In this document: piece by piece, positions 1 to 64,000 of the stretch
Numbering within the stretch: position 1 is the stretch's first letter
Layout of the letters: each line of letters opens with the position of its first letter
NCBI RefSeq assembly: GCF_900112595.1
Contig: NZ_FOMI01000003.1
Coordinates: 62,001-126,000, forward strand
DNA length: 64,000 bases
Origin: Algibacter pectinivorans
Lineage (GTDB): Bacteria; Bacteroidota; Bacteroidia; Flavobacteriales; Flavobacteriaceae
Reading direction: 5' to 3'
Notes under the pieces: generated by a model
What the model saw: only the letters and a program-made list of their open reading frames with translations
Told to the model about the DNA's origin: nothing
The model's database searches: none
Program-made: the position numbers and the translations under genes

Positions 1-186
1 AGCTTGCATTTTTTTTAAATGAGTTTTAGTATTTGTAAACGGAACCACAGTCATTGCTCCATCATCACTTATTAATGCAAAAGAACAAATATCAGAACCA
101 TATTTCTGAATGTTTTCTTTAAAACATGTTTTAACGGCAAATTCAATTTTGCTTTTTAAAACTTCAAAATTAAAATTAGTATTCAT
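1..186 (-). CDS. DUF4303-like protein, 3' part cut by the window edge
   Basis: A reading frame of 62 codons starts with ATG at 186 and runs off the left edge without a stop. The peptide contains a stretch reading SFALISDDGAMTVVPFTNT (about residues 36-54), which resembles the N-terminal core of DUF4303 proteins (a Phe-Ala-Leu strand, then Asp-Asp-Gly and a Pro-x-x-Asn-Thr turn). These small proteins are of unknown function and often occur in accessory or immunity-type loci. Only the N-terminal third is visible, so the family call is tentative. Confidence 0.55.
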   Translation of the reverse strand, partial: MNTNFNFEVLKSKIEFAVKTCFKENIQKYGSDICSFALISDDGAMTVVPFTNTKTHLKKMQA

Positions 187-433
187 AGTGCTTTTTAATG
201 GTTTTGGTTAGGCTCAGTGTGGGAGTTGATAAATCAAGGATTTATTGAACGGTTCAATTAACTTAGACCTAGTTTTAATCTTCGTTAGTTTAAATTAATC
301 ATATACCTTTAGGCGGACAAAGTAAAGAAGCTAAAAAAAATGAGAATGTTATATATCCACATTAACTTTAGCTGTTGTTAACTTTTTGGCTATTTGTAAT
401 AATCTTACCTTATTAATCTTTTTTCTATAAATA

Positions 434-1105
434 TTAACTCATTGCTACTTTATTTATATGCCAAATTAGCCTTCTAAAACTTCCTTTATCTAATGCTCTT
501 TGTCCTGTAAGCATGCTTGTGAAAAAAACAGGTGTCCCTTTTAATTCTGTAGGTTTAATAATTTTTTCAGTTCCTAATTTTTCACAAAATTCAAAAACGA
601 ATTCAATTTTATTATTAATTTTTTTATCTTTTAGTAAATCTCTAGCTTTTGTATTACAAATCACAATAACCTTGGGTTTCGCTTTTAGAATTACCTCTTT
701 TGAAATATCTAGTTGTCTACTAATAAATTTCTTTCCTATTTCCGTTTTTTCTATTTTGCTAATATATTTTTGTTGGGTTTCTCTAAAAAATAATAAGTCG
801 ATATCAGACCATAAAAGATTTGTATTTTCAGCAATTTCAACAAATTTTTTAAAGTATGGATATGAAATTCCCCAATTATTTTGTCCTTTTTGATTTATAG
901 AAGCAAAGAAATTTCCATTTACAGATCCTTTAGCAAAAGAAGGATTTATACCGATAAATAATAATTGATTTTCTATTACATTATTATGTACTCCATAACC
1001 CCTTTCAATCACGTTTAATTCTGAAAACAGTTCATCGTTCCATATTTTATTCAATTCATTTTCAAATAAATCTTGAATATAAAATTCTTTAATCTTAGTA
1101 GTCAT
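434..1105 (-). CDS. uracil-DNA glycosylase-superfamily-like protein
   Basis: The 223-residue protein has an N-terminal strand followed by GINPS (residues 52-56). This matches the Gly-x-Asn-Pro-Ser motif A that binds uracil in the UDG-like fold. Near the C-terminus it has Ser-Met-Leu-Thr-Gly-Gln-Arg followed by Arg-Arg-Leu, in the place of motif B, the DNA-inserting Ser/Leu loop. If active it would excise a damaged or deaminated base, or it could be a UDG-fold protein of another function. No signal peptide or membrane segment is seen. It stands alone, with a palindromic element directly upstream. The superfamily call rests on these two motifs; the substrate is unknown. Confidence 0.6.
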   Translation of the reverse strand: MTTKIKEFYIQDLFENELNKIWNDELFSELNVIERGYGVHNNVIENQLLFIGINPSFAKGSVNGNFFASINQKGQNNWGISYPYFKKFVEIAENTNLLWSDIDLLFFRETQQKYISKIEKTEIGKKFISRQLDISKEVILKAKPKVIVICNTKARDLLKDKKINNKIEFVFEFCEKLGTEKIIKPTELKGTPVFFTSMLTGQRALDKGSFRRLIWHINKVAMS

Positions 1106-1135
1106 TTTTCATTGGGTTATAAGCCGAACGGTCTC

Positions 1136-1246
1136 GTATAACCGTCAGTTACGGGTTAAATTAGCGATTATTTTCGGTTTAGCACAGACGTTAGCAATTC
1201 CGAGTGGATTCGGACGTAGTCGAATCCGCCGTAATTGCGGTTATAC
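1136..1246. repeat. 111-bp nested imperfect palindrome
   Basis: The outer arms GTATAACCG-TCAGTTACGG (1136-1154) and CCGTAATTGCGGTTATAC (1229-1246) are reverse complements apart from a few positions. Inside lies a perfect stem GGATTCG (1206-1212) / CGAATCC (1221-1227) with an 8-nt loop. A shorter stem GGTTAT (1115-1120) / ATAACC (1138-1143) overlaps the left arm. The element sits between two leftward accessory genes, just after the stop of one and before the start of the next. This is the position of an attC-like or transposon-related repeat, but no integron integrase is visible here. Confidence 0.6.
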
Positions 1247-1264
1247 ATTGTTGTAGCCAGTTTT

Positions 1265-2077
1265 TTATTTCATTTTTTCTTTTATTTTCAGTAAGTCAGA
1301 TATTCCCAAATTAAACCATTCTCCACGAATTCTTTTTTCATTAAATTCATTGTGTAAATCTTTTTCAGTCGATTTTGGTGAATTCCACATTGCAATAATT
1401 TCAGTTTCTGGGTCTTCTCCTTGAAGAGTTTTCTCTCTGACTTTTGGTTTTATACTTCGACCAATTTTAGTGTAACCATTTCTCGGATTAAACATAAGAT
1501 AGATTTTATTGCCATTTTCTATTGATACACTTTCATTGTCTGTTGAAAAAATATGTTTAAAAGCTTCTTTTTTGTTTACGAACGGTACATAATCAATTCC
1601 TACTTTGTTTTTAACAATTAAAGTTCCGTTTTTGTCCGCAATTTCATTACCATAAGTGAACCGATTTAGTTTTTCTAACATTGTTCTTGTATGATTTTGA
1701 AACGTATTAAAGGTTTCAATTAAATCGGTGTCTTTTGGGTATTCTTGATTTATAACTTTCGCAAAACCAAGAGCGAAATCATTTCGTTTTTTCTCATTTA
1801 TTTTAAATCTACAAACTAAACCACTTAATTCAGTTCTTTTGTTAATATAAAACAAGATATAGTTATTGTCGGTTTTATCATCTAAAAGCCAAATTCCGTA
1901 ACAATGCTTATTTAATCCAGTCAATACATTGTTGATAGGACCATTATCAGATTCACTCATTTGAAAAATATCTTTTTCAGACAAATAATGACAATTTTTA
2001 GTTATAAATTTTTGAATGGAATTCTGCATTTTCTCAAATTGGCTACAACCTATTATAAAATAACGTTCACTATTCAT
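1265..2077 (-). CDS. GIY-YIG-like (T5orf172/MUG113) domain protein
   Basis: The C-terminal 80 residues read KIYLMFNPRNGYTKIGRS, then a conserved Arg, Glu and H-x-E-F-x-x-x-R-x-x-GEWF. This is the pattern of the T5orf172/MUG113 branch of the GIY-YIG nuclease fold. The N-terminal 180 residues are not recognised. The frame is open back to an ATG at 2191. I prefer the ATG at 2077 because the extension is a hydrophobic, low-complexity peptide and promoter-like AT-rich sequence lies inside it. It is a lone gene in an accessory stretch; a nuclease or DNA-binding role is likely, but the target is unknown. Confidence 0.65.
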   Translation of the reverse strand: MNSERYFIIGCSQFEKMQNSIQKFITKNCHYLSEKDIFQMSESDNGPINNVLTGLNKHCYGIWLLDDKTDNNYILFYINKRTELSGLVCRFKINEKKRNDFALGFAKVINQEYPKDTDLIETFNTFQNHTRTMLEKLNRFTYGNEIADKNGTLIVKNKVGIDYVPFVNKKEAFKHIFSTDNESVSIENGNKIYLMFNPRNGYTKIGRSIKPKVREKTLQGEDPETEIIAMWNSPKSTEKDLHNEFNEKRIRGEWFNLGISDLLKIKEKMK

Positions 2078-2228
2078 ATCCCGAAAACACATCAGAATAT
2101 AACAAGTTTTTTTAATTGTTATCTCGTAAATATAATTAATTTTTCTTACAAATTGAAAGGCAAAACAAGTGTAGTCATTATAAAATAACAACCAAACTTG
2201 TTTGTTTATATTTAGGTTAAAATTTGCT

Positions 2229-2885
2229 TTAAATACGTGCTTCTAGCCACGCCTTTAATTCGTAAAAATTCTGAGGTGCTACACCATGGCCAACAGGAAA
2301 TTCAGAATAGCTGTGTTTTATGTTTAAGGCGTCTAAAAACGGAGCTGTAAGTCTTGCCCAATCTACAGGTATTACCTGGTCTACACTACCGTGAGAACAG
2401 TAAAAATCTAAATTTGCGTAGTTTTTTGTGTCCATATCAGTAGGGAAAATATCTTTATTAATATAACCGCTAAGTGCCACTACATTTTTAATTTTCTCAG
2501 GGTAAGTTAATGCTACGGCGTAACTTAAAATAGACCCTTGGCTAAAGCCTAAAAGCGATACATTATTTTTGTTAACTGGGTAGGTGGCAATGGCTTCGTC
2601 TATAAATTTAGCAATTAAATCTCTTGAAGCTATAGCTTCCTCGTTATCACTCCATTTTCCTCTGTCTTCATCAAAATTAATGGCGTACCAAGCATTTCCG
2701 TATGGTTGCATGGTGTAAGGCGCCTTAACAGATATAATAAATAGCTCCTCTGGTAATTCGGCAGCAAATGAAAACAAATCGTTCTCGTCGCTTCCATAAC
2801 CATGCATCATGATTAATAATGGTGCGTTTTCGGTTAAACTAGATTCGCGAACGATGTGTTGTAAAGAAAGTGATGGATTTGCCAT
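2229..2885 (-). CDS. alpha/beta hydrolase, carboxylesterase/phospholipase type
   Basis: A 218-residue cytoplasmic esterase of the YpfH/carboxylesterase type. The oxyanion region HGYGSDEND lies near residues 28-36 and the nucleophile elbow is GFSQGS. The acid is in GSVDQVIP and the catalytic His in GHGVAPQNF near the C-terminus, so the triad is complete. The length is normal for the family. It is the last gene of a leftward run that follows the dihydroorotase-like gene. The natural substrate is unknown. Confidence 0.9.
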   Translation of the reverse strand: MANPSLSLQHIVRESSLTENAPLLIMMHGYGSDENDLFSFAAELPEELFIISVKAPYTMQPYGNAWYAINFDEDRGKWSDNEEAIASRDLIAKFIDEAIATYPVNKNNVSLLGFSQGSILSYAVALTYPEKIKNVVALSGYINKDIFPTDMDTKNYANLDFYCSHGSVDQVIPVDWARLTAPFLDALNIKHSYSEFPVGHGVAPQNFYELKAWLEARI

Positions 2886-2969
2886 GCTTTTATGTATTGC
2901 TTTTAGTGAAGTCTGGTTTTCTTAGGCTTCGGTATTTCATATTTTAGAATTACACCTTTAAAAGATGTA

Positions 2970-3308
2970 TTAAGACCCTAAGTTTGAAAATATACGTTGG
3001 TATAAGTTACCTACAAGTGGAACAGCCTGTGCTTTTCGTGCTATAGCGTTAGAGAACCCATAAATAAAAAGGACAGCAAAAAACAAGTAAAACGAAGACG
3101 TTACTAGCCAACTATCAAAATTACCAATAATGTACCCTAAGGCAAAAAAAGTAAGCCAAAGTCCTAAGGATTGTCTAATATGAAAACTGGCAAAACCGCT
3201 TTTTTTATTGTCTTCATTATTTAAGTAATAGGCTATAATAACACCAAAAATGGTAATGTAACTTATTATGGCGTTTTGGCGCCCTTTATCTATATCTTGT
3301 TCTGTCAT
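2970..3308 (-). CDS. small Tic20/DUF4870-like membrane protein
   Basis: A 112-residue protein with three to four hydrophobic segments: about residues 14-28, 48-64 and 68-90. The motif GFASFHIRQSLGL sits before the second segment. This arrangement is typical of the Tic20/DUF4870-like proteins common in flavobacteria, whose function is not established. The start ATG lies one base after the stop of the upstream dihydroorotase-like gene, so the two are almost certainly co-transcribed and probably translationally coupled. Confidence 0.75.
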   Translation of the reverse strand: MTEQDIDKGRQNAIISYITIFGVIIAYYLNNEDNKKSGFASFHIRQSLGLWLTFFALGYIIGNFDSWLVTSSFYLFFAVLFIYGFSNAIARKAQAVPLVGNLYQRIFSNLGS

Positions 3309-3309
3309 G

Positions 3310-4566
3310 TTATGATTTTAAAACCTTTTGGTTGTTTGCTATAATACCAAAAACGTGACCTTTTAGTGTTTCGTTTTCAAAAATAGCATTTTTAGATTTC
3401 GATGTAATATTTTGTTTCGAGAAGGTATATTTAGTATCCGGGTTAAAAAGCGTGATGTTAGCCATATTACCTACAGCTATAGGTTGTATTTCGGCTCCAA
3501 ATCTAGCTTTACCTTTGGTTAGTACCTCGATGGTCTTTTTGGTCGTAAATAGACTTTGTAAGGCTCCAAAAGCACTTTCTAAACCAATGGTGCCGTAGTT
3601 GGCATGATCGAATTCTATCTTTTTTTCCTCAATGTCAATAGGTGTATGGTCGGTAGTAACCATATCAATGGTGCCATCTTTTACCCCAGCTATTAAAGCA
3701 TCGATATCGGGTTGTGTTCTAAGCGGTGGTAATACTTTATAATTGGTATCGAAATCGGTTAATACCGCATCCGAAAAATACAGGTTATGTATGGCTACGC
3801 TACAGGTAACGTCTAATTTTTTATTTTTTGCTTCTCTAATTAATTCTACAGATTTTGCAGTAGAAATAGTTGGGATATGTAATTTTCCGCCTGTATATTC
3901 TAGTAAAAATAAATCTCTAGCCACTTGTAGCTCTTCGGCTAAAGCCGGAATACCTTTTAAACCTAAGCGTGTACTTGTTATGTTTTCGTTCATAACCCCA
4001 TGTCCGGAAATTTTATTTTCCAGCGGAAAAGAGCATACCAAGCCATCAAAATTACTAGCGTATTGCAGTGCAATTTTCATGAGGTTAGGGTTAGAAATCG
4101 ATTTTTTATAATCGTAAAACGCCACAGCTCCTGCGCTACGCATATCGTAAAGTTCTGCGATATCTGTACCTAAACTTCCTACGGTTAGTGCGCCAATAGG
4201 CAATAAACTAACGGCGTGGTTGTTGGCTTTAGAGTTTAAAAATGTAATATTAGCATTAGAATCTATTACTGGGTTGGAGTTGGCATTTACAGCCACACTT
4301 GTAAAACCAGAAAGTCCTGCAGTTTTTAAACCATTTTGTATGGTTTCGCGCTCCTCGTAACCAGGTTCGCCAAAACTTACACTACTATCGAACCAACCTT
4401 GAGAAATATGTAAATTCTCGAAATTAATTTCTTTGTAATTTTTAGGGTTTTCTATGCTGTTGGAAATCTTAGTAATCTTACCGTTTTCAATTAATACATC
4501 CTGAGTTGTGTTGTGAAACTCGCTTTTAGAATCTATGATTGTGGCAGATTTTATAAGTATGTTCAT
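3310..4566 (-). CDS. dihydroorotase-like protein lacking metal-ligand histidines
   Basis: A 418-residue amidohydrolase-fold protein with class I dihydroorotase layout. At the usual D-x-H-x-H site it reads D60-S-S62-V-S64 before GEPGYEE. The usual H-x-x-H-x-S-T is H230-I-P-T233-I-S-T. The C-terminal D306-H-T-P is kept. With both N-terminal ligands and the later His lost, hydrolysis of dihydroorotate looks unlikely. It resembles the non-catalytic PyrC' type, which in pseudomonads supports aspartate carbamoyltransferase assembly. It may still be annotated as pyrC in related genomes. Its start overlaps the upstream BatA-like stop by four bases. Confidence 0.8.
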   Translation of the reverse strand: MNILIKSATIIDSKSEFHNTTQDVLIENGKITKISNSIENPKNYKEINFENLHISQGWFDSSVSFGEPGYEERETIQNGLKTAGLSGFTSVAVNANSNPVIDSNANITFLNSKANNHAVSLLPIGALTVGSLGTDIAELYDMRSAGAVAFYDYKKSISNPNLMKIALQYASNFDGLVCSFPLENKISGHGVMNENITSTRLGLKGIPALAEELQVARDLFLLEYTGGKLHIPTISTAKSVELIREAKNKKLDVTCSVAIHNLYFSDAVLTDFDTNYKVLPPLRTQPDIDALIAGVKDGTIDMVTTDHTPIDIEEKKIEFDHANYGTIGLESAFGALQSLFTTKKTIEVLTKGKARFGAEIQPIAVGNMANITLFNPDTKYTFSKQNITSKSKNAIFENETLKGHVFGIIANNQKVLKS

Positions 4567-6488
4567 TTAAAGAATTTTAAGATGAGCATTTCAATAATCA
4601 ATAACGCTAGTGCAAAAATAACAAACCATTTCCATAGCGCGTTAACTTTTGTGTCACTTTTTATAGTATCGAAAATTTCGGTAATTGAATCGCTAACAGT
4701 TACTTCTTGTAAAGCCGAAAGATCGTTGTAGTTTAAATTACTTTCGCTTCGGTTAAAATTGTAACTCAGTTTTTTTATGGTGTCGTTTTTAGTGGTTAAT
4801 GCGTAAATACCGGCTTCCGATGGTTCATCGAAAGTGTTTATTACCACTTTATTGTTAAAATAGTGTTGTTTAGGTATCATGCTAATACCGTTTTTTTGTA
4901 ATGAAAGTACCTCGTCCTGCTGCATTTTGGTATCCACATCAAAGGTGTTTTCTTGCCCAATACTGTAATATAATTCAGGAATTTTAAAACTCTGCTTTGC
5001 TACGTTATACAAGGTTGGCACAATTAAAGGCGAGTTTTTAAAGCTAGAATTGTCTGTATTTAATGCCGCAGTAAAAACAAAAGTGTTTTTAAACTGTCCT
5101 AAAAAGAGTTTACCATTTTCAAAATTTAAAACCGACGCTAATTGTTTGGTTGTAATAGGGTGGAAGCTATTAACTTTCGGGTATTGAAAGTTTTTAACTT
5201 GCTTCTCAAAAACACCATTACTGTACAAAGGGTGCGAGTAGTTTATGGTTGTAATGCGCTTTTCGGTATTGGTAATGGCATTAAAGCCACTGCTATAATT
5301 GGCTAATAATTGATTGTAAGACGCTAGGTTAATATCTTGCGCCGGAATTATTATAACCGATCCGCCTTGTGCCGAAAATTGTTTTAAAGCAGCATTTAAG
5401 GCAACAGGAATTGTTTTTAACTCGTTTAAAATAATGAGGTGTTGGTTGTCAATTAAATTATAGTTTAATTGGTTTTCTGGAGTGGCTAAAAAGTTGAATT
5501 CTGTGGGTGTGTAAATGCGTTTTAAAAACGAATCGGTTGTGCCGTTAATACTTAAAACATTAATTTTTGATGGTTTATTAATGTTGAAATAAAGGCTATT
5601 ATCAAATTGTAAATTGGCATCGTTAATGCTTATTTTTCCATTGATGATTTGATTAACAGGAAGTGAAAATATAGCTTCAGATTCTTGCTGAATAGCTACC
5701 GAAGTTTTAGCAATTAGCTTGTTGTTGTTATACAATGAAACTGGTAAATTTTCAATTTCGGTACCGCTGTTTTTAAGAATTACTTTTAAGGCAATAGCTG
5801 TTGGTGTGGTTTCAGAAATGTAAAGACTATCAACCGAAATGTTGTTGGTGTTCACCGGACTGAGTTTTACAAAATTCAACCGGGTTAATGAATCTTTTTC
5901 TGTTTCAATTTGTGTGTTAATATATTGAAAGTCAGATATTAAAACAATATTGTTTAAAGTGTTTATTTTTTTGTTTAAAAACGATTTGCTTTTTAATAAT
6001 GCCGCTTGTGTAGTGAGTTGATTTGTGGAATAATCGAGTTGTAATAAATCGTTTTTTATTGCCTTTATAGTTGTGTTTTTAAAAACAGCATCGTTGGTAA
6101 AAAGCGATATGGTTTCGTTTTCTGGTACCTGAGTTAGTATATCTTGCACTGCACGTTTTAGTAATTCGCCATGCGTGCCTTTGGCTTGCATGCTAAATGA
6201 ATTGTCTAAGTAAATAACGGTTGCTTTGTCTTTTTTAAAGGCATCAGATTTTGATGTAAAAGGTTGCGCAAAAGCAAACACTAAAGCCGCTAAAAGTAAT
6301 AACCGTGTTAACAGGGTTAACCACTTTTTTATTTGCGAACTTTTACGGGTTTGCAAAGTGGCTTCCTTTAAAAATTCCACATTAGTAAATTCGACTTTCT
6401 GGAACTTTCGTAACTGAAATAAATGAACAATAATAGGGATGAGCAGTAAAAATAATGCGTAAAGAAGTTCGGGGTGTTTAAACTGCAT
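4563..6488 (-). CDS. BatA-domain / VWA-like membrane protein
   Basis: A 641-residue protein beginning with the BatA N-terminal signature: MQFKHPELLYAL, a first membrane helix, VHLFQLRKF, then a second helix at about 58-76. A VWA-like domain follows with a MIDAS-type D95-N-S97-F-S99 motif. A long extracytoplasmic middle part leads to a final membrane helix at about 620-640. Proteins of this type are linked to the Bacteroidota aerotolerance (Bat) group and are probably envelope scaffold or metal-dependent adhesion-type factors. It is the first gene of the leftward run that includes the dihydroorotase-like gene. Confidence 0.85.
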   Translation of the reverse strand: MQFKHPELLYALFLLLIPIIVHLFQLRKFQKVEFTNVEFLKEATLQTRKSSQIKKWLTLLTRLLLLAALVFAFAQPFTSKSDAFKKDKATVIYLDNSFSMQAKGTHGELLKRAVQDILTQVPENETISLFTNDAVFKNTTIKAIKNDLLQLDYSTNQLTTQAALLKSKSFLNKKINTLNNIVLISDFQYINTQIETEKDSLTRLNFVKLSPVNTNNISVDSLYISETTPTAIALKVILKNSGTEIENLPVSLYNNNKLIAKTSVAIQQESEAIFSLPVNQIINGKISINDANLQFDNSLYFNINKPSKINVLSINGTTDSFLKRIYTPTEFNFLATPENQLNYNLIDNQHLIILNELKTIPVALNAALKQFSAQGGSVIIIPAQDINLASYNQLLANYSSGFNAITNTEKRITTINYSHPLYSNGVFEKQVKNFQYPKVNSFHPITTKQLASVLNFENGKLFLGQFKNTFVFTAALNTDNSSFKNSPLIVPTLYNVAKQSFKIPELYYSIGQENTFDVDTKMQQDEVLSLQKNGISMIPKQHYFNNKVVINTFDEPSEAGIYALTTKNDTIKKLSYNFNRSESNLNYNDLSALQEVTVSDSITEIFDTIKSDTKVNALWKWFVIFALALLIIEMLILKFFK

Positions 6489-6574
6489 ATTGTTTTAGAT
6501 TGCCCAAATATAGAAAATGCATTTGAATTTATAAACGTGCTTTAAGGAATTTAGCATTTTATCTTTTACGTTTT

Positions 6575-7582
6575 TTAACAAAAGAAAACATAATCTTCTA
6601 CAGATTTTAGTTTTAAAGCATTAAGATAGTTTCTTATGTCCTGTTGCGCTTCCTTATTAGCAACAGTGATAATGCTTTGCGGGTGTTTTACAGATTCCAG
6701 GTCCTTAAAAGGCCTTAAAATTTTGCCATAAATATCCTTACCAATTTTTTTGGGGTTATCGCAAATCCACTCGAAATCTATTTGTTTTTCAATAAGTGTT
6801 TTGGCTATAAACTTACCTTTGTTTCCGGCGCCCCAAACAAATAGTGTTTTTTCTGGTATGTAATCCAGTTCTAAAAAGTAATCTAATTTTAGTGGTATAA
6901 AATGGTTTTCGGCGTAATGCTCATTTGTTCTAGAGGTTCTATGGCTATAATCTCTCCAATCATGTAAAATGGTGTTGCACGGTATGCAGGTAAACCCATG
7001 TTTGTAGAACCTAAAGGCTAAATCGTAGTCTTCAGGATATCTGTTTGGGTTAAAAGCATCACAAGCTATAAAATCGTCTCTGTAAAGCATCCAACAAGGA
7101 GAGGGTATTACACATTCCTTGTAAATTTCAGAGTAATTTGTGCCTTTTTTGGTTAAGGCATTCAGCCAAATCTCATAACTTTTGTATCCTGCTTTTATGC
7201 CTTCTTCAGCAAAATAATGAACTAAACCAACAGCCAAATTACCTTTTCCGTGGTGCATTAAACTAGCGGCCATAACCTCTAGCTTGTTAGGTCGCATAAT
7301 ATCGTCGCTATCCATTCTAGTAATTAAATCGCCTTCACTTTTAGAGAAAGCCAATTGTAAAGCATCAATAATCCCGCTTCCAGAATTTTTAAAAAGTTTA
7401 ATTCTGCTATCTTTTTTAGCAAATGCTTTAACCATAGTAAAGCTCGTATCGGTCGAGTTATCGTCAATTATAATAAGTTCCCAATTGGTATAGGTTTGGT
7501 TTATAATAGATTGGATACAGTCGCCTATAAATTCTTGCGTGTTTTTAAACGGAATTAATATACTTACTAGTAAATTTTGCAT
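6575..7582 (-). CDS. family 2 glycosyltransferase with C-terminal Rossmann-like domain
   Basis: The N-terminal 210 residues form a GT-A domain. It has VSILIPFKN, the nucleotide-binding IIIDDNSTD (about 37-45) and the metal motif RMDSDD (89-94). After residue 245 comes a separate domain beginning LFVWGAGNKGKF, a Gly-rich Rossmann-type loop often found fused to glycosyltransferases of Bacteroidota surface-sugar loci. No membrane helices are seen. It is not in a polysaccharide cluster here, so the acceptor cannot be guessed. Confidence 0.88.
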   Translation of the reverse strand: MQNLLVSILIPFKNTQEFIGDCIQSIINQTYTNWELIIIDDNSTDTSFTMVKAFAKKDSRIKLFKNSGSGIIDALQLAFSKSEGDLITRMDSDDIMRPNKLEVMAASLMHHGKGNLAVGLVHYFAEEGIKAGYKSYEIWLNALTKKGTNYSEIYKECVIPSPCWMLYRDDFIACDAFNPNRYPEDYDLAFRFYKHGFTCIPCNTILHDWRDYSHRTSRTNEHYAENHFIPLKLDYFLELDYIPEKTLFVWGAGNKGKFIAKTLIEKQIDFEWICDNPKKIGKDIYGKILRPFKDLESVKHPQSIITVANKEAQQDIRNYLNALKLKSVEDYVFFC

Positions 7583-7669
7583 GTTGCGAATTTAACAAAA
7601 CCTTAAGAAAGGAGACGGTAACAATATGGTAATTTGCGCGTCAATTAAAAAACTTTTAAAATTAATTTA

Positions 7670-9559
7670 ATGTATACAAAAACACTATTCGCTTTATTTG
7701 CTGGTGCTGTGTTAGTTGGCTGTGGCTCAACTAAAAATGTTAGTAACGATTTAGCAACAAGTTTACCTATTGAGACTTCAATAAATTTATCTAACATTAC
7801 AGATGATAAAGCACCTGTAACCATTAATCCTGGGCGTTTTACTACCCAAACGGTAACGTATAGACTGCCAAGGGTTATTCAAGGTACCTATTCGGTAAGT
7901 GATTTTGGGAAATATGTAGACAATTTTAAGGCTATCGATTATAACGGAAACGAAATGCCTGTAAAGAAAGTGGATACCAATACTTGGACCATTGAAAATG
8001 CTAAGCAACTAGATAAAATAACCTATTTAGTTAACGATACTTTCGATATTGAAATTGATGGCGGTATAGGAAAAGAAACACCGTTTTCGCCTGCAGGAAC
8101 CAATATAGAGCCAAACAACTATGTTTTAAACCTACATGGATTTATTGGGTATTTTGATTCTTTAAAAAACAACCAATATAAGTTAGATGTTATTGCTGCT
8201 GCAGATTTAAAGCGTACTTCGGCTTTACAAAACGTAGATTCTCAAACTAGCGAAGATGGTAAAACCATGACCACTAGTTATTATGCACCTAGATATTTTG
8301 ATATTACCGATAACCCAATGATGTACGGAAACTTAGATGTTGAAGAGTTTCAAGTTGGCGATATTAAAATTGTATTAAGTGTATATTCGCCTAATAAAGT
8401 ACATTCGGCAAGATCGCTAAAAGATGTAGTTTATAAAATGATGCAGGCTCAAAAAGCCTACTTAGGCGATATTAATGCTACACCACGCTATGATATTTAC
8501 TTGTATTTATCGGAAGGAGAAGACGATTCTCCTAAAGGTTTCGGCGCATTAGAGCACCACACATCAACAGTTGTTGTGTTGCCAGAATCTATGAACGAGG
8601 CTGCCATTGCATCAAGCATGACAGATGTTGTGTCGCATGAGTTTTTTCATATTGTAACACCGTTAAGTGTACACTCAGAAGATGTGCATTATTTCGATTA
8701 CAACAATCCAACCTTCTCTAAGCATTTATGGATGTACGAAGGAGTTACAGAGTATTTTGCAACCTTATTTCAAGTTAACCAAGGTTTAGTAGACGAGGCT
8801 GAGTTTTATAATACCATTATGGAAAAAATAGAGGCCTCTAAGCGTTTAAACGATGCTATGAGCTTTACTATAATGAGCGAAAATATTTTAAAGGCACCGT
8901 ATAAAGACGAGTATTTAAACGTGTACCAAAAAGGGGCGTTAATAGGCATGTGTATCGATATTATAATGCGCGAAGAAAGCAACGGAAACCGTGGTATCTT
9001 GTCGCTAATGAAAGAATTATCTAATAAATACGGAAAAAACAAACCCTTCGAAGATGATAAACTAATTAGCGAAATCACTGCTATGACTTACCCAGCCGTG
9101 GGAGAATTTTTAAACACGCACGTAGTTGGAGATATTCCAATTAACTACAACACGTTTTTCGAAAAGGCAGGTTTAGAAGTTGGCGAATCGCAAATAAAAG
9201 CCAATTACATTTTAATAAATGGTGCGCCAATAGTAAGCGGCGATCCAACAAAAGGTATCTTTTTTGTAGATAGCGTGTTAGAAAATAGTTTTTGGAAAGC
9301 GCAAGGGGCACAACCAAACGATATTATTAAATCTATAGATGGTACTGCTGTTACCCTACAAAATGCAAACCAAGTTTTAGGTCAGGTTTTCGGTTGGACA
9401 CCAGGACTAGATGTTGAGGTTGTATTAGAACGAGATGGTAAAGAGGTGGTTATAAAAACAACAACTACCCAAGGGTATACCTCCGGGCAAGCATTAATAG
9501 AAAAGCCTAGTGCTACCAAAGCACAAATAGACTTACGTAACGCTTGGTTAAAGGGTTAA
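7670..9559 (+). CDS. M61-family peptidase lipoprotein with PDZ domain
   Basis: A 629-residue protein with a lipoprotein signal (MYTKTLFALFAGAVLVGC, acylated Cys 18). An N-terminal beta domain precedes the zinc site HEFFH (about residue 324), with a downstream Glu in WMYEGVTEYFA. A C-terminal PDZ-like domain (about 525-600) contains a GAQPNDIIKSIDG turn. This order fits the M61 glycyl-aminopeptidase family. It is likely anchored in the outer or inner membrane, facing the periplasm. It is a single-gene unit with its own terminator. Confidence 0.92.
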   Translation: MYTKTLFALFAGAVLVGCGSTKNVSNDLATSLPIETSINLSNITDDKAPVTINPGRFTTQTVTYRLPRVIQGTYSVSDFGKYVDNFKAIDYNGNEMPVKKVDTNTWTIENAKQLDKITYLVNDTFDIEIDGGIGKETPFSPAGTNIEPNNYVLNLHGFIGYFDSLKNNQYKLDVIAAADLKRTSALQNVDSQTSEDGKTMTTSYYAPRYFDITDNPMMYGNLDVEEFQVGDIKIVLSVYSPNKVHSARSLKDVVYKMMQAQKAYLGDINATPRYDIYLYLSEGEDDSPKGFGALEHHTSTVVVLPESMNEAAIASSMTDVVSHEFFHIVTPLSVHSEDVHYFDYNNPTFSKHLWMYEGVTEYFATLFQVNQGLVDEAEFYNTIMEKIEASKRLNDAMSFTIMSENILKAPYKDEYLNVYQKGALIGMCIDIIMREESNGNRGILSLMKELSNKYGKNKPFEDDKLISEITAMTYPAVGEFLNTHVVGDIPINYNTFFEKAGLEVGESQIKANYILINGAPIVSGDPTKGIFFVDSVLENSFWKAQGAQPNDIIKSIDGTAVTLQNANQVLGQVFGWTPGLDVEVVLERDGKEVVIKTTTTQGYTSGQALIEKPSATKAQIDLRNAWLKG

Positions 9560-9581
9560 AAAAAACAATAAAGTAAAGTTT

Positions 9582-9620
9582 AAACGGTTGATGAACATGA
9601 TGTTTATCAGCCGTTTTTTT
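9582..9620 (+). terminator. Rho-independent terminator after the M61 peptidase gene
   Basis: The stem AAACGGTTGATGAACA pairs with TGTTTATCAGCCGTTT, using a few G-U pairs, around a short loop. It is followed by a run of seven T. It lies 22 bases after the stop codon. Confidence 0.85.
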
Positions 9621-9622
9621 AT

Positions 9623-9735
9623 GGCGCTACCACACCCTTCGACTCCGTTCAGGGCAGGCGGTCGGGCTTTCCAATACAAGTCCTCGCTCCCCAAAAAGGT
9701 CGCTGTGGGCTTTCCTTTTCAATCCCTAGCGCGGG
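9623..9735 (-). repeat. dispersed flavobacterial repeat, copy A
   Basis: A GC-richer segment. On the minus strand it reads GCGCTAGGGATT, then GGAAAGCCCACAGC, GAGCGAGGACTTG and GGAAAGCCCGACC, and ends GTGTGGTAGCGCC. Related copies occur at 9855-9949 joined to 11251-11290, and at 31331-31419, 54504-54590 and 58583-58660. Its base composition and stem-forming blocks differ sharply from the AT-rich surroundings. It is non-coding and probably a REP-like or MITE-like family. Confidence 0.75.
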
Positions 9736-9854
9736 TTTATTTGCCGGTGTAGGTTATAAACTCACAGGTGTTTTGTGTATCCAGAATGCCATGATTTTTC
9801 AATGCTGTTAGTAGCAAGCGAGCTTAAAAAAAACTGTATTTTATGCGTTTCTCT
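9736..9854. other. intergenic spacer between two repeat copies
   Basis: Part of the 390-base gene-free stretch between the M61 peptidase gene and the insertion sequence. It lies between inverted repeat copies A and D. No open frame, promoter match or strong hairpin was seen in this piece. Confidence 0.4.
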
Positions 9855-9949
9855 GCGTTAGGGATTGTTGCGGCATCCTTTTTTTGCTGCCATAAATGGC
9901 AAAAAAAGACCTGCCTGCGGCGGGCAGGTATAGCGAAAAGCACGACCGC
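9855..9949 (+). repeat. dispersed repeat copy D, left half, split by the IS
   Basis: Reads GCGTTAGGGATTGTTGCGGC, then CAAAAAAAGACCTGCC, and ends GCACGACCGC. It continues after the insertion sequence at 11251 as CGCCTGGGCTCAGCGGAGTC and ends at 11290 with GGTAACGCCCA. Removing the IS and one CGC gives CGACCGCCTG..., matching the minus strand of copy A at the same place. The inner part also matches copy E at 58583-58660. Confidence 0.75.
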
Positions 9950-9988
9950 TGTCTAGTCCTGAAATATGGCTACAGGTTAATAATTAAT

Positions 9989-10870
9989 TTAAGCTGATAA
10001 TTTATATACCATATTTGGTGTTTTATAGTCTAAAGATAAGTGTAATCTTATTTCGTTATATAAATTAATTGCATTTTTTGCAGCTCTTTTTGCGTGAGCC
10101 ACGTTATCAAAGGTTTGGTCGAGATAAAACTCGTCTTTTAAGATTCCATTTACACGTTCTGCCATAGCGTTCTCGTAACAATGATTTTCTTCTGTCATAC
10201 TAATATCTATCTTTTTTCTTTTGAGTATTTGTGTGTATACATTGCTACAATATTGTATGCCTCTATCGGAATGATGTATGAGTCCATTAATGTTTTTAGC
10301 TTGATAAATAGCCTTTTTAAGCGCTCTCACACATCCTTTAAGCTCAAGGCTATCACTCAGGTCATACCCAACAATTTTCCTGGAATGGACATCAGTTATT
10401 AAAGCCAAGTAGCAAAAGCCTTTTATGGTTCTTATATAGGTTATATCAGATACCCAAACTTGGTTTGGTCTGGTAACTTCTATGTTCTTTATCAGGTTAT
10501 TATATTTATAAAAACGATGATAAGAATTGGTTGTTCTAGCACTGGTTTTCTTTCTAAGTGTAAGCATATTGTGTTTTCTAAGGACGTTAAATAAGGTGTC
10601 TCTCCCGACTTTAAGATTGGCTTTAGTAAACTCATCATCTAATGATTTTATGAGTTTACGTACCCCTTCTCTAGGAAGGGATTTACGTTTTTTACTGACT
10701 ATGTTAATAATCTGTTGTTCTTGTTTTAAACGCTTATCAGCTCTAGATTTGTATTTATAATACGCATCACGTTTATGCCCGAAACAATGACTTATAGTTG
10801 TTAAAGAGGCAAATCCCTTAGATTTTTCTTTCGCTTTGATTAAGGCTTTATGCTTAACTTTTTTTTTAGC
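9989..10870 (-). CDS. IS3-family transposase OrfB (DDE integrase domain)
   Basis: The frame is open from just after a TGA at 10871-10873 down to 9989, about 293 codons. No ATG occurs near its beginning, and the first internal ATG (10567) would remove the N-terminal third. It is therefore made as an OrfAB fusion by -1 frameshifting. An HTH-like region with SRADKRLK and LPREGVRKL comes first. Then come the rve-type catalytic residues: the first Asp in VWVSDITYI, the second in HSDRGIQY, and the Glu in AMAERVNGILKDEF. It catalyses copy-out paste-in transposition. Confidence 0.93.
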   Translation of the reverse strand, partial: AKKKVKHKALIKAKEKSKGFASLTTISHCFGHKRDAYYKYKSRADKRLKQEQQIINIVSKKRKSLPREGVRKLIKSLDDEFTKANLKVGRDTLFNVLRKHNMLTLRKKTSARTTNSYHRFYKYNNLIKNIEVTRPNQVWVSDITYIRTIKGFCYLALITDVHSRKIVGYDLSDSLELKGCVRALKKAIYQAKNINGLIHHSDRGIQYCSNVYTQILKRKKIDISMTEENHCYENAMAERVNGILKDEFYLDQTFDNVAHAKRAAKNAINLYNEIRLHLSLDYKTPNMVYKLSA

Positions 10871-11211
10871 TCAGCTACAGATTTATAGCCTAGATCTTCA
10901 GCGGCTACTTCTAGATAAGAATCTAATACCATAGCATCGAGATCCTTTTTAAGCAACAGTTTTTTAAGCTGTTCTATTTCTTTTTGAAGTGCTTTAATTC
11001 GTGATATTTCGTCTTTAGTTTCCACTTTTACTCTGGTGTTCATTAAATCTTTACGATTATACTTTTTAATCCACTCATTAACAGTTGTAGGTGCGATAGA
11101 GTAGAGCTTACAAAGTTCACTCTTTGTATGTTTTCCAATGCTAAGTTCGTCTAAAATTTTTAATTTGAAAGGTTCGCTGTAACGTCTAATTACTTTGTCG
11201 TTTTTATACAT
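10840..11211 (-). CDS. IS3-family transposase OrfA (HTH and leucine zipper)
   Basis: A 123-residue protein. An N-terminal helix-turn-helix includes SEPFKLKILDELSIGKHTKS and IAPTTVNEWIKKY, and a coiled-coil segment at about 68-92 (EISRIKALQKEIEQLKKLL) mediates multimer formation. It overlaps orfB in the -1 frame. Translation that does not slip ends after LSIKP. It binds the IS ends and acts as regulator or as the N-terminal part of the OrfAB transposase. Confidence 0.92.
   Translation of the reverse strand: MYKNDKVIRRYSEPFKLKILDELSIGKHTKSELCKLYSIAPTTVNEWIKKYNRKDLMNTRVKVETKDEISRIKALQKEIEQLKKLLLKKDLDAMVLDSYLEVAAEDLGYKSVAELKKKLSIKP
10858..10868 (-). other. programmed -1 frameshift site of the IS
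   Basis: On the minus strand nine A are followed by G (CTA AAA AAA AAG in the orfA frame). In the -1 frame this reads AAA AAA AAA GTT and enters orfB, whose frame is closed by TGA just upstream. Such A-runs are the known slippery sites of IS3-family elements. Confidence 0.85.
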
Positions 11212-11250
11212 AATGTTTAAAATTATGTAGCCTTTATTCAGGACGGGTCA

Positions 11251-11290
11251 CGCCTGGGCTCAGCGGAGTCGCAGGGTGTGGTAACGCCCA
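11251..11290 (+). repeat. dispersed repeat copy D, right half
   Basis: Continues copy D after the insertion sequence. It begins with the CGC target duplication and ends GGTAACGCCCA, like the ends of copies B and C. It stops five bases before the end of the histidine kinase gene. Confidence 0.7.
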
Positions 11291-11294
11291 AATG

Positions 11295-12491
11295 CTATTT
11301 AGCAACAGTAAACCTAAAGGTTGTTCCAATACCTACTGTCGATTCTACGGTAATAGTACCTCCCAATTTGTTTATTAACGATTTTACCGTAAATAAGCCA
11401 ATACCCGTACCTTTATTGCCTTTACTATCTTCGTGGTGGGCGGTATGGAATAACTCAAACAAAATAGGTAGTTTTTCTGGTTTTATACCATTACCATTGT
11501 CTTTTACATAAAAGATGTAATGCGTTTTATTTTCATCAAAATCAATACTAACTTCGGGTAATGTTTTAAAATTATATTTATAAGCATTATCCACTAAATT
11601 TAATAAAATCTGTTTTAAAGCATAGGTGTTTACATTGTTTAGCGACGCTGTTTTAAGGAGTTTAAAATTAGAATCGTTTAAGTTTAAAACCGTTTTAATC
11701 GAATTAAATACATCTTCTAATTTAGTTTCAATTTTATCCTTATGAATTAATTTTTCACTTTTATAATGTTTTAAAATACCATCAATATAAGCTCTTAAGG
11801 TATCGGCAGACTCTTCAATGTAATTTAAATATTCTAAATCAATTTCTGGGTGCGATGCCTTTAATTCATCCTTAAATAAACTGGTAAGTGAGGTTATATT
11901 TGCTAATGGCGATTTTAAATCGTGCGATACTTTGTTAGCAAAGGTGTTTAGCATATCATGACGCTCTTCTAGGGTGTGTAAGGTGTCATTTAATGTTTTG
12001 TTTTTTAATCTTAATTCAAAAAGCTGAACCACCTGTTTTGCCAAAATAATTAAAGCATCTTTTTGTTCTTGAGTAAACGATCTTGGTGTATTGTCGTAAA
12101 CACATAGCGTTCCTAGGGCGTAACCATCAGGGTTAATCAACGGAACACCGGCATAAAAAGACACGTTATTTTCTGTAATAATGGGGTTGTCGTGAAAACG
12201 AACATCTTTTGTAGCATCTTCGACAATGAGTATTGGCTCGTTGCTTAAAATAGCATGTCCGCAAAACGAAATGTCTCTTGGAGACTCATTAAAATCTATA
12301 CCGTAATGTGATTTTAAAAAATTCCTATCTTCATCTAACAGGGTAATTAACGAAATGGGCACCTTACAAATAGTTGCAACTAAAGTGGTAATGTTATCGT
12401 AATCTTCTTCAGGGAGAGTATCAAGTAAGTTATATCTTTTAACAGCATTTAAGCGTTTAAGTTCGTTAGGGGGCAAATTAGGGTTTATCAT
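11295..12491 (-). CDS. GAF-domain sensor histidine kinase
   Basis: A 398-residue soluble kinase with a GAF domain at about residues 20-160 and no membrane segment. The HisKA box is KVSHDLKSP with phospho-acceptor His190. The HATPase part has the N box NLVDNAYKY, G1 VKDNGNGI and G2 GTGIGLF. It senses an intracellular small molecule or redox state and passes phosphate to an unlinked response regulator, since none is adjacent. The IS element and repeat lie right behind its stop but do not interrupt it. Confidence 0.92.
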   Translation of the reverse strand: MINPNLPPNELKRLNAVKRYNLLDTLPEEDYDNITTLVATICKVPISLITLLDEDRNFLKSHYGIDFNESPRDISFCGHAILSNEPILIVEDATKDVRFHDNPIITENNVSFYAGVPLINPDGYALGTLCVYDNTPRSFTQEQKDALIILAKQVVQLFELRLKNKTLNDTLHTLEERHDMLNTFANKVSHDLKSPLANITSLTSLFKDELKASHPEIDLEYLNYIEESADTLRAYIDGILKHYKSEKLIHKDKIETKLEDVFNSIKTVLNLNDSNFKLLKTASLNNVNTYALKQILLNLVDNAYKYNFKTLPEVSIDFDENKTHYIFYVKDNGNGIKPEKLPILFELFHTAHHEDSKGNKGTGIGLFTVKSLINKLGGTITVESTVGIGTTFRFTVAK

Positions 12492-12555
12492 TAAAAAGTA
12501 GTCGAATTGCAGTGTTAAAGCTTACGTAAATGTATGTAGAGTAAATTACATTGCG

Positions 12556-13341
12556 TTAAAAACCTTCAAAAACTCCTAAACCAAATAAAGCAAAATCGTA
12601 TTTAACAGGGTCGTTTGCATCTAATTTTCTTAATGCCGTATCAAGCTCAGTTAAAGCAACACCATCGTTTTGTTTGCGTTTTAGTAAACCTAATTTTCTA
12701 GCTACATTGCCCGAGTGTACATCCAATGGGCAAGATAGTTGGTTGGGCGACAGGCTATCCCAAATTCCAAAATCAACGCCTGTTTTATCGTTTCGCACCA
12801 TCCAACGTAAAAACATGTTTATACGTTTTGCAGCCGATTTTTTTAACGGGTCGCTAACGTGTTTTTTGGTACGTTGTAAATGTTCAATCTCAAAAAACAC
12901 AGATTTAAACTTCGATATAGCAAGCTGTAAGGAGTCTTTTTCGGCATGTTTAGCAAATACAGATTCTAATCCACCATGGTTTAAATATATATGTTGTAAC
13001 GATTTTATAAACTGTATGCAGTCTTGTCCGTTAAACGTGCGGTGTACAAAAGGCGCAAGTCTGTCTAAATCGGTTTCTTCGTGGTTTATAACAAAATCGT
13101 AAGGTGAGTGATCTAGCAAATCCATTAACCTATTGGCGTTATTAATTATGCTTTTCCGGTTTCCCCAGGCAATGGTAGAGGTTAAAAACCCCGAAATTTC
13201 AATATCTTCTTTTTTTCTGAATTTATGCGGTATTTGTATCGGGTCGCTTTCAATAAACTTAGGGTTGTTATACTCTAAAACTTTAGCGTCTAAAAACTCT
13301 TTAAGTTCTGCCTGGGTAAGTTTTATTTGTTTTTCCTTCAT
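12556..13341 (-). CDS. TIGR02757 (DUF2400) family protein
   Basis: A 261-residue protein with the conserved blocks SGFLTSTIAWGNRKSI, FNGQDCIQFIKSL, MFLRWMVRNDK-x-GVDFGIW and PLDVHSGNVARKLGL. These are the TIGR02757 signature. The last blocks resemble the DNA-glycosylase helix-hairpin-helix region, but no function is established. It is full length and stands divergent from the MFS gene. Confidence 0.9.
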   Translation of the reverse strand: MKEKQIKLTQAELKEFLDAKVLEYNNPKFIESDPIQIPHKFRKKEDIEISGFLTSTIAWGNRKSIINNANRLMDLLDHSPYDFVINHEETDLDRLAPFVHRTFNGQDCIQFIKSLQHIYLNHGGLESVFAKHAEKDSLQLAISKFKSVFFEIEHLQRTKKHVSDPLKKSAAKRINMFLRWMVRNDKTGVDFGIWDSLSPNQLSCPLDVHSGNVARKLGLLKRKQNDGVALTELDTALRKLDANDPVKYDFALFGLGVFEGF

Positions 13342-13415
13342 AATTCAACAAAAATAAATGTAATTAGTTGAATAAATAAGAGACTTAATAGCTTATTAAA
13401 AAGAATTCGTGCTAA

Positions 13416-14582
13416 ATGACAAGTAAAAAGGCAATTTTACCCATAATTGTATTATCCCAATTTTTTTGTACATCCTTATGGTTTGTAGGTAATGCCATTA
13501 TTGGCGATTTGGTAATTAGCTTTAATTTAAACCCGTTGGCCTTAGGTAATTTAACTTCGGCACTACAATTTGGTTTTATTGCAGGCACTTTTATATTTGC
13601 TATTTTAACTATTGCCGATCGTTTTTCGCCATCCAAGGTGTTTTTTGTTAGCGCTATATTAGCCGCATTTTTTAATGTTTTAATAGCCTTTGGTTCGCAC
13701 ACGCTTTTAAGTTTAATAGCACTTCGTTTTTTAACCGGCTTTTTTCTGGCAGGCATTTATCCAGTGGGCATGAAAATAGCATCCGATTATTTCGAGAAAG
13801 GTTTGGGTAAATCGCTAGGTTTTTTAGTTGGTGCTTTAGTGTTAGGAACCGCTTTTCCGCATGTATTAAAAGGGGCTCCAGGTTTGTTTTTCTGGGAACA
13901 TATGCTTTATGTTACATCTGGTTTAGCTGTTTTAGGTGGTGTTTTAGTGGTTTTATTAGTTCCCGATGGGCCTTATAAAAAAACCTTGCCTAAATTTGAT
14001 GTATCTATGTGTTACAAGGTTTTTAAACTTAAAACATTTAGAAGTGCAGCTTTTGGTTATTTTGGACATATGTGGGAGTTATATGCTTTTTGGGCTTTTG
14101 TGCCTGTATTTTTAAAGGCGTATTCTAGTTACCATAATACAGCAGATTTTAATATTCCGTTGTACAGTTTTTATAGCATTGCCATTGGAAGTTTAGGTTG
14201 TGTAATTTCTGGTTATTTATCGCAGCGTTTTTCTAGTAAAAAAGTTGCCGCCACGGCACTTGCTTTATCTGGCTTATGCTGTTTGGTTTCGCCGCTTTTT
14301 TTTATGATAAATTCAGAAATTACTTTTCTGCTATTTTTAATGTTTTGGGGAATGGTTGTTATTGCAGATTCGCCATTGTTTTCAACTTTAGTGGCTCAAA
14401 ATGTAGACGCGGCATCTAAAGGTACAGCATTAACTATTGTTAACTCTATTGGTTTTGCTATTACCATTATAAGTATTCAGCTTTTAAATTATTTACAAAC
14501 CGAGGTAGAGGTAAAGTATCTGTTTTTAGTATTGGCTATTGGTCCCGTTTTAGGGTTGTATGCGCTTTACAATAAAAGTTAG
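13416..14582 (+). CDS. MFS transporter
   Basis: A 388-residue membrane protein with about 12 helices in two halves. Helix 2-3 carries [11 protein letters not shown] and helix 4-5 [26 protein letters not shown], where the family has its charged loop motifs. The second half starts near residue 205 ([19 protein letters not shown]). It is a secondary transporter of unknown substrate. Its stop overlaps the stop of the oppositely oriented ABC ATPase gene by four bases, so the two are convergent. Confidence 0.88.
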
Positions 14583-15241
14583 TCTATTATATTACCATCA
14601 ACCATTACTAATTTTCTATCGGCCATATTTGCCAAATCTTCATTGTGTGTTACAATTACAAAGGTTTGACCAAACTCATCACGTAGTTTAAAAAAGAGGT
14701 TGTGTAAATTGTCGGCAGATTCGCTATCTAAATTACCCGAAGGTTCATCGGCAAAAATGAGTTCTGGATTATTTATTAAAGCGCGTGCTACTGCTACTCG
14801 CTGTTGCTCACCACCCGAAAGTTCGTTAGGTTTATGGTTGTATCTATGCGATAATCCTAAAAAATCTAGGAGTTCCTTGGCACGTTTTTCGGCATCGGTC
14901 TTTTTTGTGCCTTTTATAAATGCAGGTAAGCACACATTTTCAATGGCTGTAAACTCAGGAAGTAATTGATGAAATTGAAATATAAACCCAATATGCTCAT
15001 TTCTAAACTTAGCTAAAGCTTTGTCCTTAAGCGTTGTTATATTGGTGTTGTTTATAAGTAATTGGGAATCTGCTTTAACCGAAGCTTTATCCAAAGTACC
15101 TAAAATATGCAATAAGGTTGTTTTTCCGGCACCCGAAGCTCCAACTATAGAAACTATTTCGCCTGTATTAATTTGCAGGTTAACACCGTTTAAAACTTGT
15201 AAATCGCCGTAGTATTTATGAATGTTTTTTGCTTGTATCAT
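14579..15241 (-). CDS. ABC transporter ATP-binding protein, LolD/MacB type
   Basis: A 220-residue ATPase with Walker [10 protein letters not shown], the Q-loop in [14 protein letters not shown], the signature [15 protein letters not shown], Walker [13 protein letters not shown] and the switch His in VTHNEDLA. The closest families are the LolD and MacB-type ATPases that extract lipoproteins or drive periplasmic machinery. No permease gene is adjacent, so the partner is encoded elsewhere. Confidence 0.9.
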
Positions 15242-15417
15242 CTAAAATAAATAACAGACGTGAAATTACTATTTAATACGGTTATAGCAAATGTTTATTG
15301 ACGAATATGTTTTATTAATAGAAGATTTAATTGTGAATTCTATTTTATGCTTATATTTAAATATTATTTTGTTTTACAATAAACTTGCACAAACAAGTTG
15401 ACTTTATAGAATTAATT

Positions 15418-16005
15418 ATGCCATATAAGAGTTTTGAGGAATACAGTGATGATGTTACTGATAATGTTAAAAATAAATACCAAGAAATTATTACAGATTT
15501 AGGTGAAGATACTAGTCGTGATGGCTTGTTAAAAACACCAGAGCGTGCTGCAAAAGCAATGCAGTTTTTAACCCAAGGTTACGATCAAGATCCGGTTGAG
15601 ATTCTTAAAGGCGCTATGTTTAAGGAGTCTTATAACGAAATGGTAATTGTAAAAGATATTGAATTGTACTCGCTTTGCGAACACCATATTTTACCATTTT
15701 TTGGTAAGGTGCATATCGCTTATATTCCTAATGGGCAAATTGTTGGTTTAAGTAAATTACCTAGAATTGTTGATGTGTTTGCAAGACGTTTACAAGTGCA
15801 AGAACGCTTAACTCAACAAATTTTAGATTGTATAAATGATACCCTAAATCCACAAGGTGTTGCAGTTGTTATTGAGGCTTCGCATATGTGTATGATGATG
15901 CGTGGTGTACAAAAGCAAAATTCTACCACAACAACTTCTGGTTTTAGAGGTCAGTTTGAAAAAATTGAAACTAGAAATGAGTTTTTAAAGCTTATTGGAA
16001 AGTAA
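15418..16005 (+). CDS. folE: GTP cyclohydrolase I
   Basis: Converts GTP to dihydroneopterin triphosphate, the first step of folate and pterin synthesis, as a cytoplasmic decamer. Zinc ligands are visible in [12 protein letters not shown] and in [10 protein letters not shown]. The substrate-binding [15 protein letters not shown] and the C-terminal TTTTSGFRG are intact. The frame is open from a TTG at 15385, but I start at the ATG at 15418 (195 residues). The peptide before it is not part of the family, and a TAAACTTG promoter-like box overlaps that TTG. Confidence 0.96.
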
Positions 16006-16059
16006 TTCGTTTTTTAAATTTGGTATGTTTCTTGCTATAGTCTTAGTAAAGAAACAATT

Positions 16060-16332
16060 ATGAATTTAGAAAATTTAAGTAAATATAAAAAGCTCGGGCT
16101 TAGTCTAGTGTTTGATGCCATTGGTATGTTAACCATATTCGATATTATTTGGGCACCAGCATCTGGGTATTTAATGAGTAAAATGTATAAAGGTACCAAA
16201 GGTAAAGTAGCTGGTGTCATTTCGTTTATAGAAGAAATTATTCCAGGGTTTGATGTTATTCCAACCTTTACTATTATGTGGCTTTTAACCTATGTATTTC
16301 AAAAGGAAGAAGAAACCATTCTTGAAGTTTAA
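16060..16332 (+). CDS. small conserved membrane protein
   Basis: A 90-residue protein with two hydrophobic segments, about 12-34 and 60-78. The latter contains IIPGFDVIPTFTIMWL. The family is not recognised by name, although such proteins recur downstream of folE in flavobacteria. It lies 54 bases after folE in the same direction and may share its transcript. Confidence 0.7.
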   Translation: MNLENLSKYKKLGLSLVFDAIGMLTIFDIIWAPASGYLMSKMYKGTKGKVAGVISFIEEIIPGFDVIPTFTIMWLLTYVFQKEEETILEV

Positions 16333-16369
16333 AACATCAGATTTAAGCTGTTGTAATTAGATATACTAA

Positions 16370-16930
16370 TTATTTTTTATCGGTTTTTAGCGCAGGGGTT
16401 TTATCACTTATAGAATAGCCATCGGTTGAAAACGAGAAGCTCTTATTATTAAATTGCCCAATCATAATAGCCTGAATTAATGGTCTTGTGTTTCGGTTTT
16501 TAGCACTTACTTCTACAATAAAATTAGCGCCAGAACCACCGCTAGTATCTTCTTTTTCAATAACATAGTTAACAGTTGCCATGGGGTTTAATATAATGGT
16601 GTTGTTTATATAATTTTTCACCAAGGTTCCTCCGGTATTATAATAATCTATTTTAGAGATATATAAGGTGTCATTAATACTTGTGTTTCTAATGCTTAAG
16701 GTAGCAGCAAGTAAATGTTCTGGGTTATTGTTATCAATATATATGTCCGAATATATAGGAACATAAATAAGATCCTTAAAATTTACAAGGTCTTTATCTA
16801 AAGTTTGTTCAACTTCAAGAGACTTTAATTCGTCTTCTCCCGATTTATTAAGATTCGGATTTTGGTTTTGGCAGGAATTTAAAATCAATGTTAGTATGCA
16901 GAAAAATAAGATTCTCATCTTGTAAGTCAT
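16370..16930 (-). CDS. DUF3124 lipoprotein
   Basis: A 186-residue exported protein. A signal peptide ends in LILNSC, with the lipidated Cys at residue 20 of this start. It then follows DUF3124 closely: VPIYSDIYI, AATLSIRNTS, ISKIDYYNTGGTLVKNY, LNPMATVNYVIEKEDTSGGS and a C-terminal AIMIGQFNNKSFSF. The function is unknown. The frame also has an ATG at 16963, but starting at 16930 gives a normal-length signal peptide. Confidence 0.82.
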   Translation of the reverse strand: MTYKMRILFFCILTLILNSCQNQNPNLNKSGEDELKSLEVEQTLDKDLVNFKDLIYVPIYSDIYIDNNNPEHLLAATLSIRNTSINDTLYISKIDYYNTGGTLVKNYINNTIILNPMATVNYVIEKEDTSGGSGANFIVEVSAKNRNTRPLIQAIMIGQFNNKSFSFSTDGYSISDKTPALKTDKK

Positions 16931-17159
16931 TTTAAGAATTTTTATAAAAATACTAGTATTCAACTTATTTTTAAGGGTTAAATATAAATTTGTTTTTCGG
17001 GTAAAATTAAAATCGGCTGTAAAGCCTTGTTTTATAGGGGTGTAATGACTTTTAATATAGTTGCCGTAAATTAATTAGAGAATAAAGTATATCCACAATA
17101 ATTCCAATATTCAATCTTTCAAAAATTGTTAACAAGTACCACTTAAATAACTATTTTAA

Positions 17160-18812
<1,653 letters not shown>

Positions 18813-18936
18813 TGCCACTATGGCACAATTGTAAGATTGGATAGCTATTTGATAGCTTATTTTGAATTCTTGAGGATATGAATCCTTTTGAAGGATGGTT
18901 AAGCAATCAATAGACTAAAATCACTATAACTAACAC

Positions 18937-20823
18937 ATGGAAGAAAAGAAATTAGATATTAATTCGATTATTGGCTTTGTGCTTATTTTCGGAATATTAG
19001 CCTACATGCTTTGGCAAAATCAACCTACGCCAGAAGAACTAGAAGCTCAGGAAAAAGCAAAACAAGAGCAGGTAGAGGCAGAGCAAAAAGCAAAAGCTCA
19101 AGATGATACTTTATTGACTACTGCAGCAGATTACGCCGTTGGTTCTGGTGTAGATTCGCTTCAAATGATTCAGTTAAAAAACAAATTAGGTGCATTTGCT
19201 TATTCTGCAGCGCAATCTAATGATAAAGAAACAGTTGTTGAAAGCGATTTATTTGCACTTAAATTTAGCAACAAAGGTGGTTTTCTTTCAGAAGTACGTT
19301 TAAAGGAATTTGTAGATTACGATTCTATTCCAATTTATATGATTAAGGATAATAATGCATCCTTTAATATAAACTTCGGAACAACAGATAGCCGAATTCT
19401 AAATACTAAAGATTTACCATTTGTACCAAAAGTTACTAAAAATGGCGATGTAACTGTGGTTTCTATGAAACTTAAAGTTTCCGAAAGTCAGTTTTTAGAA
19501 TACCGTTACGAGATTAAAGAGGGCGATTATATGATAGATTTTGCTATCCGTTCTCAAGGCTTAAGCTCTGTTATTAATAGTTCGCAAGCCATTAATTTAG
19601 ATTGGAAATTAAAAGGTTTCAGACATGCAAAAAGTATTTCTTATGAAAATAGATATACCGATTTGCATTATGATTACGAAGATGGTAAGGCAGATTATAC
19701 CAGAGATGGTGAGGATGATGTTGAAGATGTATCTTGGATTGGTTACAAACAGCATTTCTTTTCTTCGGTATTATTAACAGATAATAAATTTAAGAATGTA
19801 AAAGTTAAAACTGAAAATTTAGTACAAGACGAAGAAATAGATACCGTGTTTACTAAAAGTTTTGCATCTTCTATTCCTTTAGAATTACAAGGTGGTGAGT
19901 TTAACCAAACCATGGATTGGTATTACGGACCAAGTGATTTTAAAGTATTAAATGCATACGACAGAAATCTAGACGAATTAGTGCCATTTGGATGGGGACT
20001 TTTTGGTTGGATTAACCGTTATATTTTTATGCCTTTATTTGGGTTTTTAGGTGGGTACATGTCTTACGGAATTGCTATTGTTGTCATGACAGTATTAGTG
20101 AAGTTCTTATTGTCGTTTGTGCAATACAAGCAGTTTTTATCTCAGGCAAAAATGAAAATTTTAAAGCCAGAATTAGATGCTATTCGCGAAAAGTATAAGG
20201 ATAACAAAATGAAAGCGCAACAAGAAACAATGGCGTTGCAAACTAAAGCAGGAGCTAGCCCTATGGCAGGATGTTTACCAGCTTTAATTCAGCTTCCCGT
20301 GTTTTATGCCTTATTCCAGTTTTTCCCATCGGCATTCGATTTAAGACAGAAATCTTTCCTTTGGGTTAACGATTTATCGTCTTACGATGTTATTGCAGAC
20401 TTGCCATTTAATATACCTTTTTATGGAAACCACGTAAGTTTATTTCCAATATTAGCGTCTATAGCCATATTCTTTTATATGCGACTAACTACAGGACAAA
20501 ATATGCAATCGCAACCACAGCAAGAAGGCATGCCAGATATGGCAAAAATGATGAAGTATATGATGTACTTCTCGCCAATAATGATGTTGTTTTTCTTTAA
20601 TAACTATGCGTCTGGTTTAAGTTTATACTACTTTATTTCTAATGTTATTAGTATTGGAATTATTTTAGTAATTAAAAACTTTATTCTTGATGAAGATAAG
20701 ATTCATGCTCAAATTCAAGAAAAGAAGAAGCAGCCTAAAAAGGAAAATCGTTTTCAGAAAAAAATGGCTGAAATGATGGAACAAGCCGAAAAACAAAAAC
20801 AAGCGCAGCAAAAGCGTAAATAA
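18937..20823 (+). CDS. yidC: membrane protein insertase YidC
   Basis: A 628-residue inner-membrane insertase and foldase for membrane proteins. An N-terminal anchor helix lies at about residues 8-23. A large periplasmic beta domain follows at about 75-340. The conserved five-helix core starts near 350 and includes the cytoplasmic loop KILKPELDAIREKYKDNK and GCLPALIQLPVFYALFQFF. The C-terminal tail is highly basic (QKKMAEMMEQAEKQKQ). It follows pyrG by 124 bases. Confidence 0.97.
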   Translation: MEEKKLDINSIIGFVLIFGILAYMLWQNQPTPEELEAQEKAKQEQVEAEQKAKAQDDTLLTTAADYAVGSGVDSLQMIQLKNKLGAFAYSAAQSNDKETVVESDLFALKFSNKGGFLSEVRLKEFVDYDSIPIYMIKDNNASFNINFGTTDSRILNTKDLPFVPKVTKNGDVTVVSMKLKVSESQFLEYRYEIKEGDYMIDFAIRSQGLSSVINSSQAINLDWKLKGFRHAKSISYENRYTDLHYDYEDGKADYTRDGEDDVEDVSWIGYKQHFFSSVLLTDNKFKNVKVKTENLVQDEEIDTVFTKSFASSIPLELQGGEFNQTMDWYYGPSDFKVLNAYDRNLDELVPFGWGLFGWINRYIFMPLFGFLGGYMSYGIAIVVMTVLVKFLLSFVQYKQFLSQAKMKILKPELDAIREKYKDNKMKAQQETMALQTKAGASPMAGCLPALIQLPVFYALFQFFPSAFDLRQKSFLWVNDLSSYDVIADLPFNIPFYGNHVSLFPILASIAIFFYMRLTTGQNMQSQPQQEGMPDMAKMMKYMMYFSPIMMLFFFNNYASGLSLYYFISNVISIGIILVIKNFILDEDKIHAQIQEKKKQPKKENRFQKKMAEMMEQAEKQKQAQQKRK

Positions 20824-20867
20824 TCTTTACTGCAAGGTTTTTAAGCTCTTGTAGATACTATTAAATT

Positions 20868-20903
20868 AAAAAAGCTGTCAGAAATCATTTTGGCAGCTTT
20901 TTT
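20868..20903 (+). terminator. Rho-independent terminator after yidC
   Basis: AAAAAAGCTGTCA pairs with TGGCAGCTTTTTT across a 9-nt loop and is followed by T residues. It lies about 45 bases after the yidC stop. Confidence 0.85.
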
Positions 20904-20977
20904 GTTATAAGAAATTTAGAGTTTATGCGTTAGTGGAGTATAATTTCCGCGAAAGCGATAAAATTAAAATTTTAAAC

Positions 20978-21682
20978 ATGAAAACAGGTTATAATTTATT
21001 TTTCTTCTTAATGTTAAGTGGGCTTATGTTTGGGCAAACTATAAATCAGTTTGACGAAAACGGAAAACGTCATGGTGTTTGGCAAAAGAAATTTGAAGGT
21101 ACAGATGTTTTAAGGTACGAAGGCCAATTTGCTCATGGCAAGGAAATAGGTTTGTTTAAGTTTTATAAGTATTATAAAAAGAAAGGCATTTTGTCTGCTA
21201 CTAAGTTGTTTAATGACACTAACCAGAAAGCAGAAGTCACTTTTTTAGCGTCTAACGGAAGGGTGATTAGTAAGGGAGAAATGGATGGTAAAACCTATAT
21301 TGGCACTTGGAAGTATTACCAAAAAAACTCCGATCAATTACTTATTCTGGAACATTATAACGACCATGGCGCTTTAATAGGGGAGCGTTTGGTGTATTAT
21401 CCTAACGGGCAAATAGCCGAAAAGCAAAATTATGTTAACGGTAAACTAGATGGCGAATCTCTGTGGTTGTCAGAAAAAAATGTAGTGCTAAAAAGCTATG
21501 TGTATGAAAACGGCGAGTTACATGGAGAGGCCAAATTTTATAATCCTAAAGGTGAATTACTTTCCGAAGGGCGTTATAAACGAGGTAAAAAAGATGGCGT
21601 TTGGAAGTACTACGAAAACGGTAAACTTACCAATGAAAAAGACTTTACATATAAACCAAAATACATAAAAAAAACGCCTTAA
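20978..21682 (+). CDS. exported MORN/YwqK-type repeat protein
   Basis: A 234-residue protein with a signal peptide (MKTGYNLFFFLMLSGLMFGQ, cleaved near Gln 20). At least five short repeats follow, of the form G-x-W-x-x-Y / YPNGQ-x-x-x-x-x-Y-x-x-G-K-x-D/H-G. These are the MORN-like units of the YwqK family, including GKLDGESLWL and GKKDGVWKYY. It probably acts as a periplasmic or surface scaffold. The frame is open from a GTG at 20933, but the signal peptide marks the ATG at 20978. Confidence 0.85.
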   Translation: MKTGYNLFFFLMLSGLMFGQTINQFDENGKRHGVWQKKFEGTDVLRYEGQFAHGKEIGLFKFYKYYKKKGILSATKLFNDTNQKAEVTFLASNGRVISKGEMDGKTYIGTWKYYQKNSDQLLILEHYNDHGALIGERLVYYPNGQIAEKQNYVNGKLDGESLWLSEKNVVLKSYVYENGELHGEAKFYNPKGELLSEGRYKRGKKDGVWKYYENGKLTNEKDFTYKPKYIKKTP

Positions 21683-21702
21683 TTTCTTAAGGCGTCCTTT
21701 TT
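21674..21702 (+). terminator. terminator overlapping the stop of the MORN-repeat gene
   Basis: A perfect 9-bp stem ACGCCTTAA / TTAAGGCGT with loop TTTC includes the TAA stop codon (21680-21682). It is followed by CCTTTTT, and an A-run precedes it, so it may work in both directions. It separates the MORN-repeat gene from the convergent fasciclin gene. Confidence 0.85.
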
Positions 21703-21761
21703 CATAGACCACTTTTAGTAATAATTCTAATTGTAATCTACAATCAACAAACCAAACTATA

Positions 21762-22745
21762 TTATTCCGCAGCAGGAAGTATTACTTTGTCAATGACGTG
21801 TACCACACCATTTACACCTTGAATATCTACTAAGGTTGTAATAATGTTACTCATTCTTCCATTACCATCTGTAAGTGTAAACGTAGAGGTATCGGCCATA
21901 ATTGGACCACCAAGTGTACCTACTTCTCCAGTTGCTAAAGCACTAGATTGTACATTTGCATTTACTATATGGTGTAATAATACGGCATCAACAGTACTCG
22001 TTTCAATCTCTGTAAGTGCGTCCACTTCCAATTCTGCTAATAAATCTACAAAAGCATCGTTAGTAGGAGCAAAAACAGTAAAAGGTCCTGCATCTGGATT
22101 GGATACTGTTTCAATGTAAGGGACGGTTGGGGCACCAGAATCGGCATACGCTAATGCATCTACCAAAATAGATAATGCAGGATTTGTAGTTGCAAATGTT
22201 GCTATGGTTGGTAACGCTATAACTTGATCGATAACATGAACCACACCATTTGTAGTCATTACATCCGGTAGGGTTACTTCGGCGCCACCATTAAACATAA
22301 CACCTGCTGTTCCATCATAGTATAAACTTAATTTTGTTCCGCTTGGTCCATCGGCTAAAGTGTTGGTATATCCTGTATTTCCAGAAAGGTCTGCAGAGGT
22401 AATGTTGGTACCTGCAATTACGTGGTTTAATAACACTTGGGTTAATACATCGTTTGGAACTTCAGATAGTGAATTAAAACCATTATCAGCTAAAAACGCT
22501 GTAAAAGCGGCATTGGTTGGAGCTAAAACAGTTTTGTCTCCATCTGCAGTTAGGGCATCTACTAATCCAGCTTGCACAACAGCATCAACTAAAATACTTA
22601 AGTCGTCTACAGTTTGCGCTGTTTCTACAATATTAAGTTGCATTGGTGGTTCAGGAGTATTGTCGTCATCATCGCTACAAGAGCTAAATGCTATTAAAAG
22701 CACTGAGGCTAAAGTTATTTTTTTTAAAGGATTTAAGATTTTCAT
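21762..22745 (-). CDS. lipoprotein with two fasciclin (FAS1) domains
   Basis: A 327-residue protein. The lipoprotein signal ends FSSC (Cys 23) and is followed by an acidic Ser/Asp linker. Two FAS1 domains then follow, each with the pattern TVFAPTN-x-AF...LL...L...HI(V/I)...VIDKV: roughly residues 40-185 and 186-325. FAS1 domains mediate adhesion at the cell surface. The protein is full length with its own promoter upstream. Confidence 0.93.
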   Translation of the reverse strand: MKILNPLKKITLASVLLIAFSSCSDDDDNTPEPPMQLNIVETAQTVDDLSILVDAVVQAGLVDALTADGDKTVLAPTNAAFTAFLADNGFNSLSEVPNDVLTQVLLNHVIAGTNITSADLSGNTGYTNTLADGPSGTKLSLYYDGTAGVMFNGGAEVTLPDVMTTNGVVHVIDQVIALPTIATFATTNPALSILVDALAYADSGAPTVPYIETVSNPDAGPFTVFAPTNDAFVDLLAELEVDALTEIETSTVDAVLLHHIVNANVQSSALATGEVGTLGGPIMADTSTFTLTDGNGRMSNIITTLVDIQGVNGVVHVIDKVILPAAE

Positions 22746-22771
22746 AATGTTTGTGTTTAAGTTTTGTTTAA

Positions 22772-22798
22772 CAAATATATAAAATAATTAAACACAAT
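22772..22798 (-). promoter_or_regulatory. promoter of the fasciclin gene
   Basis: On the minus strand TATATTTG (22779-22772) fits the Bacteroidota -7 box. An ATTG (22798-22795) lies 15 bases further upstream, a shorter gap than usual. The box lies 27 bases before the start codon. Confidence 0.5.
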
Positions 22799-22876
22799 TT
22801 CTGTTTTGTTTATGTTTTTTTATAAAAAATAAAACAAAACGAATTTCCTTAGCCTTTAACATTTAAGCTAAACGCA

Positions 22877-22905
22877 TTGCAATCTTACAATAATACGTAT
22901 CTTTG
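22877..22905 (+). promoter_or_regulatory. promoter of mnmA
   Basis: TTG (22877-22879), an 18-base spacer and TATCTTTG (22898-22905) match the Bacteroidota -33/-7 pattern. The ATG of mnmA is 18 bases downstream. Confidence 0.7.
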
Positions 22906-22923
22906 TAAACTAATTTTTTAAGA

Positions 22924-24111
22924 ATGAAACGCGTTATAATTGGACTTTCTGGAGGTGTAGACTCTAGTGTTGCAGCATACTTGTTACAACAACAAGGCTA
23001 TGAGGTTATTGGTTTGTTTATGAAAAACTGGCATGACGATTCGGTTACCATTTCTAATGAGTGTCCGTGGTTAGATGATAGTAATGATGCTATGTTGGTT
23101 GCCGAAAAATTAGGTATACCATTTCAAACCGTCGATTTAAGTGAACAATATAAGGAGCGTATTGTAGATTATATGTTTCATGAATACGAAAAAGGAAGAA
23201 CACCAAACCCAGATGTGCTATGTAATAGAGAGATAAAGTTTGATGTTTTTATGAAAATAGCCTTAGATCTTGGGGCAGATTACGTGGCTACAGGTCATTA
23301 TTGCAGAAAAGGAACCATTCAGAAAGACGGAAAAGAAGTATATCAACTTTTAGCAGGTGTTGATGGAAACAAAGATCAATCGTATTTTTTATGTCAATTA
23401 TCACAAGAACAATTATCTAAAGCATTATTTCCAATTGGTGAATTAACAAAACCAGAGGTAAGAGAAATAGCTACCAAACTAGATTTAGTTACAGCCGAAA
23501 AGAAAGATTCTCAAGGGCTTTGTTTTATAGGTAAAGTAAAGTTGCCAGATTTTTTGCAACAACAACTTAAACCTAAAGAGGGTGTAATTGTAGAAGTACC
23601 TAAAGAGCAAGCCGTTTATAGTGAGGTAAAAACGCAATTTGATTCCGAAATAGAAAAACTAGAATACCTATCGCGTAAAATTGATTATAATATTAATCAA
23701 GGTAAAGTAGTAGGTAAACATCAAGGTGCGCATTATTTTACAAAAGGACAACGTAAAGGATTAGGTGTGGGTGGCACAGTAGAACCGTTGTTTGTTATTG
23801 ATACCGATGTAGAAGAGAATATTATATACACCGGTCAAGGTAAAGCCCATCCTGGTTTGTACAAAAAAGCATTATTTGTTAGTAATGAAGAATTACATTG
23901 GATTCGTGAAGATTTAGCTTTAAAGCTAGACGAAACCATGCAAGTAAAAGCAAGAATTAGATACCGACAAGCTTTAGAGGATGCAACGCTTTATAAAGTA
24001 GATGGCGGCTTGTATGTAGAGTTTAACGAATTTCAGTCTGCAATAACCGAAGGACAATTTGTAGCTTGGTATATTGAAGATGAATTAATAGGTTCGGGAG
24101 TAATTTCATAA
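22924..24111 (+). CDS. mnmA: tRNA-specific 2-thiouridylase MnmA
   Basis: Transfers sulfur to U34 of Lys, Glu and Gln tRNAs. The PP-loop GLSGGVDSS sits at residues 7-15. The catalytic Cys100 is in [12 protein letters not shown] and the persulfide Cys in SQGLCFIGK. The tRNA-binding [10 protein letters not shown] follows. The protein is 395 residues, slightly longer than E. coli MnmA because of an insertion around [19 protein letters not shown], as seen in Bacteroidota. It probably shares a transcript with the S8 peptidase gene 26 bases downstream. Confidence 0.97.
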
Positions 24112-24137
24112 CTTAGCAAAGCTAATGCCTTCGAGTT

Positions 24138-25763
24138 ATGAAAAAAGTATCTATTCTATTTATCGTATTTGTTCTACTTATTAATAATGTATCTGCCCAA
24201 ATAGAAGATGCTTGGGTGTACCTTACCGATAAAGAGAATGTATCTGCTTCATTGGCTAATCCAATTTCTATACTTACCCAAAAGGCTATTGATAGAAAAA
24301 ATGCGCATAACGTAACCATCGACGAACGAGATGTACCCGTTAACGAGGCTTATATTGCACAATTAAAAAATACGGCGGGTATAACGGTATTGGCTAAATC
24401 TAAATGGTTTAATGCTGTACATGTTCGAGGTATTCAAACCAATATTGAGGCTTTAACTGGTTTAAGTTTTGTAAGTAGAATTGATTTTGCAGATAAAAGT
24501 TTAAACGCAAAAAATACTGTAGTTACCAAAAAACAGAATAAGCAATTTAAGCTTGAAAGTGCAATAACTACTTTCGATTACGGCAATTCTGCCAATCAAA
24601 TAGAAATGTTTAATGGTCATGTTTTACACTTAGCAGATTATACGGGTTCTGGAATGACAGTTGCTATTTTAGATGCTGGTTTTCCTAATGTAAATACTAT
24701 GGCGGCGTTTCAAAGACTACGAGATGCTGGTAACCTTTTAGGAAGTTACGATTTTGTAAATAGAGATGTTAATGTATATACGGGTACGTCTAGTAATCAT
24801 GGTACCTTAGTACTAAGCAATATGGCTGGATACATTGAAAATGAATTTGTTGGTACGGCTCCTGATGCTTCTTATTATTTATTTATAACCGAAGATAGCG
24901 CCAATGAAAACCCAGTTGAAGAAAGTTATTGGGTTGAAGCAGCCGAACGTGCCGATAGTTTAGGTGTCGATATTTTAAATACCTCCTTAGGTTATAAAGA
25001 TTACGCACCAAATTATACAAGATATACTCATGCTGATACCGATTTAGACGGCTACACCACCTACATAACTCGAGGTGCAAATATAGCTTTTGAAAAAGGT
25101 TTACTTATGGTAACTTCGGCAGGAAACTCAGGAAATGATGGAGTAGGAGCGCCTGCAGATTCTCCAAATGTTTTATCCATAGGCGCTGTAAATTCATCAG
25201 GAGATTATGTTTCTTTTAGTTCGGTAGGTAGTGCTATACAGCCAACACAAAAACCAGATGTGGTGGCCCAAGGTTTGGCTAGTGTTGTGGTTACAGAAAA
25301 CGATGTTATTGGCACATCCAATGGTACTTCATTTAGTTCGCCTATTATTGCTGGCGGAATAACATGTTTGTGGCAAGCTTTACCAGAGAAAACAAATGAA
25401 GAAATTATGCAATTAGTTAGGGAGTCCGCATCACAATACAATACACCAGATTATTTTTTAGGCTATGGCATTCCTAATCTGGAATTGGCTTTAAATAGTG
25501 CTTTAACAGTTAAAGAAAATGGGGTTAATAATGCTTTTAAAATTTATCCGAATCCCGTTTATAATAAGTTGTTTTTTGAACTTCCTTCTGAGGATACTAC
25601 AGTTTCAGTAAAGTTATATGACGTTTTAGGACAAGAAGTGAATAGCTTTCAAATAACGTATTATCAAAATGAAATAAATACAACAGCACTAGCTAATGGT
25701 ATATATTTTATTCGAGTTGAAAGCAGTTTTATTTCAAAAACCTTCAAAATTATAAAGCACTAA
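24138..25763 (+). CDS. S8 (subtilisin-like) peptidase with T9SS sorting domain
   Basis: A 541-residue secreted protease with a signal peptide ending in NVSAQ (residue 21). The catalytic Asp is in MTVAILDAGFP, the His in SSNHGTLVLSNM and the Ser in NGTSFSSPIIAGG. The last 75 residues begin KIYPNPVYNKLFF and end FKIIKH, a type A sorting domain for the type IX secretion system, so the enzyme is exported to the surface or medium. Its stop overlaps the next start (TAATG). Confidence 0.95.
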   Translation: MKKVSILFIVFVLLINNVSAQIEDAWVYLTDKENVSASLANPISILTQKAIDRKNAHNVTIDERDVPVNEAYIAQLKNTAGITVLAKSKWFNAVHVRGIQTNIEALTGLSFVSRIDFADKSLNAKNTVVTKKQNKQFKLESAITTFDYGNSANQIEMFNGHVLHLADYTGSGMTVAILDAGFPNVNTMAAFQRLRDAGNLLGSYDFVNRDVNVYTGTSSNHGTLVLSNMAGYIENEFVGTAPDASYYLFITEDSANENPVEESYWVEAAERADSLGVDILNTSLGYKDYAPNYTRYTHADTDLDGYTTYITRGANIAFEKGLLMVTSAGNSGNDGVGAPADSPNVLSIGAVNSSGDYVSFSSVGSAIQPTQKPDVVAQGLASVVVTENDVIGTSNGTSFSSPIIAGGITCLWQALPEKTNEEIMQLVRESASQYNTPDYFLGYGIPNLELALNSALTVKENGVNNAFKIYPNPVYNKLFFELPSEDTTVSVKLYDVLGQEVNSFQITYYQNEINTTALANGIYFIRVESSFISKTFKIIKH

Positions 25764-26704
25764 TGGCAAACAGAATTACAACTTTATTCGGAATTAAATA
25801 CCCCATTATACAAGCAGGAATGGTTTGGAATAGTGGTTGGCAATTAGCATCGGCTTCAAGTAATTCGGGTATTTTAGGACTTATTGGAGCAGGATCTATG
25901 TATCCAGACGTTTTACGAGAGCACATACAAAAATGCAAAAAAGCAACCCATAAACCTTTTGGTGTTAATGTGCCTATGTTGTATCCAAACATTCAAGAAA
26001 TAATGGATATTATAGTTGAGGAAGGTGTTAAAATTGTGTTTACTTCGGCAGGAAATCCAAAAACGTGGACAGCTTGGTTAAAAGAACGCGGTATAACTGT
26101 TGTTCATGTTGTAAGCAGTGTCAAATTTGCTTTAAAAGCGCAAGAAGCTGGTGTTGATGCTATTGTGGCCGAAGGTTTTGAAGCTGGTGGGCATAATGGT
26201 AGAGACGAAACAACGACCTTAACTTTAATTCCTATGGTCAAGGAGCAGATACAAATTCCTATTGTAGCCGCTGGCGGAATTGCCACAGGTAGCGGCATGT
26301 TAGCAACCATGATTTTGGGTGCCGATGGTGTACAAATTGGTAGCCGATTTGTTGCTAGTAATGAAAGTTCGGCACATCAAGATTTTAAAAAGGTTGTTGT
26401 TGATGCTAAAGAAGGCGATACACAATTAACGTTAAAAGAGTTAGCTCCGGTGCGCTTAATTAAAAACAAGTTTTACAATCAAGTACAAGACTTATATAAA
26501 ACAGCGCCTACGGTAGAGCAACTTAAAGCATTGTTAGGTCGAGCAAGAGCAAAACGTGGAATGTTTGAAGGCGACCTAGAAGAAGGAGAGTTAGAAATTG
26601 GTCAAATTGCAGGGTTAATACATGATATAAAGCCTGTGGCTACTATTGTTCAAGATATTATAATGGCGTTTGAAATGGCTAAAAAAAACGTCTCAAATCT
26701 TTAA
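25763..26704 (+). CDS. nitronate monooxygenase / FabK-like flavin enzyme
   Basis: A 313-residue FMN TIM-barrel protein. It starts TTLFGIKYPIIQAGM, has the His of the active site in EAGGHNGRDE, and the phosphate-binding AAGGIATGSGM and GADGVQIGSRF. It either oxidises alkyl nitronates or acts as an enoyl-ACP reductase-like enzyme; the sequence alone does not settle which. It is translationally coupled to the S8 peptidase gene by a one-base overlap. Confidence 0.88.
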   Translation: MANRITTLFGIKYPIIQAGMVWNSGWQLASASSNSGILGLIGAGSMYPDVLREHIQKCKKATHKPFGVNVPMLYPNIQEIMDIIVEEGVKIVFTSAGNPKTWTAWLKERGITVVHVVSSVKFALKAQEAGVDAIVAEGFEAGGHNGRDETTTLTLIPMVKEQIQIPIVAAGGIATGSGMLATMILGADGVQIGSRFVASNESSAHQDFKKVVVDAKEGDTQLTLKELAPVRLIKNKFYNQVQDLYKTAPTVEQLKALLGRARAKRGMFEGDLEEGELEIGQIAGLIHDIKPVATIVQDIIMAFEMAKKNVSNL

Positions 26705-26747
26705 AAGAAATTTACTTTAAGTATCAAGTAAAGTTTACTTTTGCAAC

Positions 26748-28127
26748 ATGCAAATTAGTAACTACACAAAAGAATTTAAATACAATTGGCAACTAGCAGC
26801 TCCCGTAATGTTGGGCATGTTAGGACATACTTTTGTTAGTTTTGTAGATAACATAATGGTTGGGCAATTAGGTACAGCAGAACTTGCTGCGGTATCTTTA
26901 GGAAATAGCTTTATGTTTATTGCCATGTCCTTAGGTATTGGGTTTTCAACAGCCATAACGCCTTTAATAGCCGAAGCAGATTCTTCTAAAGATTTTATAA
27001 AAGGAAAATCGGCGTTTAAACACGGTTTGTTTTTATGTACCGTTTTAGGCATTTTACTTTTTTTACTGGTTTATTTTTCAAAACCGCTTATGTATTTAAT
27101 GAAACAACCTGTAGAGGTGGTCGAATTAGCTATTCCTTATCTTAATTATGTAGCTGTATCACTAATACCCTTAATTGTGTTTCAGGGCTTTAAACAGTTT
27201 AGTGATGGTTTATCCATGACTAAATACCCAATGTATGCCACATTAATAGGGAATATTATAAATATAGTTTTAAACTATGTATTAATTTTTGGAAAGTTTG
27301 GTTTCCCAGAATTAGGCATTGTAGGAGCGGCTTACGGAACCTTAGTGTCTAGGTTAGTTATGGTTTGGTACCTATGGTATTTATTAAAAGGTAAAGAAAA
27401 ATCGAAAGCATTTGTTACCAATATTAAGTTTTTTGTGCTCGATAAGTTAATGCTTAAAAAGATTTTAAATTTAGGCGCACCTAGTGCTATGCAAATGTTT
27501 TTTGAAGTAGCTATTTTTACCGCAGCTATTTGGCTAAGCGGATTACTAGGTAAAAATCCGCAAGCGGCTAATCAAATCGCTTTAAACCTTAGTTCTATGA
27601 CCTTTATGGTTGCCATGGGATTAAGTGTAGCGTCCATGATTCGTGTGGGTAATCAAAAAGGATTAAAAGCGTATTTAGAATTACGGCGTATTGCATTTTC
27701 TTTATTTTTAATGGGCACCTTACTAGCATTTTGTTTTGCCTTGCTTTTCTTTGCTTTTCATGATTACCTTCCAAGAATATATGTCGATTTTAATGACGCA
27801 GAAAATTATGCAGATAATATGGAGGTGGTAAGTATTGCATCAAACCTATTAATAGCTGCTGCTATTTTTCAAATAAGCGATAGTATTCAGGTGGTTGTTT
27901 TAGGCGCTTTACGCGGATTACAGGACGTAAAAATACCAACGGTAATAACATTTATATCGTATTGGTTAGTTGGGTTTCCTATAAGTTGGTTTTTAGGTGA
28001 TAAAGATGCTTACGGAAGTTTTGGTATTTGGTTAGGGTTGCTGGCTGGTTTAACTACGGCTTCAATTTTATTGTATATAAGGTTTAACTATTTGACAAAA
28101 AAGTTAATTGGAAAAAGTCTTAAGTGA
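26748..28127 (+). CDS. MATE-family efflux transporter
   Basis: A 459-residue membrane protein with 12 predicted helices in two homologous halves. It opens with WQLAAPVMLGMLGHTFVSFVDN and IMVGQLGTAELAAVSLGN, the classical NorM-type start. The second half starts near residue 235 (LNLGAPSAMQMFFEVAIF). It exports cationic drugs or metabolites against Na+ or H+. A TACTTTTG box (26736-26743) lies only four bases before the ATG. Confidence 0.93.
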   Translation: MQISNYTKEFKYNWQLAAPVMLGMLGHTFVSFVDNIMVGQLGTAELAAVSLGNSFMFIAMSLGIGFSTAITPLIAEADSSKDFIKGKSAFKHGLFLCTVLGILLFLLVYFSKPLMYLMKQPVEVVELAIPYLNYVAVSLIPLIVFQGFKQFSDGLSMTKYPMYATLIGNIINIVLNYVLIFGKFGFPELGIVGAAYGTLVSRLVMVWYLWYLLKGKEKSKAFVTNIKFFVLDKLMLKKILNLGAPSAMQMFFEVAIFTAAIWLSGLLGKNPQAANQIALNLSSMTFMVAMGLSVASMIRVGNQKGLKAYLELRRIAFSLFLMGTLLAFCFALLFFAFHDYLPRIYVDFNDAENYADNMEVVSIASNLLIAAAIFQISDSIQVVVLGALRGLQDVKIPTVITFISYWLVGFPISWFLGDKDAYGSFGIWLGLLAGLTTASILLYIRFNYLTKKLIGKSLK

Positions 28128-28165
28128 GCTAAAGTGTCTGGAGTATTTAAAGTTAAAAAACAAGT

Positions 28166-28519
28166 ATGACTAATAAAGAGTTTGCTCAAGTTTTAGAGAA
28201 AAGAACAATTGTATTTGCCACTGAAATTCTTAAACTTTCAGGGAGTCTTCCCAATACACCAGAATCATTAGTATTACGAAATCAAATATCAAAATCCGGG
28301 ACAAGCATAGGCGCTAACTATAGAGAAGCGAATAGATCTAGAAGTCCAAAAGATTTTAAAAATAAAATAAAAATCAGTTTAGCTGAAGCAAGTGAAACAG
28401 ATTACTGGCTTGAGATTATTGAGGAAATGGAAATGTTGAAAACGGCAAATATTTCTAAATTGAGAATTGAAGCCAAAGAACTTTTAGCTATTTTTACATC
28501 CATTGCAAACAAGCTTTAG
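28166..28519 (+). CDS. four-helix bundle protein (23S rRNA IVP family)
   Basis: A 117-residue protein with the family signature: LPNTPESLVLRNQISKSGTS, IGANYREANRSRSPKDF, and EASETDYWLEII. Relatives are encoded within 23S rRNA intervening sequences or stand alone, as here. They form pentameric four-helix bundles of uncertain function, possibly nucleic-acid binding. It lies in a neutral position between the MATE gene and a small acidic protein gene. Confidence 0.92.
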   Translation: MTNKEFAQVLEKRTIVFATEILKLSGSLPNTPESLVLRNQISKSGTSIGANYREANRSRSPKDFKNKIKISLAEASETDYWLEIIEEMEMLKTANISKLRIEAKELLAIFTSIANKL

Positions 28520-28602
28520 TTAATTAAATTTGAGTACTATTTCATTCGAGTAAGAAAAACTTTAAGTATTTATAACTTTAGACACTTTAAACTATAAAAA
28601 AA

Positions 28603-28830
28603 ATGAGTCTTCCAAAATTTATATTAGGTGATAACACCGAATTCCCAAATGCAATCTATGTGATTCATACCGAGTTTCCTAGGTTTATTATTAATCTTGA
28701 AAACGATGAGGTAGAGTGGTTTGAAGATTTTGATGCCGAAGACCAAAAAGAATTAGAAGTTGAAACCGAAAACGCTATTAAGGATGCTACAGATTTTTAC
28801 GATAGTGAGATAGCTAAGTACGACGAATAA
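28603..28830 (+). CDS. small acidic conserved protein
   Basis: A 75-residue soluble protein, strongly acidic in its second half (WFEDFDAEDQKELEVETENA). A beta-rich N-terminal part reads TEFPNAIYVIHTEFPRFIIN. I do not recognise a named family. Its start is preceded by an A-rich leader as in neighbouring genes, and it lies 22 bases before the PAP2 gene, suggesting one operon. Confidence 0.7.
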   Translation: MSLPKFILGDNTEFPNAIYVIHTEFPRFIINLENDEVEWFEDFDAEDQKELEVETENAIKDATDFYDSEIAKYDE

Positions 28831-28852
28831 AAACCGAAATACCTGTATTTAA

Positions 28853-29422
28853 ATGATTGAACAGCTTTTACAATATGATACCGCGTTATTTGTATATTTA
28901 AATGGGTTGGGTTCTGCAACTTGGGATAGTTTATGGTTAGCTATAACGCATAAATATACCTTTGCGCCTTTATATGCGATTTTGCTGTTTTTACTTTATA
29001 GACAGTTTGGACTAAAATCGTTATTGGTTTTTATAGTGGTTATCGCTTTAATGGTAACCTTTACAGATCAAATAACTAATGTTTTTAAGCGTACGTTTAT
29101 GCGACCACGACCTTGTGGAGCAGAAGATATAGCCGATAAAATTCGTTTTATAGCAGTGCGCTGTGGTAAATATGGTTTTTTCTCTGGGCATTCATCAAAT
29201 ACTATGGCAGCTGCTGTGTTTACAGGCTTAATGCTTAAACCATACTATAAGAATTTAATCTTTATATTGTTATTGTGGAGTGCTATTGTTGCTTACAGTA
29301 GGATTTATGTTGGTGTGCATTATCCTTTAGATATTTTTTGCGGAATGACTTTTGGAGCCATATCCGGATTTATGTTTTACAAATTGGGAACTTATGCCAT
29401 TAAGCGGTTTGTAAAAGATTAA
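28853..29422 (+). CDS. PAP2-family membrane phosphatase
   Basis: A 189-residue membrane protein with about five helices. The three phosphatase motifs are present: KRTFMRPRP, GFFSGHSSN and SRIYVGVHYPLD. Such enzymes dephosphorylate lipid phosphates, for example undecaprenyl pyrophosphate or phosphatidylglycerophosphate. The 3' end overlaps the convergent meaB gene by four bases. Confidence 0.93.
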   Translation: MIEQLLQYDTALFVYLNGLGSATWDSLWLAITHKYTFAPLYAILLFLLYRQFGLKSLLVFIVVIALMVTFTDQITNVFKRTFMRPRPCGAEDIADKIRFIAVRCGKYGFFSGHSSNTMAAAVFTGLMLKPYYKNLIFILLLWSAIVAYSRIYVGVHYPLDIFCGMTFGAISGFMFYKLGTYAIKRFVKD

Positions 29423-30495
29423 TCTTTAATACGTAATAGATAATCGGCAGCAGCAAAAGGTGTGGTTTTGTTGTTTTTTAAAAGCTGTATTTGTTCCTGT
29501 AATGCTTTTTTGATTTTAGGTGTGCTGAAGAAGTTCGATTTTAATTGATTTTCTACCGTCTGAATGAGCCAAAACGTATTCTGTTGTAACCTGTTATGTT
29601 GAAAGTATTTGCTTTTAGTGGTTGTGCTTACATAATCTAGAATAATATTCCAAATGTCTTCAATACCTTGGTTTTCTAGTGCGCTACACAAAGTAACTTT
29701 AGGTTGCCATTGCGATGCTTTTTCTGGGTAGAGGTGAAGTGCTCTTTTAAATTCTACCTGCGCTAATTTGGCTTGTTTTAAGTTGTTGCCATCGGCTTTG
29801 TTAATGGCAATAGTATCGGCCATTTCAATAATGCCTCGTTTTATACCTTGCAATTCATCGCCGGCACCTGCTAGTTTTAAAAGCAGAAAGAAATCGACCA
29901 TGCTATGTACAGTGGTTTCACTTTGTCCAACACCAACGGTTTCTATTATTATAACATCGAAACCTGCGGCTTCACACAAAATTATAGTTTCTCTAGTTTT
30001 TCGGGCTACGCCACCAAGCGAGTCGCCGGAAGCCGACGGACGAATAAAAGCGTTATCGTCTTTAACCAGTGCTTCCATTCGGGTTTTATCGCCTAAAATA
30101 CTGCCTTTGGTAATACTGCTACTTGGGTCTATAGCTAATACGGCAACGCGTTTTCCTTTTGCGGTTAGGTGTTTTCCTAAAGCCTCAATAAACGTACTTT
30201 TTCCAACACCGGGTACGCCGGTAATGCCAATTCTAACGGATTTATTGGCATGAGGCAAACAGGCTTTTAATATGGTGTTGGCTTGGGCTTTATGCGTTGC
30301 ATTTTTACTTTCTACAAGTGTAATGGCTCTACCTAAGGCTGTAATGTCTTGGTTTAATAAAGATGTTACTAAGCTGTTACTGTCTAATTTGGTTTTGCGT
30401 TTTTGTTTAATTGCCGCAATAGATGCTTTGTTAGTGGTTTCGGAAATGGAAACACCTTCTTTTTCTTGTAAAGCAGATTTGTTTTTTTTAGCCAT
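29419..30495 (-). CDS. meaB: methylmalonyl-CoA mutase-associated GTPase MeaB
   Basis: A 358-residue G3E-family GTPase that loads and protects the B12 cofactor of methylmalonyl-CoA mutase. The P-loop is GVPGVGKST, with the following LAIDPSSSITKGSILGDKTRM, the switch block ETVGVGQSE and the base-recognition NKADG. An N-terminal extension of about 40 residues is Lys/Ser-rich. The mutase genes are not in the window. Confidence 0.95.
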   Translation of the reverse strand: MAKKNKSALQEKEGVSISETTNKASIAAIKQKRKTKLDSNSLVTSLLNQDITALGRAITLVESKNATHKAQANTILKACLPHANKSVRIGITGVPGVGKSTFIEALGKHLTAKGKRVAVLAIDPSSSITKGSILGDKTRMEALVKDDNAFIRPSASGDSLGGVARKTRETIILCEAAGFDVIIIETVGVGQSETTVHSMVDFFLLLKLAGAGDELQGIKRGIIEMADTIAINKADGNNLKQAKLAQVEFKRALHLYPEKASQWQPKVTLCSALENQGIEDIWNIILDYVSTTTKSKYFQHNRLQQNTFWLIQTVENQLKSNFFSTPKIKKALQEQIQLLKNNKTTPFAAADYLLRIKD

Positions 30496-30588
30496 AGCCT
30501 CTCCCAGTTTATCTGGACATACACGAACGTTTGTCTAAATTAACCATTTTATTTTTATTGACTGCCACATGTAACTGCGACTGAAAGC

Positions 30589-31143
30589 TTATTTAAGTGG
30601 CACTGCAATTTTTACATCGTCCCATGCCATGGTTAGGTACAGGTTATCGGTAGAATTATCGAAAGCAATAGTAAATTGCTCGACATGGTTTGGTAATTTT
30701 TGTACAGGCACTTCAATGTTTAAAGCATCGTAATTAGGGTCCCACATAGGTTGCATTTCGGCATTTACACCCCAAGAGTATTGTTTAGAATTGAAAATAA
30801 CATTCCAGGTGGAATCTTTTGGAACGGTCCAAAGGGTATATTTTCCTGCTGCTAATGGCATGCCGTTTACTTGTAACGTTTTGTTGGTTTCGAAGGTTGT
30901 GGCTTCGTTTGCTCCTGTACGCCAAACTTGGTTAAATGGTACTAAAGCGCCAAATATTTCGCGGCCTTTACGGTATGGACGGTTATAAAATACTTCGAGT
31001 TTTAAGTCGTTTAATTTAAATTCTACAGTATCTTTTGGACTTAATCGTTTTGCGAAAATGTTTTCGACAAAAGTTGAATATAAAAATAAACCTAAAGCTA
31101 TTATTGATAATAGGATAAAGGTGCGCTTTAAAAAGGTGTTCAT
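30589..31143 (-). CDS. DUF2911 protein, membrane-anchored
   Basis: A 184-residue protein with an N-terminal anchor helix (about 8-25). The DUF2911 core follows: LEVFYNRPYRKGREIFG, VWRTGANEATTFETNK, LAAGKYTLWTVP and WNVIFNSKQYSWG. It is probably periplasmic. The function is unknown. The length and start are normal for the family. Confidence 0.9.
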   Translation of the reverse strand: MNTFLKRTFILLSIIALGLFLYSTFVENIFAKRLSPKDTVEFKLNDLKLEVFYNRPYRKGREIFGALVPFNQVWRTGANEATTFETNKTLQVNGMPLAAGKYTLWTVPKDSTWNVIFNSKQYSWGVNAEMQPMWDPNYDALNIEVPVQKLPNHVEQFTIAFDNSTDNLYLTMAWDDVKIAVPLK

Positions 31144-31330
31144 TTAGAGATATTTATTAAGGTATAAAGATAATTTAATTGGAATAACTGCTAAAGTAGA
31201 AACGTTAAATTATTTAGATTTGTTGTAAGGGAGAAATAACACAATACAAATGGTTGGCAACAGATGTTTAAAGTAGCATGCAAACCGAGTTTTTACCTAT
31301 GTTTTTGAACTGCCACTAGCCAACGTACCC

Positions 31331-31419
31331 GCGCTAGGGATTGTAGCGGATAGCCCACAGCCCGACGTAGGAGGAGCGAGGACTTGTAGCGGAAAGCCCG
31401 ACCCTTGTGGTAGCGCCCA
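31331..31419 (+). repeat. dispersed repeat copy B
   Basis: The clearest full copy. It reads GCGCTAGGGATTGTAGCGG, AGCCCACAGCCCGACG, GAGCGAGGACTTGTAGCGG and AAAGCCCGACCCTTGTGG, and ends TAGCGCCCA. It has two internal GTAGCGG steps, so the unit itself has a repeated half. It fills most of the 398-base gap between the DUF2911 and sigma-factor genes; the rest is AT-rich with no gene. Confidence 0.8.
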
Positions 31420-31541
31420 AATTGTTTTTTTTGAAAAAAATTAAAGTTTTTTGCAACACTCTTAGTTTTTAATCGTCTTTTAAACGAACTAACCTATCTG
31501 CAGGATGCATAATGTGGATAACAACCAAAAGTAAAGCAAGC

Positions 31542-32093
31542 ATGTTTCAAGTTGACATTATTGAACAATGTAAACGGAATAACCGGAAGGCGCAATTGCA
31601 GTTATACAACCAGTACTGCGATGGTATGTATATTGTTGCAAAACGGTTTTTAAAGGATGCTGCCGATGCTGAAGATGTGGTACAAGAGGCCTTTATTAAG
31701 GCGTTTACTAAGCTGCATCAATACCAAGCTGAGGTTACTTTTGGTGCATGGTTAAAACGTATTGTGGTGAATAAGAGTATTGATTTTTTAAAGGCTAAAA
31801 AGCACACGCTTGTTGAGTTAAACGAGGTGCACCTTAAGGTTATTGATACGCCTAAAGACGACAAATGGTTGGTAGAAGATACGGTAACATTAAGCGATGT
31901 TAAATTGGCTATTAACGCTTTGCCAGAAACGTATAAATATGTTGTGATGCTATATTTGATTGAAGGTTACGACCATCAAGAAATTTCGGAGATTCTAGAT
32001 ATTTCTGAAGTAGCATCGAGAACACAACTATCTAGAGGAAAAGTAAAATTACAAAAACTGTTAACACTTAAAAAAGATGGCACAAGACATTAG
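31542..32093 (+). CDS. ECF-type RNA polymerase sigma factor
   Basis: A sigma-70 family protein of 183 residues. Region 2 has YNQYCDGMYIVAKRFLKDAADAEDVVQEAFIKAF and FGAWLKRIVVNKSIDFL. Region 4 ends with EGYDHQEISEILDISEVASRTQLSRG. An in-frame ATG at 31512 would add ten residues that do not fit the family, so I use the ATG at 31542. It overlaps the putative anti-sigma gene by 17 bases, so the pair is likely co-translated. Confidence 0.93.
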   Translation: MFQVDIIEQCKRNNRKAQLQLYNQYCDGMYIVAKRFLKDAADAEDVVQEAFIKAFTKLHQYQAEVTFGAWLKRIVVNKSIDFLKAKKHTLVELNEVHLKVIDTPKDDKWLVEDTVTLSDVKLAINALPETYKYVVMLYLIEGYDHQEISEILDISEVASRTQLSRGKVKLQKLLTLKKDGTRH

Positions 32094-32655
32094 AGAGTTG
32101 TTTAAAAACGACCAGATAAAACATGAGGAGATGCCTAAAAACCATCAAAATCGTTTTCTTGAAAAATTGGATGTTGCAATGCCCGAAAAGCAAGCTGCTA
32201 CATTTGGTTGGCTTAAAATTGCCGCCAGTATTGTGGTGCTTTTAGGGGTGAGTTTTGGAGCTTATAAGGTAATTGAATCGCCCATAAAAGGTAGCACACC
32301 AGCGGTGGTTAGTACTAAAACTATGGAAACAAAATCGTTGGGTGATATCTCGCCAGGTTTAAAAAAAGTGGAGGATTATTATTTAGCTAGCATAAATTTA
32401 GAGTTGGCAAAAATGACCTATACGCCAGAAACTAAGGAGTTGTTTGATGGGTATTTAAACCAGTTAAATGAACTTGATAAAGCTTACCAAAAACTATCTT
32501 TAGAGCTCACCGAGTCTGGACCAAGTGAGTTAACAGTTAATGCCTTAATTGATAATTTAAAACTGCGTTTAAATTTATTGTATCGATTAAGAGCACAATT
32601 AAAAACATTTAATACTTCTGATGGTATAGCCAATGAAGTATCTCAATCAATCTAA
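32077..32655 (+). CDS. putative membrane anti-sigma factor
   Basis: A 192-residue protein. A cytoplasmic N-terminal part (about 1-45, with HEEMPKNHQNRFLEKLDVAMP) resembles the start of Bacteroidota anti-sigma proteins. One membrane helix follows (about 46-64), then a helical extracytoplasmic part. Its overlap with the sigma gene supports an anti-sigma role. This is inferred from position and layout, with no strong motif. Confidence 0.75.
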   Translation: MAQDIRELFKNDQIKHEEMPKNHQNRFLEKLDVAMPEKQAATFGWLKIAASIVVLLGVSFGAYKVIESPIKGSTPAVVSTKTMETKSLGDISPGLKKVEDYYLASINLELAKMTYTPETKELFDGYLNQLNELDKAYQKLSLELTESGPSELTVNALIDNLKLRLNLLYRLRAQLKTFNTSDGIANEVSQSI

Positions 32656-32667
32656 AAAAATCAAAAA

Positions 32668-34245
32668 ATGAACAGTTTTTATATAAAAATCAAATTTGTG
32701 GTGCTCTGCTTTCTTATTTCGGGAAGTATAGCAGCACAACAAAAATTAACCAAAGTATCGCAATCTATAAAAGTAGATAAAGATGTTGTGGTAGATTTAA
32801 ACACCAGTTACTGCAATATTGTGTTTGACACATGGAACAAAAACACTGTAGAGATAGAGGCTTATATTGAAGGCGAAAAATTAAGTAAAGACCAGCTAGA
32901 TGATGCTTTAAAGCAATGGCATATAGATATTGATGCTACTACAAATAAAGTAATAATTAATGCTGGTAGTGGACATGCTCCAAATGCTATGTGGGCCCAT
33001 CATGAGGCTTACGATTGCGATAATTGCGACGACGATTATGGTGTTGGTGCCATTTTAAATGAATTGAAATTTGAACTTGCTGATATGCCAGAGATGCATA
33101 TTAATATTCCGGAAATACCGGAAATGCCAGAAATACCACAAATGTTTGAAATGCCCGAATTACCAGAATTACCAGAAGGCGTTAATGCTGTTGCTTTTGA
33201 TTATGAAGCCTATAAAGAGCAGGGAGAGGATTATTTGGAGAAATGGTCGCGTAAATTTGAGTCTAAATACGGTAAAGACTACGCTAAAAAAATGGAAGCT
33301 TGGGGCGAAAAATTCGGAAAAGAGTGGAGTGACAAGTATGGTGATGATTTTGCTGAAAAAATGGAAGCTTGGGGCGAGAAGTTTGGAGAAGAGTGGGGCG
33401 AAAAATATGCCGAACGTATGGAAGAATGGGGCGAGCGTTTTGCAGAGCGCATGGAAGCTCAAGCCAGTAGAGTGGAAGCCCAAGCAGAACATATTGCTGC
33501 CAATGCCGAACGTATGGCGGCACAAAAGGAACGCGCTATGATGCATCGCGAAATGGCTAAGGAACATGCCAAAGACCGTAAAGCGCACCTTAAGGAACGT
33601 GCTGTTTTAATTAAAGAAAGAGAGCTAGAAATAGAAAAGCTTTTGGATAATAAGTCGGCTATTAAAGTTAAAAAAACGATTAAAATTAAAATACCTAAGG
33701 ATGCTAAATTACGAGTAAATGTTAAGTATGGCGAAATAGAATTTGCTAATAATATTGATAATTTAAAAGCAGATTTAGCATACACAAAGTTTAAAGCTTT
33801 AAGTATTAATGGAAGTTCTACTTCCATTAATGCTTCATATTCGCCAATACAGATTACGCACTGGAATTTGGGTGAGTTGAATTTAAATTATGTTAAAAGT
33901 GCAGATATTGAGCATGTTGCTCATTTGGTTTTAAATCTAACATCTTCGGAGGTGGATATAGAATCTTTAACAGGAAGTGCTATAATTGATAGTAATATTG
34001 GCGATGTAGATATTTATAATATTGAAGATAGTTTTAATAACTTAAATATTATTCTACAAAACAGTAATGCTGTTATTGGATTGCCTAAAACAGATTATAG
34101 TATGCAATATAAAGGCACGCATTCTCGTTTGGCACAGCCAGATCAGGCTGTAAAAAGTAATACCTCTAATTTTTCTACAGGAAATCCTTCTACTGGAAAA
34201 ACAATTTTAATTAATGCTAAATATAGCGATATTACTATGCAGTAA
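32668..34245 (+). CDS. exported protein with Trp-rich helical repeats and adhesin-like beta C-terminus
   Basis: A 525-residue protein with a signal peptide (to SIAAQ, residue 24). An N-terminal beta region is followed by a Pro/Met/Glu/Ile-rich stretch (about 148-172, EIPEMPEIPQ-like). A long charged helical region (about 185-335) has three near-identical EAWGEKFG-type units and then Ala/Glu/His-rich coiled coil. The C-terminal 190 residues resemble DUF4097-type beta-helix surface proteins. It is third in the sigma/anti-sigma operon, so it is probably an envelope-stress or surface product controlled by that sigma factor. Confidence 0.8.
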   Translation: MNSFYIKIKFVVLCFLISGSIAAQQKLTKVSQSIKVDKDVVVDLNTSYCNIVFDTWNKNTVEIEAYIEGEKLSKDQLDDALKQWHIDIDATTNKVIINAGSGHAPNAMWAHHEAYDCDNCDDDYGVGAILNELKFELADMPEMHINIPEIPEMPEIPQMFEMPELPELPEGVNAVAFDYEAYKEQGEDYLEKWSRKFESKYGKDYAKKMEAWGEKFGKEWSDKYGDDFAEKMEAWGEKFGEEWGEKYAERMEEWGERFAERMEAQASRVEAQAEHIAANAERMAAQKERAMMHREMAKEHAKDRKAHLKERAVLIKERELEIEKLLDNKSAIKVKKTIKIKIPKDAKLRVNVKYGEIEFANNIDNLKADLAYTKFKALSINGSSTSINASYSPIQITHWNLGELNLNYVKSADIEHVAHLVLNLTSSEVDIESLTGSAIIDSNIGDVDIYNIEDSFNNLNIILQNSNAVIGLPKTDYSMQYKGTHSRLAQPDQAVKSNTSNFSTGNPSTGKTILINAKYSDITMQ

Positions 34246-34269
34246 ATCTACTTTTATATTTTGGCATTA

Positions 34270-34944
34270 TTACCTGTTTATTTGCCAGAATTCTAATTTT
34301 CTTCGCGTAACAAAACCAAGTTTTTTATACAGATTTATAGGCCCAAGATTAGTTTGGTCTACATGTAAAAAAGGTGTTTTGTTCTTTTCAAATATTTTAT
34401 TGGATGTATGGGTAACTAGCTGTTTAGCGTAACCATTTCCAACATAATCTGGGTGTGTTATTACACCGCTAATTTCGGTAAACTGCTCTGTTTGCATACG
34501 TTCCCCTGTAATGGCTACCAATTTTTCATCCTTAAAAATGCCAAAGTAGCGACCTAGCGTATTGGTTTTAGGTTTAAAAAAATCGGGGTAAGCAATGGCA
34601 ACTAATGCCAAAATTTCTTTTTGGTGATTTGGTTTAAGTTCTACTATGCTTTCGGTTATGGGATGGTCTATTTTTTTATATAGTATCATTTGTAAACCAA
34701 CATATTGTATAGGTGGTTTAAAATTGGAAGGCATGTTTGGTTTTTCGCCTACCATAAAAAAGGAAGGTGTTAATTTAGCATGTTCCAGTATAGCAGCAGC
34801 GGTATCGGCTCCTTTTATAAAGGCCCCAAAAGGTGTAAAATCGGGATGATACATTTTAGTGTTCCCATAATCTATACCTTGTTGGGTATGTTTTTCTGTT
34901 AGTGAAAACCAAACGGGATTATCTAGAACATTTTCGTTAGGCAT
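34270..34944 (-). CDS. GNAT-family N-acetyltransferase
   Basis: A 224-residue acetyltransferase. The acetyl-CoA loop is in GVITHPDYVGNGYAKQLVTH (about 155-175), followed by PFLHVDQTNLGPINLYKKLGF, the usual C-terminal beta-alpha block. The N-terminal half is divergent. The substrate is unknown. It lies four bases downstream of miaA and probably shares its transcript. Confidence 0.88.
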   Translation of the reverse strand: MPNENVLDNPVWFSLTEKHTQQGIDYGNTKMYHPDFTPFGAFIKGADTAAAILEHAKLTPSFFMVGEKPNMPSNFKPPIQYVGLQMILYKKIDHPITESIVELKPNHQKEILALVAIAYPDFFKPKTNTLGRYFGIFKDEKLVAITGERMQTEQFTEISGVITHPDYVGNGYAKQLVTHTSNKIFEKNKTPFLHVDQTNLGPINLYKKLGFVTRRKLEFWQINR

Positions 34945-34948
34945 AGTA

Positions 34949-35866
34949 TTAAATAATATGAGCGTTTAATTGCTTTGTAATCGTTTCTATTGGGGTATCG
35001 AAATTAAACCAAAGGGTATCGTCTTGTCTTTTAAACCAAGTAAGCTGACGTTTGGCAAATCGACGGGTGTTTTTTTTAATTTCGGAGGTGGCAAATTCTA
35101 AATCCCAAGTCCCATCTAGATAGCTAAAAAGTTCTTTATATCCAACCGTATTTAGAGCATTAAGGTTCTTGAAATCTAGTAATGCTGTTACTTCGTCTAG
35201 CAAACCTTCAGCCATCATAATATCTACACGCTGGTTTATACGTTGGTAAATAAGAGCTCTATCTGCCATTAAACCAATAGTAATGGTTTTAAAATTTCGT
35301 TTGGCTTTCCCTTGGTTTAAAAAAGAAGAATACGGTTTACCTGTGCCTATGCAAATTTCTAAAGCGCGAATTACACGATGTGGGTTAGCTATGGCTATGC
35401 TATTATAAGAGGTACTATCTAATGCTTGCAATTGGGCTTGAAGCGATTCTAACCCATGGGTTTCTAATTGGGAATTTAAGGCTTCGCGAATGCTAGGATC
35501 TACTTCCGGAAAATGGTCTAAGCCTTTTGTAACGGCATCGACATACAAGCCTGAGCCACCAACCATAATTACCACATTATGAGCTTTAAATAAGGAATCG
35601 AGACATTGCAGTGCATCCTTTTCGAAGGCCCCAACATTATAATTGTCCGTTATCGATTTATGATGTATAAAGTGATGTTTAGCACCTGCGAGTTCCTCGG
35701 GTGATGGTGCGGCAGTACCTATTTGCATCTCCTTGAAAAACTGTCGTGAATCTGCGGAGATAATTTCGGTGTTATAGTGCTGCGCCAACTTAATACTAAG
35801 TGCCGTTTTTCCTATGGCTGTTGGGCCAATTATGGAAATTAAATATTTAGAATTCGAGTTTATAAT
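34949..35866 (-). CDS. miaA: tRNA dimethylallyltransferase, apparent ATT start
   Basis: Adds a dimethylallyl group to A37 of tRNAs. The P-loop IGPTAIGKTALS and the following EIISADSRQFFKEM are present, as are GGSGLYVDAVTKGL and RFAKRQLTWFKR near the C-terminus. The P-loop lies upstream of the first TTG (35788). The frame is open back to TAG at 35867-35869 with no ATG, GTG or TTG before the P-loop. The first codon after the stop is ATT (35866-35864), giving 305 residues, normal for MiaA. No ATG lies in any frame just upstream. Confidence 0.92.
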   Translation of the reverse strand: MINSNSKYLISIIGPTAIGKTALSIKLAQHYNTEIISADSRQFFKEMQIGTAAPSPEELAGAKHHFIHHKSITDNYNVGAFEKDALQCLDSLFKAHNVVIMVGGSGLYVDAVTKGLDHFPEVDPSIREALNSQLETHGLESLQAQLQALDSTSYNSIAIANPHRVIRALEICIGTGKPYSSFLNQGKAKRNFKTITIGLMADRALIYQRINQRVDIMMAEGLLDEVTALLDFKNLNALNTVGYKELFSYLDGTWDLEFATSEIKKNTRRFAKRQLTWFKRQDDTLWFNFDTPIETITKQLNAHII

Positions 35867-36046
35867 CTAGTATTTTATAATTGGTAAAGTTAATTTGAAT
35901 AAATGATTAATACCAATTTATTTGGAGGACAAACCATAATTTAGATTGCTTTTTTTTCTGGGTTTCATTGTTATTTTTTATTGGTTTACGTTGTAAAACG
36001 CTTTAATGTAGCGTATTGAAAAGATATAATATGTAAAATAATTTTA

Positions 36047-36069
36047 TAAACGCAACAGAGTTGCATTTA
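36047..36069. promoter_or_regulatory. candidate Zur operator upstream of the aztD-like gene
   Basis: A 23-bp palindrome with arms TAAACGCAAC and GTTGCATTTA around AGA, nine of ten positions paired. The core GCAAC-N3-GTTGC is perfect. It overlaps the -33 element of the promoter and recurs upstream of merC. Confidence 0.7.
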
Positions 36070-36090
36070 TAAGTTTTTGTTATATATTTG
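36061..36090 (+). promoter_or_regulatory. promoter of the aztD-like gene
   Basis: TTG (36061-36063), 19 bases, then TATATTTG (36083-36090) is a good Bacteroidota promoter match. The start codon follows 26 bases later. The operator palindrome overlaps the -33 box, which suggests repression. Confidence 0.72.
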
Positions 36091-36116
36091 CGCCAAAATC
36101 TATAAAACACAAAAAA

Positions 36117-37334
36117 ATGAAAGTATTCAAAGTTTTAAGCTATGTGCTAGTTTTAAGCATTATTACGTCCTGTTCAAATGACGATGCAGATGATATTACA
36201 AACGATTCTCAAATTGTTGAAGATGAACATACCGCTTTACTTATTTCCGATTCGGAATCCAATGTTCTAAATTTTTTAAAGCCTTACGATAACACAATTC
36301 AAGATTTTGAGGCCAGTTTTAGCGGCGGTAGTATTTATGCAACCGAATCTGGAATTTATGGCGTAATTACGCACAGAAGTAATAATTTTACTGAAACCTT
36401 TAATTTTGGAGGAGAGATTCCTCATGGTAGTCATAGTCATGATCTTGGAGAGCAAGGTATGGCAGCTATAAGTTTTGAAAGCCAAAGTCCAACACACTTT
36501 AAATCAGAGCATGGTTATGTTGCGGTTTATAATGATGGCGATGCTACGTTAAGCCTGTTTAATGAAAGCAGTATACATAATGGATCTTCTCCTGTAAGAA
36601 CTATTAATACGGGTTCTGCAGCTCATCATGGTGCTATGGTGGTTTTTCCAAATGGAACGTTAGCAGTAACCGAATTGGGTAATGGCGCAGGTTTACCAGA
36701 ATCGGCTAAAATTATTAGTCAAAATGGAGAGATTCTTTTTGAAGATAAACCGGTAATTGTAACTTCTGGCATTCATGGAAATGCAGGCCATGATGATGTT
36801 GCTGTTTTTGGATCAAATTCTGGAGTTTTGGTTGTAAAAAGTAATGGAGACCAAAGCTTAATTAATTACCCAGACGATTTTGAAGACGATGTTTGGTTTG
36901 GAAGTTTATTAAGTACTAATGATGCCAATTTGTTTGTAGGATATACAGGTAGTAAAGGGGCTTATTTTATTAATATTGCAGATGAAGAAATAACACCAAT
37001 TCTTGAGAGTAGTAATTTGTTCAAATGTATCAAGTCCAAAGATGGCGACTTGATAGCAAGTTTAACAAAAACAGGTCTTTTAAATATTACTGAAGTGTCA
37101 ACAGGACTAGTAAAATATCAAGGGAAATTAAATATTGCAATGGATACCGAAGCTACCGATCATGGCTCTGTAACTAGTAATATTGATTTAAGTGAAGATT
37201 TTATTTATGTATCTATTCCAACACAGAAAAAAATAATTCAAATAGAACTTAATGATTTAAGTAATATGAAGGAATTTAATCTTAATATTACGCCTTATCA
37301 ATTTAAAATTTTAGGTGCTCATTTTGATCATTAG
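36117..37334 (+). CDS. AztD-like zinc chaperone lipoprotein
   Basis: A 405-residue protein. A lipoprotein signal ends IITSC (Cys19), followed by an Asp-rich linker. A beta-propeller-like body carries His clusters at conserved AztD positions: H103-x-x-H106-x-H108 in PHGSHSHDLG, PTH127F, EH132GYVAVYNDGD, AAH170H171GAMV, and IHGNAGHDDVAVF. AztD is a periplasmic zinc chaperone that hands zinc to the AztABC importer; no such importer is adjacent. The neighbouring Zur-type regulator and shared palindromes support a zinc role. The family call is by recalled pattern. Confidence 0.75.
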   Translation: MKVFKVLSYVLVLSIITSCSNDDADDITNDSQIVEDEHTALLISDSESNVLNFLKPYDNTIQDFEASFSGGSIYATESGIYGVITHRSNNFTETFNFGGEIPHGSHSHDLGEQGMAAISFESQSPTHFKSEHGYVAVYNDGDATLSLFNESSIHNGSSPVRTINTGSAAHHGAMVVFPNGTLAVTELGNGAGLPESAKIISQNGEILFEDKPVIVTSGIHGNAGHDDVAVFGSNSGVLVVKSNGDQSLINYPDDFEDDVWFGSLLSTNDANLFVGYTGSKGAYFINIADEEITPILESSNLFKCIKSKDGDLIASLTKTGLLNITEVSTGLVKYQGKLNIAMDTEATDHGSVTSNIDLSEDFIYVSIPTQKKIIQIELNDLSNMKEFNLNITPYQFKILGAHFDH

Positions 37335-37350
37335 TAAAATAAATAAGGAA

Positions 37351-37386
37351 AAAAAAGCACGTATTACTATACGTGCTTTTTTTTTA
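37351..37386 (+). terminator. Rho-independent terminator after the aztD-like gene
   Basis: The stem GCACGTA / TACGTGC with a 6-nt loop is flanked by a run of A on the left and of T on the right, so it can work in both directions. It lies between convergent aztD-like and zur genes. Confidence 0.85.
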
Positions 37387-37464
37387 GTATTATTTGGGTG
37401 TACGATGCTTTTATAGCAAAATCGCTTTTATATTAGTAAGTAGAAGTTTAAATGTAGTTGGTTT

Positions 37465-37845
37465 TTACTTACTACAAGATTCGCAGTTACCTTGAATTAA
37501 AATTTGAGAAACTTCAACTTGTCTATTAGGAATATTAGGTAGAGCAACTTCAATTTCTAAACAATCTACTTTACCACAATTTAAGCATTGAAAATGTGGA
37601 TGAGAATCAAAATGTTGCGCATGGGTACAAGAATTACATTTTGCATACCATTTAATGCCACTTTTATCCAAAAAGGAATGCACTACGCCGTCGTCTTCTA
37701 ATTTGTCTAATACGCGGTATACCGTAGTTTTATTAACCTTTGCACTAAGACGTTTAATTAATTCGATGGCAGAAATGGCACCTGTACTATTGCTAAATTC
37801 GCTAAGTAAAAGTTCAATAGATTGTGTTTTTCTAATAATTCCCAT
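37465..37845 (-). CDS. zur: Fur-family repressor, probably Zur
   Basis: A 126-residue Fur-fold regulator. The winged helix includes INNNT-like VNKTTVYRVLDKLEDDGVVH (about 37-56). Metal-binding residues are C70-x-x-C73, a His cluster H76, H79, H82 and H84, C87-x-x-C90, C95 and C121-x-x-C124, an unusually Cys-rich set that suits zinc. It is divergent from merC and convergent with the aztD-like gene. The palindromes at all three promoters suggest autoregulation and control of both neighbours. Fur and Zur specificity cannot be proven from sequence. Confidence 0.85.
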   Translation of the reverse strand: MGIIRKTQSIELLLSEFSNSTGAISAIELIKRLSAKVNKTTVYRVLDKLEDDGVVHSFLDKSGIKWYAKCNSCTHAQHFDSHPHFQCLNCGKVDCLEIEVALPNIPNRQVEVSQILIQGNCESCSK

Positions 37846-37849
37846 AGAA

Positions 37850-37881
37850 CAAAGTTATTACAACTAGGTTGAAATTACAAA
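37850..37881 (-). promoter_or_regulatory. promoter of zur
   Basis: On the minus strand TTTG (37881-37878), 20 bases, then TAACTTTG (37857-37850) fits the consensus. The weaker palindrome CAAC-TAG-GTTG lies between the two boxes. Confidence 0.65.
37861..37871. promoter_or_regulatory. candidate second Zur operator, zur/merC divergent region
   Basis: CAAC-TAG-GTTG matches the inner eight positions of the GCAAC-N3-GTTGC core, with A in place of the outer G and C. It lies between the -33 and -7 boxes of zur and contains the TTG used as the merC -33 box. Confidence 0.55.
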
Positions 37882-37898
37882 TTATATAATTACTTTTG
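37869..37898 (+). promoter_or_regulatory. promoter of merC
   Basis: TTG (37869-37871), 19 bases, then TACTTTTG (37891-37898). Its last G is the first base of the operator palindrome. The merC ATG is 28 bases downstream. Confidence 0.65.
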
Positions 37899-37910
37899 CA
37901 ACTTAGTTGC
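37898..37910. promoter_or_regulatory. candidate Zur operator at the merC transcription start
   Basis: GCAAC-TTA-GTTGC is a perfect 13-bp palindrome with the same core as the one upstream of the aztD-like gene. It overlaps the end of the -7 box and the expected transcription start of merC, a position suited to repression. Confidence 0.7.
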
Positions 37911-37926
37911 GTTAACAAAAAAATAA

Positions 37927-38322
37927 ATGAAATTAGTTTTAGTTAAACCAGATGTTTTTGGAGCAGTAGCAAGTTTTTTATGCGTAGTGCATTGTGTGGC
38001 TACACCTTTTCTATTTGTAGCTCAAGTTTGTTCCTTAGATGGTTGCGAAACCAGCCCAATTTGGTGGAGCAGTTTAGATTATATATTTTTAATTATTTCC
38101 TATTTCGCGGTAGCTCGTTCAACGAAAAACAGTTCAAAACTATATATAAAATCATTACTGTGGATTAATTGGTTTTCTTTATTGTTATTAATTGTAAATG
38201 AAAAATTTCAGTTCGTTTCAATACCTGAAACTATAACGTATTTAACAGCACTATCTTTAGCAGTATTGCATCTGTATAATTTAAAATTTTGTCAATGTAA
38301 AAACAATACCTGTTGTAGTTAA
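37927..38322 (+). CDS. MerC-domain membrane protein
   Basis: A 131-residue protein with four hydrophobic segments. The first includes C19-V-V-H-C23 as in MerC metal-transfer proteins. A second pair is at C35 and C40, and the tail reads FCQCKNNTCCS with four Cys. MerC proteins carry metal ions across the inner membrane. Next to a Zur-type gene and under its operator, zinc uptake is a reasonable inference, although MerC is best known for mercury. Confidence 0.85.
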   Translation: MKLVLVKPDVFGAVASFLCVVHCVATPFLFVAQVCSLDGCETSPIWWSSLDYIFLIISYFAVARSTKNSSKLYIKSLLWINWFSLLLLIVNEKFQFVSIPETITYLTALSLAVLHLYNLKFCQCKNNTCCS

Positions 38323-38381
38323 AATACTAAACGTAGAGTTATTAAATATAGGAGCACAGCACTTATAGCCTTATCGATAAG

Positions 38382-39227
38382 CTAAACTATTTCAGCACCA
38401 CAGACATAGCAATATTTTGCTTCGCTACGTACATCGCTAGTTAAGCACTCTTTACAGGTTTTAGTTTCTATTATAACCTGTTCTTCTTCTTTTACTTCTA
38501 CTTTTTTCTGCGAAGCAAACTCTGCAGTAACAATACCGGTTGGTACAGCAATAATACCGTAACCAATTATCATAATAACAGAAGCTAGAAATTGCCCTAA
38601 AGGTGTAACAGGAGCAATGTCTCCATAGCCCACAGTTGTTAGGGTTACGATTGCCCAATATACACTTCTTGGGATACTGGTAAACCCACTACCTTGATCT
38701 CCTTCAATAAGGTACATAACGGTTCCTAGAATAACACAAATAATAACTACAAACGATACAAAAACCGCGATTTTAACTCTACTAGCTCGCAGTGCTTTTA
38801 AAAAATTATTGGATTCGCCCATAAAACGGGCTAGTTTTAAAATTCTAAAAATACGCATTAAGCGTAATGCTCTTAAGGCTACTAAGGAGTGCGATCCTAC
38901 CAAGAAAAACGATAAGTATTTGGGTATTGTAGATAGTAAATCTATAACGCCATAAAAACTAAATACATATTTTTTAGGGCTCGAGTTGGTAATAACTCTT
39001 AAAATATATTCGATAGTAAAAAGAATGGTTATTATCCATTCGGCAATGTTAAGGAAACTATGGTATTTGGCATCAATAGTATTTACACTCTCAAGCATTA
39101 CCAATAAGATACTTGTAAGTATTACTACTAAAAGTACAAGATCGAACAATTTTCCAGCCGGTGTATCCGAGTGATAAATAATTTTATAGATCCTAGTTTT
39201 CCAATGTTTATCGAATAACTTTTTCAT
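38382..39227 (-). CDS. voltage-gated K+ channel with C-terminal zinc ribbon
   Basis: A 281-residue six-helix channel. The S4-like segment RALRLMRIFRILKLARF carries regular Arg/Lys residues. The pore has the selectivity filter TLTTVGYGDIAP. After the last helix a short linker leads to a C-terminal ribbon, C-K-E-C then 12 residues and C-Y-V-C (about 258-277). The ribbon could bind zinc and tune the channel or recruit a partner. It is convergent with merC. Confidence 0.9.
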   Translation of the reverse strand: MKKLFDKHWKTRIYKIIYHSDTPAGKLFDLVLLVVILTSILLVMLESVNTIDAKYHSFLNIAEWIITILFTIEYILRVITNSSPKKYVFSFYGVIDLLSTIPKYLSFFLVGSHSLVALRALRLMRIFRILKLARFMGESNNFLKALRASRVKIAVFVSFVVIICVILGTVMYLIEGDQGSGFTSIPRSVYWAIVTLTTVGYGDIAPVTPLGQFLASVIMIIGYGIIAVPTGIVTAEFASQKKVEVKEEEQVIIETKTCKECLTSDVRSEAKYCYVCGAEIV

Positions 39228-39257
39228 GATATCAAATGTAACAAAAAGTTATATTAA

Positions 39258-39371
39258 TTAATGGCAGCAGCTTAGTTGGTTTTTTAAGAAGTAAGGTTTT
39301 AAGTTAAAGTTTTTGCAAAAAAATACCGAAAAAACAGAAAATAGAAAAATAAATAAAGTGAATGAATTCAT
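39258..39371 (-). CDS. possible 37-residue small membrane protein
   Basis: A short frame with ATG three bases after the stop of the exonuclease-GIY-YIG gene. The peptide begins MNSFTLFIFLFSVFSVFFC, a single hydrophobic helix, followed by a basic stretch and the ending SCCH. The spacing and Cys/His tail suggest a real small protein, but the AT-rich composition could also produce it by chance. No family is recognised. Confidence 0.3.
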   Translation of the reverse strand: MNSFTLFIFLFSVFSVFFCKNFNLKPYFLKNQLSCCH

Positions 39372-39374
39372 ATT

Positions 39375-40739
39375 TTAATCTAAGCTAATAATTTTTAAAC
39401 GTTTATTCTTTCGCAAGTAATTTTGAATAATATGCTGCGCATCTCTATTATTTTCCATGGGTGTAATAATGGATTCTAATACCTTAAGATTCGTTATTTG
39501 GTAGTTTAAATTGAAAAAGCCTATGCCTTTAAAAACGCCATTTTCAATTAGTATAGCACTGCGCTCATCGACCGCTCGACCTCTATCGACTATAACCATA
39601 TTTTTGTTGGAATAGCTGTTTTTTTCAATTAAAGCCTCAACACGTTTGTTGTAAGATTCTGCAGATTCTTTTTGGATACAAGCGCCTTCGCAAGCTTTAA
39701 TATCGTATCCAAAACAACTTGTTTTTGTTTTATATAAACCAGCAAGCTTTTGGCATAAGTTATAATCTTCAACCGCTCTAGTAATAAAACTTTTTCCGCT
39801 CTCGCGATTACTAAAGGTTGTTATGGCTTTTTTACGACCATCGGCCACATCAATTTTAAGATTTAAATAGCCGTTATCGTCTTTAAAAACATATAAGGCA
39901 TGGGTAAATGAAGATCGACGTAACGCTCTATTATGTAGCGGCTTATTCTTTTTAATTTCTTCGCTTTCTTTTAGTAGTGCTACCAATTCGCTACCTGTAG
40001 CTTCGTACGTTACCGAGGCTACTTTAGATTGTAGTTTTTTTGATTTGGAATTGGTGCCTGTAAAATGCTGATTAATACGCTTTTTTATATTGTTACTCTT
40101 GCCAATATAAATAATGTCGCCATCGGATTTATGAATGTAATAAACGCCAGTTGTAGAGGGTAAAGTTTCAATAATATCTAATAGCTTGGGTTCCATTTTT
40201 CGCTTGGTACTAAGCTTTATAGATTTTTGTATAATGGTTTTAGTGGTGTCTTTTGCTAGTAATAATTTAAATAGTTTTACGGTGGCTAAAGCATCGCCAG
40301 AAGCCCGATGTCTGTCGGTTACAGGAATACCTAAAGAGCGCACTAATTTTCCTAGACTATAAGAGTCCTGATCTGGAATTAAGTTTTTAGAAAGTTCTAC
40401 AGTACACAGGGTTTTACGCTGGTACTCGAAGCCTAATCGTCTAAATTCTGTGCTTAAAATGCGGTAATCGAATTGGGCATTATGCGCCACAAGAATACAG
40501 TCTTGAGTAATTTCTACTATACGCTTAGCAACCTCATAAAATTTAGGTGCATTACGAAGCATATTACTATTAATACCGGTTAGATTTACTACAAAAGGTT
40601 GGATATCGCGTTCTGGGTTTACTAAGCTTATAAATTGATCGACCACCTCATGACCATCAAATTTATAAATAGCAATTTCAGTTATACCTTCTTCATTAAA
40701 TTTACCACCTGTGGTTTCTATGTCTAGTATTGCGTAAAT
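39375..40739 (-). CDS. DnaQ-like exonuclease fused to UvrC-type GIY-YIG domain, apparent ATT start
   Basis: A 454-residue repair-type nuclease. The N-terminal DEDD exonuclease has YAILDIETTGG, then VAHNAQFDYRIL and HRASGDALATV. From about residue 195 a UvrC/Cho-like GIY-YIG domain follows (GVYYIHKSDGDIIYIGKSNNIKKR) with its Cys-rich tail. The DIETTG motif lies upstream of the first GTG (40646). The frame is open to TAA with no ATG, GTG or TTG, and ATT (40739-40737) stands exactly where the family has its Met before YAILDIE. Confidence 0.9.
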   Translation of the reverse strand: MYAILDIETTGGKFNEEGITEIAIYKFDGHEVVDQFISLVNPERDIQPFVVNLTGINSNMLRNAPKFYEVAKRIVEITQDCILVAHNAQFDYRILSTEFRRLGFEYQRKTLCTVELSKNLIPDQDSYSLGKLVRSLGIPVTDRHRASGDALATVKLFKLLLAKDTTKTIIQKSIKLSTKRKMEPKLLDIIETLPSTTGVYYIHKSDGDIIYIGKSNNIKKRINQHFTGTNSKSKKLQSKVASVTYEATGSELVALLKESEEIKKNKPLHNRALRRSSFTHALYVFKDDNGYLNLKIDVADGRKKAITTFSNRESGKSFITRAVEDYNLCQKLAGLYKTKTSCFGYDIKACEGACIQKESAESYNKRVEALIEKNSYSNKNMVIVDRGRAVDERSAILIENGVFKGIGFFNLNYQITNLKVLESIITPMENNRDAQHIIQNYLRKNKRLKIISLD

Positions 40740-40755
40740 AGTATACCTTTATTTT

Positions 40756-41427
40756 TTAATTTGTATAATTTCTTGAACCAAATATACTACTTCCAACTCG
40801 AATCATTGTACTACCCGCTGCAATTGCTAAAGGAAAATCGCCACTCATACCCATACTAATAGTTTTTAAGCTGCAGTATTGGGTTTGTAAGGCTTTTAAA
40901 GCTTCGAATGCAAATTTTAAACGATTGAACTCCTTGGTTATTTGGTTTTCATCAGTAGTAAAAGTAGCCATTCCCATAACACCAACCACATTAATATTTT
41001 TTAATTCTGAAAATTTTTCCGACTGAATAATTTCTGATGCTTCTTCAAAAGACATTCCAAATTTAGAATCTTCTGATGCTATTTTTAGTTGAAACAAGCA
41101 ATCAATTACACGATTATGTTTTTTTGCTTGCTTATTAATTTCTTTTAATAATTTGTAATTATCAACACCATGAATTAAGCTCACAAATTCGGCCATGTAT
41201 TTAACTTTATTCCGCTGCACGTGGCCAATCATGTGCCATTCAATATCTTTTGGCATGTCTTGGTATTTTTCTACCATTTCCTGGATTTTATTCTCTCCAA
41301 AAATACGCTGACCCGCCTCATAAGCTTCCATTAAATCGCTAACAGGTTTGGTTTTTGAAACGGCTACTAAAGTAACATGCTCCGGGAGTTTAGCTTTTAT
41401 GTTGTTTAGGTTTTCTTTAATGCTCAT
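40756..41427 (-). CDS. YggS-family PLP-binding homeostasis protein
   Basis: A 223-residue TIM-barrel protein. The PLP lysine is in LVAVSKTKP, followed by GENKIQEMVEKY, WHMIGHVQRNKVKY and the C-terminal SMGMSGDFPLAIAAGSTMIRVGSSIFG. These are the family signature for pyridoxal phosphate homeostasis. It is complete and lies just downstream of the truncated membrane protein gene. Confidence 0.94.
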   Translation of the reverse strand: MSIKENLNNIKAKLPEHVTLVAVSKTKPVSDLMEAYEAGQRIFGENKIQEMVEKYQDMPKDIEWHMIGHVQRNKVKYMAEFVSLIHGVDNYKLLKEINKQAKKHNRVIDCLFQLKIASEDSKFGMSFEEASEIIQSEKFSELKNINVVGVMGMATFTTDENQITKEFNRLKFAFEALKALQTQYCSLKTISMGMSGDFPLAIAAGSTMIRVGSSIFGSRNYTN

Positions 41428-41494
41428 GTATCTATAAATTCTGTTTTATTAATTTAGAAAAAGCCTCTAAATCGTTAACATTATAAAAAATATG

Positions 41495-41893
41495 TTATGG
41501 GATGTAAATAGGTTGATTTTCAGCAATATATATTAACCAATAGTTGTTTTTTGAAACGGCTTTTTGGCTGCTATTCGCCACTAATTTCGATTCATTTCCT
41601 ACTCTTTTAAAATACAAATACGCATTATTAAAAGATAAATGGGTTTCTGAAAATACGGGGTTATGGCCTTTTAAACCTGTCCAAAAATAGAGGTAAATTG
41701 ATATTATGAAAGGGTATGAAAATGAGAAAATAATAAAAAAGGTACTAAAACTATCGTTTCCAAACTTAGGTAAATTGAAAATAGCAATAAGTATCATGAT
41801 GAGGTAAAGCCACCATGATTTTTTAAATCGAGTTAATAAAACAATTTTATAATAGTTCTCTTTAGTTAATGAAAAAGCCTTGGTTTCAATCAT
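41495..41893 (-). CDS. YcxB-like membrane protein, truncated by an in-frame stop
   Basis: 132 residues with two hydrophobic helices (about 28-45 and 52-72) and a C-terminal beta part. The frame ends IYIP-TAA at 41497-41495. Reading on in the same frame gives HIFYNVNDLEAFSKLIKQNL and a TAG at 41432, 20 more residues that look like the missing C-terminus, just before the yggS start. A Lys AAA to TAA change would explain it. It overlaps the upstream dehydrogenase stop (TAATG). The family call is tentative. Confidence 0.7.
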   Translation of the reverse strand: MIETKAFSLTKENYYKIVLLTRFKKSWWLYLIMILIAIFNLPKFGNDSFSTFFIIFSFSYPFIISIYLYFWTGLKGHNPVFSETHLSFNNAYLYFKRVGNESKLVANSSQKAVSKNNYWLIYIAENQPIYIP

Positions 41894-42783
41894 TATTTTA
41901 AAAACTGTTTCGAAACTTTTTCTGCTTTTCTACTTTCGGAATAATCGTAAAACCCTTCACCAGATTTAACTCCTAATTTACCTGCTTGCACCATATTAAC
42001 TAATAATGGGCATGGGGCATATTTAGGGTTTTTAAAACCGTTATACATTACATTTAAAATAGACAAGCAAACATCTAGTCCAATAAAATCGGCAAGTTGT
42101 AATGGTCCCATTGGGTGTGCCATTCCTAACTTCATTACGGTATCAATGTCATTAACACCAGCAACACCATTGTAAAGGGTTTCAATAGATTCGTTAAGCA
42201 TGGGCATTAAAATGCGATTGGCTACAAAACCAGGGTAGTCGTTTACTTCAACAGGGTCTTTTCCTAAAGTTTCAGAAAGTTCCATAATGGTTTTAGTAAC
42301 GGTATCGCTTGTGTTGTATCCTCTAATTATTTCAACCAGTTTCATGATTGGAACCGGATTCATAAAATGCATACCAATAACTTGCTCTGGTCTAGATGTT
42401 TCAGCTGCAATTTGGGTTATAGATATGGACGATGTGTTACTAGCTAAAATGGCAGCTTTTGGACACGCTTGGTCTAATTGCCTAAATATTTTAAGTTTTA
42501 GGTCTAAATTTTCGGTAGCAGCTTCTACAACTAAATCAATGGTTTTTACAGCGTCTTCTAAATTGGTATATGTGCTTATATTTGCTAAAGTATTAGTTTT
42601 ATCTGCTTCCGAAATTTTTTCTTTAGCAATCATTCTATCTAAATTCTTAGCAATAGTATTCATGCCTTTTTCTAAAGCGGCTTCATTAATATCTATAAGC
42701 GAGACTTTAAATCCAGATTGCGCAAAGGTATGCGCAATACCATTACCCATAGTGCCTGCACCAATTACTGCAATTTTTTTCAT
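41893..42783 (-). CDS. 3-hydroxyacyl-CoA (3-hydroxybutyryl-CoA) dehydrogenase
   Basis: A 296-residue NAD-dependent dehydrogenase. The Rossmann loop is IGAGTMGNGIA at the N-terminus. The central SNTSSISITQIA and the catalytic His block MHFMNPVPIMKLVEII are present. The C-terminal domain contains NRILMPMLNES and GMAHPMGPLQLADFIGLD. It acts in fatty-acid or butyrate metabolism in the cytoplasm. It starts directly after the Gfo/Idh gene with no gap. Confidence 0.95.
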   Translation of the reverse strand: MKKIAVIGAGTMGNGIAHTFAQSGFKVSLIDINEAALEKGMNTIAKNLDRMIAKEKISEADKTNTLANISTYTNLEDAVKTIDLVVEAATENLDLKLKIFRQLDQACPKAAILASNTSSISITQIAAETSRPEQVIGMHFMNPVPIMKLVEIIRGYNTSDTVTKTIMELSETLGKDPVEVNDYPGFVANRILMPMLNESIETLYNGVAGVNDIDTVMKLGMAHPMGPLQLADFIGLDVCLSILNVMYNGFKNPKYAPCPLLVNMVQAGKLGVKSGEGFYDYSESRKAEKVSKQFLK

Positions 42784-43743
42784 TTAAAAAGCATTTATTA
42801 TTTGGGTGGCCACACGAAGTGCTTCGGTACCATCATGTAAAGAAACAATAGGTGTCGTGTTGTTATTTATAGCATCGGCAAAGGTTTCTAATTCATCTAA
42901 AATGGAATTGTTTTCTAATACCGATGGGTTATCAAAATAGATCTGTTTTTTTACGCCTTCGGCATTTTGTAACACCATATCGAAATCGCCAGGGGTTTCT
43001 GGGGCATCTTTCATTTTTACCACCTCACATTTTTTAGTAAGAAAATCTACAGAGATATAAGCATCCTTTTGAAAAAAGCGTGCTTTACGCATGTTTTTAA
43101 GAGAAATTCTACTCGCTGTTAGGTTGGCAACACAGCCATTTTCGAACTCTAAACGCGCATTGGCAATATCTGGAGTATCACTAATTACCGAAACACCACT
43201 TGCCGAAATATGTTTAACCTTAGATTTTACAACGCTAAGTATAATATCAATATCATGTATCATTAAATCTAAAACCACAGGAACATCGGTACCTCTAGGG
43301 TTAAATTCTGCCAATCGATGTGTTTCGATAAACATAGGCGAATTAATTTCATCTTTAACAGCAAGATAAGCCGGATTAAAACGCTCTACATGGCCTACTT
43401 GTCCGCGTAAATTATGTTGTGCTAGCAGTTCTCTAATGTGTTCTGCCTCTTCAACCGTATTTGTTATAGGTTTTTCAATAAAAACATGTTTGCTTTTGGC
43501 AATAGCTTGTTTTGCACAATCGTAATGCGATAGGGTTGGTGTAACAATATCAACCATATCAACCGCATCAATAAGCGCATCTATAGAGTTAAAAAATTTA
43601 TATCCAAATTCGGCTTCTACCTTTTTACCGTTTGTTTCATCGGCATCATAGAACCCAACAAGGTCGTATTTTGTAGATTGTTTAAGAAGTCTTAAATGAA
43701 TTTTTCCTAGGTGGCCAGCACCAAGAACTCCAGCTTTTAGCAT
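42784..43743 (-). CDS. Gfo/Idh/MocA-family oxidoreductase
   Basis: A 319-residue oxidoreductase. The N-terminal NAD(P)-binding loop is GVLGAGHLGKIH. FIEKPITNTVEEAE carries the conserved Glu-Lys-Pro, and LDLMIHDIDIIL lies in the C-terminal domain. The substrate is unknown. It is immediately followed by the hydroxyacyl-CoA dehydrogenase gene, making a leftward operon of at least three genes with the truncated membrane protein gene. Confidence 0.92.
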   Translation of the reverse strand: MLKAGVLGAGHLGKIHLRLLKQSTKYDLVGFYDADETNGKKVEAEFGYKFFNSIDALIDAVDMVDIVTPTLSHYDCAKQAIAKSKHVFIEKPITNTVEEAEHIRELLAQHNLRGQVGHVERFNPAYLAVKDEINSPMFIETHRLAEFNPRGTDVPVVLDLMIHDIDIILSVVKSKVKHISASGVSVISDTPDIANARLEFENGCVANLTASRISLKNMRKARFFQKDAYISVDFLTKKCEVVKMKDAPETPGDFDMVLQNAEGVKKQIYFDNPSVLENNSILDELETFADAINNNTTPIVSLHDGTEALRVATQIINAF

Positions 43744-43900
43744 AATTTATACGTTTTCAACAAAAATAAGATAATTAAAAGATGAAGTTAGGAAATTAAT
43801 CTAAAAATTTGGCTTATAAATGACGAAAAATAAAATCTCAATAAATAGTTTTTAGCTTAAAAATGTTTGCCTAATTTTATCCAACTAAACCACGCCAACA

Positions 43901-44542
43901 TTGAAAGACACATTTAAGCATCAAGGATTAAGACTGCAGCTCGTTAAAATATTAGAAAACAAAGGGATAACAGATACCCGTGTTTTAAACGCCATAGGTA
44001 AAATACCGAGGCATTTGTTTATGGATTCTAGCTTTTTAGACCATGCTTATCAGGATAAAGCATTTCCTATTGGTGCAGACCAAACCATTTCTCAACCTTA
44101 TACGGTGGCTTTTCAGTCGGAATTACTAAAAATTAAACCGGGAAGTAAGATTCTAGAAATTGGAACAGGAAGTGGATATCAAACTGCTGTTTTATGCGAA
44201 TTGGGCGCTAAAGTTTATAGTATTGAGCGCCAAAACGAGTTGTTTAAAAAAACGAGTAAGTTTCTACCTAAATTAGGTTATCGTGCTAAGAAGTTAATTT
44301 TTGGCGATGGTTATATAGGACTTGTAGACGAGGCACCTTTTGATGGCATAATAGTAACCGCGGGAGCACCTTTTGTACCAAAACCCTTGTTAAGCCAGTT
44401 AAAAATAGGAGGTAGACTTGTTATTCCTGTGGGCGACGATGTGCAAATCATGAATATGTTTACCAGAAAAGGTCCTAAAGAATTTGAACAAGAAGAGTTT
44501 GGCGAGTTTAGATTTGTGCCTTTGTTGGAGGATAAAAATTAG
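43901..44542 (+). CDS. pcm: protein-L-isoaspartate O-methyltransferase
   Basis: Repairs isoaspartyl residues in proteins using SAM. A 213-residue protein with IPRHLFM near the start, the substrate motif IGADQTISQPYTVA, the SAM motif ILEIGTGSGYQTAVL, and GIIVTAGAPFVPKPLLSQL. It begins at TTG (43901); no ATG lies in the expected range, and the N-terminus aligns with the family start. Confidence 0.94.
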   Translation: MKDTFKHQGLRLQLVKILENKGITDTRVLNAIGKIPRHLFMDSSFLDHAYQDKAFPIGADQTISQPYTVAFQSELLKIKPGSKILEIGTGSGYQTAVLCELGAKVYSIERQNELFKKTSKFLPKLGYRAKKLIFGDGYIGLVDEAPFDGIIVTAGAPFVPKPLLSQLKIGGRLVIPVGDDVQIMNMFTRKGPKEFEQEEFGEFRFVPLLEDKN

Positions 44543-44546
44543 GGTT

Positions 44547-45149
44547 TTATTTCTTTTTGAAAATACCAAACAACTCATTGCCCTGTCGTGGCGTAATGGA
44601 ATTATAGCAACCCACTAAAGTTATGATATTAAAAAAGGGCTCGAAATAGCCTAAATATTCTTGTTTAGAACCACCAAAAGGACGTTTTTCCATATCGCCT
44701 GTTAATGGCATTGAAAACCATAGGCCCACTAGTTTCCCATTAGGGTTTAGTAGTTCGTGCATTTTAGCAGCGTATTGTTGTCGGCTACTTTTTGTAGGAG
44801 GGAAGGAGCAGAAAAAGGTTTGCTCTATAATTAAATCGTAGGTGTTGTTATGTGTAAAGAAATCGCCTTGAATGGCTTGGTGAACGGGGAATTCTGGGAT
44901 GCGTTTTTTTAAGGCATCCAAAGGTTCTTGAGAAATATCCAACACATAAACATTTTTAAAGCCCTTTTTAAACAGATATTCGGCTTCGTAGGCATGTCCT
45001 GCACCAGGAATTAAAATTTTTAAACCCTTGTTTTCTAATTGATCTATATATGCTTTTAGTGGTGCCGATGGCGCGCCAATATCCCAACCAGTTTGGTTTT
45101 CTAAATAGCGTTGTGTCCAATAAGTTTCTTCTGTATTAGAATCCAGCAT
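44547..45149 (-). CDS. thiopurine-methyltransferase-like SAM methyltransferase
   Basis: A 200-residue class I methyltransferase of the TPMT family. The signature W-x-x-RY-x-x-x-x-TGWDIGAPS lies near the N-terminus. The SAM loop is ILIPGAGHAYEAEYLF, and later LIIEQTFFCSFPPTKS is present. The substrate may be a thiol, selenium or tellurium compound. It is convergent with pcm, the two stops only a few bases apart. Confidence 0.9.
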   Translation of the reverse strand: MLDSNTEETYWTQRYLENQTGWDIGAPSAPLKAYIDQLENKGLKILIPGAGHAYEAEYLFKKGFKNVYVLDISQEPLDALKKRIPEFPVHQAIQGDFFTHNNTYDLIIEQTFFCSFPPTKSSRQQYAAKMHELLNPNGKLVGLWFSMPLTGDMEKRPFGGSKQEYLGYFEPFFNIITLVGCYNSITPRQGNELFGIFKKK

Positions 45150-45160
45150 ACCACAAATGC

Positions 45161-45724
45161 TTAGTTTAAATACCTTGCAGGAATAGGATGTTTATCCGTT
45201 TCTTGAGACCAAAACACATTAACAATCCACCAACGTTCCCCATCATTTAATAATTGAATACTATTTATACCTCGCATAAAAGGCGCTGGGTCTGTTTTGC
45301 TTTTAAAACATTCGTAAGTGCTAAAAACTTGAGCAATATTACCAAATACATCCACGTTTCTATGTATTTCTTTTTCTATAAATCCGTTTTCAACAAGCCA
45401 TTTTCCAGAGCTTTTTATGTAATCTCCAGGAGACATATAAACGACTTTTAAATGCCCTTCTTTATCTTTTCCAGAAGCTATCAATTTAGCATCAGATGAA
45501 AACAGAAATTTAAATTGTTTCCAATTTCTTTCTTCATCTTTCTCGCCCGAAATAACGTTATATAAGGTTTCTATAGTTTTATCTAAGGTTAAAACAGAAG
45601 TACTATCTACTATAAATTCCACGGTTTCTTTTTCAGGTTTTTCGCCTTTGTCTTTCTGTTTATCTTGAGCCTGAAGGTTTATGGATAAAACACTAAGCAA
45701 AACAAGAATTAATAACTTTTTCAT
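45161..45724 (-). CDS. exported NTF2-like protein
   Basis: A 187-residue protein with a signal peptide ending SINLQAQ (residue 20) and a charged Lys/Glu linker. The body includes LYNVISGEKDEERNWKQFKFLF, FGNIAQVFSTYECF and WWIVNVFW, the pattern of SnoaL/NTF2-like folds. The function is unknown. It lies upstream of the TPMT-like gene with an 11-base gap and is probably co-transcribed. Confidence 0.75.
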   Translation of the reverse strand: MKKLLILVLLSVLSINLQAQDKQKDKGEKPEKETVEFIVDSTSVLTLDKTIETLYNVISGEKDEERNWKQFKFLFSSDAKLIASGKDKEGHLKVVYMSPGDYIKSSGKWLVENGFIEKEIHRNVDVFGNIAQVFSTYECFKSKTDPAPFMRGINSIQLLNDGERWWIVNVFWSQETDKHPIPARYLN

Positions 45725-45789
45725 GTTGTAGATTTAAAATTGAAAATTAGTAAAAATTAACTAGTCAAAGCGTTAAAAAATATATAATA

Positions 45790-46248
45790 CTATTTGTACG
45801 CTTTCTTTATCCTGTCTAAATCACGTTTATTATCTCGATCTTTAATTGTTTCGCGTTTGTCAAACAATTTTTTACCCTTAGCCAATGCAATATCTAACTT
45901 AGCGTAACCTTTATCGTTAATAAATAGGCGTAAAGGAATAATAGTTAACCCAGAATTTTGCACTTCCTTATTTAACTTTTTTAATTCCTTTTTATTTAAA
46001 AGTAGTTTTCTAGTTGCTTTTGGTTTATGGTTATAGTAGTTACCAAAGGCATATTCTTGAATAGTCATATTCACCACAAATAGTTCACCATTTTCGCTAA
46101 ACTCGCAAAAACTTTCGGCTATAGAGGCCTTACTACTTCTTATAGATTTAATTTCGGTACCCGTTAATACAATACCAGCGGTATATTTATCGAGTATTTC
46201 GTATAGAAAGCGTGCTTTCTTATTTTGTATGTTTATGTTTTTTTGCAT
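45790..46248 (-). CDS. smpB: SsrA-binding protein SmpB
   Basis: Binds tmRNA and brings it to stalled ribosomes. A 152-residue protein with IQNKKARFLYEIL, AGIVLTGTEIKSIRSSKASI and the Lys/Arg-rich tail DRDNKRDLDRIKKAYK. The frame is open from a TTG at 46257, but the ATG at 46248 matches the family start. TAATTTTG lies only seven bases upstream, suggesting a very short leader. The tmRNA gene itself is not in the window. Confidence 0.96.
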   Translation of the reverse strand: MQKNINIQNKKARFLYEILDKYTAGIVLTGTEIKSIRSSKASIAESFCEFSENGELFVVNMTIQEYAFGNYYNHKPKATRKLLLNKKELKKLNKEVQNSGLTIIPLRLFINDKGYAKLDIALAKGKKLFDKRETIKDRDNKRDLDRIKKAYK

Positions 46249-46346
46249 GCCGCACAAAATTACAGAATTTCATTCGAATTTAATTAAAAGTTAAACAAAC
46301 ATTAATAGATAATAAAGATTTAACCAGAAGCACTATTTTAGTAAGC

Positions 46347-47942
46347 ATGAAAAAAATGTGTTATACATTTATATTATTGGCCTTTTTGGTGTCTTGTAAG
46401 AGTGTTGAAAAACATAATACACAAATTACCAAGTTGCATACGATACAAGACTTACATCAAGATATCGATAAGCTATATAAGCAACTTAAACGCCATCATC
46501 CTAAGTTATATCAATACACACCTAAAGCGGTTTTGGATTTTAAGTTTGATAGTTTAAAACAAGCCATTAATCGACCTATGGATTCCAGAGCGTTTTATAA
46601 GCAATTAGCTCCGGTTGTGGCACAAGTTAAGCAAGGTCATGTTTCGGTTGGGCTAGAAGGTAAGCGGTTTACAAGAAAAGAACTTAAGGCATTAAAAAAG
46701 AAAAAATTTGAGTTCTACGATTTAGATATCGTTTATCTAGAGGGTAAACTTTGGGTAAAAAATTATAAAGGAAACGATTCTACTTTAATAGGAAAAGAAA
46801 TTGTGCGTATTAATGGCGAGTCGGCAACAAAATTGGCAGAAGTATATAAAACACGTTTTGCTTCCGATGGTTATAATAAAACACTGTATAACAGATATGT
46901 GTCTAAATCGTTTTCATTGTATTATTACAGAGATAAAGGGTTTCTAGATAGTTTACAGGTAACTTTTAAGGCTAAGGATTCGGTGTTTTCAAAAGTATTA
47001 AGGCGCATCGATAAAAATCCAAAAAAAGATAATAAGGATTCCATTAGCGCTTCCGCGGAAGACATAAAACCTAAAAAACGTAGTCTAGAGGATAAAAAAG
47101 AAAATAGACTAGCAAAAAAACAATTTAGAAAACAAAAAAGGAAACGAGGGTATATACCAAAGGATAAAAACTTTACCAGAAATTTTAAATACATAGGAAA
47201 AGATAGCACAATAGCCTATATGAAATTAAGAAGTTTTACCAACGGCAATTATAAACGTTTTTATAAAGAAGTTTTTGCTAAAATAGATGCCAAAAACACC
47301 TCCCACTTTATTCTAGATTTAAGAGATAATGGAGGCGGAAGAATAGCCGAAATAGACTATTTATATGGCTATTTAGCTAATAAGCCGTTTCAATTTATTA
47401 AAGAAAGTGAGGTAATGAGTAGGACCCCATTTATAAAATCTGTAATGAGTAATACCATACCTAATAGTATAAAAGTAATAGGTTCTTTGTTTTATCCCGT
47501 GGTTGCGACTTATAGTTTAATAAAAACTAAAACGTATAACGATAAAATTTATTTTAATTTTAATAAGTACACCAAAATTAAAGCCCCTAAGCCATTAGCA
47601 TATACCGGAAAGTTGTATGTCTTAATAAATGGTAATTCGTTTTCGGCATCCTCAATACTCTCTACCCATTTAAAAGCTACAAAGCGCGCTACATTTATAG
47701 GGGAAGAAACTGGAGGCGCGTATAATGGAACCGTAGCAGGCGTTTTCAAAATTTATAAATTACCGGAGTCTCAGGTTAAAGTGGGCTTTGGCTTAATGCA
47801 AATAGAGGCGCCACAAAAGCAAAATCCAGATGGCTTTGGTATTAAACCCGATGTTAAGGTGGTACCAAATATAATGGATATTCAATCGGGTATTGATACC
47901 GAGTTAGAGTGGATTCTTAAAGATATTTATAATTTAGATTAA
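46347..47942 (+). CDS. S41-family peptidase lipoprotein
   Basis: A 531-residue protein with a lipoprotein signal ending LLAFLVSC (Cys 17). An N-terminal helical domain (about 25-110) comes first. A Lys/Arg-rich insert (about 225-270, rich in KKENRLAKKQFRKQ) interrupts the middle. The C-terminal protease domain has FILDLRDNGGG, then the nucleophile in YVLINGNSFSASSILSTHL and GEETGGAYNG. It is probably a periplasmic processing peptidase. Confidence 0.9.
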   Translation: MKKMCYTFILLAFLVSCKSVEKHNTQITKLHTIQDLHQDIDKLYKQLKRHHPKLYQYTPKAVLDFKFDSLKQAINRPMDSRAFYKQLAPVVAQVKQGHVSVGLEGKRFTRKELKALKKKKFEFYDLDIVYLEGKLWVKNYKGNDSTLIGKEIVRINGESATKLAEVYKTRFASDGYNKTLYNRYVSKSFSLYYYRDKGFLDSLQVTFKAKDSVFSKVLRRIDKNPKKDNKDSISASAEDIKPKKRSLEDKKENRLAKKQFRKQKRKRGYIPKDKNFTRNFKYIGKDSTIAYMKLRSFTNGNYKRFYKEVFAKIDAKNTSHFILDLRDNGGGRIAEIDYLYGYLANKPFQFIKESEVMSRTPFIKSVMSNTIPNSIKVIGSLFYPVVATYSLIKTKTYNDKIYFNFNKYTKIKAPKPLAYTGKLYVLINGNSFSASSILSTHLKATKRATFIGEETGGAYNGTVAGVFKIYKLPESQVKVGFGLMQIEAPQKQNPDGFGIKPDVKVVPNIMDIQSGIDTELEWILKDIYNLD

Positions 47943-48037
47943 TTTCCTCAAAAAAACTGTTAATCCATTAATAACCTTGAATCTAAATTTGTATTTTTGA
48001 TTTTCGATTTATAAATAGAAAATCTCAAAATTATTAT

Positions 48038-49438
48038 ATGAATTCATACGATGTAGCCATTATTGGTTCTGGACCCGGAGGATATGTTGCAGCCATACGT
48101 TGCGCACAATTAGGCATGAAAACTGCCATTATAGAAAAATACTCAACATTAGGAGGAACCTGTTTAAATGTAGGTTGTATACCAAGTAAAGCACTTTTAG
48201 ATTCTTCGCACCATTACGACGATGCGGTAAAACATTTTGAAGAGCATGGTATTGAAATTCCTGGTGAGGTAAAAGTGAATTTAGAGAAAATGATTGCTCG
48301 TAAACAAGCTGTTGTTGACCAAACCACTGGAGGTATTGATTTTTTAATGAAGAAAAACAATATTGATGTGTACCAAGGTTTAGGTAGCTTTAAAGATGCC
48401 ACTCATATTACTATTAATGGTGAAGAAACAACCGAGATTGAAGCAAAAAACACCATTATTGCTACAGGTAGTAAACCATCAAGCTTACCATTTATAAATA
48501 TTGATAAAGAACGCATCATAACATCAACCGAAGCTTTAAAACTTAAAGAAATCCCTAAACATTTAATTGTTATTGGTGGTGGTGTTATTGGTTTAGAGCT
48601 AGGTCAAGTTTACCGTCGTTTAGGTGCGGAAGTTACTGTTGTTGAGTACATGGATAGAATTATTCCAACAATGGATGCTGGCTTATCTAAAGAATTAAAC
48701 AAAGTTTTCAAAAAAGCGAAGTTTAAAATGCAGGTTTCTCACAAAGTGAAATCGGTAGAGCGCGTTGGCGACGAAGTAATTGTAAAAGCCGATAACAAAA
48801 AAGGAGAAGAAGTTGAGTTTAAAGGCGACTACTGTTTAGTTTCTGTAGGGCGTAAGCCGTATACCGATGGTTTAAATACTGAAGCTGCAGGAGTAAAATT
48901 AGACGATAGAGGTCGTGTTGAAGTAAATGCGCATTTACAAACATCGGCATCAAACATATATGCTATTGGAGATGTTGTTAAAGGTGCTATGTTAGCACAC
49001 AAGGCAGAAGAAGAAGGTGTTTTTGTTGCCGAAACTTTAGCAGGACAAAAACCACATATCGATTATAACTTAATTCCTGGTGTGGTTTATACATGGCCAG
49101 AAGTAGCTGCTGTTGGTAAAACAGAAGAGCAACTTAAGGAAGCAGGTGTTAATTATAAAGTAGGATCTTTTCCAATGCGTGCCTTAGGTAGAAGTAGAGC
49201 AAGTATGGATTTAGATGGATTTGTAAAAATTCTTGCAGATAAAACTACCGATGAAATTTTAGGTGTACATATGATTGGAGCTCGTGCTGCAGATATGATT
49301 GCCGAAGCGGTTGTTGCTATGGAATACAGAGCCTCTGCCGAAGATGTTTCTCGTATGTCTCACGCACACCCAACGTTTACAGAAGCTATTAAAGAAGCGG
49401 CTTTAGCTGCCACTGAAGATAGAGCGTTACATATCTAA
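48038..49438 (+). CDS. lpd: dihydrolipoyl dehydrogenase
   Basis: The E3 component of 2-oxoacid dehydrogenase complexes. 466 residues with the FAD motif IIGSGPGGYVAA, redox-active GGTCLNVGCIPSK, NAD motif IGGGVIGLELGQVY, ATDVVKGAMLAHKAEEEG-type FAD block and C-terminal HAHPTFTEA with the catalytic His-Glu. It is followed by its own terminator. Confidence 0.98.
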   Translation: MNSYDVAIIGSGPGGYVAAIRCAQLGMKTAIIEKYSTLGGTCLNVGCIPSKALLDSSHHYDDAVKHFEEHGIEIPGEVKVNLEKMIARKQAVVDQTTGGIDFLMKKNNIDVYQGLGSFKDATHITINGEETTEIEAKNTIIATGSKPSSLPFINIDKERIITSTEALKLKEIPKHLIVIGGGVIGLELGQVYRRLGAEVTVVEYMDRIIPTMDAGLSKELNKVFKKAKFKMQVSHKVKSVERVGDEVIVKADNKKGEEVEFKGDYCLVSVGRKPYTDGLNTEAAGVKLDDRGRVEVNAHLQTSASNIYAIGDVVKGAMLAHKAEEEGVFVAETLAGQKPHIDYNLIPGVVYTWPEVAAVGKTEEQLKEAGVNYKVGSFPMRALGRSRASMDLDGFVKILADKTTDEILGVHMIGARAADMIAEAVVAMEYRASAEDVSRMSHAHPTFTEAIKEAALAATEDRALHI

Positions 49439-49467
49439 TTCCTGCGAAGGCAGAAATTTCAAAATAG

Positions 49468-49503
49468 AAAAGGCTGACTTTAATAATTAAAGTCAGCCTT
49501 TTT
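49468..49503 (+). terminator. Rho-independent terminator after lpd
   Basis: A perfect stem AAAGGCTGACTTTA / TAAAGTCAGCCTTT with a short loop is followed by T residues. It lies between convergent lpd and S1/P1 nuclease genes and probably serves both. Confidence 0.9.
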
Positions 49504-49525
49504 AATATAATATATAGGTTGTTTT

Positions 49526-50308
49526 TTAAAACAAATCATTTAAAACCTTAGCCAAACGAATGCCGGCAATTTGTAACTGACTTCTAACGGTATTAAAGTT
49601 CTCGTAAGAGTAGCGGTATTTTAAGTTATCACCTAGTTTAGCAGATGCATATACCTTTTTAGTAAGTTCGTGCGTTTCGTTTACCCAATCAACAACAGTA
49701 CCTTTCTGTAAGGCTTTTACTTGTTTTTTAGATAAAACATCAGCGTTTTCGGCAAGTTCATTATAACTCATACCAAAACTCTTTATCATATCTGTATCCC
49801 AAACGCGATGTAAGTTGGAATCTTCATAAAACCACTGTACTTTAAAATCGTTACCACCTTTATCTTCTTGTAAGCCTACGTGCATAGGTTGGTGTAAATC
49901 GCCCACTAAATGTATTAATAGTTTAAGGTAAAATGCTTTATCATCATCAGTTGCATTTTTATCACTTATTATGGTTTTGCAAAATTCAATACCAGTAACT
50001 AAATCGCCTTTAGGGTTTACTTTAGAGTCTTCATAGTTTTCATCATGAGACATATTAATATAGTGCCAAGTATAAAACTCATTGTAGCGTTTATCAGATT
50101 TTATTTCATCGGCAAATGTTGATACAAAAGCCAAAGATTTTCTTTTTAAAAGGCGTTTAACCTGTCTTTTTGTTTTGCCACATAAATAATCGTCGGCAAT
50201 TTTACCAACAACACGGTGGCCGGTGGCTCCCCAAAAATCATCAAAAGCATGACTCTTGTACGGTAAAATAAAGAAAATAACTATAAGGCTTGTGTAAATG
50301 AATTTCAT
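49526..50308 (-). CDS. S1/P1-type nuclease
   Basis: A 260-residue exported nuclease with a signal peptide ending near KSHAF (residue 22). Zinc ligands are visible in FWGATGHRVVGKIAD, WHYINMSHD, HLVGDLHQPMHVG and NLHRVWDTDMI. It cuts single-stranded nucleic acids in the periplasm or medium. It lies alone. Confidence 0.93.
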   Translation of the reverse strand: MKFIYTSLIVIFFILPYKSHAFDDFWGATGHRVVGKIADDYLCGKTKRQVKRLLKRKSLAFVSTFADEIKSDKRYNEFYTWHYINMSHDENYEDSKVNPKGDLVTGIEFCKTIISDKNATDDDKAFYLKLLIHLVGDLHQPMHVGLQEDKGGNDFKVQWFYEDSNLHRVWDTDMIKSFGMSYNELAENADVLSKKQVKALQKGTVVDWVNETHELTKKVYASAKLGDNLKYRYSYENFNTVRSQLQIAGIRLAKVLNDLF

Positions 50309-50588
50309 AAATTTTGATTTTGAGCAAATTTAGCAATATCATTAATAAGTTAAGATGTTAAAATGAGCCTTAACAAAAGTTTAATTATGGTATCTATCGT
50401 AGCACGAAGTAATTGTGAAAATTATATTAAGTCATTGTTTTTTAGTTTTTTATGGGGTTTAGTTTAGGGAAATCCGAAGAATTACCTTTTAGTTTGTACG
50501 TAATTTATTAATTTTTAGTGTTTTTTGTGACTCTTTGCAAAAGGTTGTGTCTTAAAACCGTATAACAACTAAATAGCGAAAGCTAATT

Positions 50589-51164
50589 TTGAAAACCCTA
50601 AATAACATTACTAAACTATCGGACGAAGATTTGGTGAAAGCCATTGTGGAAACCAATAATACCTTGCTTTTTGAAACCTTGTATGATAGGTATTCTACTT
50701 TAGTTTATAATAAATGCTACGGATTTGCAAAAGATGGCCATGAAGCTAAAGATTTAACACAAGATATCTTTTTAAAACTCTTTGTTAAATTGGGTAGTTT
50801 TAAAGGAAAATCTAAGTTTTCAACTTGGCTTTATGCTTTTTCATACAATCACTGTGTTAATTATGTAACAAGAAATACAGCTAAAAAGTTTGAAAAAGAT
50901 TCTGTTGATTATAAAGATTTAGAAAATCTATCGGAAGACGAGGAAGATGATAGTAGTTTCTTAAAAATGAAGGTTGATAAGTTGAAAGTGGCTTTAGAAT
51001 TAATTTCTCCAGAAGAGAAGATGATTTTATTGATGAAGTATCAAGATAACCTTTCTATAAAGGAAATTGTAAGTGCTATGGAGATTGGAGAAAGTGCGGT
51101 TAAAATGCGAATTAAACGCGCTAAAGACAAGCTAATAGCAGTGTATAACGAAAACCAAAATTAA
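50589..51164 (+). CDS. ECF-type sigma factor, TTG start
   Basis: A 191-residue sigma-70 factor. Region 2 has LYDRYSTLVYNKCYGFAKDGHEAKDLTQDIFLKLF and FSTWLYAFSYNHCVNYV. Region 4 has LLMKYQDNLSIKEIVSAMEIGESAVKMRIKRAK. It begins with TTG; no ATG is near. It is clearly paralogous to the sigma factor at 52542. It overlaps the next small gene by one base (TAATG). A TAATTTTG box overlaps its start codon. Confidence 0.9.
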   Translation: MKTLNNITKLSDEDLVKAIVETNNTLLFETLYDRYSTLVYNKCYGFAKDGHEAKDLTQDIFLKLFVKLGSFKGKSKFSTWLYAFSYNHCVNYVTRNTAKKFEKDSVDYKDLENLSEDEEDDSSFLKMKVDKLKVALELISPEEKMILLMKYQDNLSIKEIVSAMEIGESAVKMRIKRAKDKLIAVYNENQN

Positions 51165-51343
51165 TGGAAGATCCATTTAAATTAATAAACCAGCCTCTTA
51201 AAGAAGTTCCACCGGAACTTAAAAACAAGGTAATGAGCGATATTGCTATGGCAAAGCTTATAATGGATTTGGCTTCATTATTTTCATATAACATAGGAGA
51301 TGTTATAGAAACTGTAATGAAGAATAGAAATTCTGATAATTAA
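51164..51343 (+). CDS. 59-residue protein coupled to the sigma factor
   Basis: Begins at the ATG formed by the stop of the sigma factor gene (TAATG). The peptide has a Pro-rich start (MEDPFKLINQPLKEVPPELK) and two helices, the second amphipathic and Met/Leu-rich (DIAMAKLIMDLASLFSYNIG). It has no membrane segment. Position suggests a small regulator of the sigma factor, for example an anti-sigma or adaptor peptide. No family is recognised. Confidence 0.7.
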   Translation: MEDPFKLINQPLKEVPPELKNKVMSDIAMAKLIMDLASLFSYNIGDVIETVMKNRNSDN

Positions 51344-51383
51344 ATTTTAACCAATACAACCCTAACAATAAAAAATAAGTAAA

Positions 51384-52211
51384 ATGGATAAAGCAACACA
51401 ATGGAAAGACATGGCCATGGAATCTTTAACAACGATGTGGCTTGAAATATCAAAAATATTTCCGAATATAATAGGTACTATTATTGTACTTGTATTTGGA
51501 TGGCTAATAACAAAATTAATAGTTAAGGTTATTAAAAAAGCTTTAAAGCTAGCTAAGGCAGAAAAGTTAGATGATGCTATTAATGAAATAGAAATTGTAG
51601 AAGGCAAAAAACTAAATTTCGATACCATAAAAATTGTATCAAATTTTGTTAAGTGGGTTATGTATATCATGCTATTTATTATGGCATCGGATATTATGAA
51701 CCTTACCATGATCTCAGAGCAAATTAGCAACTTATTAGGCTTATTACCGCAATTGTTTGCTGCGCTTGTAATATTTACAGTAGGATTAATTTTAGCCAAC
51801 CTTATTAAGAAAGGTATAAAATCGTTTTTTGAATCTATGGATTTATCTGGAGCAAAAATGATTAGTCAGGTGGTCTTTTTTCTTATTTTAATTTTTGTAT
51901 CCATTACAGCATTAAATCAAGCGGGCATAGATACCGAGATTATAACGAGTAATTTAACCATGATTTTGGCAGCCTTTTTAATAGCCTTTGCACTAGCTTT
52001 AGGTTTAGGAGCACAAAAGGTAGTAGCCGATTTGCTAAGAACTTTTTATACAAGAAAAACCTACGAGTTAGGACAGAAAATAGAATTTAATAATTTAAAA
52101 GGAAGAATTGAATCCATAGACGGGATAACAGTAACCATTAAAACTGAAGAAGGAAAATTAATAGTACCAATTAAAGATATTGTAGAGAGTCAAGTAAGTA
52201 TACAGGATTAA
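51384..52211 (+). CDS. MscS-like mechanosensitive channel
   Basis: A 275-residue membrane protein. An N-terminal helix IIGTIIVLVFGWLITKLIVK matches the conserved TM-helix repeat of this group. Three more helices follow. The pore-lining helix region is ALALGLGAQKVVADLLRTFY, followed by the beta domain IEFNNLKGRIESIDGITVTI and KLIVPIKDIVESQV. It releases solutes on osmotic downshift. It probably shares a transcript with the sigma factor, with a 40-base gap to the small gene. Confidence 0.9.
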   Translation: MDKATQWKDMAMESLTTMWLEISKIFPNIIGTIIVLVFGWLITKLIVKVIKKALKLAKAEKLDDAINEIEIVEGKKLNFDTIKIVSNFVKWVMYIMLFIMASDIMNLTMISEQISNLLGLLPQLFAALVIFTVGLILANLIKKGIKSFFESMDLSGAKMISQVVFFLILIFVSITALNQAGIDTEIITSNLTMILAAFLIAFALALGLGAQKVVADLLRTFYTRKTYELGQKIEFNNLKGRIESIDGITVTIKTEEGKLIVPIKDIVESQVSIQD

Positions 52212-52215
52212 CTTT

Positions 52216-52326
52216 AAGTTAGGGTTAAAATTTGGTTGGTTACTTTTCTGTACACCGAAAAACTCTCTACTCTTATATTACACCTCTTTCGTTATGAGTC
52301 TTATCATAACTTAAGAGGTTTTTTTA
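52216..52326 (+). ncRNA. candidate small RNA or 3' UTR module, copy 1
   Basis: Begins with the motif AAGTTAGGGTTAAAATTTGG, continues TTGGTTAC and ends in the terminator at 52282-52326. A near-identical motif followed by another hairpin occurs after the second sigma factor (53115-53206). The pairing of motif and terminator after both genes suggests a conserved RNA element; a separate RNA is only inferred. Confidence 0.35.
52282..52326 (+). terminator. terminator after the mechanosensitive channel gene
   Basis: ACCTCTT...GTTATGA pairs with TCATAAC...AAGAGGT, with an internal mismatch bulge and loop GTCTTA. It is followed by seven T. The rest of the 330-base gap to the next sigma factor is AT-rich with no gene. 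Confidence 0.75.
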
Positions 52327-52541
52327 TTTAAAAAAGTAATTATCGCAGATGGTTTTAATTGTTTTCCTTTTTTTAAAATTCAGCTAAAAATTATAAATTA
52401 GGTTTTTTCTGTCAAAAATAATTACACATCAACGATTAAATATGTTTTTAATCGATTTGGTTTACCAATTCTGTTTAAAAAGTGCATCGGGTTATCTATT
52501 CTGTAATATTGGGGTATCAATAACCAATAACCCTTTTAATT

Positions 52542-53072
52542 TTGACAGACGAACAATTAGTATCCGCAATAGTAGTAAAAAAAGACTCCGCTTTATTTGA
52601 AATTTTATACGATAGATTTTCAAAGCGTATTTACAACAAATGTTATTCTTTTGTAAATGATGAAGACGAAGCTAAAGATTTAACTCAAGACATCTTTTTA
52701 AAGTTATTTGTAAAACTTTCAAGTTTTAAAGGAGATTCTAAATTCTCAACTTGGGTATATTCTTTCACTTATAATCATTGTGTAAATTATTTATCTAGAA
52801 GTAAAGTAAAAAAATACGAAAAGCGTTTTCCTGAGTTTTATGATGCAGCCGATTTAACTGAAGAAAGTTATAGTAACCAAGATTTGGTTGACAAGTTAAA
52901 CTACGGTTTAAGCATGATTTCTGCCGAAGATAAATCCATATTATTATTAAAATATCAAAACGATTTATCTATTAAAAATATTGAAGAGGTTATGGGGTTA
53001 GGAACAAGCGCGGTTAAAATGAGAATAAAAAGAGCAAAAGAAAAGTTAGTTAACACTTGTGCTCTGGTATAA
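52542..53072 (+). CDS. second ECF-type sigma factor, TTG start
   Basis: A 176-residue paralogue of the sigma factor at 50589. Identical long stretches include EAKDLTQDIFLKLFVKL, SFKG-x-SKFSTW, YNHCVNYL and AVKMRIKRAK. It begins TTG-ACA with no ATG nearby, and TAATTTTG overlaps the start. It lacks a following small gene. The pair probably arose by local duplication and may share or compete for promoters. Confidence 0.9.
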   Translation: MTDEQLVSAIVVKKDSALFEILYDRFSKRIYNKCYSFVNDEDEAKDLTQDIFLKLFVKLSSFKGDSKFSTWVYSFTYNHCVNYLSRSKVKKYEKRFPEFYDAADLTEESYSNQDLVDKLNYGLSMISAEDKSILLLKYQNDLSIKNIEEVMGLGTSAVKMRIKRAKEKLVNTCALV

Positions 53073-53114
53073 CAAGTAAATTGTAGTTAGTTATATATAA
53101 ACAGAGTTTTCTAT

Positions 53115-53139
53115 AAGTTAGGGTTAATTTGGTTGGTTA
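53115..53139 (+). repeat. copy 2 of the AAGTTAGGG...GGTTGGTTA motif
   Basis: AAGTTAGGGTTAATTTGGTT followed by GGTTA. It differs from the copy at 52216-52242 by two inserted A. It lies 42 bases after the second sigma factor and precedes the hairpin at 53171. Confidence 0.6.
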
Positions 53140-53170
53140 ATACTTGTTAATATTGAAACTATCTATATTT

Positions 53171-53206
53171 AAATCCCTTTTCATTAATTTGGAAAGGGTT
53201 TTTTTG
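53171..53206 (+). terminator. terminator after the second sigma factor
   Basis: AAATCCCTTTTC pairs with GGAAAGGGTTT (with G-U and short mismatches), followed by a T-run. It separates the sigma factor from the decayed leftward LytTR remnant. Confidence 0.75.
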
Positions 53207-53209
53207 TTT

Positions 53210-53416
53210 TTAATACTTTTCTAAAATCTGTAATACATCCTTTTTATAACTTCTACTTATGGTTAAGGCGGTGTTATTAATGGTTATTTCCTCGTTAGTA
53301 AAAGATTCTATATGTTTTAATGCTACAATGTAAGATCGGTGTATTCTTAAAAATTGAGCATTAGGTAGTTTGGCTTCTATAGCGCTAATAGTTTCTCTGG
53401 TTACAATGTTTTTATT
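53210..53416 (-). pseudogene. LytTR response-regulator remnant (C-terminal DNA-binding domain)
   Basis: An open minus-strand frame of about 65 codons after a TAA, with no start codon. It reads LPNAQFLRIHRSYIVALKHI, then EEITINNTALTISRSYKKDV, and ends LEKY. This is the C-terminal half of a LytTR DNA-binding domain. The receiver domain and the first part of LytTR are missing. It meets the kinase remnant at about 53401-53410 in another frame, as expected after a deletion. Confidence 0.8.
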
Positions 53417-53604
53417 TTATAAATAAAAACATAGGTTGTTGCAATAGTAATAGGCATTAAAAACAACGAGAAGGATAATACATAACTAAAATCGCTACTA
53501 TCTACACCAAAAAAATAGGTGTAAAACAGCAAGACCCCGCACCAAAAGGCAAAGTGAAGTATTACCCGTCCTATTTTTTTTAAAATGAATTGCTTTGTTA
53601 GCAT
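53401..53604 (-). pseudogene. LytS-type histidine kinase remnant (N-terminal 67 residues)
   Basis: ATG at 53604, then KKIGRVILHFAFWCGVLLFY, a first membrane helix, TYFFGVDSSDFSYVLSFSLF, a second helix, and the stop after YKIKTL. This is the start of the membrane part of LytS/YehU-like sensor kinases of Bacteroidota. The rest of the membrane region and both kinase domains are absent, and the sequence runs straight into the LytTR remnant. Confidence 0.7.
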
Positions 53605-53935
53605 TACAAATGTTTTAGGAATTTTGTCAATTCGAGTGTGTTTTTACTCATTTTTAGGAGTGAAATTTGTTTCGAGTATATAATATTCCGTTTTAAAATG
53701 TATTATTCCAGCGGAAACTGTGCTTAGCTAAATAAAGTAAAAACACATTTCGGTTTACAATACAATAATACTATAAATTTTAAGGGCTTAAATATTTTGT
53801 AGACGAATAACCGATTTAATTACCGTTTTAGCATATTGCTGTTTTAATTGCTAAATTCGTTATCCGTCGCATTTTAATTTTTAGTACACATTAAGGCTAT
53901 ATGTTTGTACCATGTTTAATTAAAACCAATTAATT
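53605..53935. other. AT-rich spacer with possible promoter for the ExbB-like gene
   Basis: A 331-base gap without a gene. TATGTTTG (53900-53907) is a plausible -7 box 28 bases before the next ATG, but no clear -33 box is seen. Nothing else was recognised. Confidence 0.4.
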
Positions 53936-54328
53936 ATGTTTATGTTATCAGTTGTTTTCTTGAATGTTTTTGTAGATAGATTTATGGAAGGCGGACCACT
54001 ATTTATGTCCTTAATATTAATTTGTCTGTTGTTGGCTATAGCGTTTCTCGTTATGGGCTTTGTTAATTTGAAAAAGGATGTATTGAAATCTAAAAAAATG
54101 ACCAAACTAGCATCCGATGTTAGTATATTAGGTTTAGTATTTGGGTTTTTGGGTTCTACAATTGGCATGATTACAGCCTTTGATGCTATAGAGTCCATTG
54201 GCGGTATTAGTCAAGGTATGATGGCCGCAGGACTTAAAGTAGCCTTTTTAACTACCGTATTTGGCTGTATTACATTTATTTTACCACGAATTGGCATTAT
54301 TATTTTAAGAGGCTTACAGAAAGGTTAG
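53936..54328 (+). CDS. short MotA/TolQ/ExbB-like membrane protein
   Basis: A 130-residue protein with three hydrophobic helices: about 18-42, 63-82 and 95-118. The second and third match the conserved core of the ExbB/TolQ family (LGLVFGFLGSTIGMITAF and GLKVAFLTTVFGCITF). It lacks the N-terminal helix and long loop of full ExbB, and no ExbD or TolR gene is adjacent. It may be a stand-alone family member, common in flavobacteria. Confidence 0.8.
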   Translation: MFMLSVVFLNVFVDRFMEGGPLFMSLILICLLLAIAFLVMGFVNLKKDVLKSKKMTKLASDVSILGLVFGFLGSTIGMITAFDAIESIGGISQGMMAAGLKVAFLTTVFGCITFILPRIGIIILRGLQKG

Positions 54329-54503
54329 TAGCAATAGCGGTTCTTCATCAATCAATTAATCAAATTATTTAAAATCTCTTTTTCATTAGGTTGAAAGGGA
54401 GGTTTTCCATGTTTTAATAAATCCTTGCTTGCGCTAGCTTTGAAAATAAAAAAAACAAAGCGACTAATAAAAAACGAGTAATAATTATACTTGGCAGATA
54501 GGT

Positions 54504-54590
54504 GCGTTAGGGATTGAACGGCATGTTTGAGCTCCCCGACGTAGAAGGGAGCGAGTAGTGAAAGCCCGACCCTTTAGGGGTAACGCCCAA
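54504..54590 (+). repeat. dispersed repeat copy C
   Basis: Reads GCGTTAGGGATTGAACGGC, then GACGTAGAAGGGAGCGAG, AAAGCCCGACCCTTTAGGGG and TAACGCCCA. It lies in the same orientation as copy B and is more diverged. It occupies much of the 340-base gap before the helicase gene end. A weak hairpin (AATCTCTTTTTC with GAAAGGGAGGTT, 54384-54413) ends the ExbB-like transcript. Confidence 0.7.
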
Positions 54591-54668
54591 AAACAACTAT
54601 TAAAAAGAACCTTAAAAGCTAAATTCTGAGAACGTAAACCACTAAAAACTACCGCTGAAAACTGCGAC

Positions 54669-56024
54669 TTATTTCCTCTTATTTCGCCTGTTATAATTTT
54701 TATCGCCTCGAGTTTTTGGCTTTTTGTACTTGGCAGCAATTTTAAATTTATAGGAGCCACCTAAGTTTTCTTTGGAGTTTTTCTCGGATTTTTCATGAAA
54801 TGCTGGTCCGGGAACATCGTCGTCTCTACGTTTGTTAGGGTTGTTACGTTCTTTTATTTGCGGACGTTCCTCTTCAATAAGATCGGTAGAGATGGTTACG
54901 GTTTCTGGAATTTCTAGAACCGGAATGGTCATTTTCATTAACAACTCGATATTTTCGATAGCTTCTTGCTCGTTTTTGGTAGTAAAAACAAGAGCTTCAC
55001 CTTCTCGTTCCGCACGACCTGTTCTACCTATACGGTGCATGTAGTTTTCGGGGAAATCTGGTGTATCGAAGTTAATAACATGCGATACGTTATCGATATC
55101 TAAACCACGTGCCATAACATCGGTTGCCACTAAAATACGGTTTTCGCCATTTCGAAATTGCTCGATACTACGTAGCCTGTAATTTTGTGTTTTATTGGAG
55201 TGGATTACGCATAACTCGTCGTGAAAACGCTCATCCAAGTTATCGAACAAACGGTCTGCCATACGTTTATAGGCCACAAAAATTAATACTTTATTAAAGT
55301 GTTCTTTATCTTTTAATAAATGGGTTAATAAATTAACCTTGGTGTAAAAGTTAGGCACTATGTAGCGCTGTTGCGATATATTATCTAGCGGTGTTCCAGA
55401 AACGGCAATAGATACGCGCTCTGGAGTTTTAAAGAAATCGTTTATTAGTAAATCGACATCTTGGGTCATGGTTGCTGAAAACATTATGTTTTGGCGCTTT
55501 TCTGGTAGGATGTCGAAAATGTTTATTAATTGGTGTCTAAACCCTAAATCGAGCATAACATCCACCTCGTCAATTACTAATTTTTGTATAGATTTAAGTT
55601 GTAAAACTCGTGTTAAGGCTAAATCGTAAAGGCGACCAGGTGTGGCTACTAAAATATCGATACCTTCGGCAATGGCTTGTTTTTGGGTGTTTATATTGGT
55701 GCCCCCGTAAACCCCTAAAACACGATTGTTTATGTATTTTGATAGTTTTTCTATTTCGTCTACAACCTGTACAACTAGTTCTCTTGTAGGTACTAAAACT
55801 AAAACTCTTGGGTTATCTTGCTTCGAAAATTTTAAGTTTTTAAGTATAGGCAGCATATAGGCATAAGTTTTACCGGTACCTGTTTGTGCTATACCAACCA
55901 CGTCTTTACCAGATGCCACAATATTAAACGCTTGCTCTTGTATAGGCGTAGGGGTTGTAAAACCTAAGTCGCTAAGTGCGTTAAGTAAAGGTGTGTTTAA
56001 ATTTAAATCTTCAAAATGTGCCAT
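54669..56024 (-). CDS. DEAD-box RNA helicase
   Basis: A 451-residue ATP-dependent RNA helicase. The Q motif is FEDLNLNTPLLNALSDLGF, then motif I AQTGTGKT, motif II DEVD (a variant of DEAD), motif III SAT, LVATDVMARGLD and HRIGRTGR. The C-terminal tail is Lys/Arg/Asn-rich (about 395-451), as expected for an RNA-binding extension. It acts in ribosome assembly or RNA turnover, probably in cold. Confidence 0.94.
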   Translation of the reverse strand: MAHFEDLNLNTPLLNALSDLGFTTPTPIQEQAFNIVASGKDVVGIAQTGTGKTYAYMLPILKNLKFSKQDNPRVLVLVPTRELVVQVVDEIEKLSKYINNRVLGVYGGTNINTQKQAIAEGIDILVATPGRLYDLALTRVLQLKSIQKLVIDEVDVMLDLGFRHQLINIFDILPEKRQNIMFSATMTQDVDLLINDFFKTPERVSIAVSGTPLDNISQQRYIVPNFYTKVNLLTHLLKDKEHFNKVLIFVAYKRMADRLFDNLDERFHDELCVIHSNKTQNYRLRSIEQFRNGENRILVATDVMARGLDIDNVSHVINFDTPDFPENYMHRIGRTGRAEREGEALVFTTKNEQEAIENIELLMKMTIPVLEIPETVTISTDLIEEERPQIKERNNPNKRRDDDVPGPAFHEKSEKNSKENLGGSYKFKIAAKYKKPKTRGDKNYNRRNKRK

Positions 56025-56150
56025 AAGTTTTTGTAATACTACTGTTGTTTGTTTTGCAATTGTACTTAGGTCTTTATAAATAAAGCTCTAACTAAGTTTA
56101 AATTACAACATAGTGTTATTTAGGGCGCAAAGTTAAGCTTATTTATTCTG

Positions 56151-57041
56151 TTAGACTAAATGGCTTTTATGTATTTCAATACTATAGGTGGCTTGGTAGC
56201 TTTTATTTGGGGCTAAACTAATAATTCCTTCTTTTTCTGTTAGGTTTTGGTTAGTGTCTTCGTTATCTGCAATACCTAGCCATGGCTCAATACATACATA
56301 GTTGCCGTTTGGTTTTGCCCATAGGCCTAAATAGTCGAAATCATGGTAGCTAACCGTTAAAATAGGGCCGTGGTTGGCGCTTTTTAAGGTCACTTTTTTA
56401 GATTTTAAATCTTTAAAAACAAGCGCGTCTCTTTTAAATATATCGCGGTTTAGGATAATGCTGTTAGAATTAAAAAATACGTGTTCGGTATTAGAGGATA
56501 TTAAACCATTAGCCATATTTATTAAATGGGTTTTAGAGTTTTCGGGGTGTTCAAACTCTAAAGTGTAATCTTCGTAGTTTTCATTTTGGTAAACAGGGCA
56601 TTTAAAAGCGGGGTGGCCACCAACCGAAAAATACATGGTAGTATCATCTAAGTTTTTTATGCTATGCTTTACTTCAATAGTGTTTTCCGTTAATGTGTAC
56701 GTAATTAAAAACTCAAATTTAAAAGGGTATTTTTTTATTAAATCGTTATTACTAATAAGTTTAAAAGTAATACTGTTTTTAGTTTGTTCAAGTAGGGTGA
56801 TATCTTCATTATTTCTTATAAAACCGTGTTTAGGTAACGTATAAGGTTTTCCTTCAAAAATATAGGTATCATCTTTTAGCGCGCCAATTATAGGGAATAG
56901 GTTAGGTGCGTAACTGCCCCAAATATCGGGGTCTGCATGCCACATAAAAGCGGTGTTGTTTTTTAAACCTGTTATGCCACATAACTCTGCACCTGTTTTT
57001 TTAATGTCTATTTTAAGTATATTATTTTCTAAGCTGTACAT
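56151..57041 (-). CDS. aldose 1-epimerase-family protein (LacX-like)
   Basis: A 296-residue beta-sandwich protein. GAELCGI lies near the start, HGFIRN in the first half, the catalytic-type His in VGGHPAFKCP, and YVCIEPWLG carries the conserved Glu. The frame extends upstream to a TTG at 57080, but a promoter lies in that extension, so I start at the ATG at 57041. Substrates are sugars. Confidence 0.9.
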   Translation of the reverse strand: MYSLENNILKIDIKKTGAELCGITGLKNNTAFMWHADPDIWGSYAPNLFPIIGALKDDTYIFEGKPYTLPKHGFIRNNEDITLLEQTKNSITFKLISNNDLIKKYPFKFEFLITYTLTENTIEVKHSIKNLDDTTMYFSVGGHPAFKCPVYQNENYEDYTLEFEHPENSKTHLINMANGLISSNTEHVFFNSNSIILNRDIFKRDALVFKDLKSKKVTLKSANHGPILTVSYHDFDYLGLWAKPNGNYVCIEPWLGIADNEDTNQNLTEKEGIISLAPNKSYQATYSIEIHKSHLV

Positions 57042-57049
57042 GAATTTTT

Positions 57050-57080
57050 CAAATTTAAAACAAGGTACAAAAATCTTCAA
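57050..57080 (-). promoter_or_regulatory. promoter of the aldose epimerase gene
   Basis: On the minus strand TTG (57080-57078), 20 bases, then TAAATTTG (57057-57050) fits the consensus. The ATG at 57041 is nine bases downstream of the box, so the leader is very short. Confidence 0.6.
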
Positions 57081-57268
57081 TTTTAAAAAGCGGATTACTG
57101 ATTATTGATGGTAATAGAATATCAATTTTATTAGAAGCAATAATAAAACTTCTGGGTTTTGCTGAAAATAATTGATAAAATTTTAGACAGGCTTTATGTA
57201 TTCTAATTAACTTTGCTTAGAATTTATTTCGACTTAAAGTTAAAATGAATTCTTAATAATTTATTTAA

Positions 57269-58573
57269 TTGAGGACAAAACGAATTCATACTTTCGAGGA
57301 TATCGAAAAATTTAAGACCCAGCTGCTTAATTGGGCACAACAATTTGATGAAGTTGTATGGCTAGACTCTAACCCAAAGACCAACAAAAACGGGCAAAAG
57401 CATTATAGTTACGATGCTATTTTAGCGGTAGAAGCTTTTACGAGTATTAAAACAGATTACCATCAAGGTTTCGAGAAACTTAAAGAGTACCAAGGCTATA
57501 CAAACGATTGGATTTTTGGTTACCTAACCTACGATTTAAAAAACGATACCGAAGCTTTAAAGTCTAGTAATTTTGATGGCTTAGGCTTTTCAGATTTGTG
57601 TTTCTTTCAGCCAAAAAAGGTGTTTTTAATTAGTGGTAACCAAGTTGAAATTCAATATTTAAATTTTGTTGACGACGAAATTGACGACGACCTACTAGCC
57701 ATAAAAATACGAACCCAAGTCGCTCGCGGACAAGCCTATTCCGATATTAAAATTAAGCTACGTACCCATAAAGATGCTTATTTCGAGAAGGTAAACACCA
57801 TGCTAGAGCATATTTACCGCGGCGACATTTACGAGGCCAATTTTTGCCAAGAGTTTTATGCCGAAAACAAGGAAATTAACCCTCTGGAAACCTACCAAAA
57901 ACTCAACAGTATTTCCAAACCGCCCTTTGCAGCGTTTATAAGGTTGGAAGATAAGTATGTACTTAGTGCTTCGCCAGAGCGTTACTTAAAAAAGGCAGGC
58001 ACTACCGTAATTTCGCAACCCATAAAAGGGACGGCAAAACGAGCAATGAATACCGCCGACGATAATTTGCTAAAAACCAATTTGCATAAAGATAAAAAGG
58101 AACGTAGCGAAAACATTATGATAGTCGATTTAGTGCGTAACGATTTATCAAAAACCGCATTAAAAGGCAGCGTAAAAGTGGAGGAGTTATGTAAAATTTA
58201 CACCTTCCAGCAAGTGCATCACATGATTTCTACAATCACGTCTCAGGTAGATCCAAGCACCCATCCGGTCGATATTATAAAAAGCACATTCCCAATGGGT
58301 AGCATGACGGGAGCGCCAAAATTATCGGCCATGAAAATTATAGAAACCCTCGAGGATAGCAAGCGCGGAATCTATTCTGGTGCCATCGGGTATTTTACGC
58401 CCACGGGCGATTTCGATTTTAACGTTGTAATACGAAGCATTCTCTATAATAAAACCAAAAAAAATGTCTCGTATTCCGTTGGTGGCGCCATAACAGCCAA
58501 AAGCGACCCCTTAAAAGAGTACGAGGAATGCCTTATTAAAGCCAAGGCCATGCGCGATGTTTTAGAAAATTAA
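57269..58573 (+). CDS. pabB: aminodeoxychorismate synthase component I
   Basis: A 434-residue chorismate-binding enzyme. The PIKGTAKR motif carries the Lys that marks PabB, where anthranilate synthase has Ala. Downstream are the Glu in KKERSENIMIVDLVRNDL, TFPMGSMTGAPK and YSVGGAITAKSDP. It converts chorismate and ammonia into aminodeoxychorismate for folate synthesis. It starts at TTG. No pabA or pabC gene is adjacent. Confidence 0.92.
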   Translation: MRTKRIHTFEDIEKFKTQLLNWAQQFDEVVWLDSNPKTNKNGQKHYSYDAILAVEAFTSIKTDYHQGFEKLKEYQGYTNDWIFGYLTYDLKNDTEALKSSNFDGLGFSDLCFFQPKKVFLISGNQVEIQYLNFVDDEIDDDLLAIKIRTQVARGQAYSDIKIKLRTHKDAYFEKVNTMLEHIYRGDIYEANFCQEFYAENKEINPLETYQKLNSISKPPFAAFIRLEDKYVLSASPERYLKKAGTTVISQPIKGTAKRAMNTADDNLLKTNLHKDKKERSENIMIVDLVRNDLSKTALKGSVKVEELCKIYTFQQVHHMISTITSQVDPSTHPVDIIKSTFPMGSMTGAPKLSAMKIIETLEDSKRGIYSGAIGYFTPTGDFDFNVVIRSILYNKTKKNVSYSVGGAITAKSDPLKEYEECLIKAKAMRDVLEN

Positions 58574-58582
58574 AAGGTTTAT

Positions 58583-58660
58583 GGCGCCTGCCTGCCTGCC
58601 GGCAGGTCTTTTTTTGCCATTTATGGCAGCAAAGAAAGGATGCCGTTTCAATCCCTTGCG
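58583..58660 (-). repeat. dispersed repeat copy E
   Basis: On the minus strand it reads GCAAGGGATTGAAACGGCAT, then CTTTGCTGCCATAAATGGCA and the hairpin GACCTGCCGGCAGGC. It ends GGCGCC. It is closest to copy D, with which it shares the CTGCCATAAATGGCAAAAAA block. It lies between pabB and tilS. Confidence 0.7.
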
Positions 58661-58731
58661 TACGCATCTGCCAACACAGGTTTTAAAACAGGAATCTATG
58701 GCATATTTTAAAAATTTTGGGCCTTCGCAAC

Positions 58732-58762
58732 TTTTGCGAGAATAAAATAAAACTTAACTTTG
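58732..58762 (+). promoter_or_regulatory. promoter overlapping the tilS start
   Basis: TTTTG (58732-58736), 18 bases, then TAACTTTG (58755-58762). This is one of the best matches in the window. Its last three bases are the TTG at which the tilS frame starts, so transcription should begin only a few bases into the coding frame, near the GTG at 58766. Confidence 0.65.
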
Positions 58763-60076
58763 AGCGTGCACAATACATTACAAACTCATATCAATAAAAA
58801 CCTATCGTTTTTAAACGACGGTAAAATACTAATCGCTATTTCTGGCGGAATAGACAGCGTGGTACTAACTCATTTATGTCACCAATTAAAACTAGATATA
58901 ACTTTAGCACATTGCAATTTTAATTTAAGAGGTGCCGAAAGTGATGCCGACGAAGCATCGGTAGTTCAACTTGCCGATAAATTAAACGTAGAAGTCTTTG
59001 TAGAACGTTTCGATACGCAAACTTTTGCTACAGATGCTAAGTTGTCCATTCAAATGGCGGCACGCGAGTTGCGTTACAATTGGTTTAACGATTTAGCCAA
59101 TCAATTAAAATTTGATTACATATTAACCGCACATCATGCCGACGATAATCTAGAAACATTTTTAATCAATTTTACAAGAGGAACAGGGTTAGAAGGTCTC
59201 ACAGGAATACCCGAAGTTAATGGTAAGTTTGTGCGCCCATTATTACCATTTTCATCTCAAGATATCGAAAACTATGCCGCCCAAAATAACATATTTTGGC
59301 GCGACGATAGTAGTAATAAATCGGTAAAATATTTACGAAATAAATTAAGGCACCAAGTTATTCCTATTTTAAAGGAAATAAACCCTAGTCTGTTACAAAG
59401 CTTTCAAAATACACTCAATAATTTAAAGGAAACAAATCATATTGTAGAAGATAGTGTCGATGCTTTTTTAAGTAAAGCTATCGAAAATATTGAGGGTAAC
59501 GAAGTACGGTTTAAAATTGCCGAATTTAAAAAACTTAACAACCCTAAGCCATACCTTTATGAGGCATTAAAGGAATTTGGTTTTACACAATGGGACGATA
59601 TTGTTAGTTTATTGGATGGCGAAACCGGTAAGCAAGTATTTTCTAACACCTACCGATTAATAAAAAATAGAGCGCATTTATTGCTAAGTAAAATAGATGT
59701 AGAGCATCATAAATCTATTTCAGTTTTAAAAAACGATAGGCAAGTAAAAACACCTTTTGGTATCTTATTTTTCGATGAAGCCGACGCTATTTTTGGAAAA
59801 CGAACCAATGTTATCTATGTCGATAAAAGCAAGCTACAGTTTCCTTTAACCATTAAGAAATATGAAGAAGGCGATGTGTTTTATCCGTTAGGAATGACTG
59901 GAAAGAAAAAAGTAAGCAAGTATTTTAAAGACGAAAAATTATCACTTTTAGATAAAGAGCATACATGGCTTCTATATTCGGGCAAAGACATTGTTTGGGT
60001 AATTAACAGGCGCGCCGATAACCGGTTTAGAGTAACAGACAGTACCCAGGAAATTTTAAAAATAGAGTTGAAATAG
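58760..60076 (+). CDS. tilS: tRNA(Ile)-lysidine synthase
   Basis: Modifies C34 of the AUA-reading tRNA(Ile) with lysine. 438 residues with the PP-loop ISGGIDSV, LAHCNFNLRGAESDAD, LTAHHADDNLETFL and the C-terminal domain ending RVTDSTQEIL. The start is TTG at 58760 or GTG at 58766; see the overlapping promoter. Neighbours are a repeat upstream and ade downstream. Confidence 0.95.
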   Translation: MSVHNTLQTHINKNLSFLNDGKILIAISGGIDSVVLTHLCHQLKLDITLAHCNFNLRGAESDADEASVVQLADKLNVEVFVERFDTQTFATDAKLSIQMAARELRYNWFNDLANQLKFDYILTAHHADDNLETFLINFTRGTGLEGLTGIPEVNGKFVRPLLPFSSQDIENYAAQNNIFWRDDSSNKSVKYLRNKLRHQVIPILKEINPSLLQSFQNTLNNLKETNHIVEDSVDAFLSKAIENIEGNEVRFKIAEFKKLNNPKPYLYEALKEFGFTQWDDIVSLLDGETGKQVFSNTYRLIKNRAHLLLSKIDVEHHKSISVLKNDRQVKTPFGILFFDEADAIFGKRTNVIYVDKSKLQFPLTIKKYEEGDVFYPLGMTGKKKVSKYFKDEKLSLLDKEHTWLLYSGKDIVWVINRRADNRFRVTDSTQEILKIELK

Positions 60077-60157
60077 CAAATAGCTGTAAAGTCTATTTTC
60101 TGCGTATATAAATATAAGGGCACTTAAAAAAATATAAAACTTAAAAAATCATCCATA

Positions 60158-61780
60158 TTGATATTACAAGGCAACATCGTAGACATACAAAATAAACGCA
60201 TTTATAAAGGAGAAATTACCTTTGTAAACGGTAAAATTGTTTCTATTCAAGAAAAGGAGCATCAGGTTAACCAATATATAATTCCGGGTTTTGTAGATGC
60301 GCATATTCATATAGAAAGTTCTATGTTAGTGCCTAGTGAGTTTGCTAAACTAGCAGTAACTCATGGTACAGTGTCAACCGTTTCCGATCCGCATGAAATA
60401 GCTAATGTATTAGGGGTTAAAGGTGTGGAGTTTATGATTGAAAACGGAAAGCAAGTCCCTTTTAAATTCAACTTTGGGGCACCGTCTTGTGTTCCTGCTA
60501 CAGATTTTGAATCGGCAGGTGCCATTATAGATTCCGATGATATTAAAGTACTTCTTGAAAACCCCGATATTAAGTATTTAGCAGAAATGATGAATTACCC
60601 TGGCGTTCTTTTTAATGACGATGAAGTCATGAAAAAAATAGCTTGGGCAAAATATTTTAATAAACCTATTGATGGGCATGCACCAGGACTAAGAGGTAAA
60701 GATGTATCTAAGTATATTCGTGCCGGAATTACAACCGATCATGAGTGTTTTACCTTCGATGAGGCTTTAGAGAAGCTTCAAAAAGGCATGAAAATTTTAA
60801 TTAGAGAAGGAAGTGCTGCTAAAAATTTCGATGCTTTAATTGATTTGTTACCAGAACATTTTGAAAACATGATGTTTTGTAGCGACGATAAACACCCAGA
60901 CGATTTAATTTTAGGGCATATTAATCAACTATGCGAGCGTGCGGTAGCAAAAGGAATTGATGTGTTTAAAGTCTTGCAAGCCGCTTGCGTTAATCCGGTA
61001 AAACATTACAATTTAGATGTTGGTTTACTGCAAAAAGGCGATGATGCCGATTTTATTGTGGTGCAAGATTTAAGAACTTTTAAAACGCTTCAAACCTATA
61101 TAAAAGGAGAACTTGTTTTTAGTGATGGAAAATCGTTAATACAAAATATTGCGTTTAACAACCTCAATAATTTTAACTGTAACGAAAAAGATGTTACCGA
61201 TTTTAGAGTGGAGTCTTCCGCAAAAGAAATTCGTGTTATCGAAGCCTTAGAAGGCCAATTGGTAACCAATGCATTAATTGAAAAAGCAAAAGAGGTAGAT
61301 GGTAATTTAGTGTCTAATGTTAAAAACGATATTTTAAAAATGACGGTTGTAAATCGTTATGAAAACCAAAAACCATCTGTAGCATTTATAAAGAATTTTG
61401 GTTTATTGGAAGGTGCTATTGCATCATCTGTAGGTCATGATTCTCATAACATTATTGCCGTAGGTGTTTCAGACGAAGCCATCTGTAAAGCTGTAAATGT
61501 TATCATAAAAAATAAAGGTGGTATTTGTGCGGTTTCCAATTCCGAAGAAAAAATAGTATCGCTTCCAGTAGCAGGAATTATGAGCGATAAAGATGGAATA
61601 ACCATAGGAAAGCAGTATGCCGAATTGGATAAAATGGCGAAATCTTTAGGAAGTAAATTACACGCACCTTATATGACGTTATCTTTTATGGCCCTGTTAG
61701 TTATACCTTCGTTAAAATTAAGCGATAAAGGATTATTTAACGGAAATACTTTTAAATTTGTAGACCTTAAACTAAAATAA
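60158..61780 (+). CDS. ade: adenine deaminase
   Basis: Hydrolyses adenine to hypoxanthine and ammonia. A 540-residue amidohydrolase with metal ligands in [26 protein letters not shown] and DHECFTF, then [10 protein letters not shown]. The C-terminal adenine deaminase domain contains [10 protein letters not shown]. It starts at TTG (60158). It is followed by the hydrolase gene after four bases. Confidence 0.94.
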
Positions 61781-61784
61781 TTAT

Positions 61785-62747
61785 ATGCCAATAGTAGAGT
61801 CAACATACAAACCACCATTATTCTTTAAAAAAGGATTTGTATCCACAGTATATTCTGGATTGGTGCGTCGCGTATCTATAAAACAAGAACGCGAGCGTAT
61901 AACATTACATGATGGCGATTTTTTAGATTTAGATTGGAGTTATTCCAAACAAAAAACCAACAAACTTGTGGTCTTGCTGCACGGTTTAGAAGGCAATGGG
62001 CAGCGTCCTTACATGACAGGAACCGCTAAATTATTTAATGAGAATAATATTGATGCTGTTTGCGTAAATTTTAGAGGTTGTAGTGGCGAAGACAATTTAA
62101 AGTACAGAAGTTATCATTCTGGTGATACCGAAGATTTAAATAGTGTATTACAACATATTAATAGTACCAAAGCGTATTCTGAAATTTACTTAAAAGGGAT
62201 AAGTTTAGGCGCTAACATTATTCTTAAATATCTAGGGGAACCCAATAGTATTCCAGAAGAGGTTAAGGCAGCTATAGCGGTATCGGTTCCTTGTTACTTG
62301 GCAGGTTCGGCATTGCAATTACATACGTTTAAAAACAAATTATATCACGATAGGTTTTTAAAACATTTATTAAACAGATTAAAGGTAAAACAAAAAAGGT
62401 TTCCGGATAAGTTAAACGATAAAACACTACAATCTATTAAAACGTTAACAGATTTTGATAACGTATATACCGCAAAAGCGCACGATTTTGAAGATGCTCT
62501 AGATTATTATGTGCGTAGTAGTAGTTTACAATTTTTACCTAAAATAAAAGTGCCTACTTTAATTATTAATGCTTTAAACGATTCGTTTTTATCTCCAGAA
62601 TGTTATCCTGTGAAGGAAGCTAAAAACAATGAAAATTTGTTTTTGGAAATGCCTAATTATGGTGGGCATGCTGGTTTTATTGATAAAAAGAATGTGTATT
62701 ATAATGAAAAGCGTGCTTTAGAGTTTGTAAAAGGTAACACATTGTGA
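61785..62747 (+). CDS. YheT-type alpha/beta hydrolase
   Basis: A 320-residue hydrolase of the COG0429 group. The oxyanion region is VVLLHGLEGNGQRPY, then FRGCSGEDNLKYRSYHSG and the nucleophile elbow KGISLGANIIL. The catalytic Asp is in NALNDSFLS, and the His in YGGHAGF. The substrate is unknown. It is probably co-transcribed with ade. Confidence 0.9.
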   Translation: MPIVESTYKPPLFFKKGFVSTVYSGLVRRVSIKQERERITLHDGDFLDLDWSYSKQKTNKLVVLLHGLEGNGQRPYMTGTAKLFNENNIDAVCVNFRGCSGEDNLKYRSYHSGDTEDLNSVLQHINSTKAYSEIYLKGISLGANIILKYLGEPNSIPEEVKAAIAVSVPCYLAGSALQLHTFKNKLYHDRFLKHLLNRLKVKQKRFPDKLNDKTLQSIKTLTDFDNVYTAKAHDFEDALDYYVRSSSLQFLPKIKVPTLIINALNDSFLSPECYPVKEAKNNENLFLEMPNYGGHAGFIDKKNVYYNEKRALEFVKGNTL

Positions 62748-63249
62748 AATAATTGAATAAAATAGTCCTTTTGTAAAAACAAGTATTACGTTTTATCAAA
62801 TTGTTTAACATAAAATATAGAAATGCTTCTATGTAGTGTTAATAGCCAATTTGGGTTTAAGCTATGAGTATTTTAATTCTTACGTTATTTTTAGCATATT
62901 ATTTTATATGTTAATATTAAAGCATAAAAGTGAATACAGAAATTTTTAATTAAAATGTGTAGCCGTTTTATCTTTAGACAAAACTATTGTAAACATTTGT
63001 AATTAGTATAAATATAACTTTTAAAATTTGCCAAGTACCTTAAAAAAACGTAGATATAAAAGTCTATATACTTGGTAGGCTTACTAATCTTATAACGCGG
63101 AAAATAATTATGTTGAAACAATTAAGTTGTTAAAATGCAAATAAAAAAAGGCGAATAGAGTAGTTGAAACTAGTTAATCGAATGTTAAATAAATTAAGTT
63201 AGCTTAGTATTCATTTTAATTTTTAATATCTTAATAAAAAAATTAAACC
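62748..63249. other. 500-base AT-rich spacer upstream of the oxidoreductase operon
   Basis: No gene is seen. A pair of inverted heptamers CCAAGTA (63031-63037) and TACTTGG (63069-63075) encloses 31 bases and may form a weak hairpin. TTTG and a near-match TAAAATTTG box occur around 62997-63030. The long leader suggests regulation, but no known riboswitch was recognised. Confidence 0.4.
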
Positions 63250-63705
63250 ATGCCAAAATTCAACTTAAAAATCAATAATACATCTTATGCTATTGAAGCA
63301 GATAGCGATATGCCATTACTATGGGTTTTACGCGATAAAATTAATTTAGTAGGTACAAAATTTGGCTGTGGAATAGGGCAATGTGGCGCTTGTACGGTGC
63401 ATGTAAATGGCAATGCTACAAGAAGTTGTTTGTTACAAGTATCGCAAGCAGAGGGCATGAATATTACTACTATTGAAGGGCTTTCAGAACATGGCGATCA
63501 TCCTGTGCAGCAAGCATGGAAAGAGGTAGATGTACCCCAATGTGGCTACTGTCAAGCCGGACAAATTATGACGGCTTCAGCATTTTTAAATACAAATTCG
63601 AGTCCTTCAGACTCCGAAATACGAGATGCTATGCATGGTAATATTTGCAGATGTGCGGCCTATAATAGTATACAAGAAGCTGTAAAATTAGCATCAAAAA
63701 AATAA
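63250..63705 (+). CDS. [2Fe-2S] small subunit of an isoquinoline oxidoreductase/xanthine dehydrogenase-like enzyme
   Basis: A 151-residue protein with two [2Fe-2S] clusters. The plant-ferredoxin-type set is FGCGIGQCGACTVHVNG with a later Cys in TRSCLLQ. The helical type is CGYCQAGQIMTA and GNICRCAAYN. It delivers electrons from the molybdenum subunit encoded next. It resembles IorA of isoquinoline 1-oxidoreductase. Confidence 0.95.
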   Translation: MPKFNLKINNTSYAIEADSDMPLLWVLRDKINLVGTKFGCGIGQCGACTVHVNGNATRSCLLQVSQAEGMNITTIEGLSEHGDHPVQQAWKEVDVPQCGYCQAGQIMTASAFLNTNSSPSDSEIRDAMHGNICRCAAYNSIQEAVKLASKK

Positions 63706-63728
63706 GTTAATCCTATATAAATAAACAA

Positions 63729-64000
63729 ATGGCAGCTTCAAAACCAATGACATTCAGTAGAAGATCGTTTTTAAAATCATCGGCTTTAGCTAGTGGTGGT
63801 ATGATTATAGGTTTTAATTTATTTAACGCTTGTAAGGCAGATGTAAAACCTCCGGTAGATTTAAGTCAACTAAATTACAACGATTTTAATGCGTTTATTA
63901 AAATTTCAGAAGAAGGTAAAGTAACTATTTTTTCTCCTAATCCAGAAATTGGTCAGGGCGTAAAAACATCAATGCCTATGCTTATTGCAGAAGAGTTGGA
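63729..64000 (+). CDS. molybdopterin-binding large subunit, 3' part outside the window
   Basis: ATG at 63729, then a twin-arginine signal (SRRSFLKSSALASGGMIIGF) ending near a Cys in FNACK. The Mo-cofactor protein starts FNAFIKISEEGKVTIFSPNPEIGQGVKTS, the first conserved block of the IorB/xanthine dehydrogenase large subunit. It is exported folded with its cofactor by the Tat pathway. Only about 90 residues are visible. Confidence 0.9.
   Translation, partial: MAASKPMTFSRRSFLKSSALASGGMIIGFNLFNACKADVKPPVDLSQLNYNDFNAFIKISEEGKVTIFSPNPEIGQGVKTSMPMLIAEEL

Follow-up and report, generated by a model that had tools for sequence, protein, structure and literature searches.

Putative operators embedded in the promoters of a predicted Zur-type zinc regulon of Algibacter pectinivorans and its relatives, with a MerC-like gene as the commonest partner

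The window analysed here, a stretch of 64,000 nucleotides from Algibacter pectinivorans, carries three neighbouring genes whose upstream regions hold copies of an inverted repeat, GCAAC-N3-GTTGC. The first gene (36117..37334, forward strand) encodes a 405-residue AztD-like protein, so called from its matches to the NCBIfam AztD model and to the solved structure PDB 6cmk. The second (37465..37845, reverse strand) encodes a 126-residue Fur-family regulator, read as Zur type from its Pfam FUR domain and conserved Cys and His residues and hereafter called zur, and the third (37927..38322, forward strand) a 131-residue MerC-like membrane protein with a Pfam MerC domain and four predicted helices. 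A preliminary description of this DNA had placed exact palindromes upstream of the aztD-like gene, at 36052-36064, and upstream of the merC-like gene, at 37898-37910, and both are there (GCAACAGAGTTGC and GCAACTTAGTTGC, respectively). The weaker copy that it gave as CAAC-TAG-GTTG at 37861-37871 is likewise present, the full 13-mer ACAACTAGGTTGA occupying 37860-37872 with two mismatches.

In Bacteroidota promoters the -7 box has the consensus TAnnTTTG, and all three predicted operators overlap predicted promoter boxes of this type or lie between them, as had been proposed. At the aztD-like gene, the TTG read as the -33 box (36061-36063) falls within the right arm of GCAACAGAGTTGC and is followed 19 nt later by the -7 box TATATTTG (36083..36090, forward strand). 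The same register is seen on contig C20 of the same genome, where a second merC-like gene precedes folE (merC2-folE) and a single predicted operator again supplies the -33 TTG, 19 nt from TACATTTG. Between zur and merC there are two predicted operators, of which the weak one has a double placement: it lies in the spacer of the zur promoter, whose -33 box, TTTG (37878..37881, reverse strand), stands 20 nt before the -7 box TAACTTTG (37850..37857, reverse strand), and it also contributes the TTG of the merC -33 box (37869-37871, forward strand). Neither this second placement nor the merC2-folE site figured in the preliminary description. The -7 box of merC, TACTTTTG, is at 37891..37898 on the forward strand, and the strong operator starts on its final G. 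As read from these boxes, the 38-bp spacing of the two operators is that of the merC core promoter, the weak site giving the -33 TTG and the strong site opening at the -7 end.

Conservation upstream of zur-merC and aztD-like orthologues had been set beforehand as the test on which the reading would fall, and upstream of zur-merC the palindrome passed it. A search of 199 genomes of the family with the regulator (E 1e-20) returned 34 genomes, and 30 loci were examined; a second set comprised 63 named loci, mostly from Flavobacteriales or higher Bacteroidota groups with one from Balneolales, which are related rather than independent events and in which the regulator is down to 46% identical to that of the window. 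Within 260 bp upstream of zur, an exact copy was found at 48 of the 63 loci (the same number with 250 bp) and a copy with at most one mismatch at 59. The remaining four comprise two loci with an exact copy farther upstream, adjoining merC (L124, L128), and two with a two-mismatch copy (L114, L125). When all 5-bp inverted repeats with spacers of 0-7 were ranked blindly, GCAAC-N3-GTTGC came out on top in both sets (48/63 and 25/30 loci), the next word that is neither a part nor a variant of it being found at 8/63 and 2/30. Relative to the start of zur, the sites lie at about -65 and -27, with a spacing of 38 bp in 38 of the 41 measurable pairs. The -65 site, to which the strong operator of the window corresponds, has the consensus TTAATGCAACTNAGTTGCAAAT; the -27 site is weaker, with T in place of C at the end of its right arm in 26 of 52 cases. 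Since 37860-37872 coincides with the conserved -27 site, position and spacing included, the weak copy is predicted to be a conserved operator, not a near-match that arose by chance. The promoter elements follow the same pattern, TAnnTTTG being fused to the strong operator at 43/63 loci and a TTG lying exactly 19 nt upstream at 37/63, within the second operator in 36 of those. Near zur, merC is present at 56 of the 63 loci and folE at 31.

Upstream of aztD-like orthologues the palindrome is also conserved, more thinly, in one close orthologue and in more distant operons. Orthologues occur in 2 of the 199 genomes of the family, the A. pectinivorans genome included, and, across the order, in 13 of 395 genomes, of which a single genus (g127) contributes 11. 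The closest, from G543, is 59% identical and has an exact palindrome in the same promoter register; it is the one other case of the single-site layout of the window gene. At the 11 loci of g127 the protein is 39-42% identical and its gene is the last of a run of genes on the same strand, in which it is preceded by a TonB receptor gene at 9 of the 11 loci and by a COG0523 gene at L227. All 11 runs have one or more near-palindromes (no more than one mismatch) at their head, and nine have a 38-bp pair, mostly with one mismatch per site; the gaps within the runs reach several hundred bases, and a single transcript is an assumption. At two of these loci (L227, L229) a diverged zur faces a gene judged by eye to be MerC-like, with the box between them. 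The window protein itself matches 6cmk with an E-value of 3e-13 over residues 41-400 and scores 85.2 bits with the NCBIfam AztD model, below the cut-off of 400, and Pfam gave no match. It resembles the AztD of AztABC in sequence and differs from it in its signal peptide with a lipoprotein-type Cys, recognised by eye, and in its surroundings: no ABC transporter gene was recognised by eye among the ORFs of 32000-42000, and in g127 the companion, at 9 of the 11 loci, is a TonB receptor. Membership of AztD, as judged by the NCBIfam cut-off together with aztABC neighbours, is thus not indicated.

The window holds two exact cores, where 100 dinucleotide shuffles gave 0.05 on average and never as many as two; matches with up to two mismatches showed no excess (24 vs 18.8 expected). 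Genome-wide, there are five exact cores vs two for the reversed control, and 99 15-mer matches with up to two mismatches vs 69; counting was for this reason rejected as proof of function, the count alone being weak evidence across the genome, so that position and conservation carry the case. Three of the five exact cores are at promoters, those of the aztD-like gene, merC and the merC-folE operon on C20. A fourth, between a csp-like gene and ndk, is the stem of a hairpin resembling a terminator, and the fifth lies inside a dinB-like gene (gene names by eye). The ndk copy is correctly read as a terminator, a reading that was rejected for the copies at promoters. Outside the known promoters the 15-mer has five one-mismatch copies, four of them within ORFs and the fifth at C17:2558.

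Across genomes, the extended site YGCAACNNNGTTGCR was searched in the 30 regulator genomes that remain of the 34 once the weak matches are set aside, and in 30 of the 165 others. It was found in 28 of the former, with 55 sites (4 for the reversed control), vs 10 of the latter, with 11 sites (control 0; Fisher p 2e-6); the two regulator genomes lacking it are G010 and G164. This contrast is partly made by the zur-merC sites themselves, as they account for 32 of the 55, leaving 23 elsewhere. These 23, namely the aztD-like and ndk sites of A. pectinivorans and the rest, covered by 19 stretches, were sorted by judgement into 12 promoter-like sites in nine genomes, three unclear ones (L063 and two at L065), six in ORFs (L055, L059, L061, L067, L070, L071) and two terminator-like ones (the ndk site and L060). 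The promoter-like sites comprise that of the window aztD-like gene and those at merC-folE (L074, L062), COG0523 genes (L056, L058), genes for an FAD oxidoreductase (L064, L069 and, by eye, L068) and a His-rich lipoprotein (L057), an ABC transporter gene that follows a COG0523 gene (L066), and a pair between LCIB-like and sulfide-quinone-reductase-like genes (L072). The 11 sites in genomes without the regulator, covered by a further 11 stretches, include five in ORFs (L076, L080, L082, L083, L084) and three that follow an ORF of 139-159 residues, as at ndk (L075, L081, L085; candidate ndk genes). The other three were judged to lie before the true start, though the ORF calls include them: L077 at a gene for a small Cys/His protein, and L078 and L079 at other Fur-family genes beside a TonB receptor gene (L079 by eye), the receptor of L078 scoring 150 bits with the ZnuD model, whose cut-off is 950. 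Away from zur-merC the contrast is therefore modest, with promoter-like sites in 9 of 30 regulator genomes vs 3 of 30 others, and this slightly lowers confidence in the regulon reading.

The genes that share the box or its operon in relatives point to zinc. Extra folE paralogues, a ZigA-like GTPase, AztD-like proteins and PhoX, which works without zinc, form the kind of set that typically goes with zinc starvation. At the 63 loci, with clusters named by Pfam from one or two representatives each, the divergent operons hold merC 51 times, folE 27 and COG0523 14 (17 ORFs), followed by two unnamed clusters with 8 each, TonB receptors with 7, and an ABC ATPase and PhoX with 6 each; two COG0523 representatives scored 561 and 566 bits with the ZigA model, below its cut-off of 600. 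Genes of zinc limitation (folE, ZigA-like COG0523, AztD-like and PhoX) are thus predicted to stand at the operators, at the box itself or in its operon, and the Zur-type zinc reading first offered for the window is supported by the sharing of box or operon in relatives by folE paralogues, ZigA-like COG0523, AztD-like, TonB receptor and PhoX genes. COG0523, folE-type and TonB genes figure as Zur targets in passages of PMC6103462 and PMC2770081. The C20 operon of A. pectinivorans, with its exact palindrome upstream of the second merC-like gene and folE, faces a divergent regulator gene that looks fragmentary, the 44%-identical part beginning at query residue 31 and the N-terminal part being, by eye, in a different frame. 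Its FolE was considered as a zinc-free substitute, and this was rejected: the ligands of FolE lie in the motifs CEHH and HLC, and both are kept, as judged by eye. With four PF01227 matches in the genome, it is an extra copy.

For the regulator itself, a Fur-family domain is present (PF01475, 36 bits; cut-off 23.1), and among NCBIfam models the best score was 30 bits, for an iron Fur, with the Zur model NF008646 at 24.3 bits (cut-off 167); no Fur-family NCBIfam model reached its own cut-off. Six solved relatives were found at E 1e-3 or better, and since metal-uptake or zinc entries (3mwm, 7vo0, 2o03) and iron Fur entries (8j6w, 2w57, 2xig) match with similar E-values, the metal cannot be named from the regulator sequence alone. 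Candidate metal ligands are conserved. In 30 aligned sequences C70, C73, H84, C87, C90, C121 and C124 are invariant; in a set of 64, C70, C73, H84, C87 and C90 are invariant and C121, C124, H82 and C95 are kept at 97-98%. The two CxxC pairs of a putative structural zinc site are found in 64/64 (C87/C90) and 63/64 (C121/C124) sequences, and the conserved C70, H82 and H84, candidates for regulatory ligands of the Zur type, align with a Cys and with a run of His in 3mwm, which we take to be a Zur. The AlphaFold model is fair (mean pLDDT 78.8), with N-terminal helices followed by strands.

Taken together, position, conservation and gene content argue that the Fur-family protein whose gene lies between the aztD-like and merC-like genes very probably has the palindrome as its operator, and that this protein would be a Zur-type, zinc-sensing repressor of a zinc-scavenging and zinc-sparing gene set; DNA binding, zinc as the signal, and repression are the parts that we infer. 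A zinc-bound dimer of the repressor would sit on the GCAAC-N3-GTTGC arms. At merC, the -33 and -7 boxes are part of the operator pair with its 38-bp spacing, so that bound repressor would cover both boxes, and as the weaker operator is also in the zur promoter, autoregulation would result. At the aztD-like gene and merC2-folE there is one operator, and the -33 box is the only box it carries. Under zinc shortage the operators would be empty and the zinc-scavenging and zinc-sparing genes on, namely those for the MerC-like protein, the AztD-like lipoprotein and the extra FolE, and in relatives also the ZigA-like GTPase, TonB receptors and PhoX.

It could also be that the zinc operators are bound mainly, or in addition, by a second Zur-like protein, which is encoded on contig C17 beside genes for a TonB receptor and a metal P-type ATPase and has the same invariant Cys and His residues; in its 'in addition' form this explanation overlaps with the one preferred here. 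The run of genes to which it belongs, a small Cys/His-rich gene, the TonB receptor gene and the second Zur-like gene, is headed by the one-mismatch palindrome at C17:2558, and two genomes that lack a regulator of the window type have the palindrome at other Fur-family genes (L078, L079). However, the C17 site lacks, by eye, the 19-nt promoter register, and it is upstream of the window-type regulator that the palindrome pair keeps a fixed position, so that we regard this explanation as unlikely. Still less probable is that operator and regulator are as proposed but the signal is a metal other than zinc (iron, manganese, nickel, or a soft metal, for instance mercury or cadmium) and the MerC-like protein belongs to some other metal system. 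Mercury gave the MerC family its name, and neither family models nor solved relatives separate zinc sensors from iron or manganese sensors in the case of this regulator; against this stand the zinc-type genes (folE paralogues, ZigA-like GTPase, AztD-like, PhoX) that go with the box or its operon in relatives, and the finding that only one of four window proteins scanned was mer-like. That the palindromes are chance matches or terminator-like hairpins serving no regulator is very unlikely, for although the genome holds only five cores vs two for the reversed control, and one copy is a terminator-like stem and another lies in coding DNA, the palindrome ranks first upstream of zur in two sets of loci, with fixed spacing and promoter register.

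The MerC-like protein matches the whole MerC domain (PF03203, 75.3 bits; cut-off 27.6), and its model, with a mean pLDDT of 77.1, has four helices, as expected of the family. Classical MerC has a CxxC motif. The window protein differs from the family in its C-x2-H-C motif in helix 1 (C19-H22-C23), a conserved His in helix 4 (H115) and its link to zur. In 32 chosen sequences G12, C19, H22, C23, P27, W46 and H115 are invariant and a Cys-rich tail nearly so. The context of merC at the 63 loci is not a mer operon but zur, folE and COG0523, and a query with the window protein gave one match in 72,556 plasmid records. MerC is present in 30 of the 34 zur genomes vs 22 of the 165 others (p 2e-17); of the 52 MerC genomes, three have scores under the Pfam cut-off, and four of the 34 zur matches are weak (33-38% identity), three of the four zur genomes lacking MerC being among these. 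Among 30 merC loci, 29 of which were scored, the palindrome (at most one mismatch within 220 bp upstream of merC) was found at 17 of 19 with zur vs 3 of 10 without, some of the latter having zur farther off; the MerC family is thus not always under the box. ABC-3 importers were matched in 18 of 30 regulator genomes (weakly in G153) and unmatched in 12, and in those 18 genomes no exact extended site was found near ABC-3 genes; at the ABC-3 genes of A. pectinivorans (contig C12) the nearest site among the matches listed is about 4 kb away, with two mismatches. ZIP genes are present in 29 of the 30 regulator genomes (around that of A. pectinivorans, on C17, the sites covered are those with at most one mismatch), which weakens a claim of MerC as the only importer.

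From these features an importer role of the MerC-like protein is plausible. A fuller version, which we put forward tentatively as possible rather than probable, is that it represents a zinc importer of a new type. It would be an inner-membrane carrier of four helices in which C-x2-H-C and the His form the metal path; it would be derepressed through Zur, which would act at two operators in a 38-bp register dictated by the -33/-7 promoter itself, and in many flavobacteria it would take the place that ZnuABC has elsewhere. If this were true, mercury uptake by classical MerC would be a secondary use of a borrowed zinc-import fold.

Zur regulons of Proteobacteria, Firmicutes, Actinobacteria and Cyanobacteria share with the one predicted here a Fur-family regulator, palindromes at promoters, and COG0523, folE-type and TonB targets. 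In contrast to those, GCAAC-N3-GTTGC is here embedded in -33/-7 promoters, and a MerC-like gene is the commonest partner. The main text of two Zur reviews (PMC6103462, PMC8000910) contains neither of the stems bacteroid- and flavobacter-, and a literature search of partial coverage, with RegPrecise outside its range, found no Zur box, MerC-like Zur target or AztD regulon in Bacteroidota; novelty in print is accordingly provisional. The regulon would be of a known kind, though apparently undescribed in this lineage, with a DNA box of its own, a promoter-embedded layout of two operators and a MerC-like partner. Zinc control in Bacteroidota seems little described, and the operator consensus together with the promoter register may make zinc regulons readable across many genomes of this group. 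It would also offer a role for merC-like genes, aztD-like genes and several genes of unknown function, and the MerC-like protein is proposed as a new and testable type of zinc importer.

The Algibacter pectinivorans genome (G000) carries a second merC–folE operon with the palindromic box GCAAC-N3-GTTGC, the putative Zur operator, at G000:C20:24291-25785 (loci L005 and L074); the regulator copy divergent from it is fragmentary, with its N-terminal portion in a different frame. A second Zur-like gene is part of a gene run on another contig (G000:C17:2558-7941, L235). Its companions there, named by eye, code for a TonB receptor, a metal P-type ATPase rich in His and a small protein rich in Cys and His. 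Upstream of this run is a palindrome with one mismatch, and transposase-like ORFs are found close by. Within the window, the gene at 15469-15996 has the top score among the genome's four GTP cyclohydrolase I matches, and a gene at 38382-39227, convergent to merC, encodes an ion channel of Pfam family Ion_trans whose C-terminal tail carries CxxC...CxxC.

Downstream of the box in three genomes lies a gene for an FAD oxidoreductase, thioredoxin-reductase-like by eye (L064:2849-3847, L069:4104-5060 and L068:3124-4173). Under the paired box of locus L227, a COG0523 gene (L227:7288-8535) is broken into several short ORFs, yet tblastn aligns along it at 66% identity; the split reflects either gene damage or sequencing errors.

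The palindrome core at G000:C9:63938-63950 (L001:1501-1513) forms a terminator-like stem 3′ of ndk, and in four other genomes (L060, L075, L081 and L085) a core is similarly placed behind an ORF of 139–159 aa. Such cores are a pitfall in motif scanning.

The 63 zur-divergent operons also hold two clusters of genes for which Pfam gives no match. Each cluster is present in 8 of these operons, as at L104:3883-4853 and similar places; the L104 products are 158 and 165 aa long. Six of the 63 operons, in Polaribacter and Cellulophaga loci, include a PhoX phosphatase gene (L109:3167-4825, and clusters in L112, L116, L127, L131 and L133), which suggests a swap to a zinc-sparing phosphatase.
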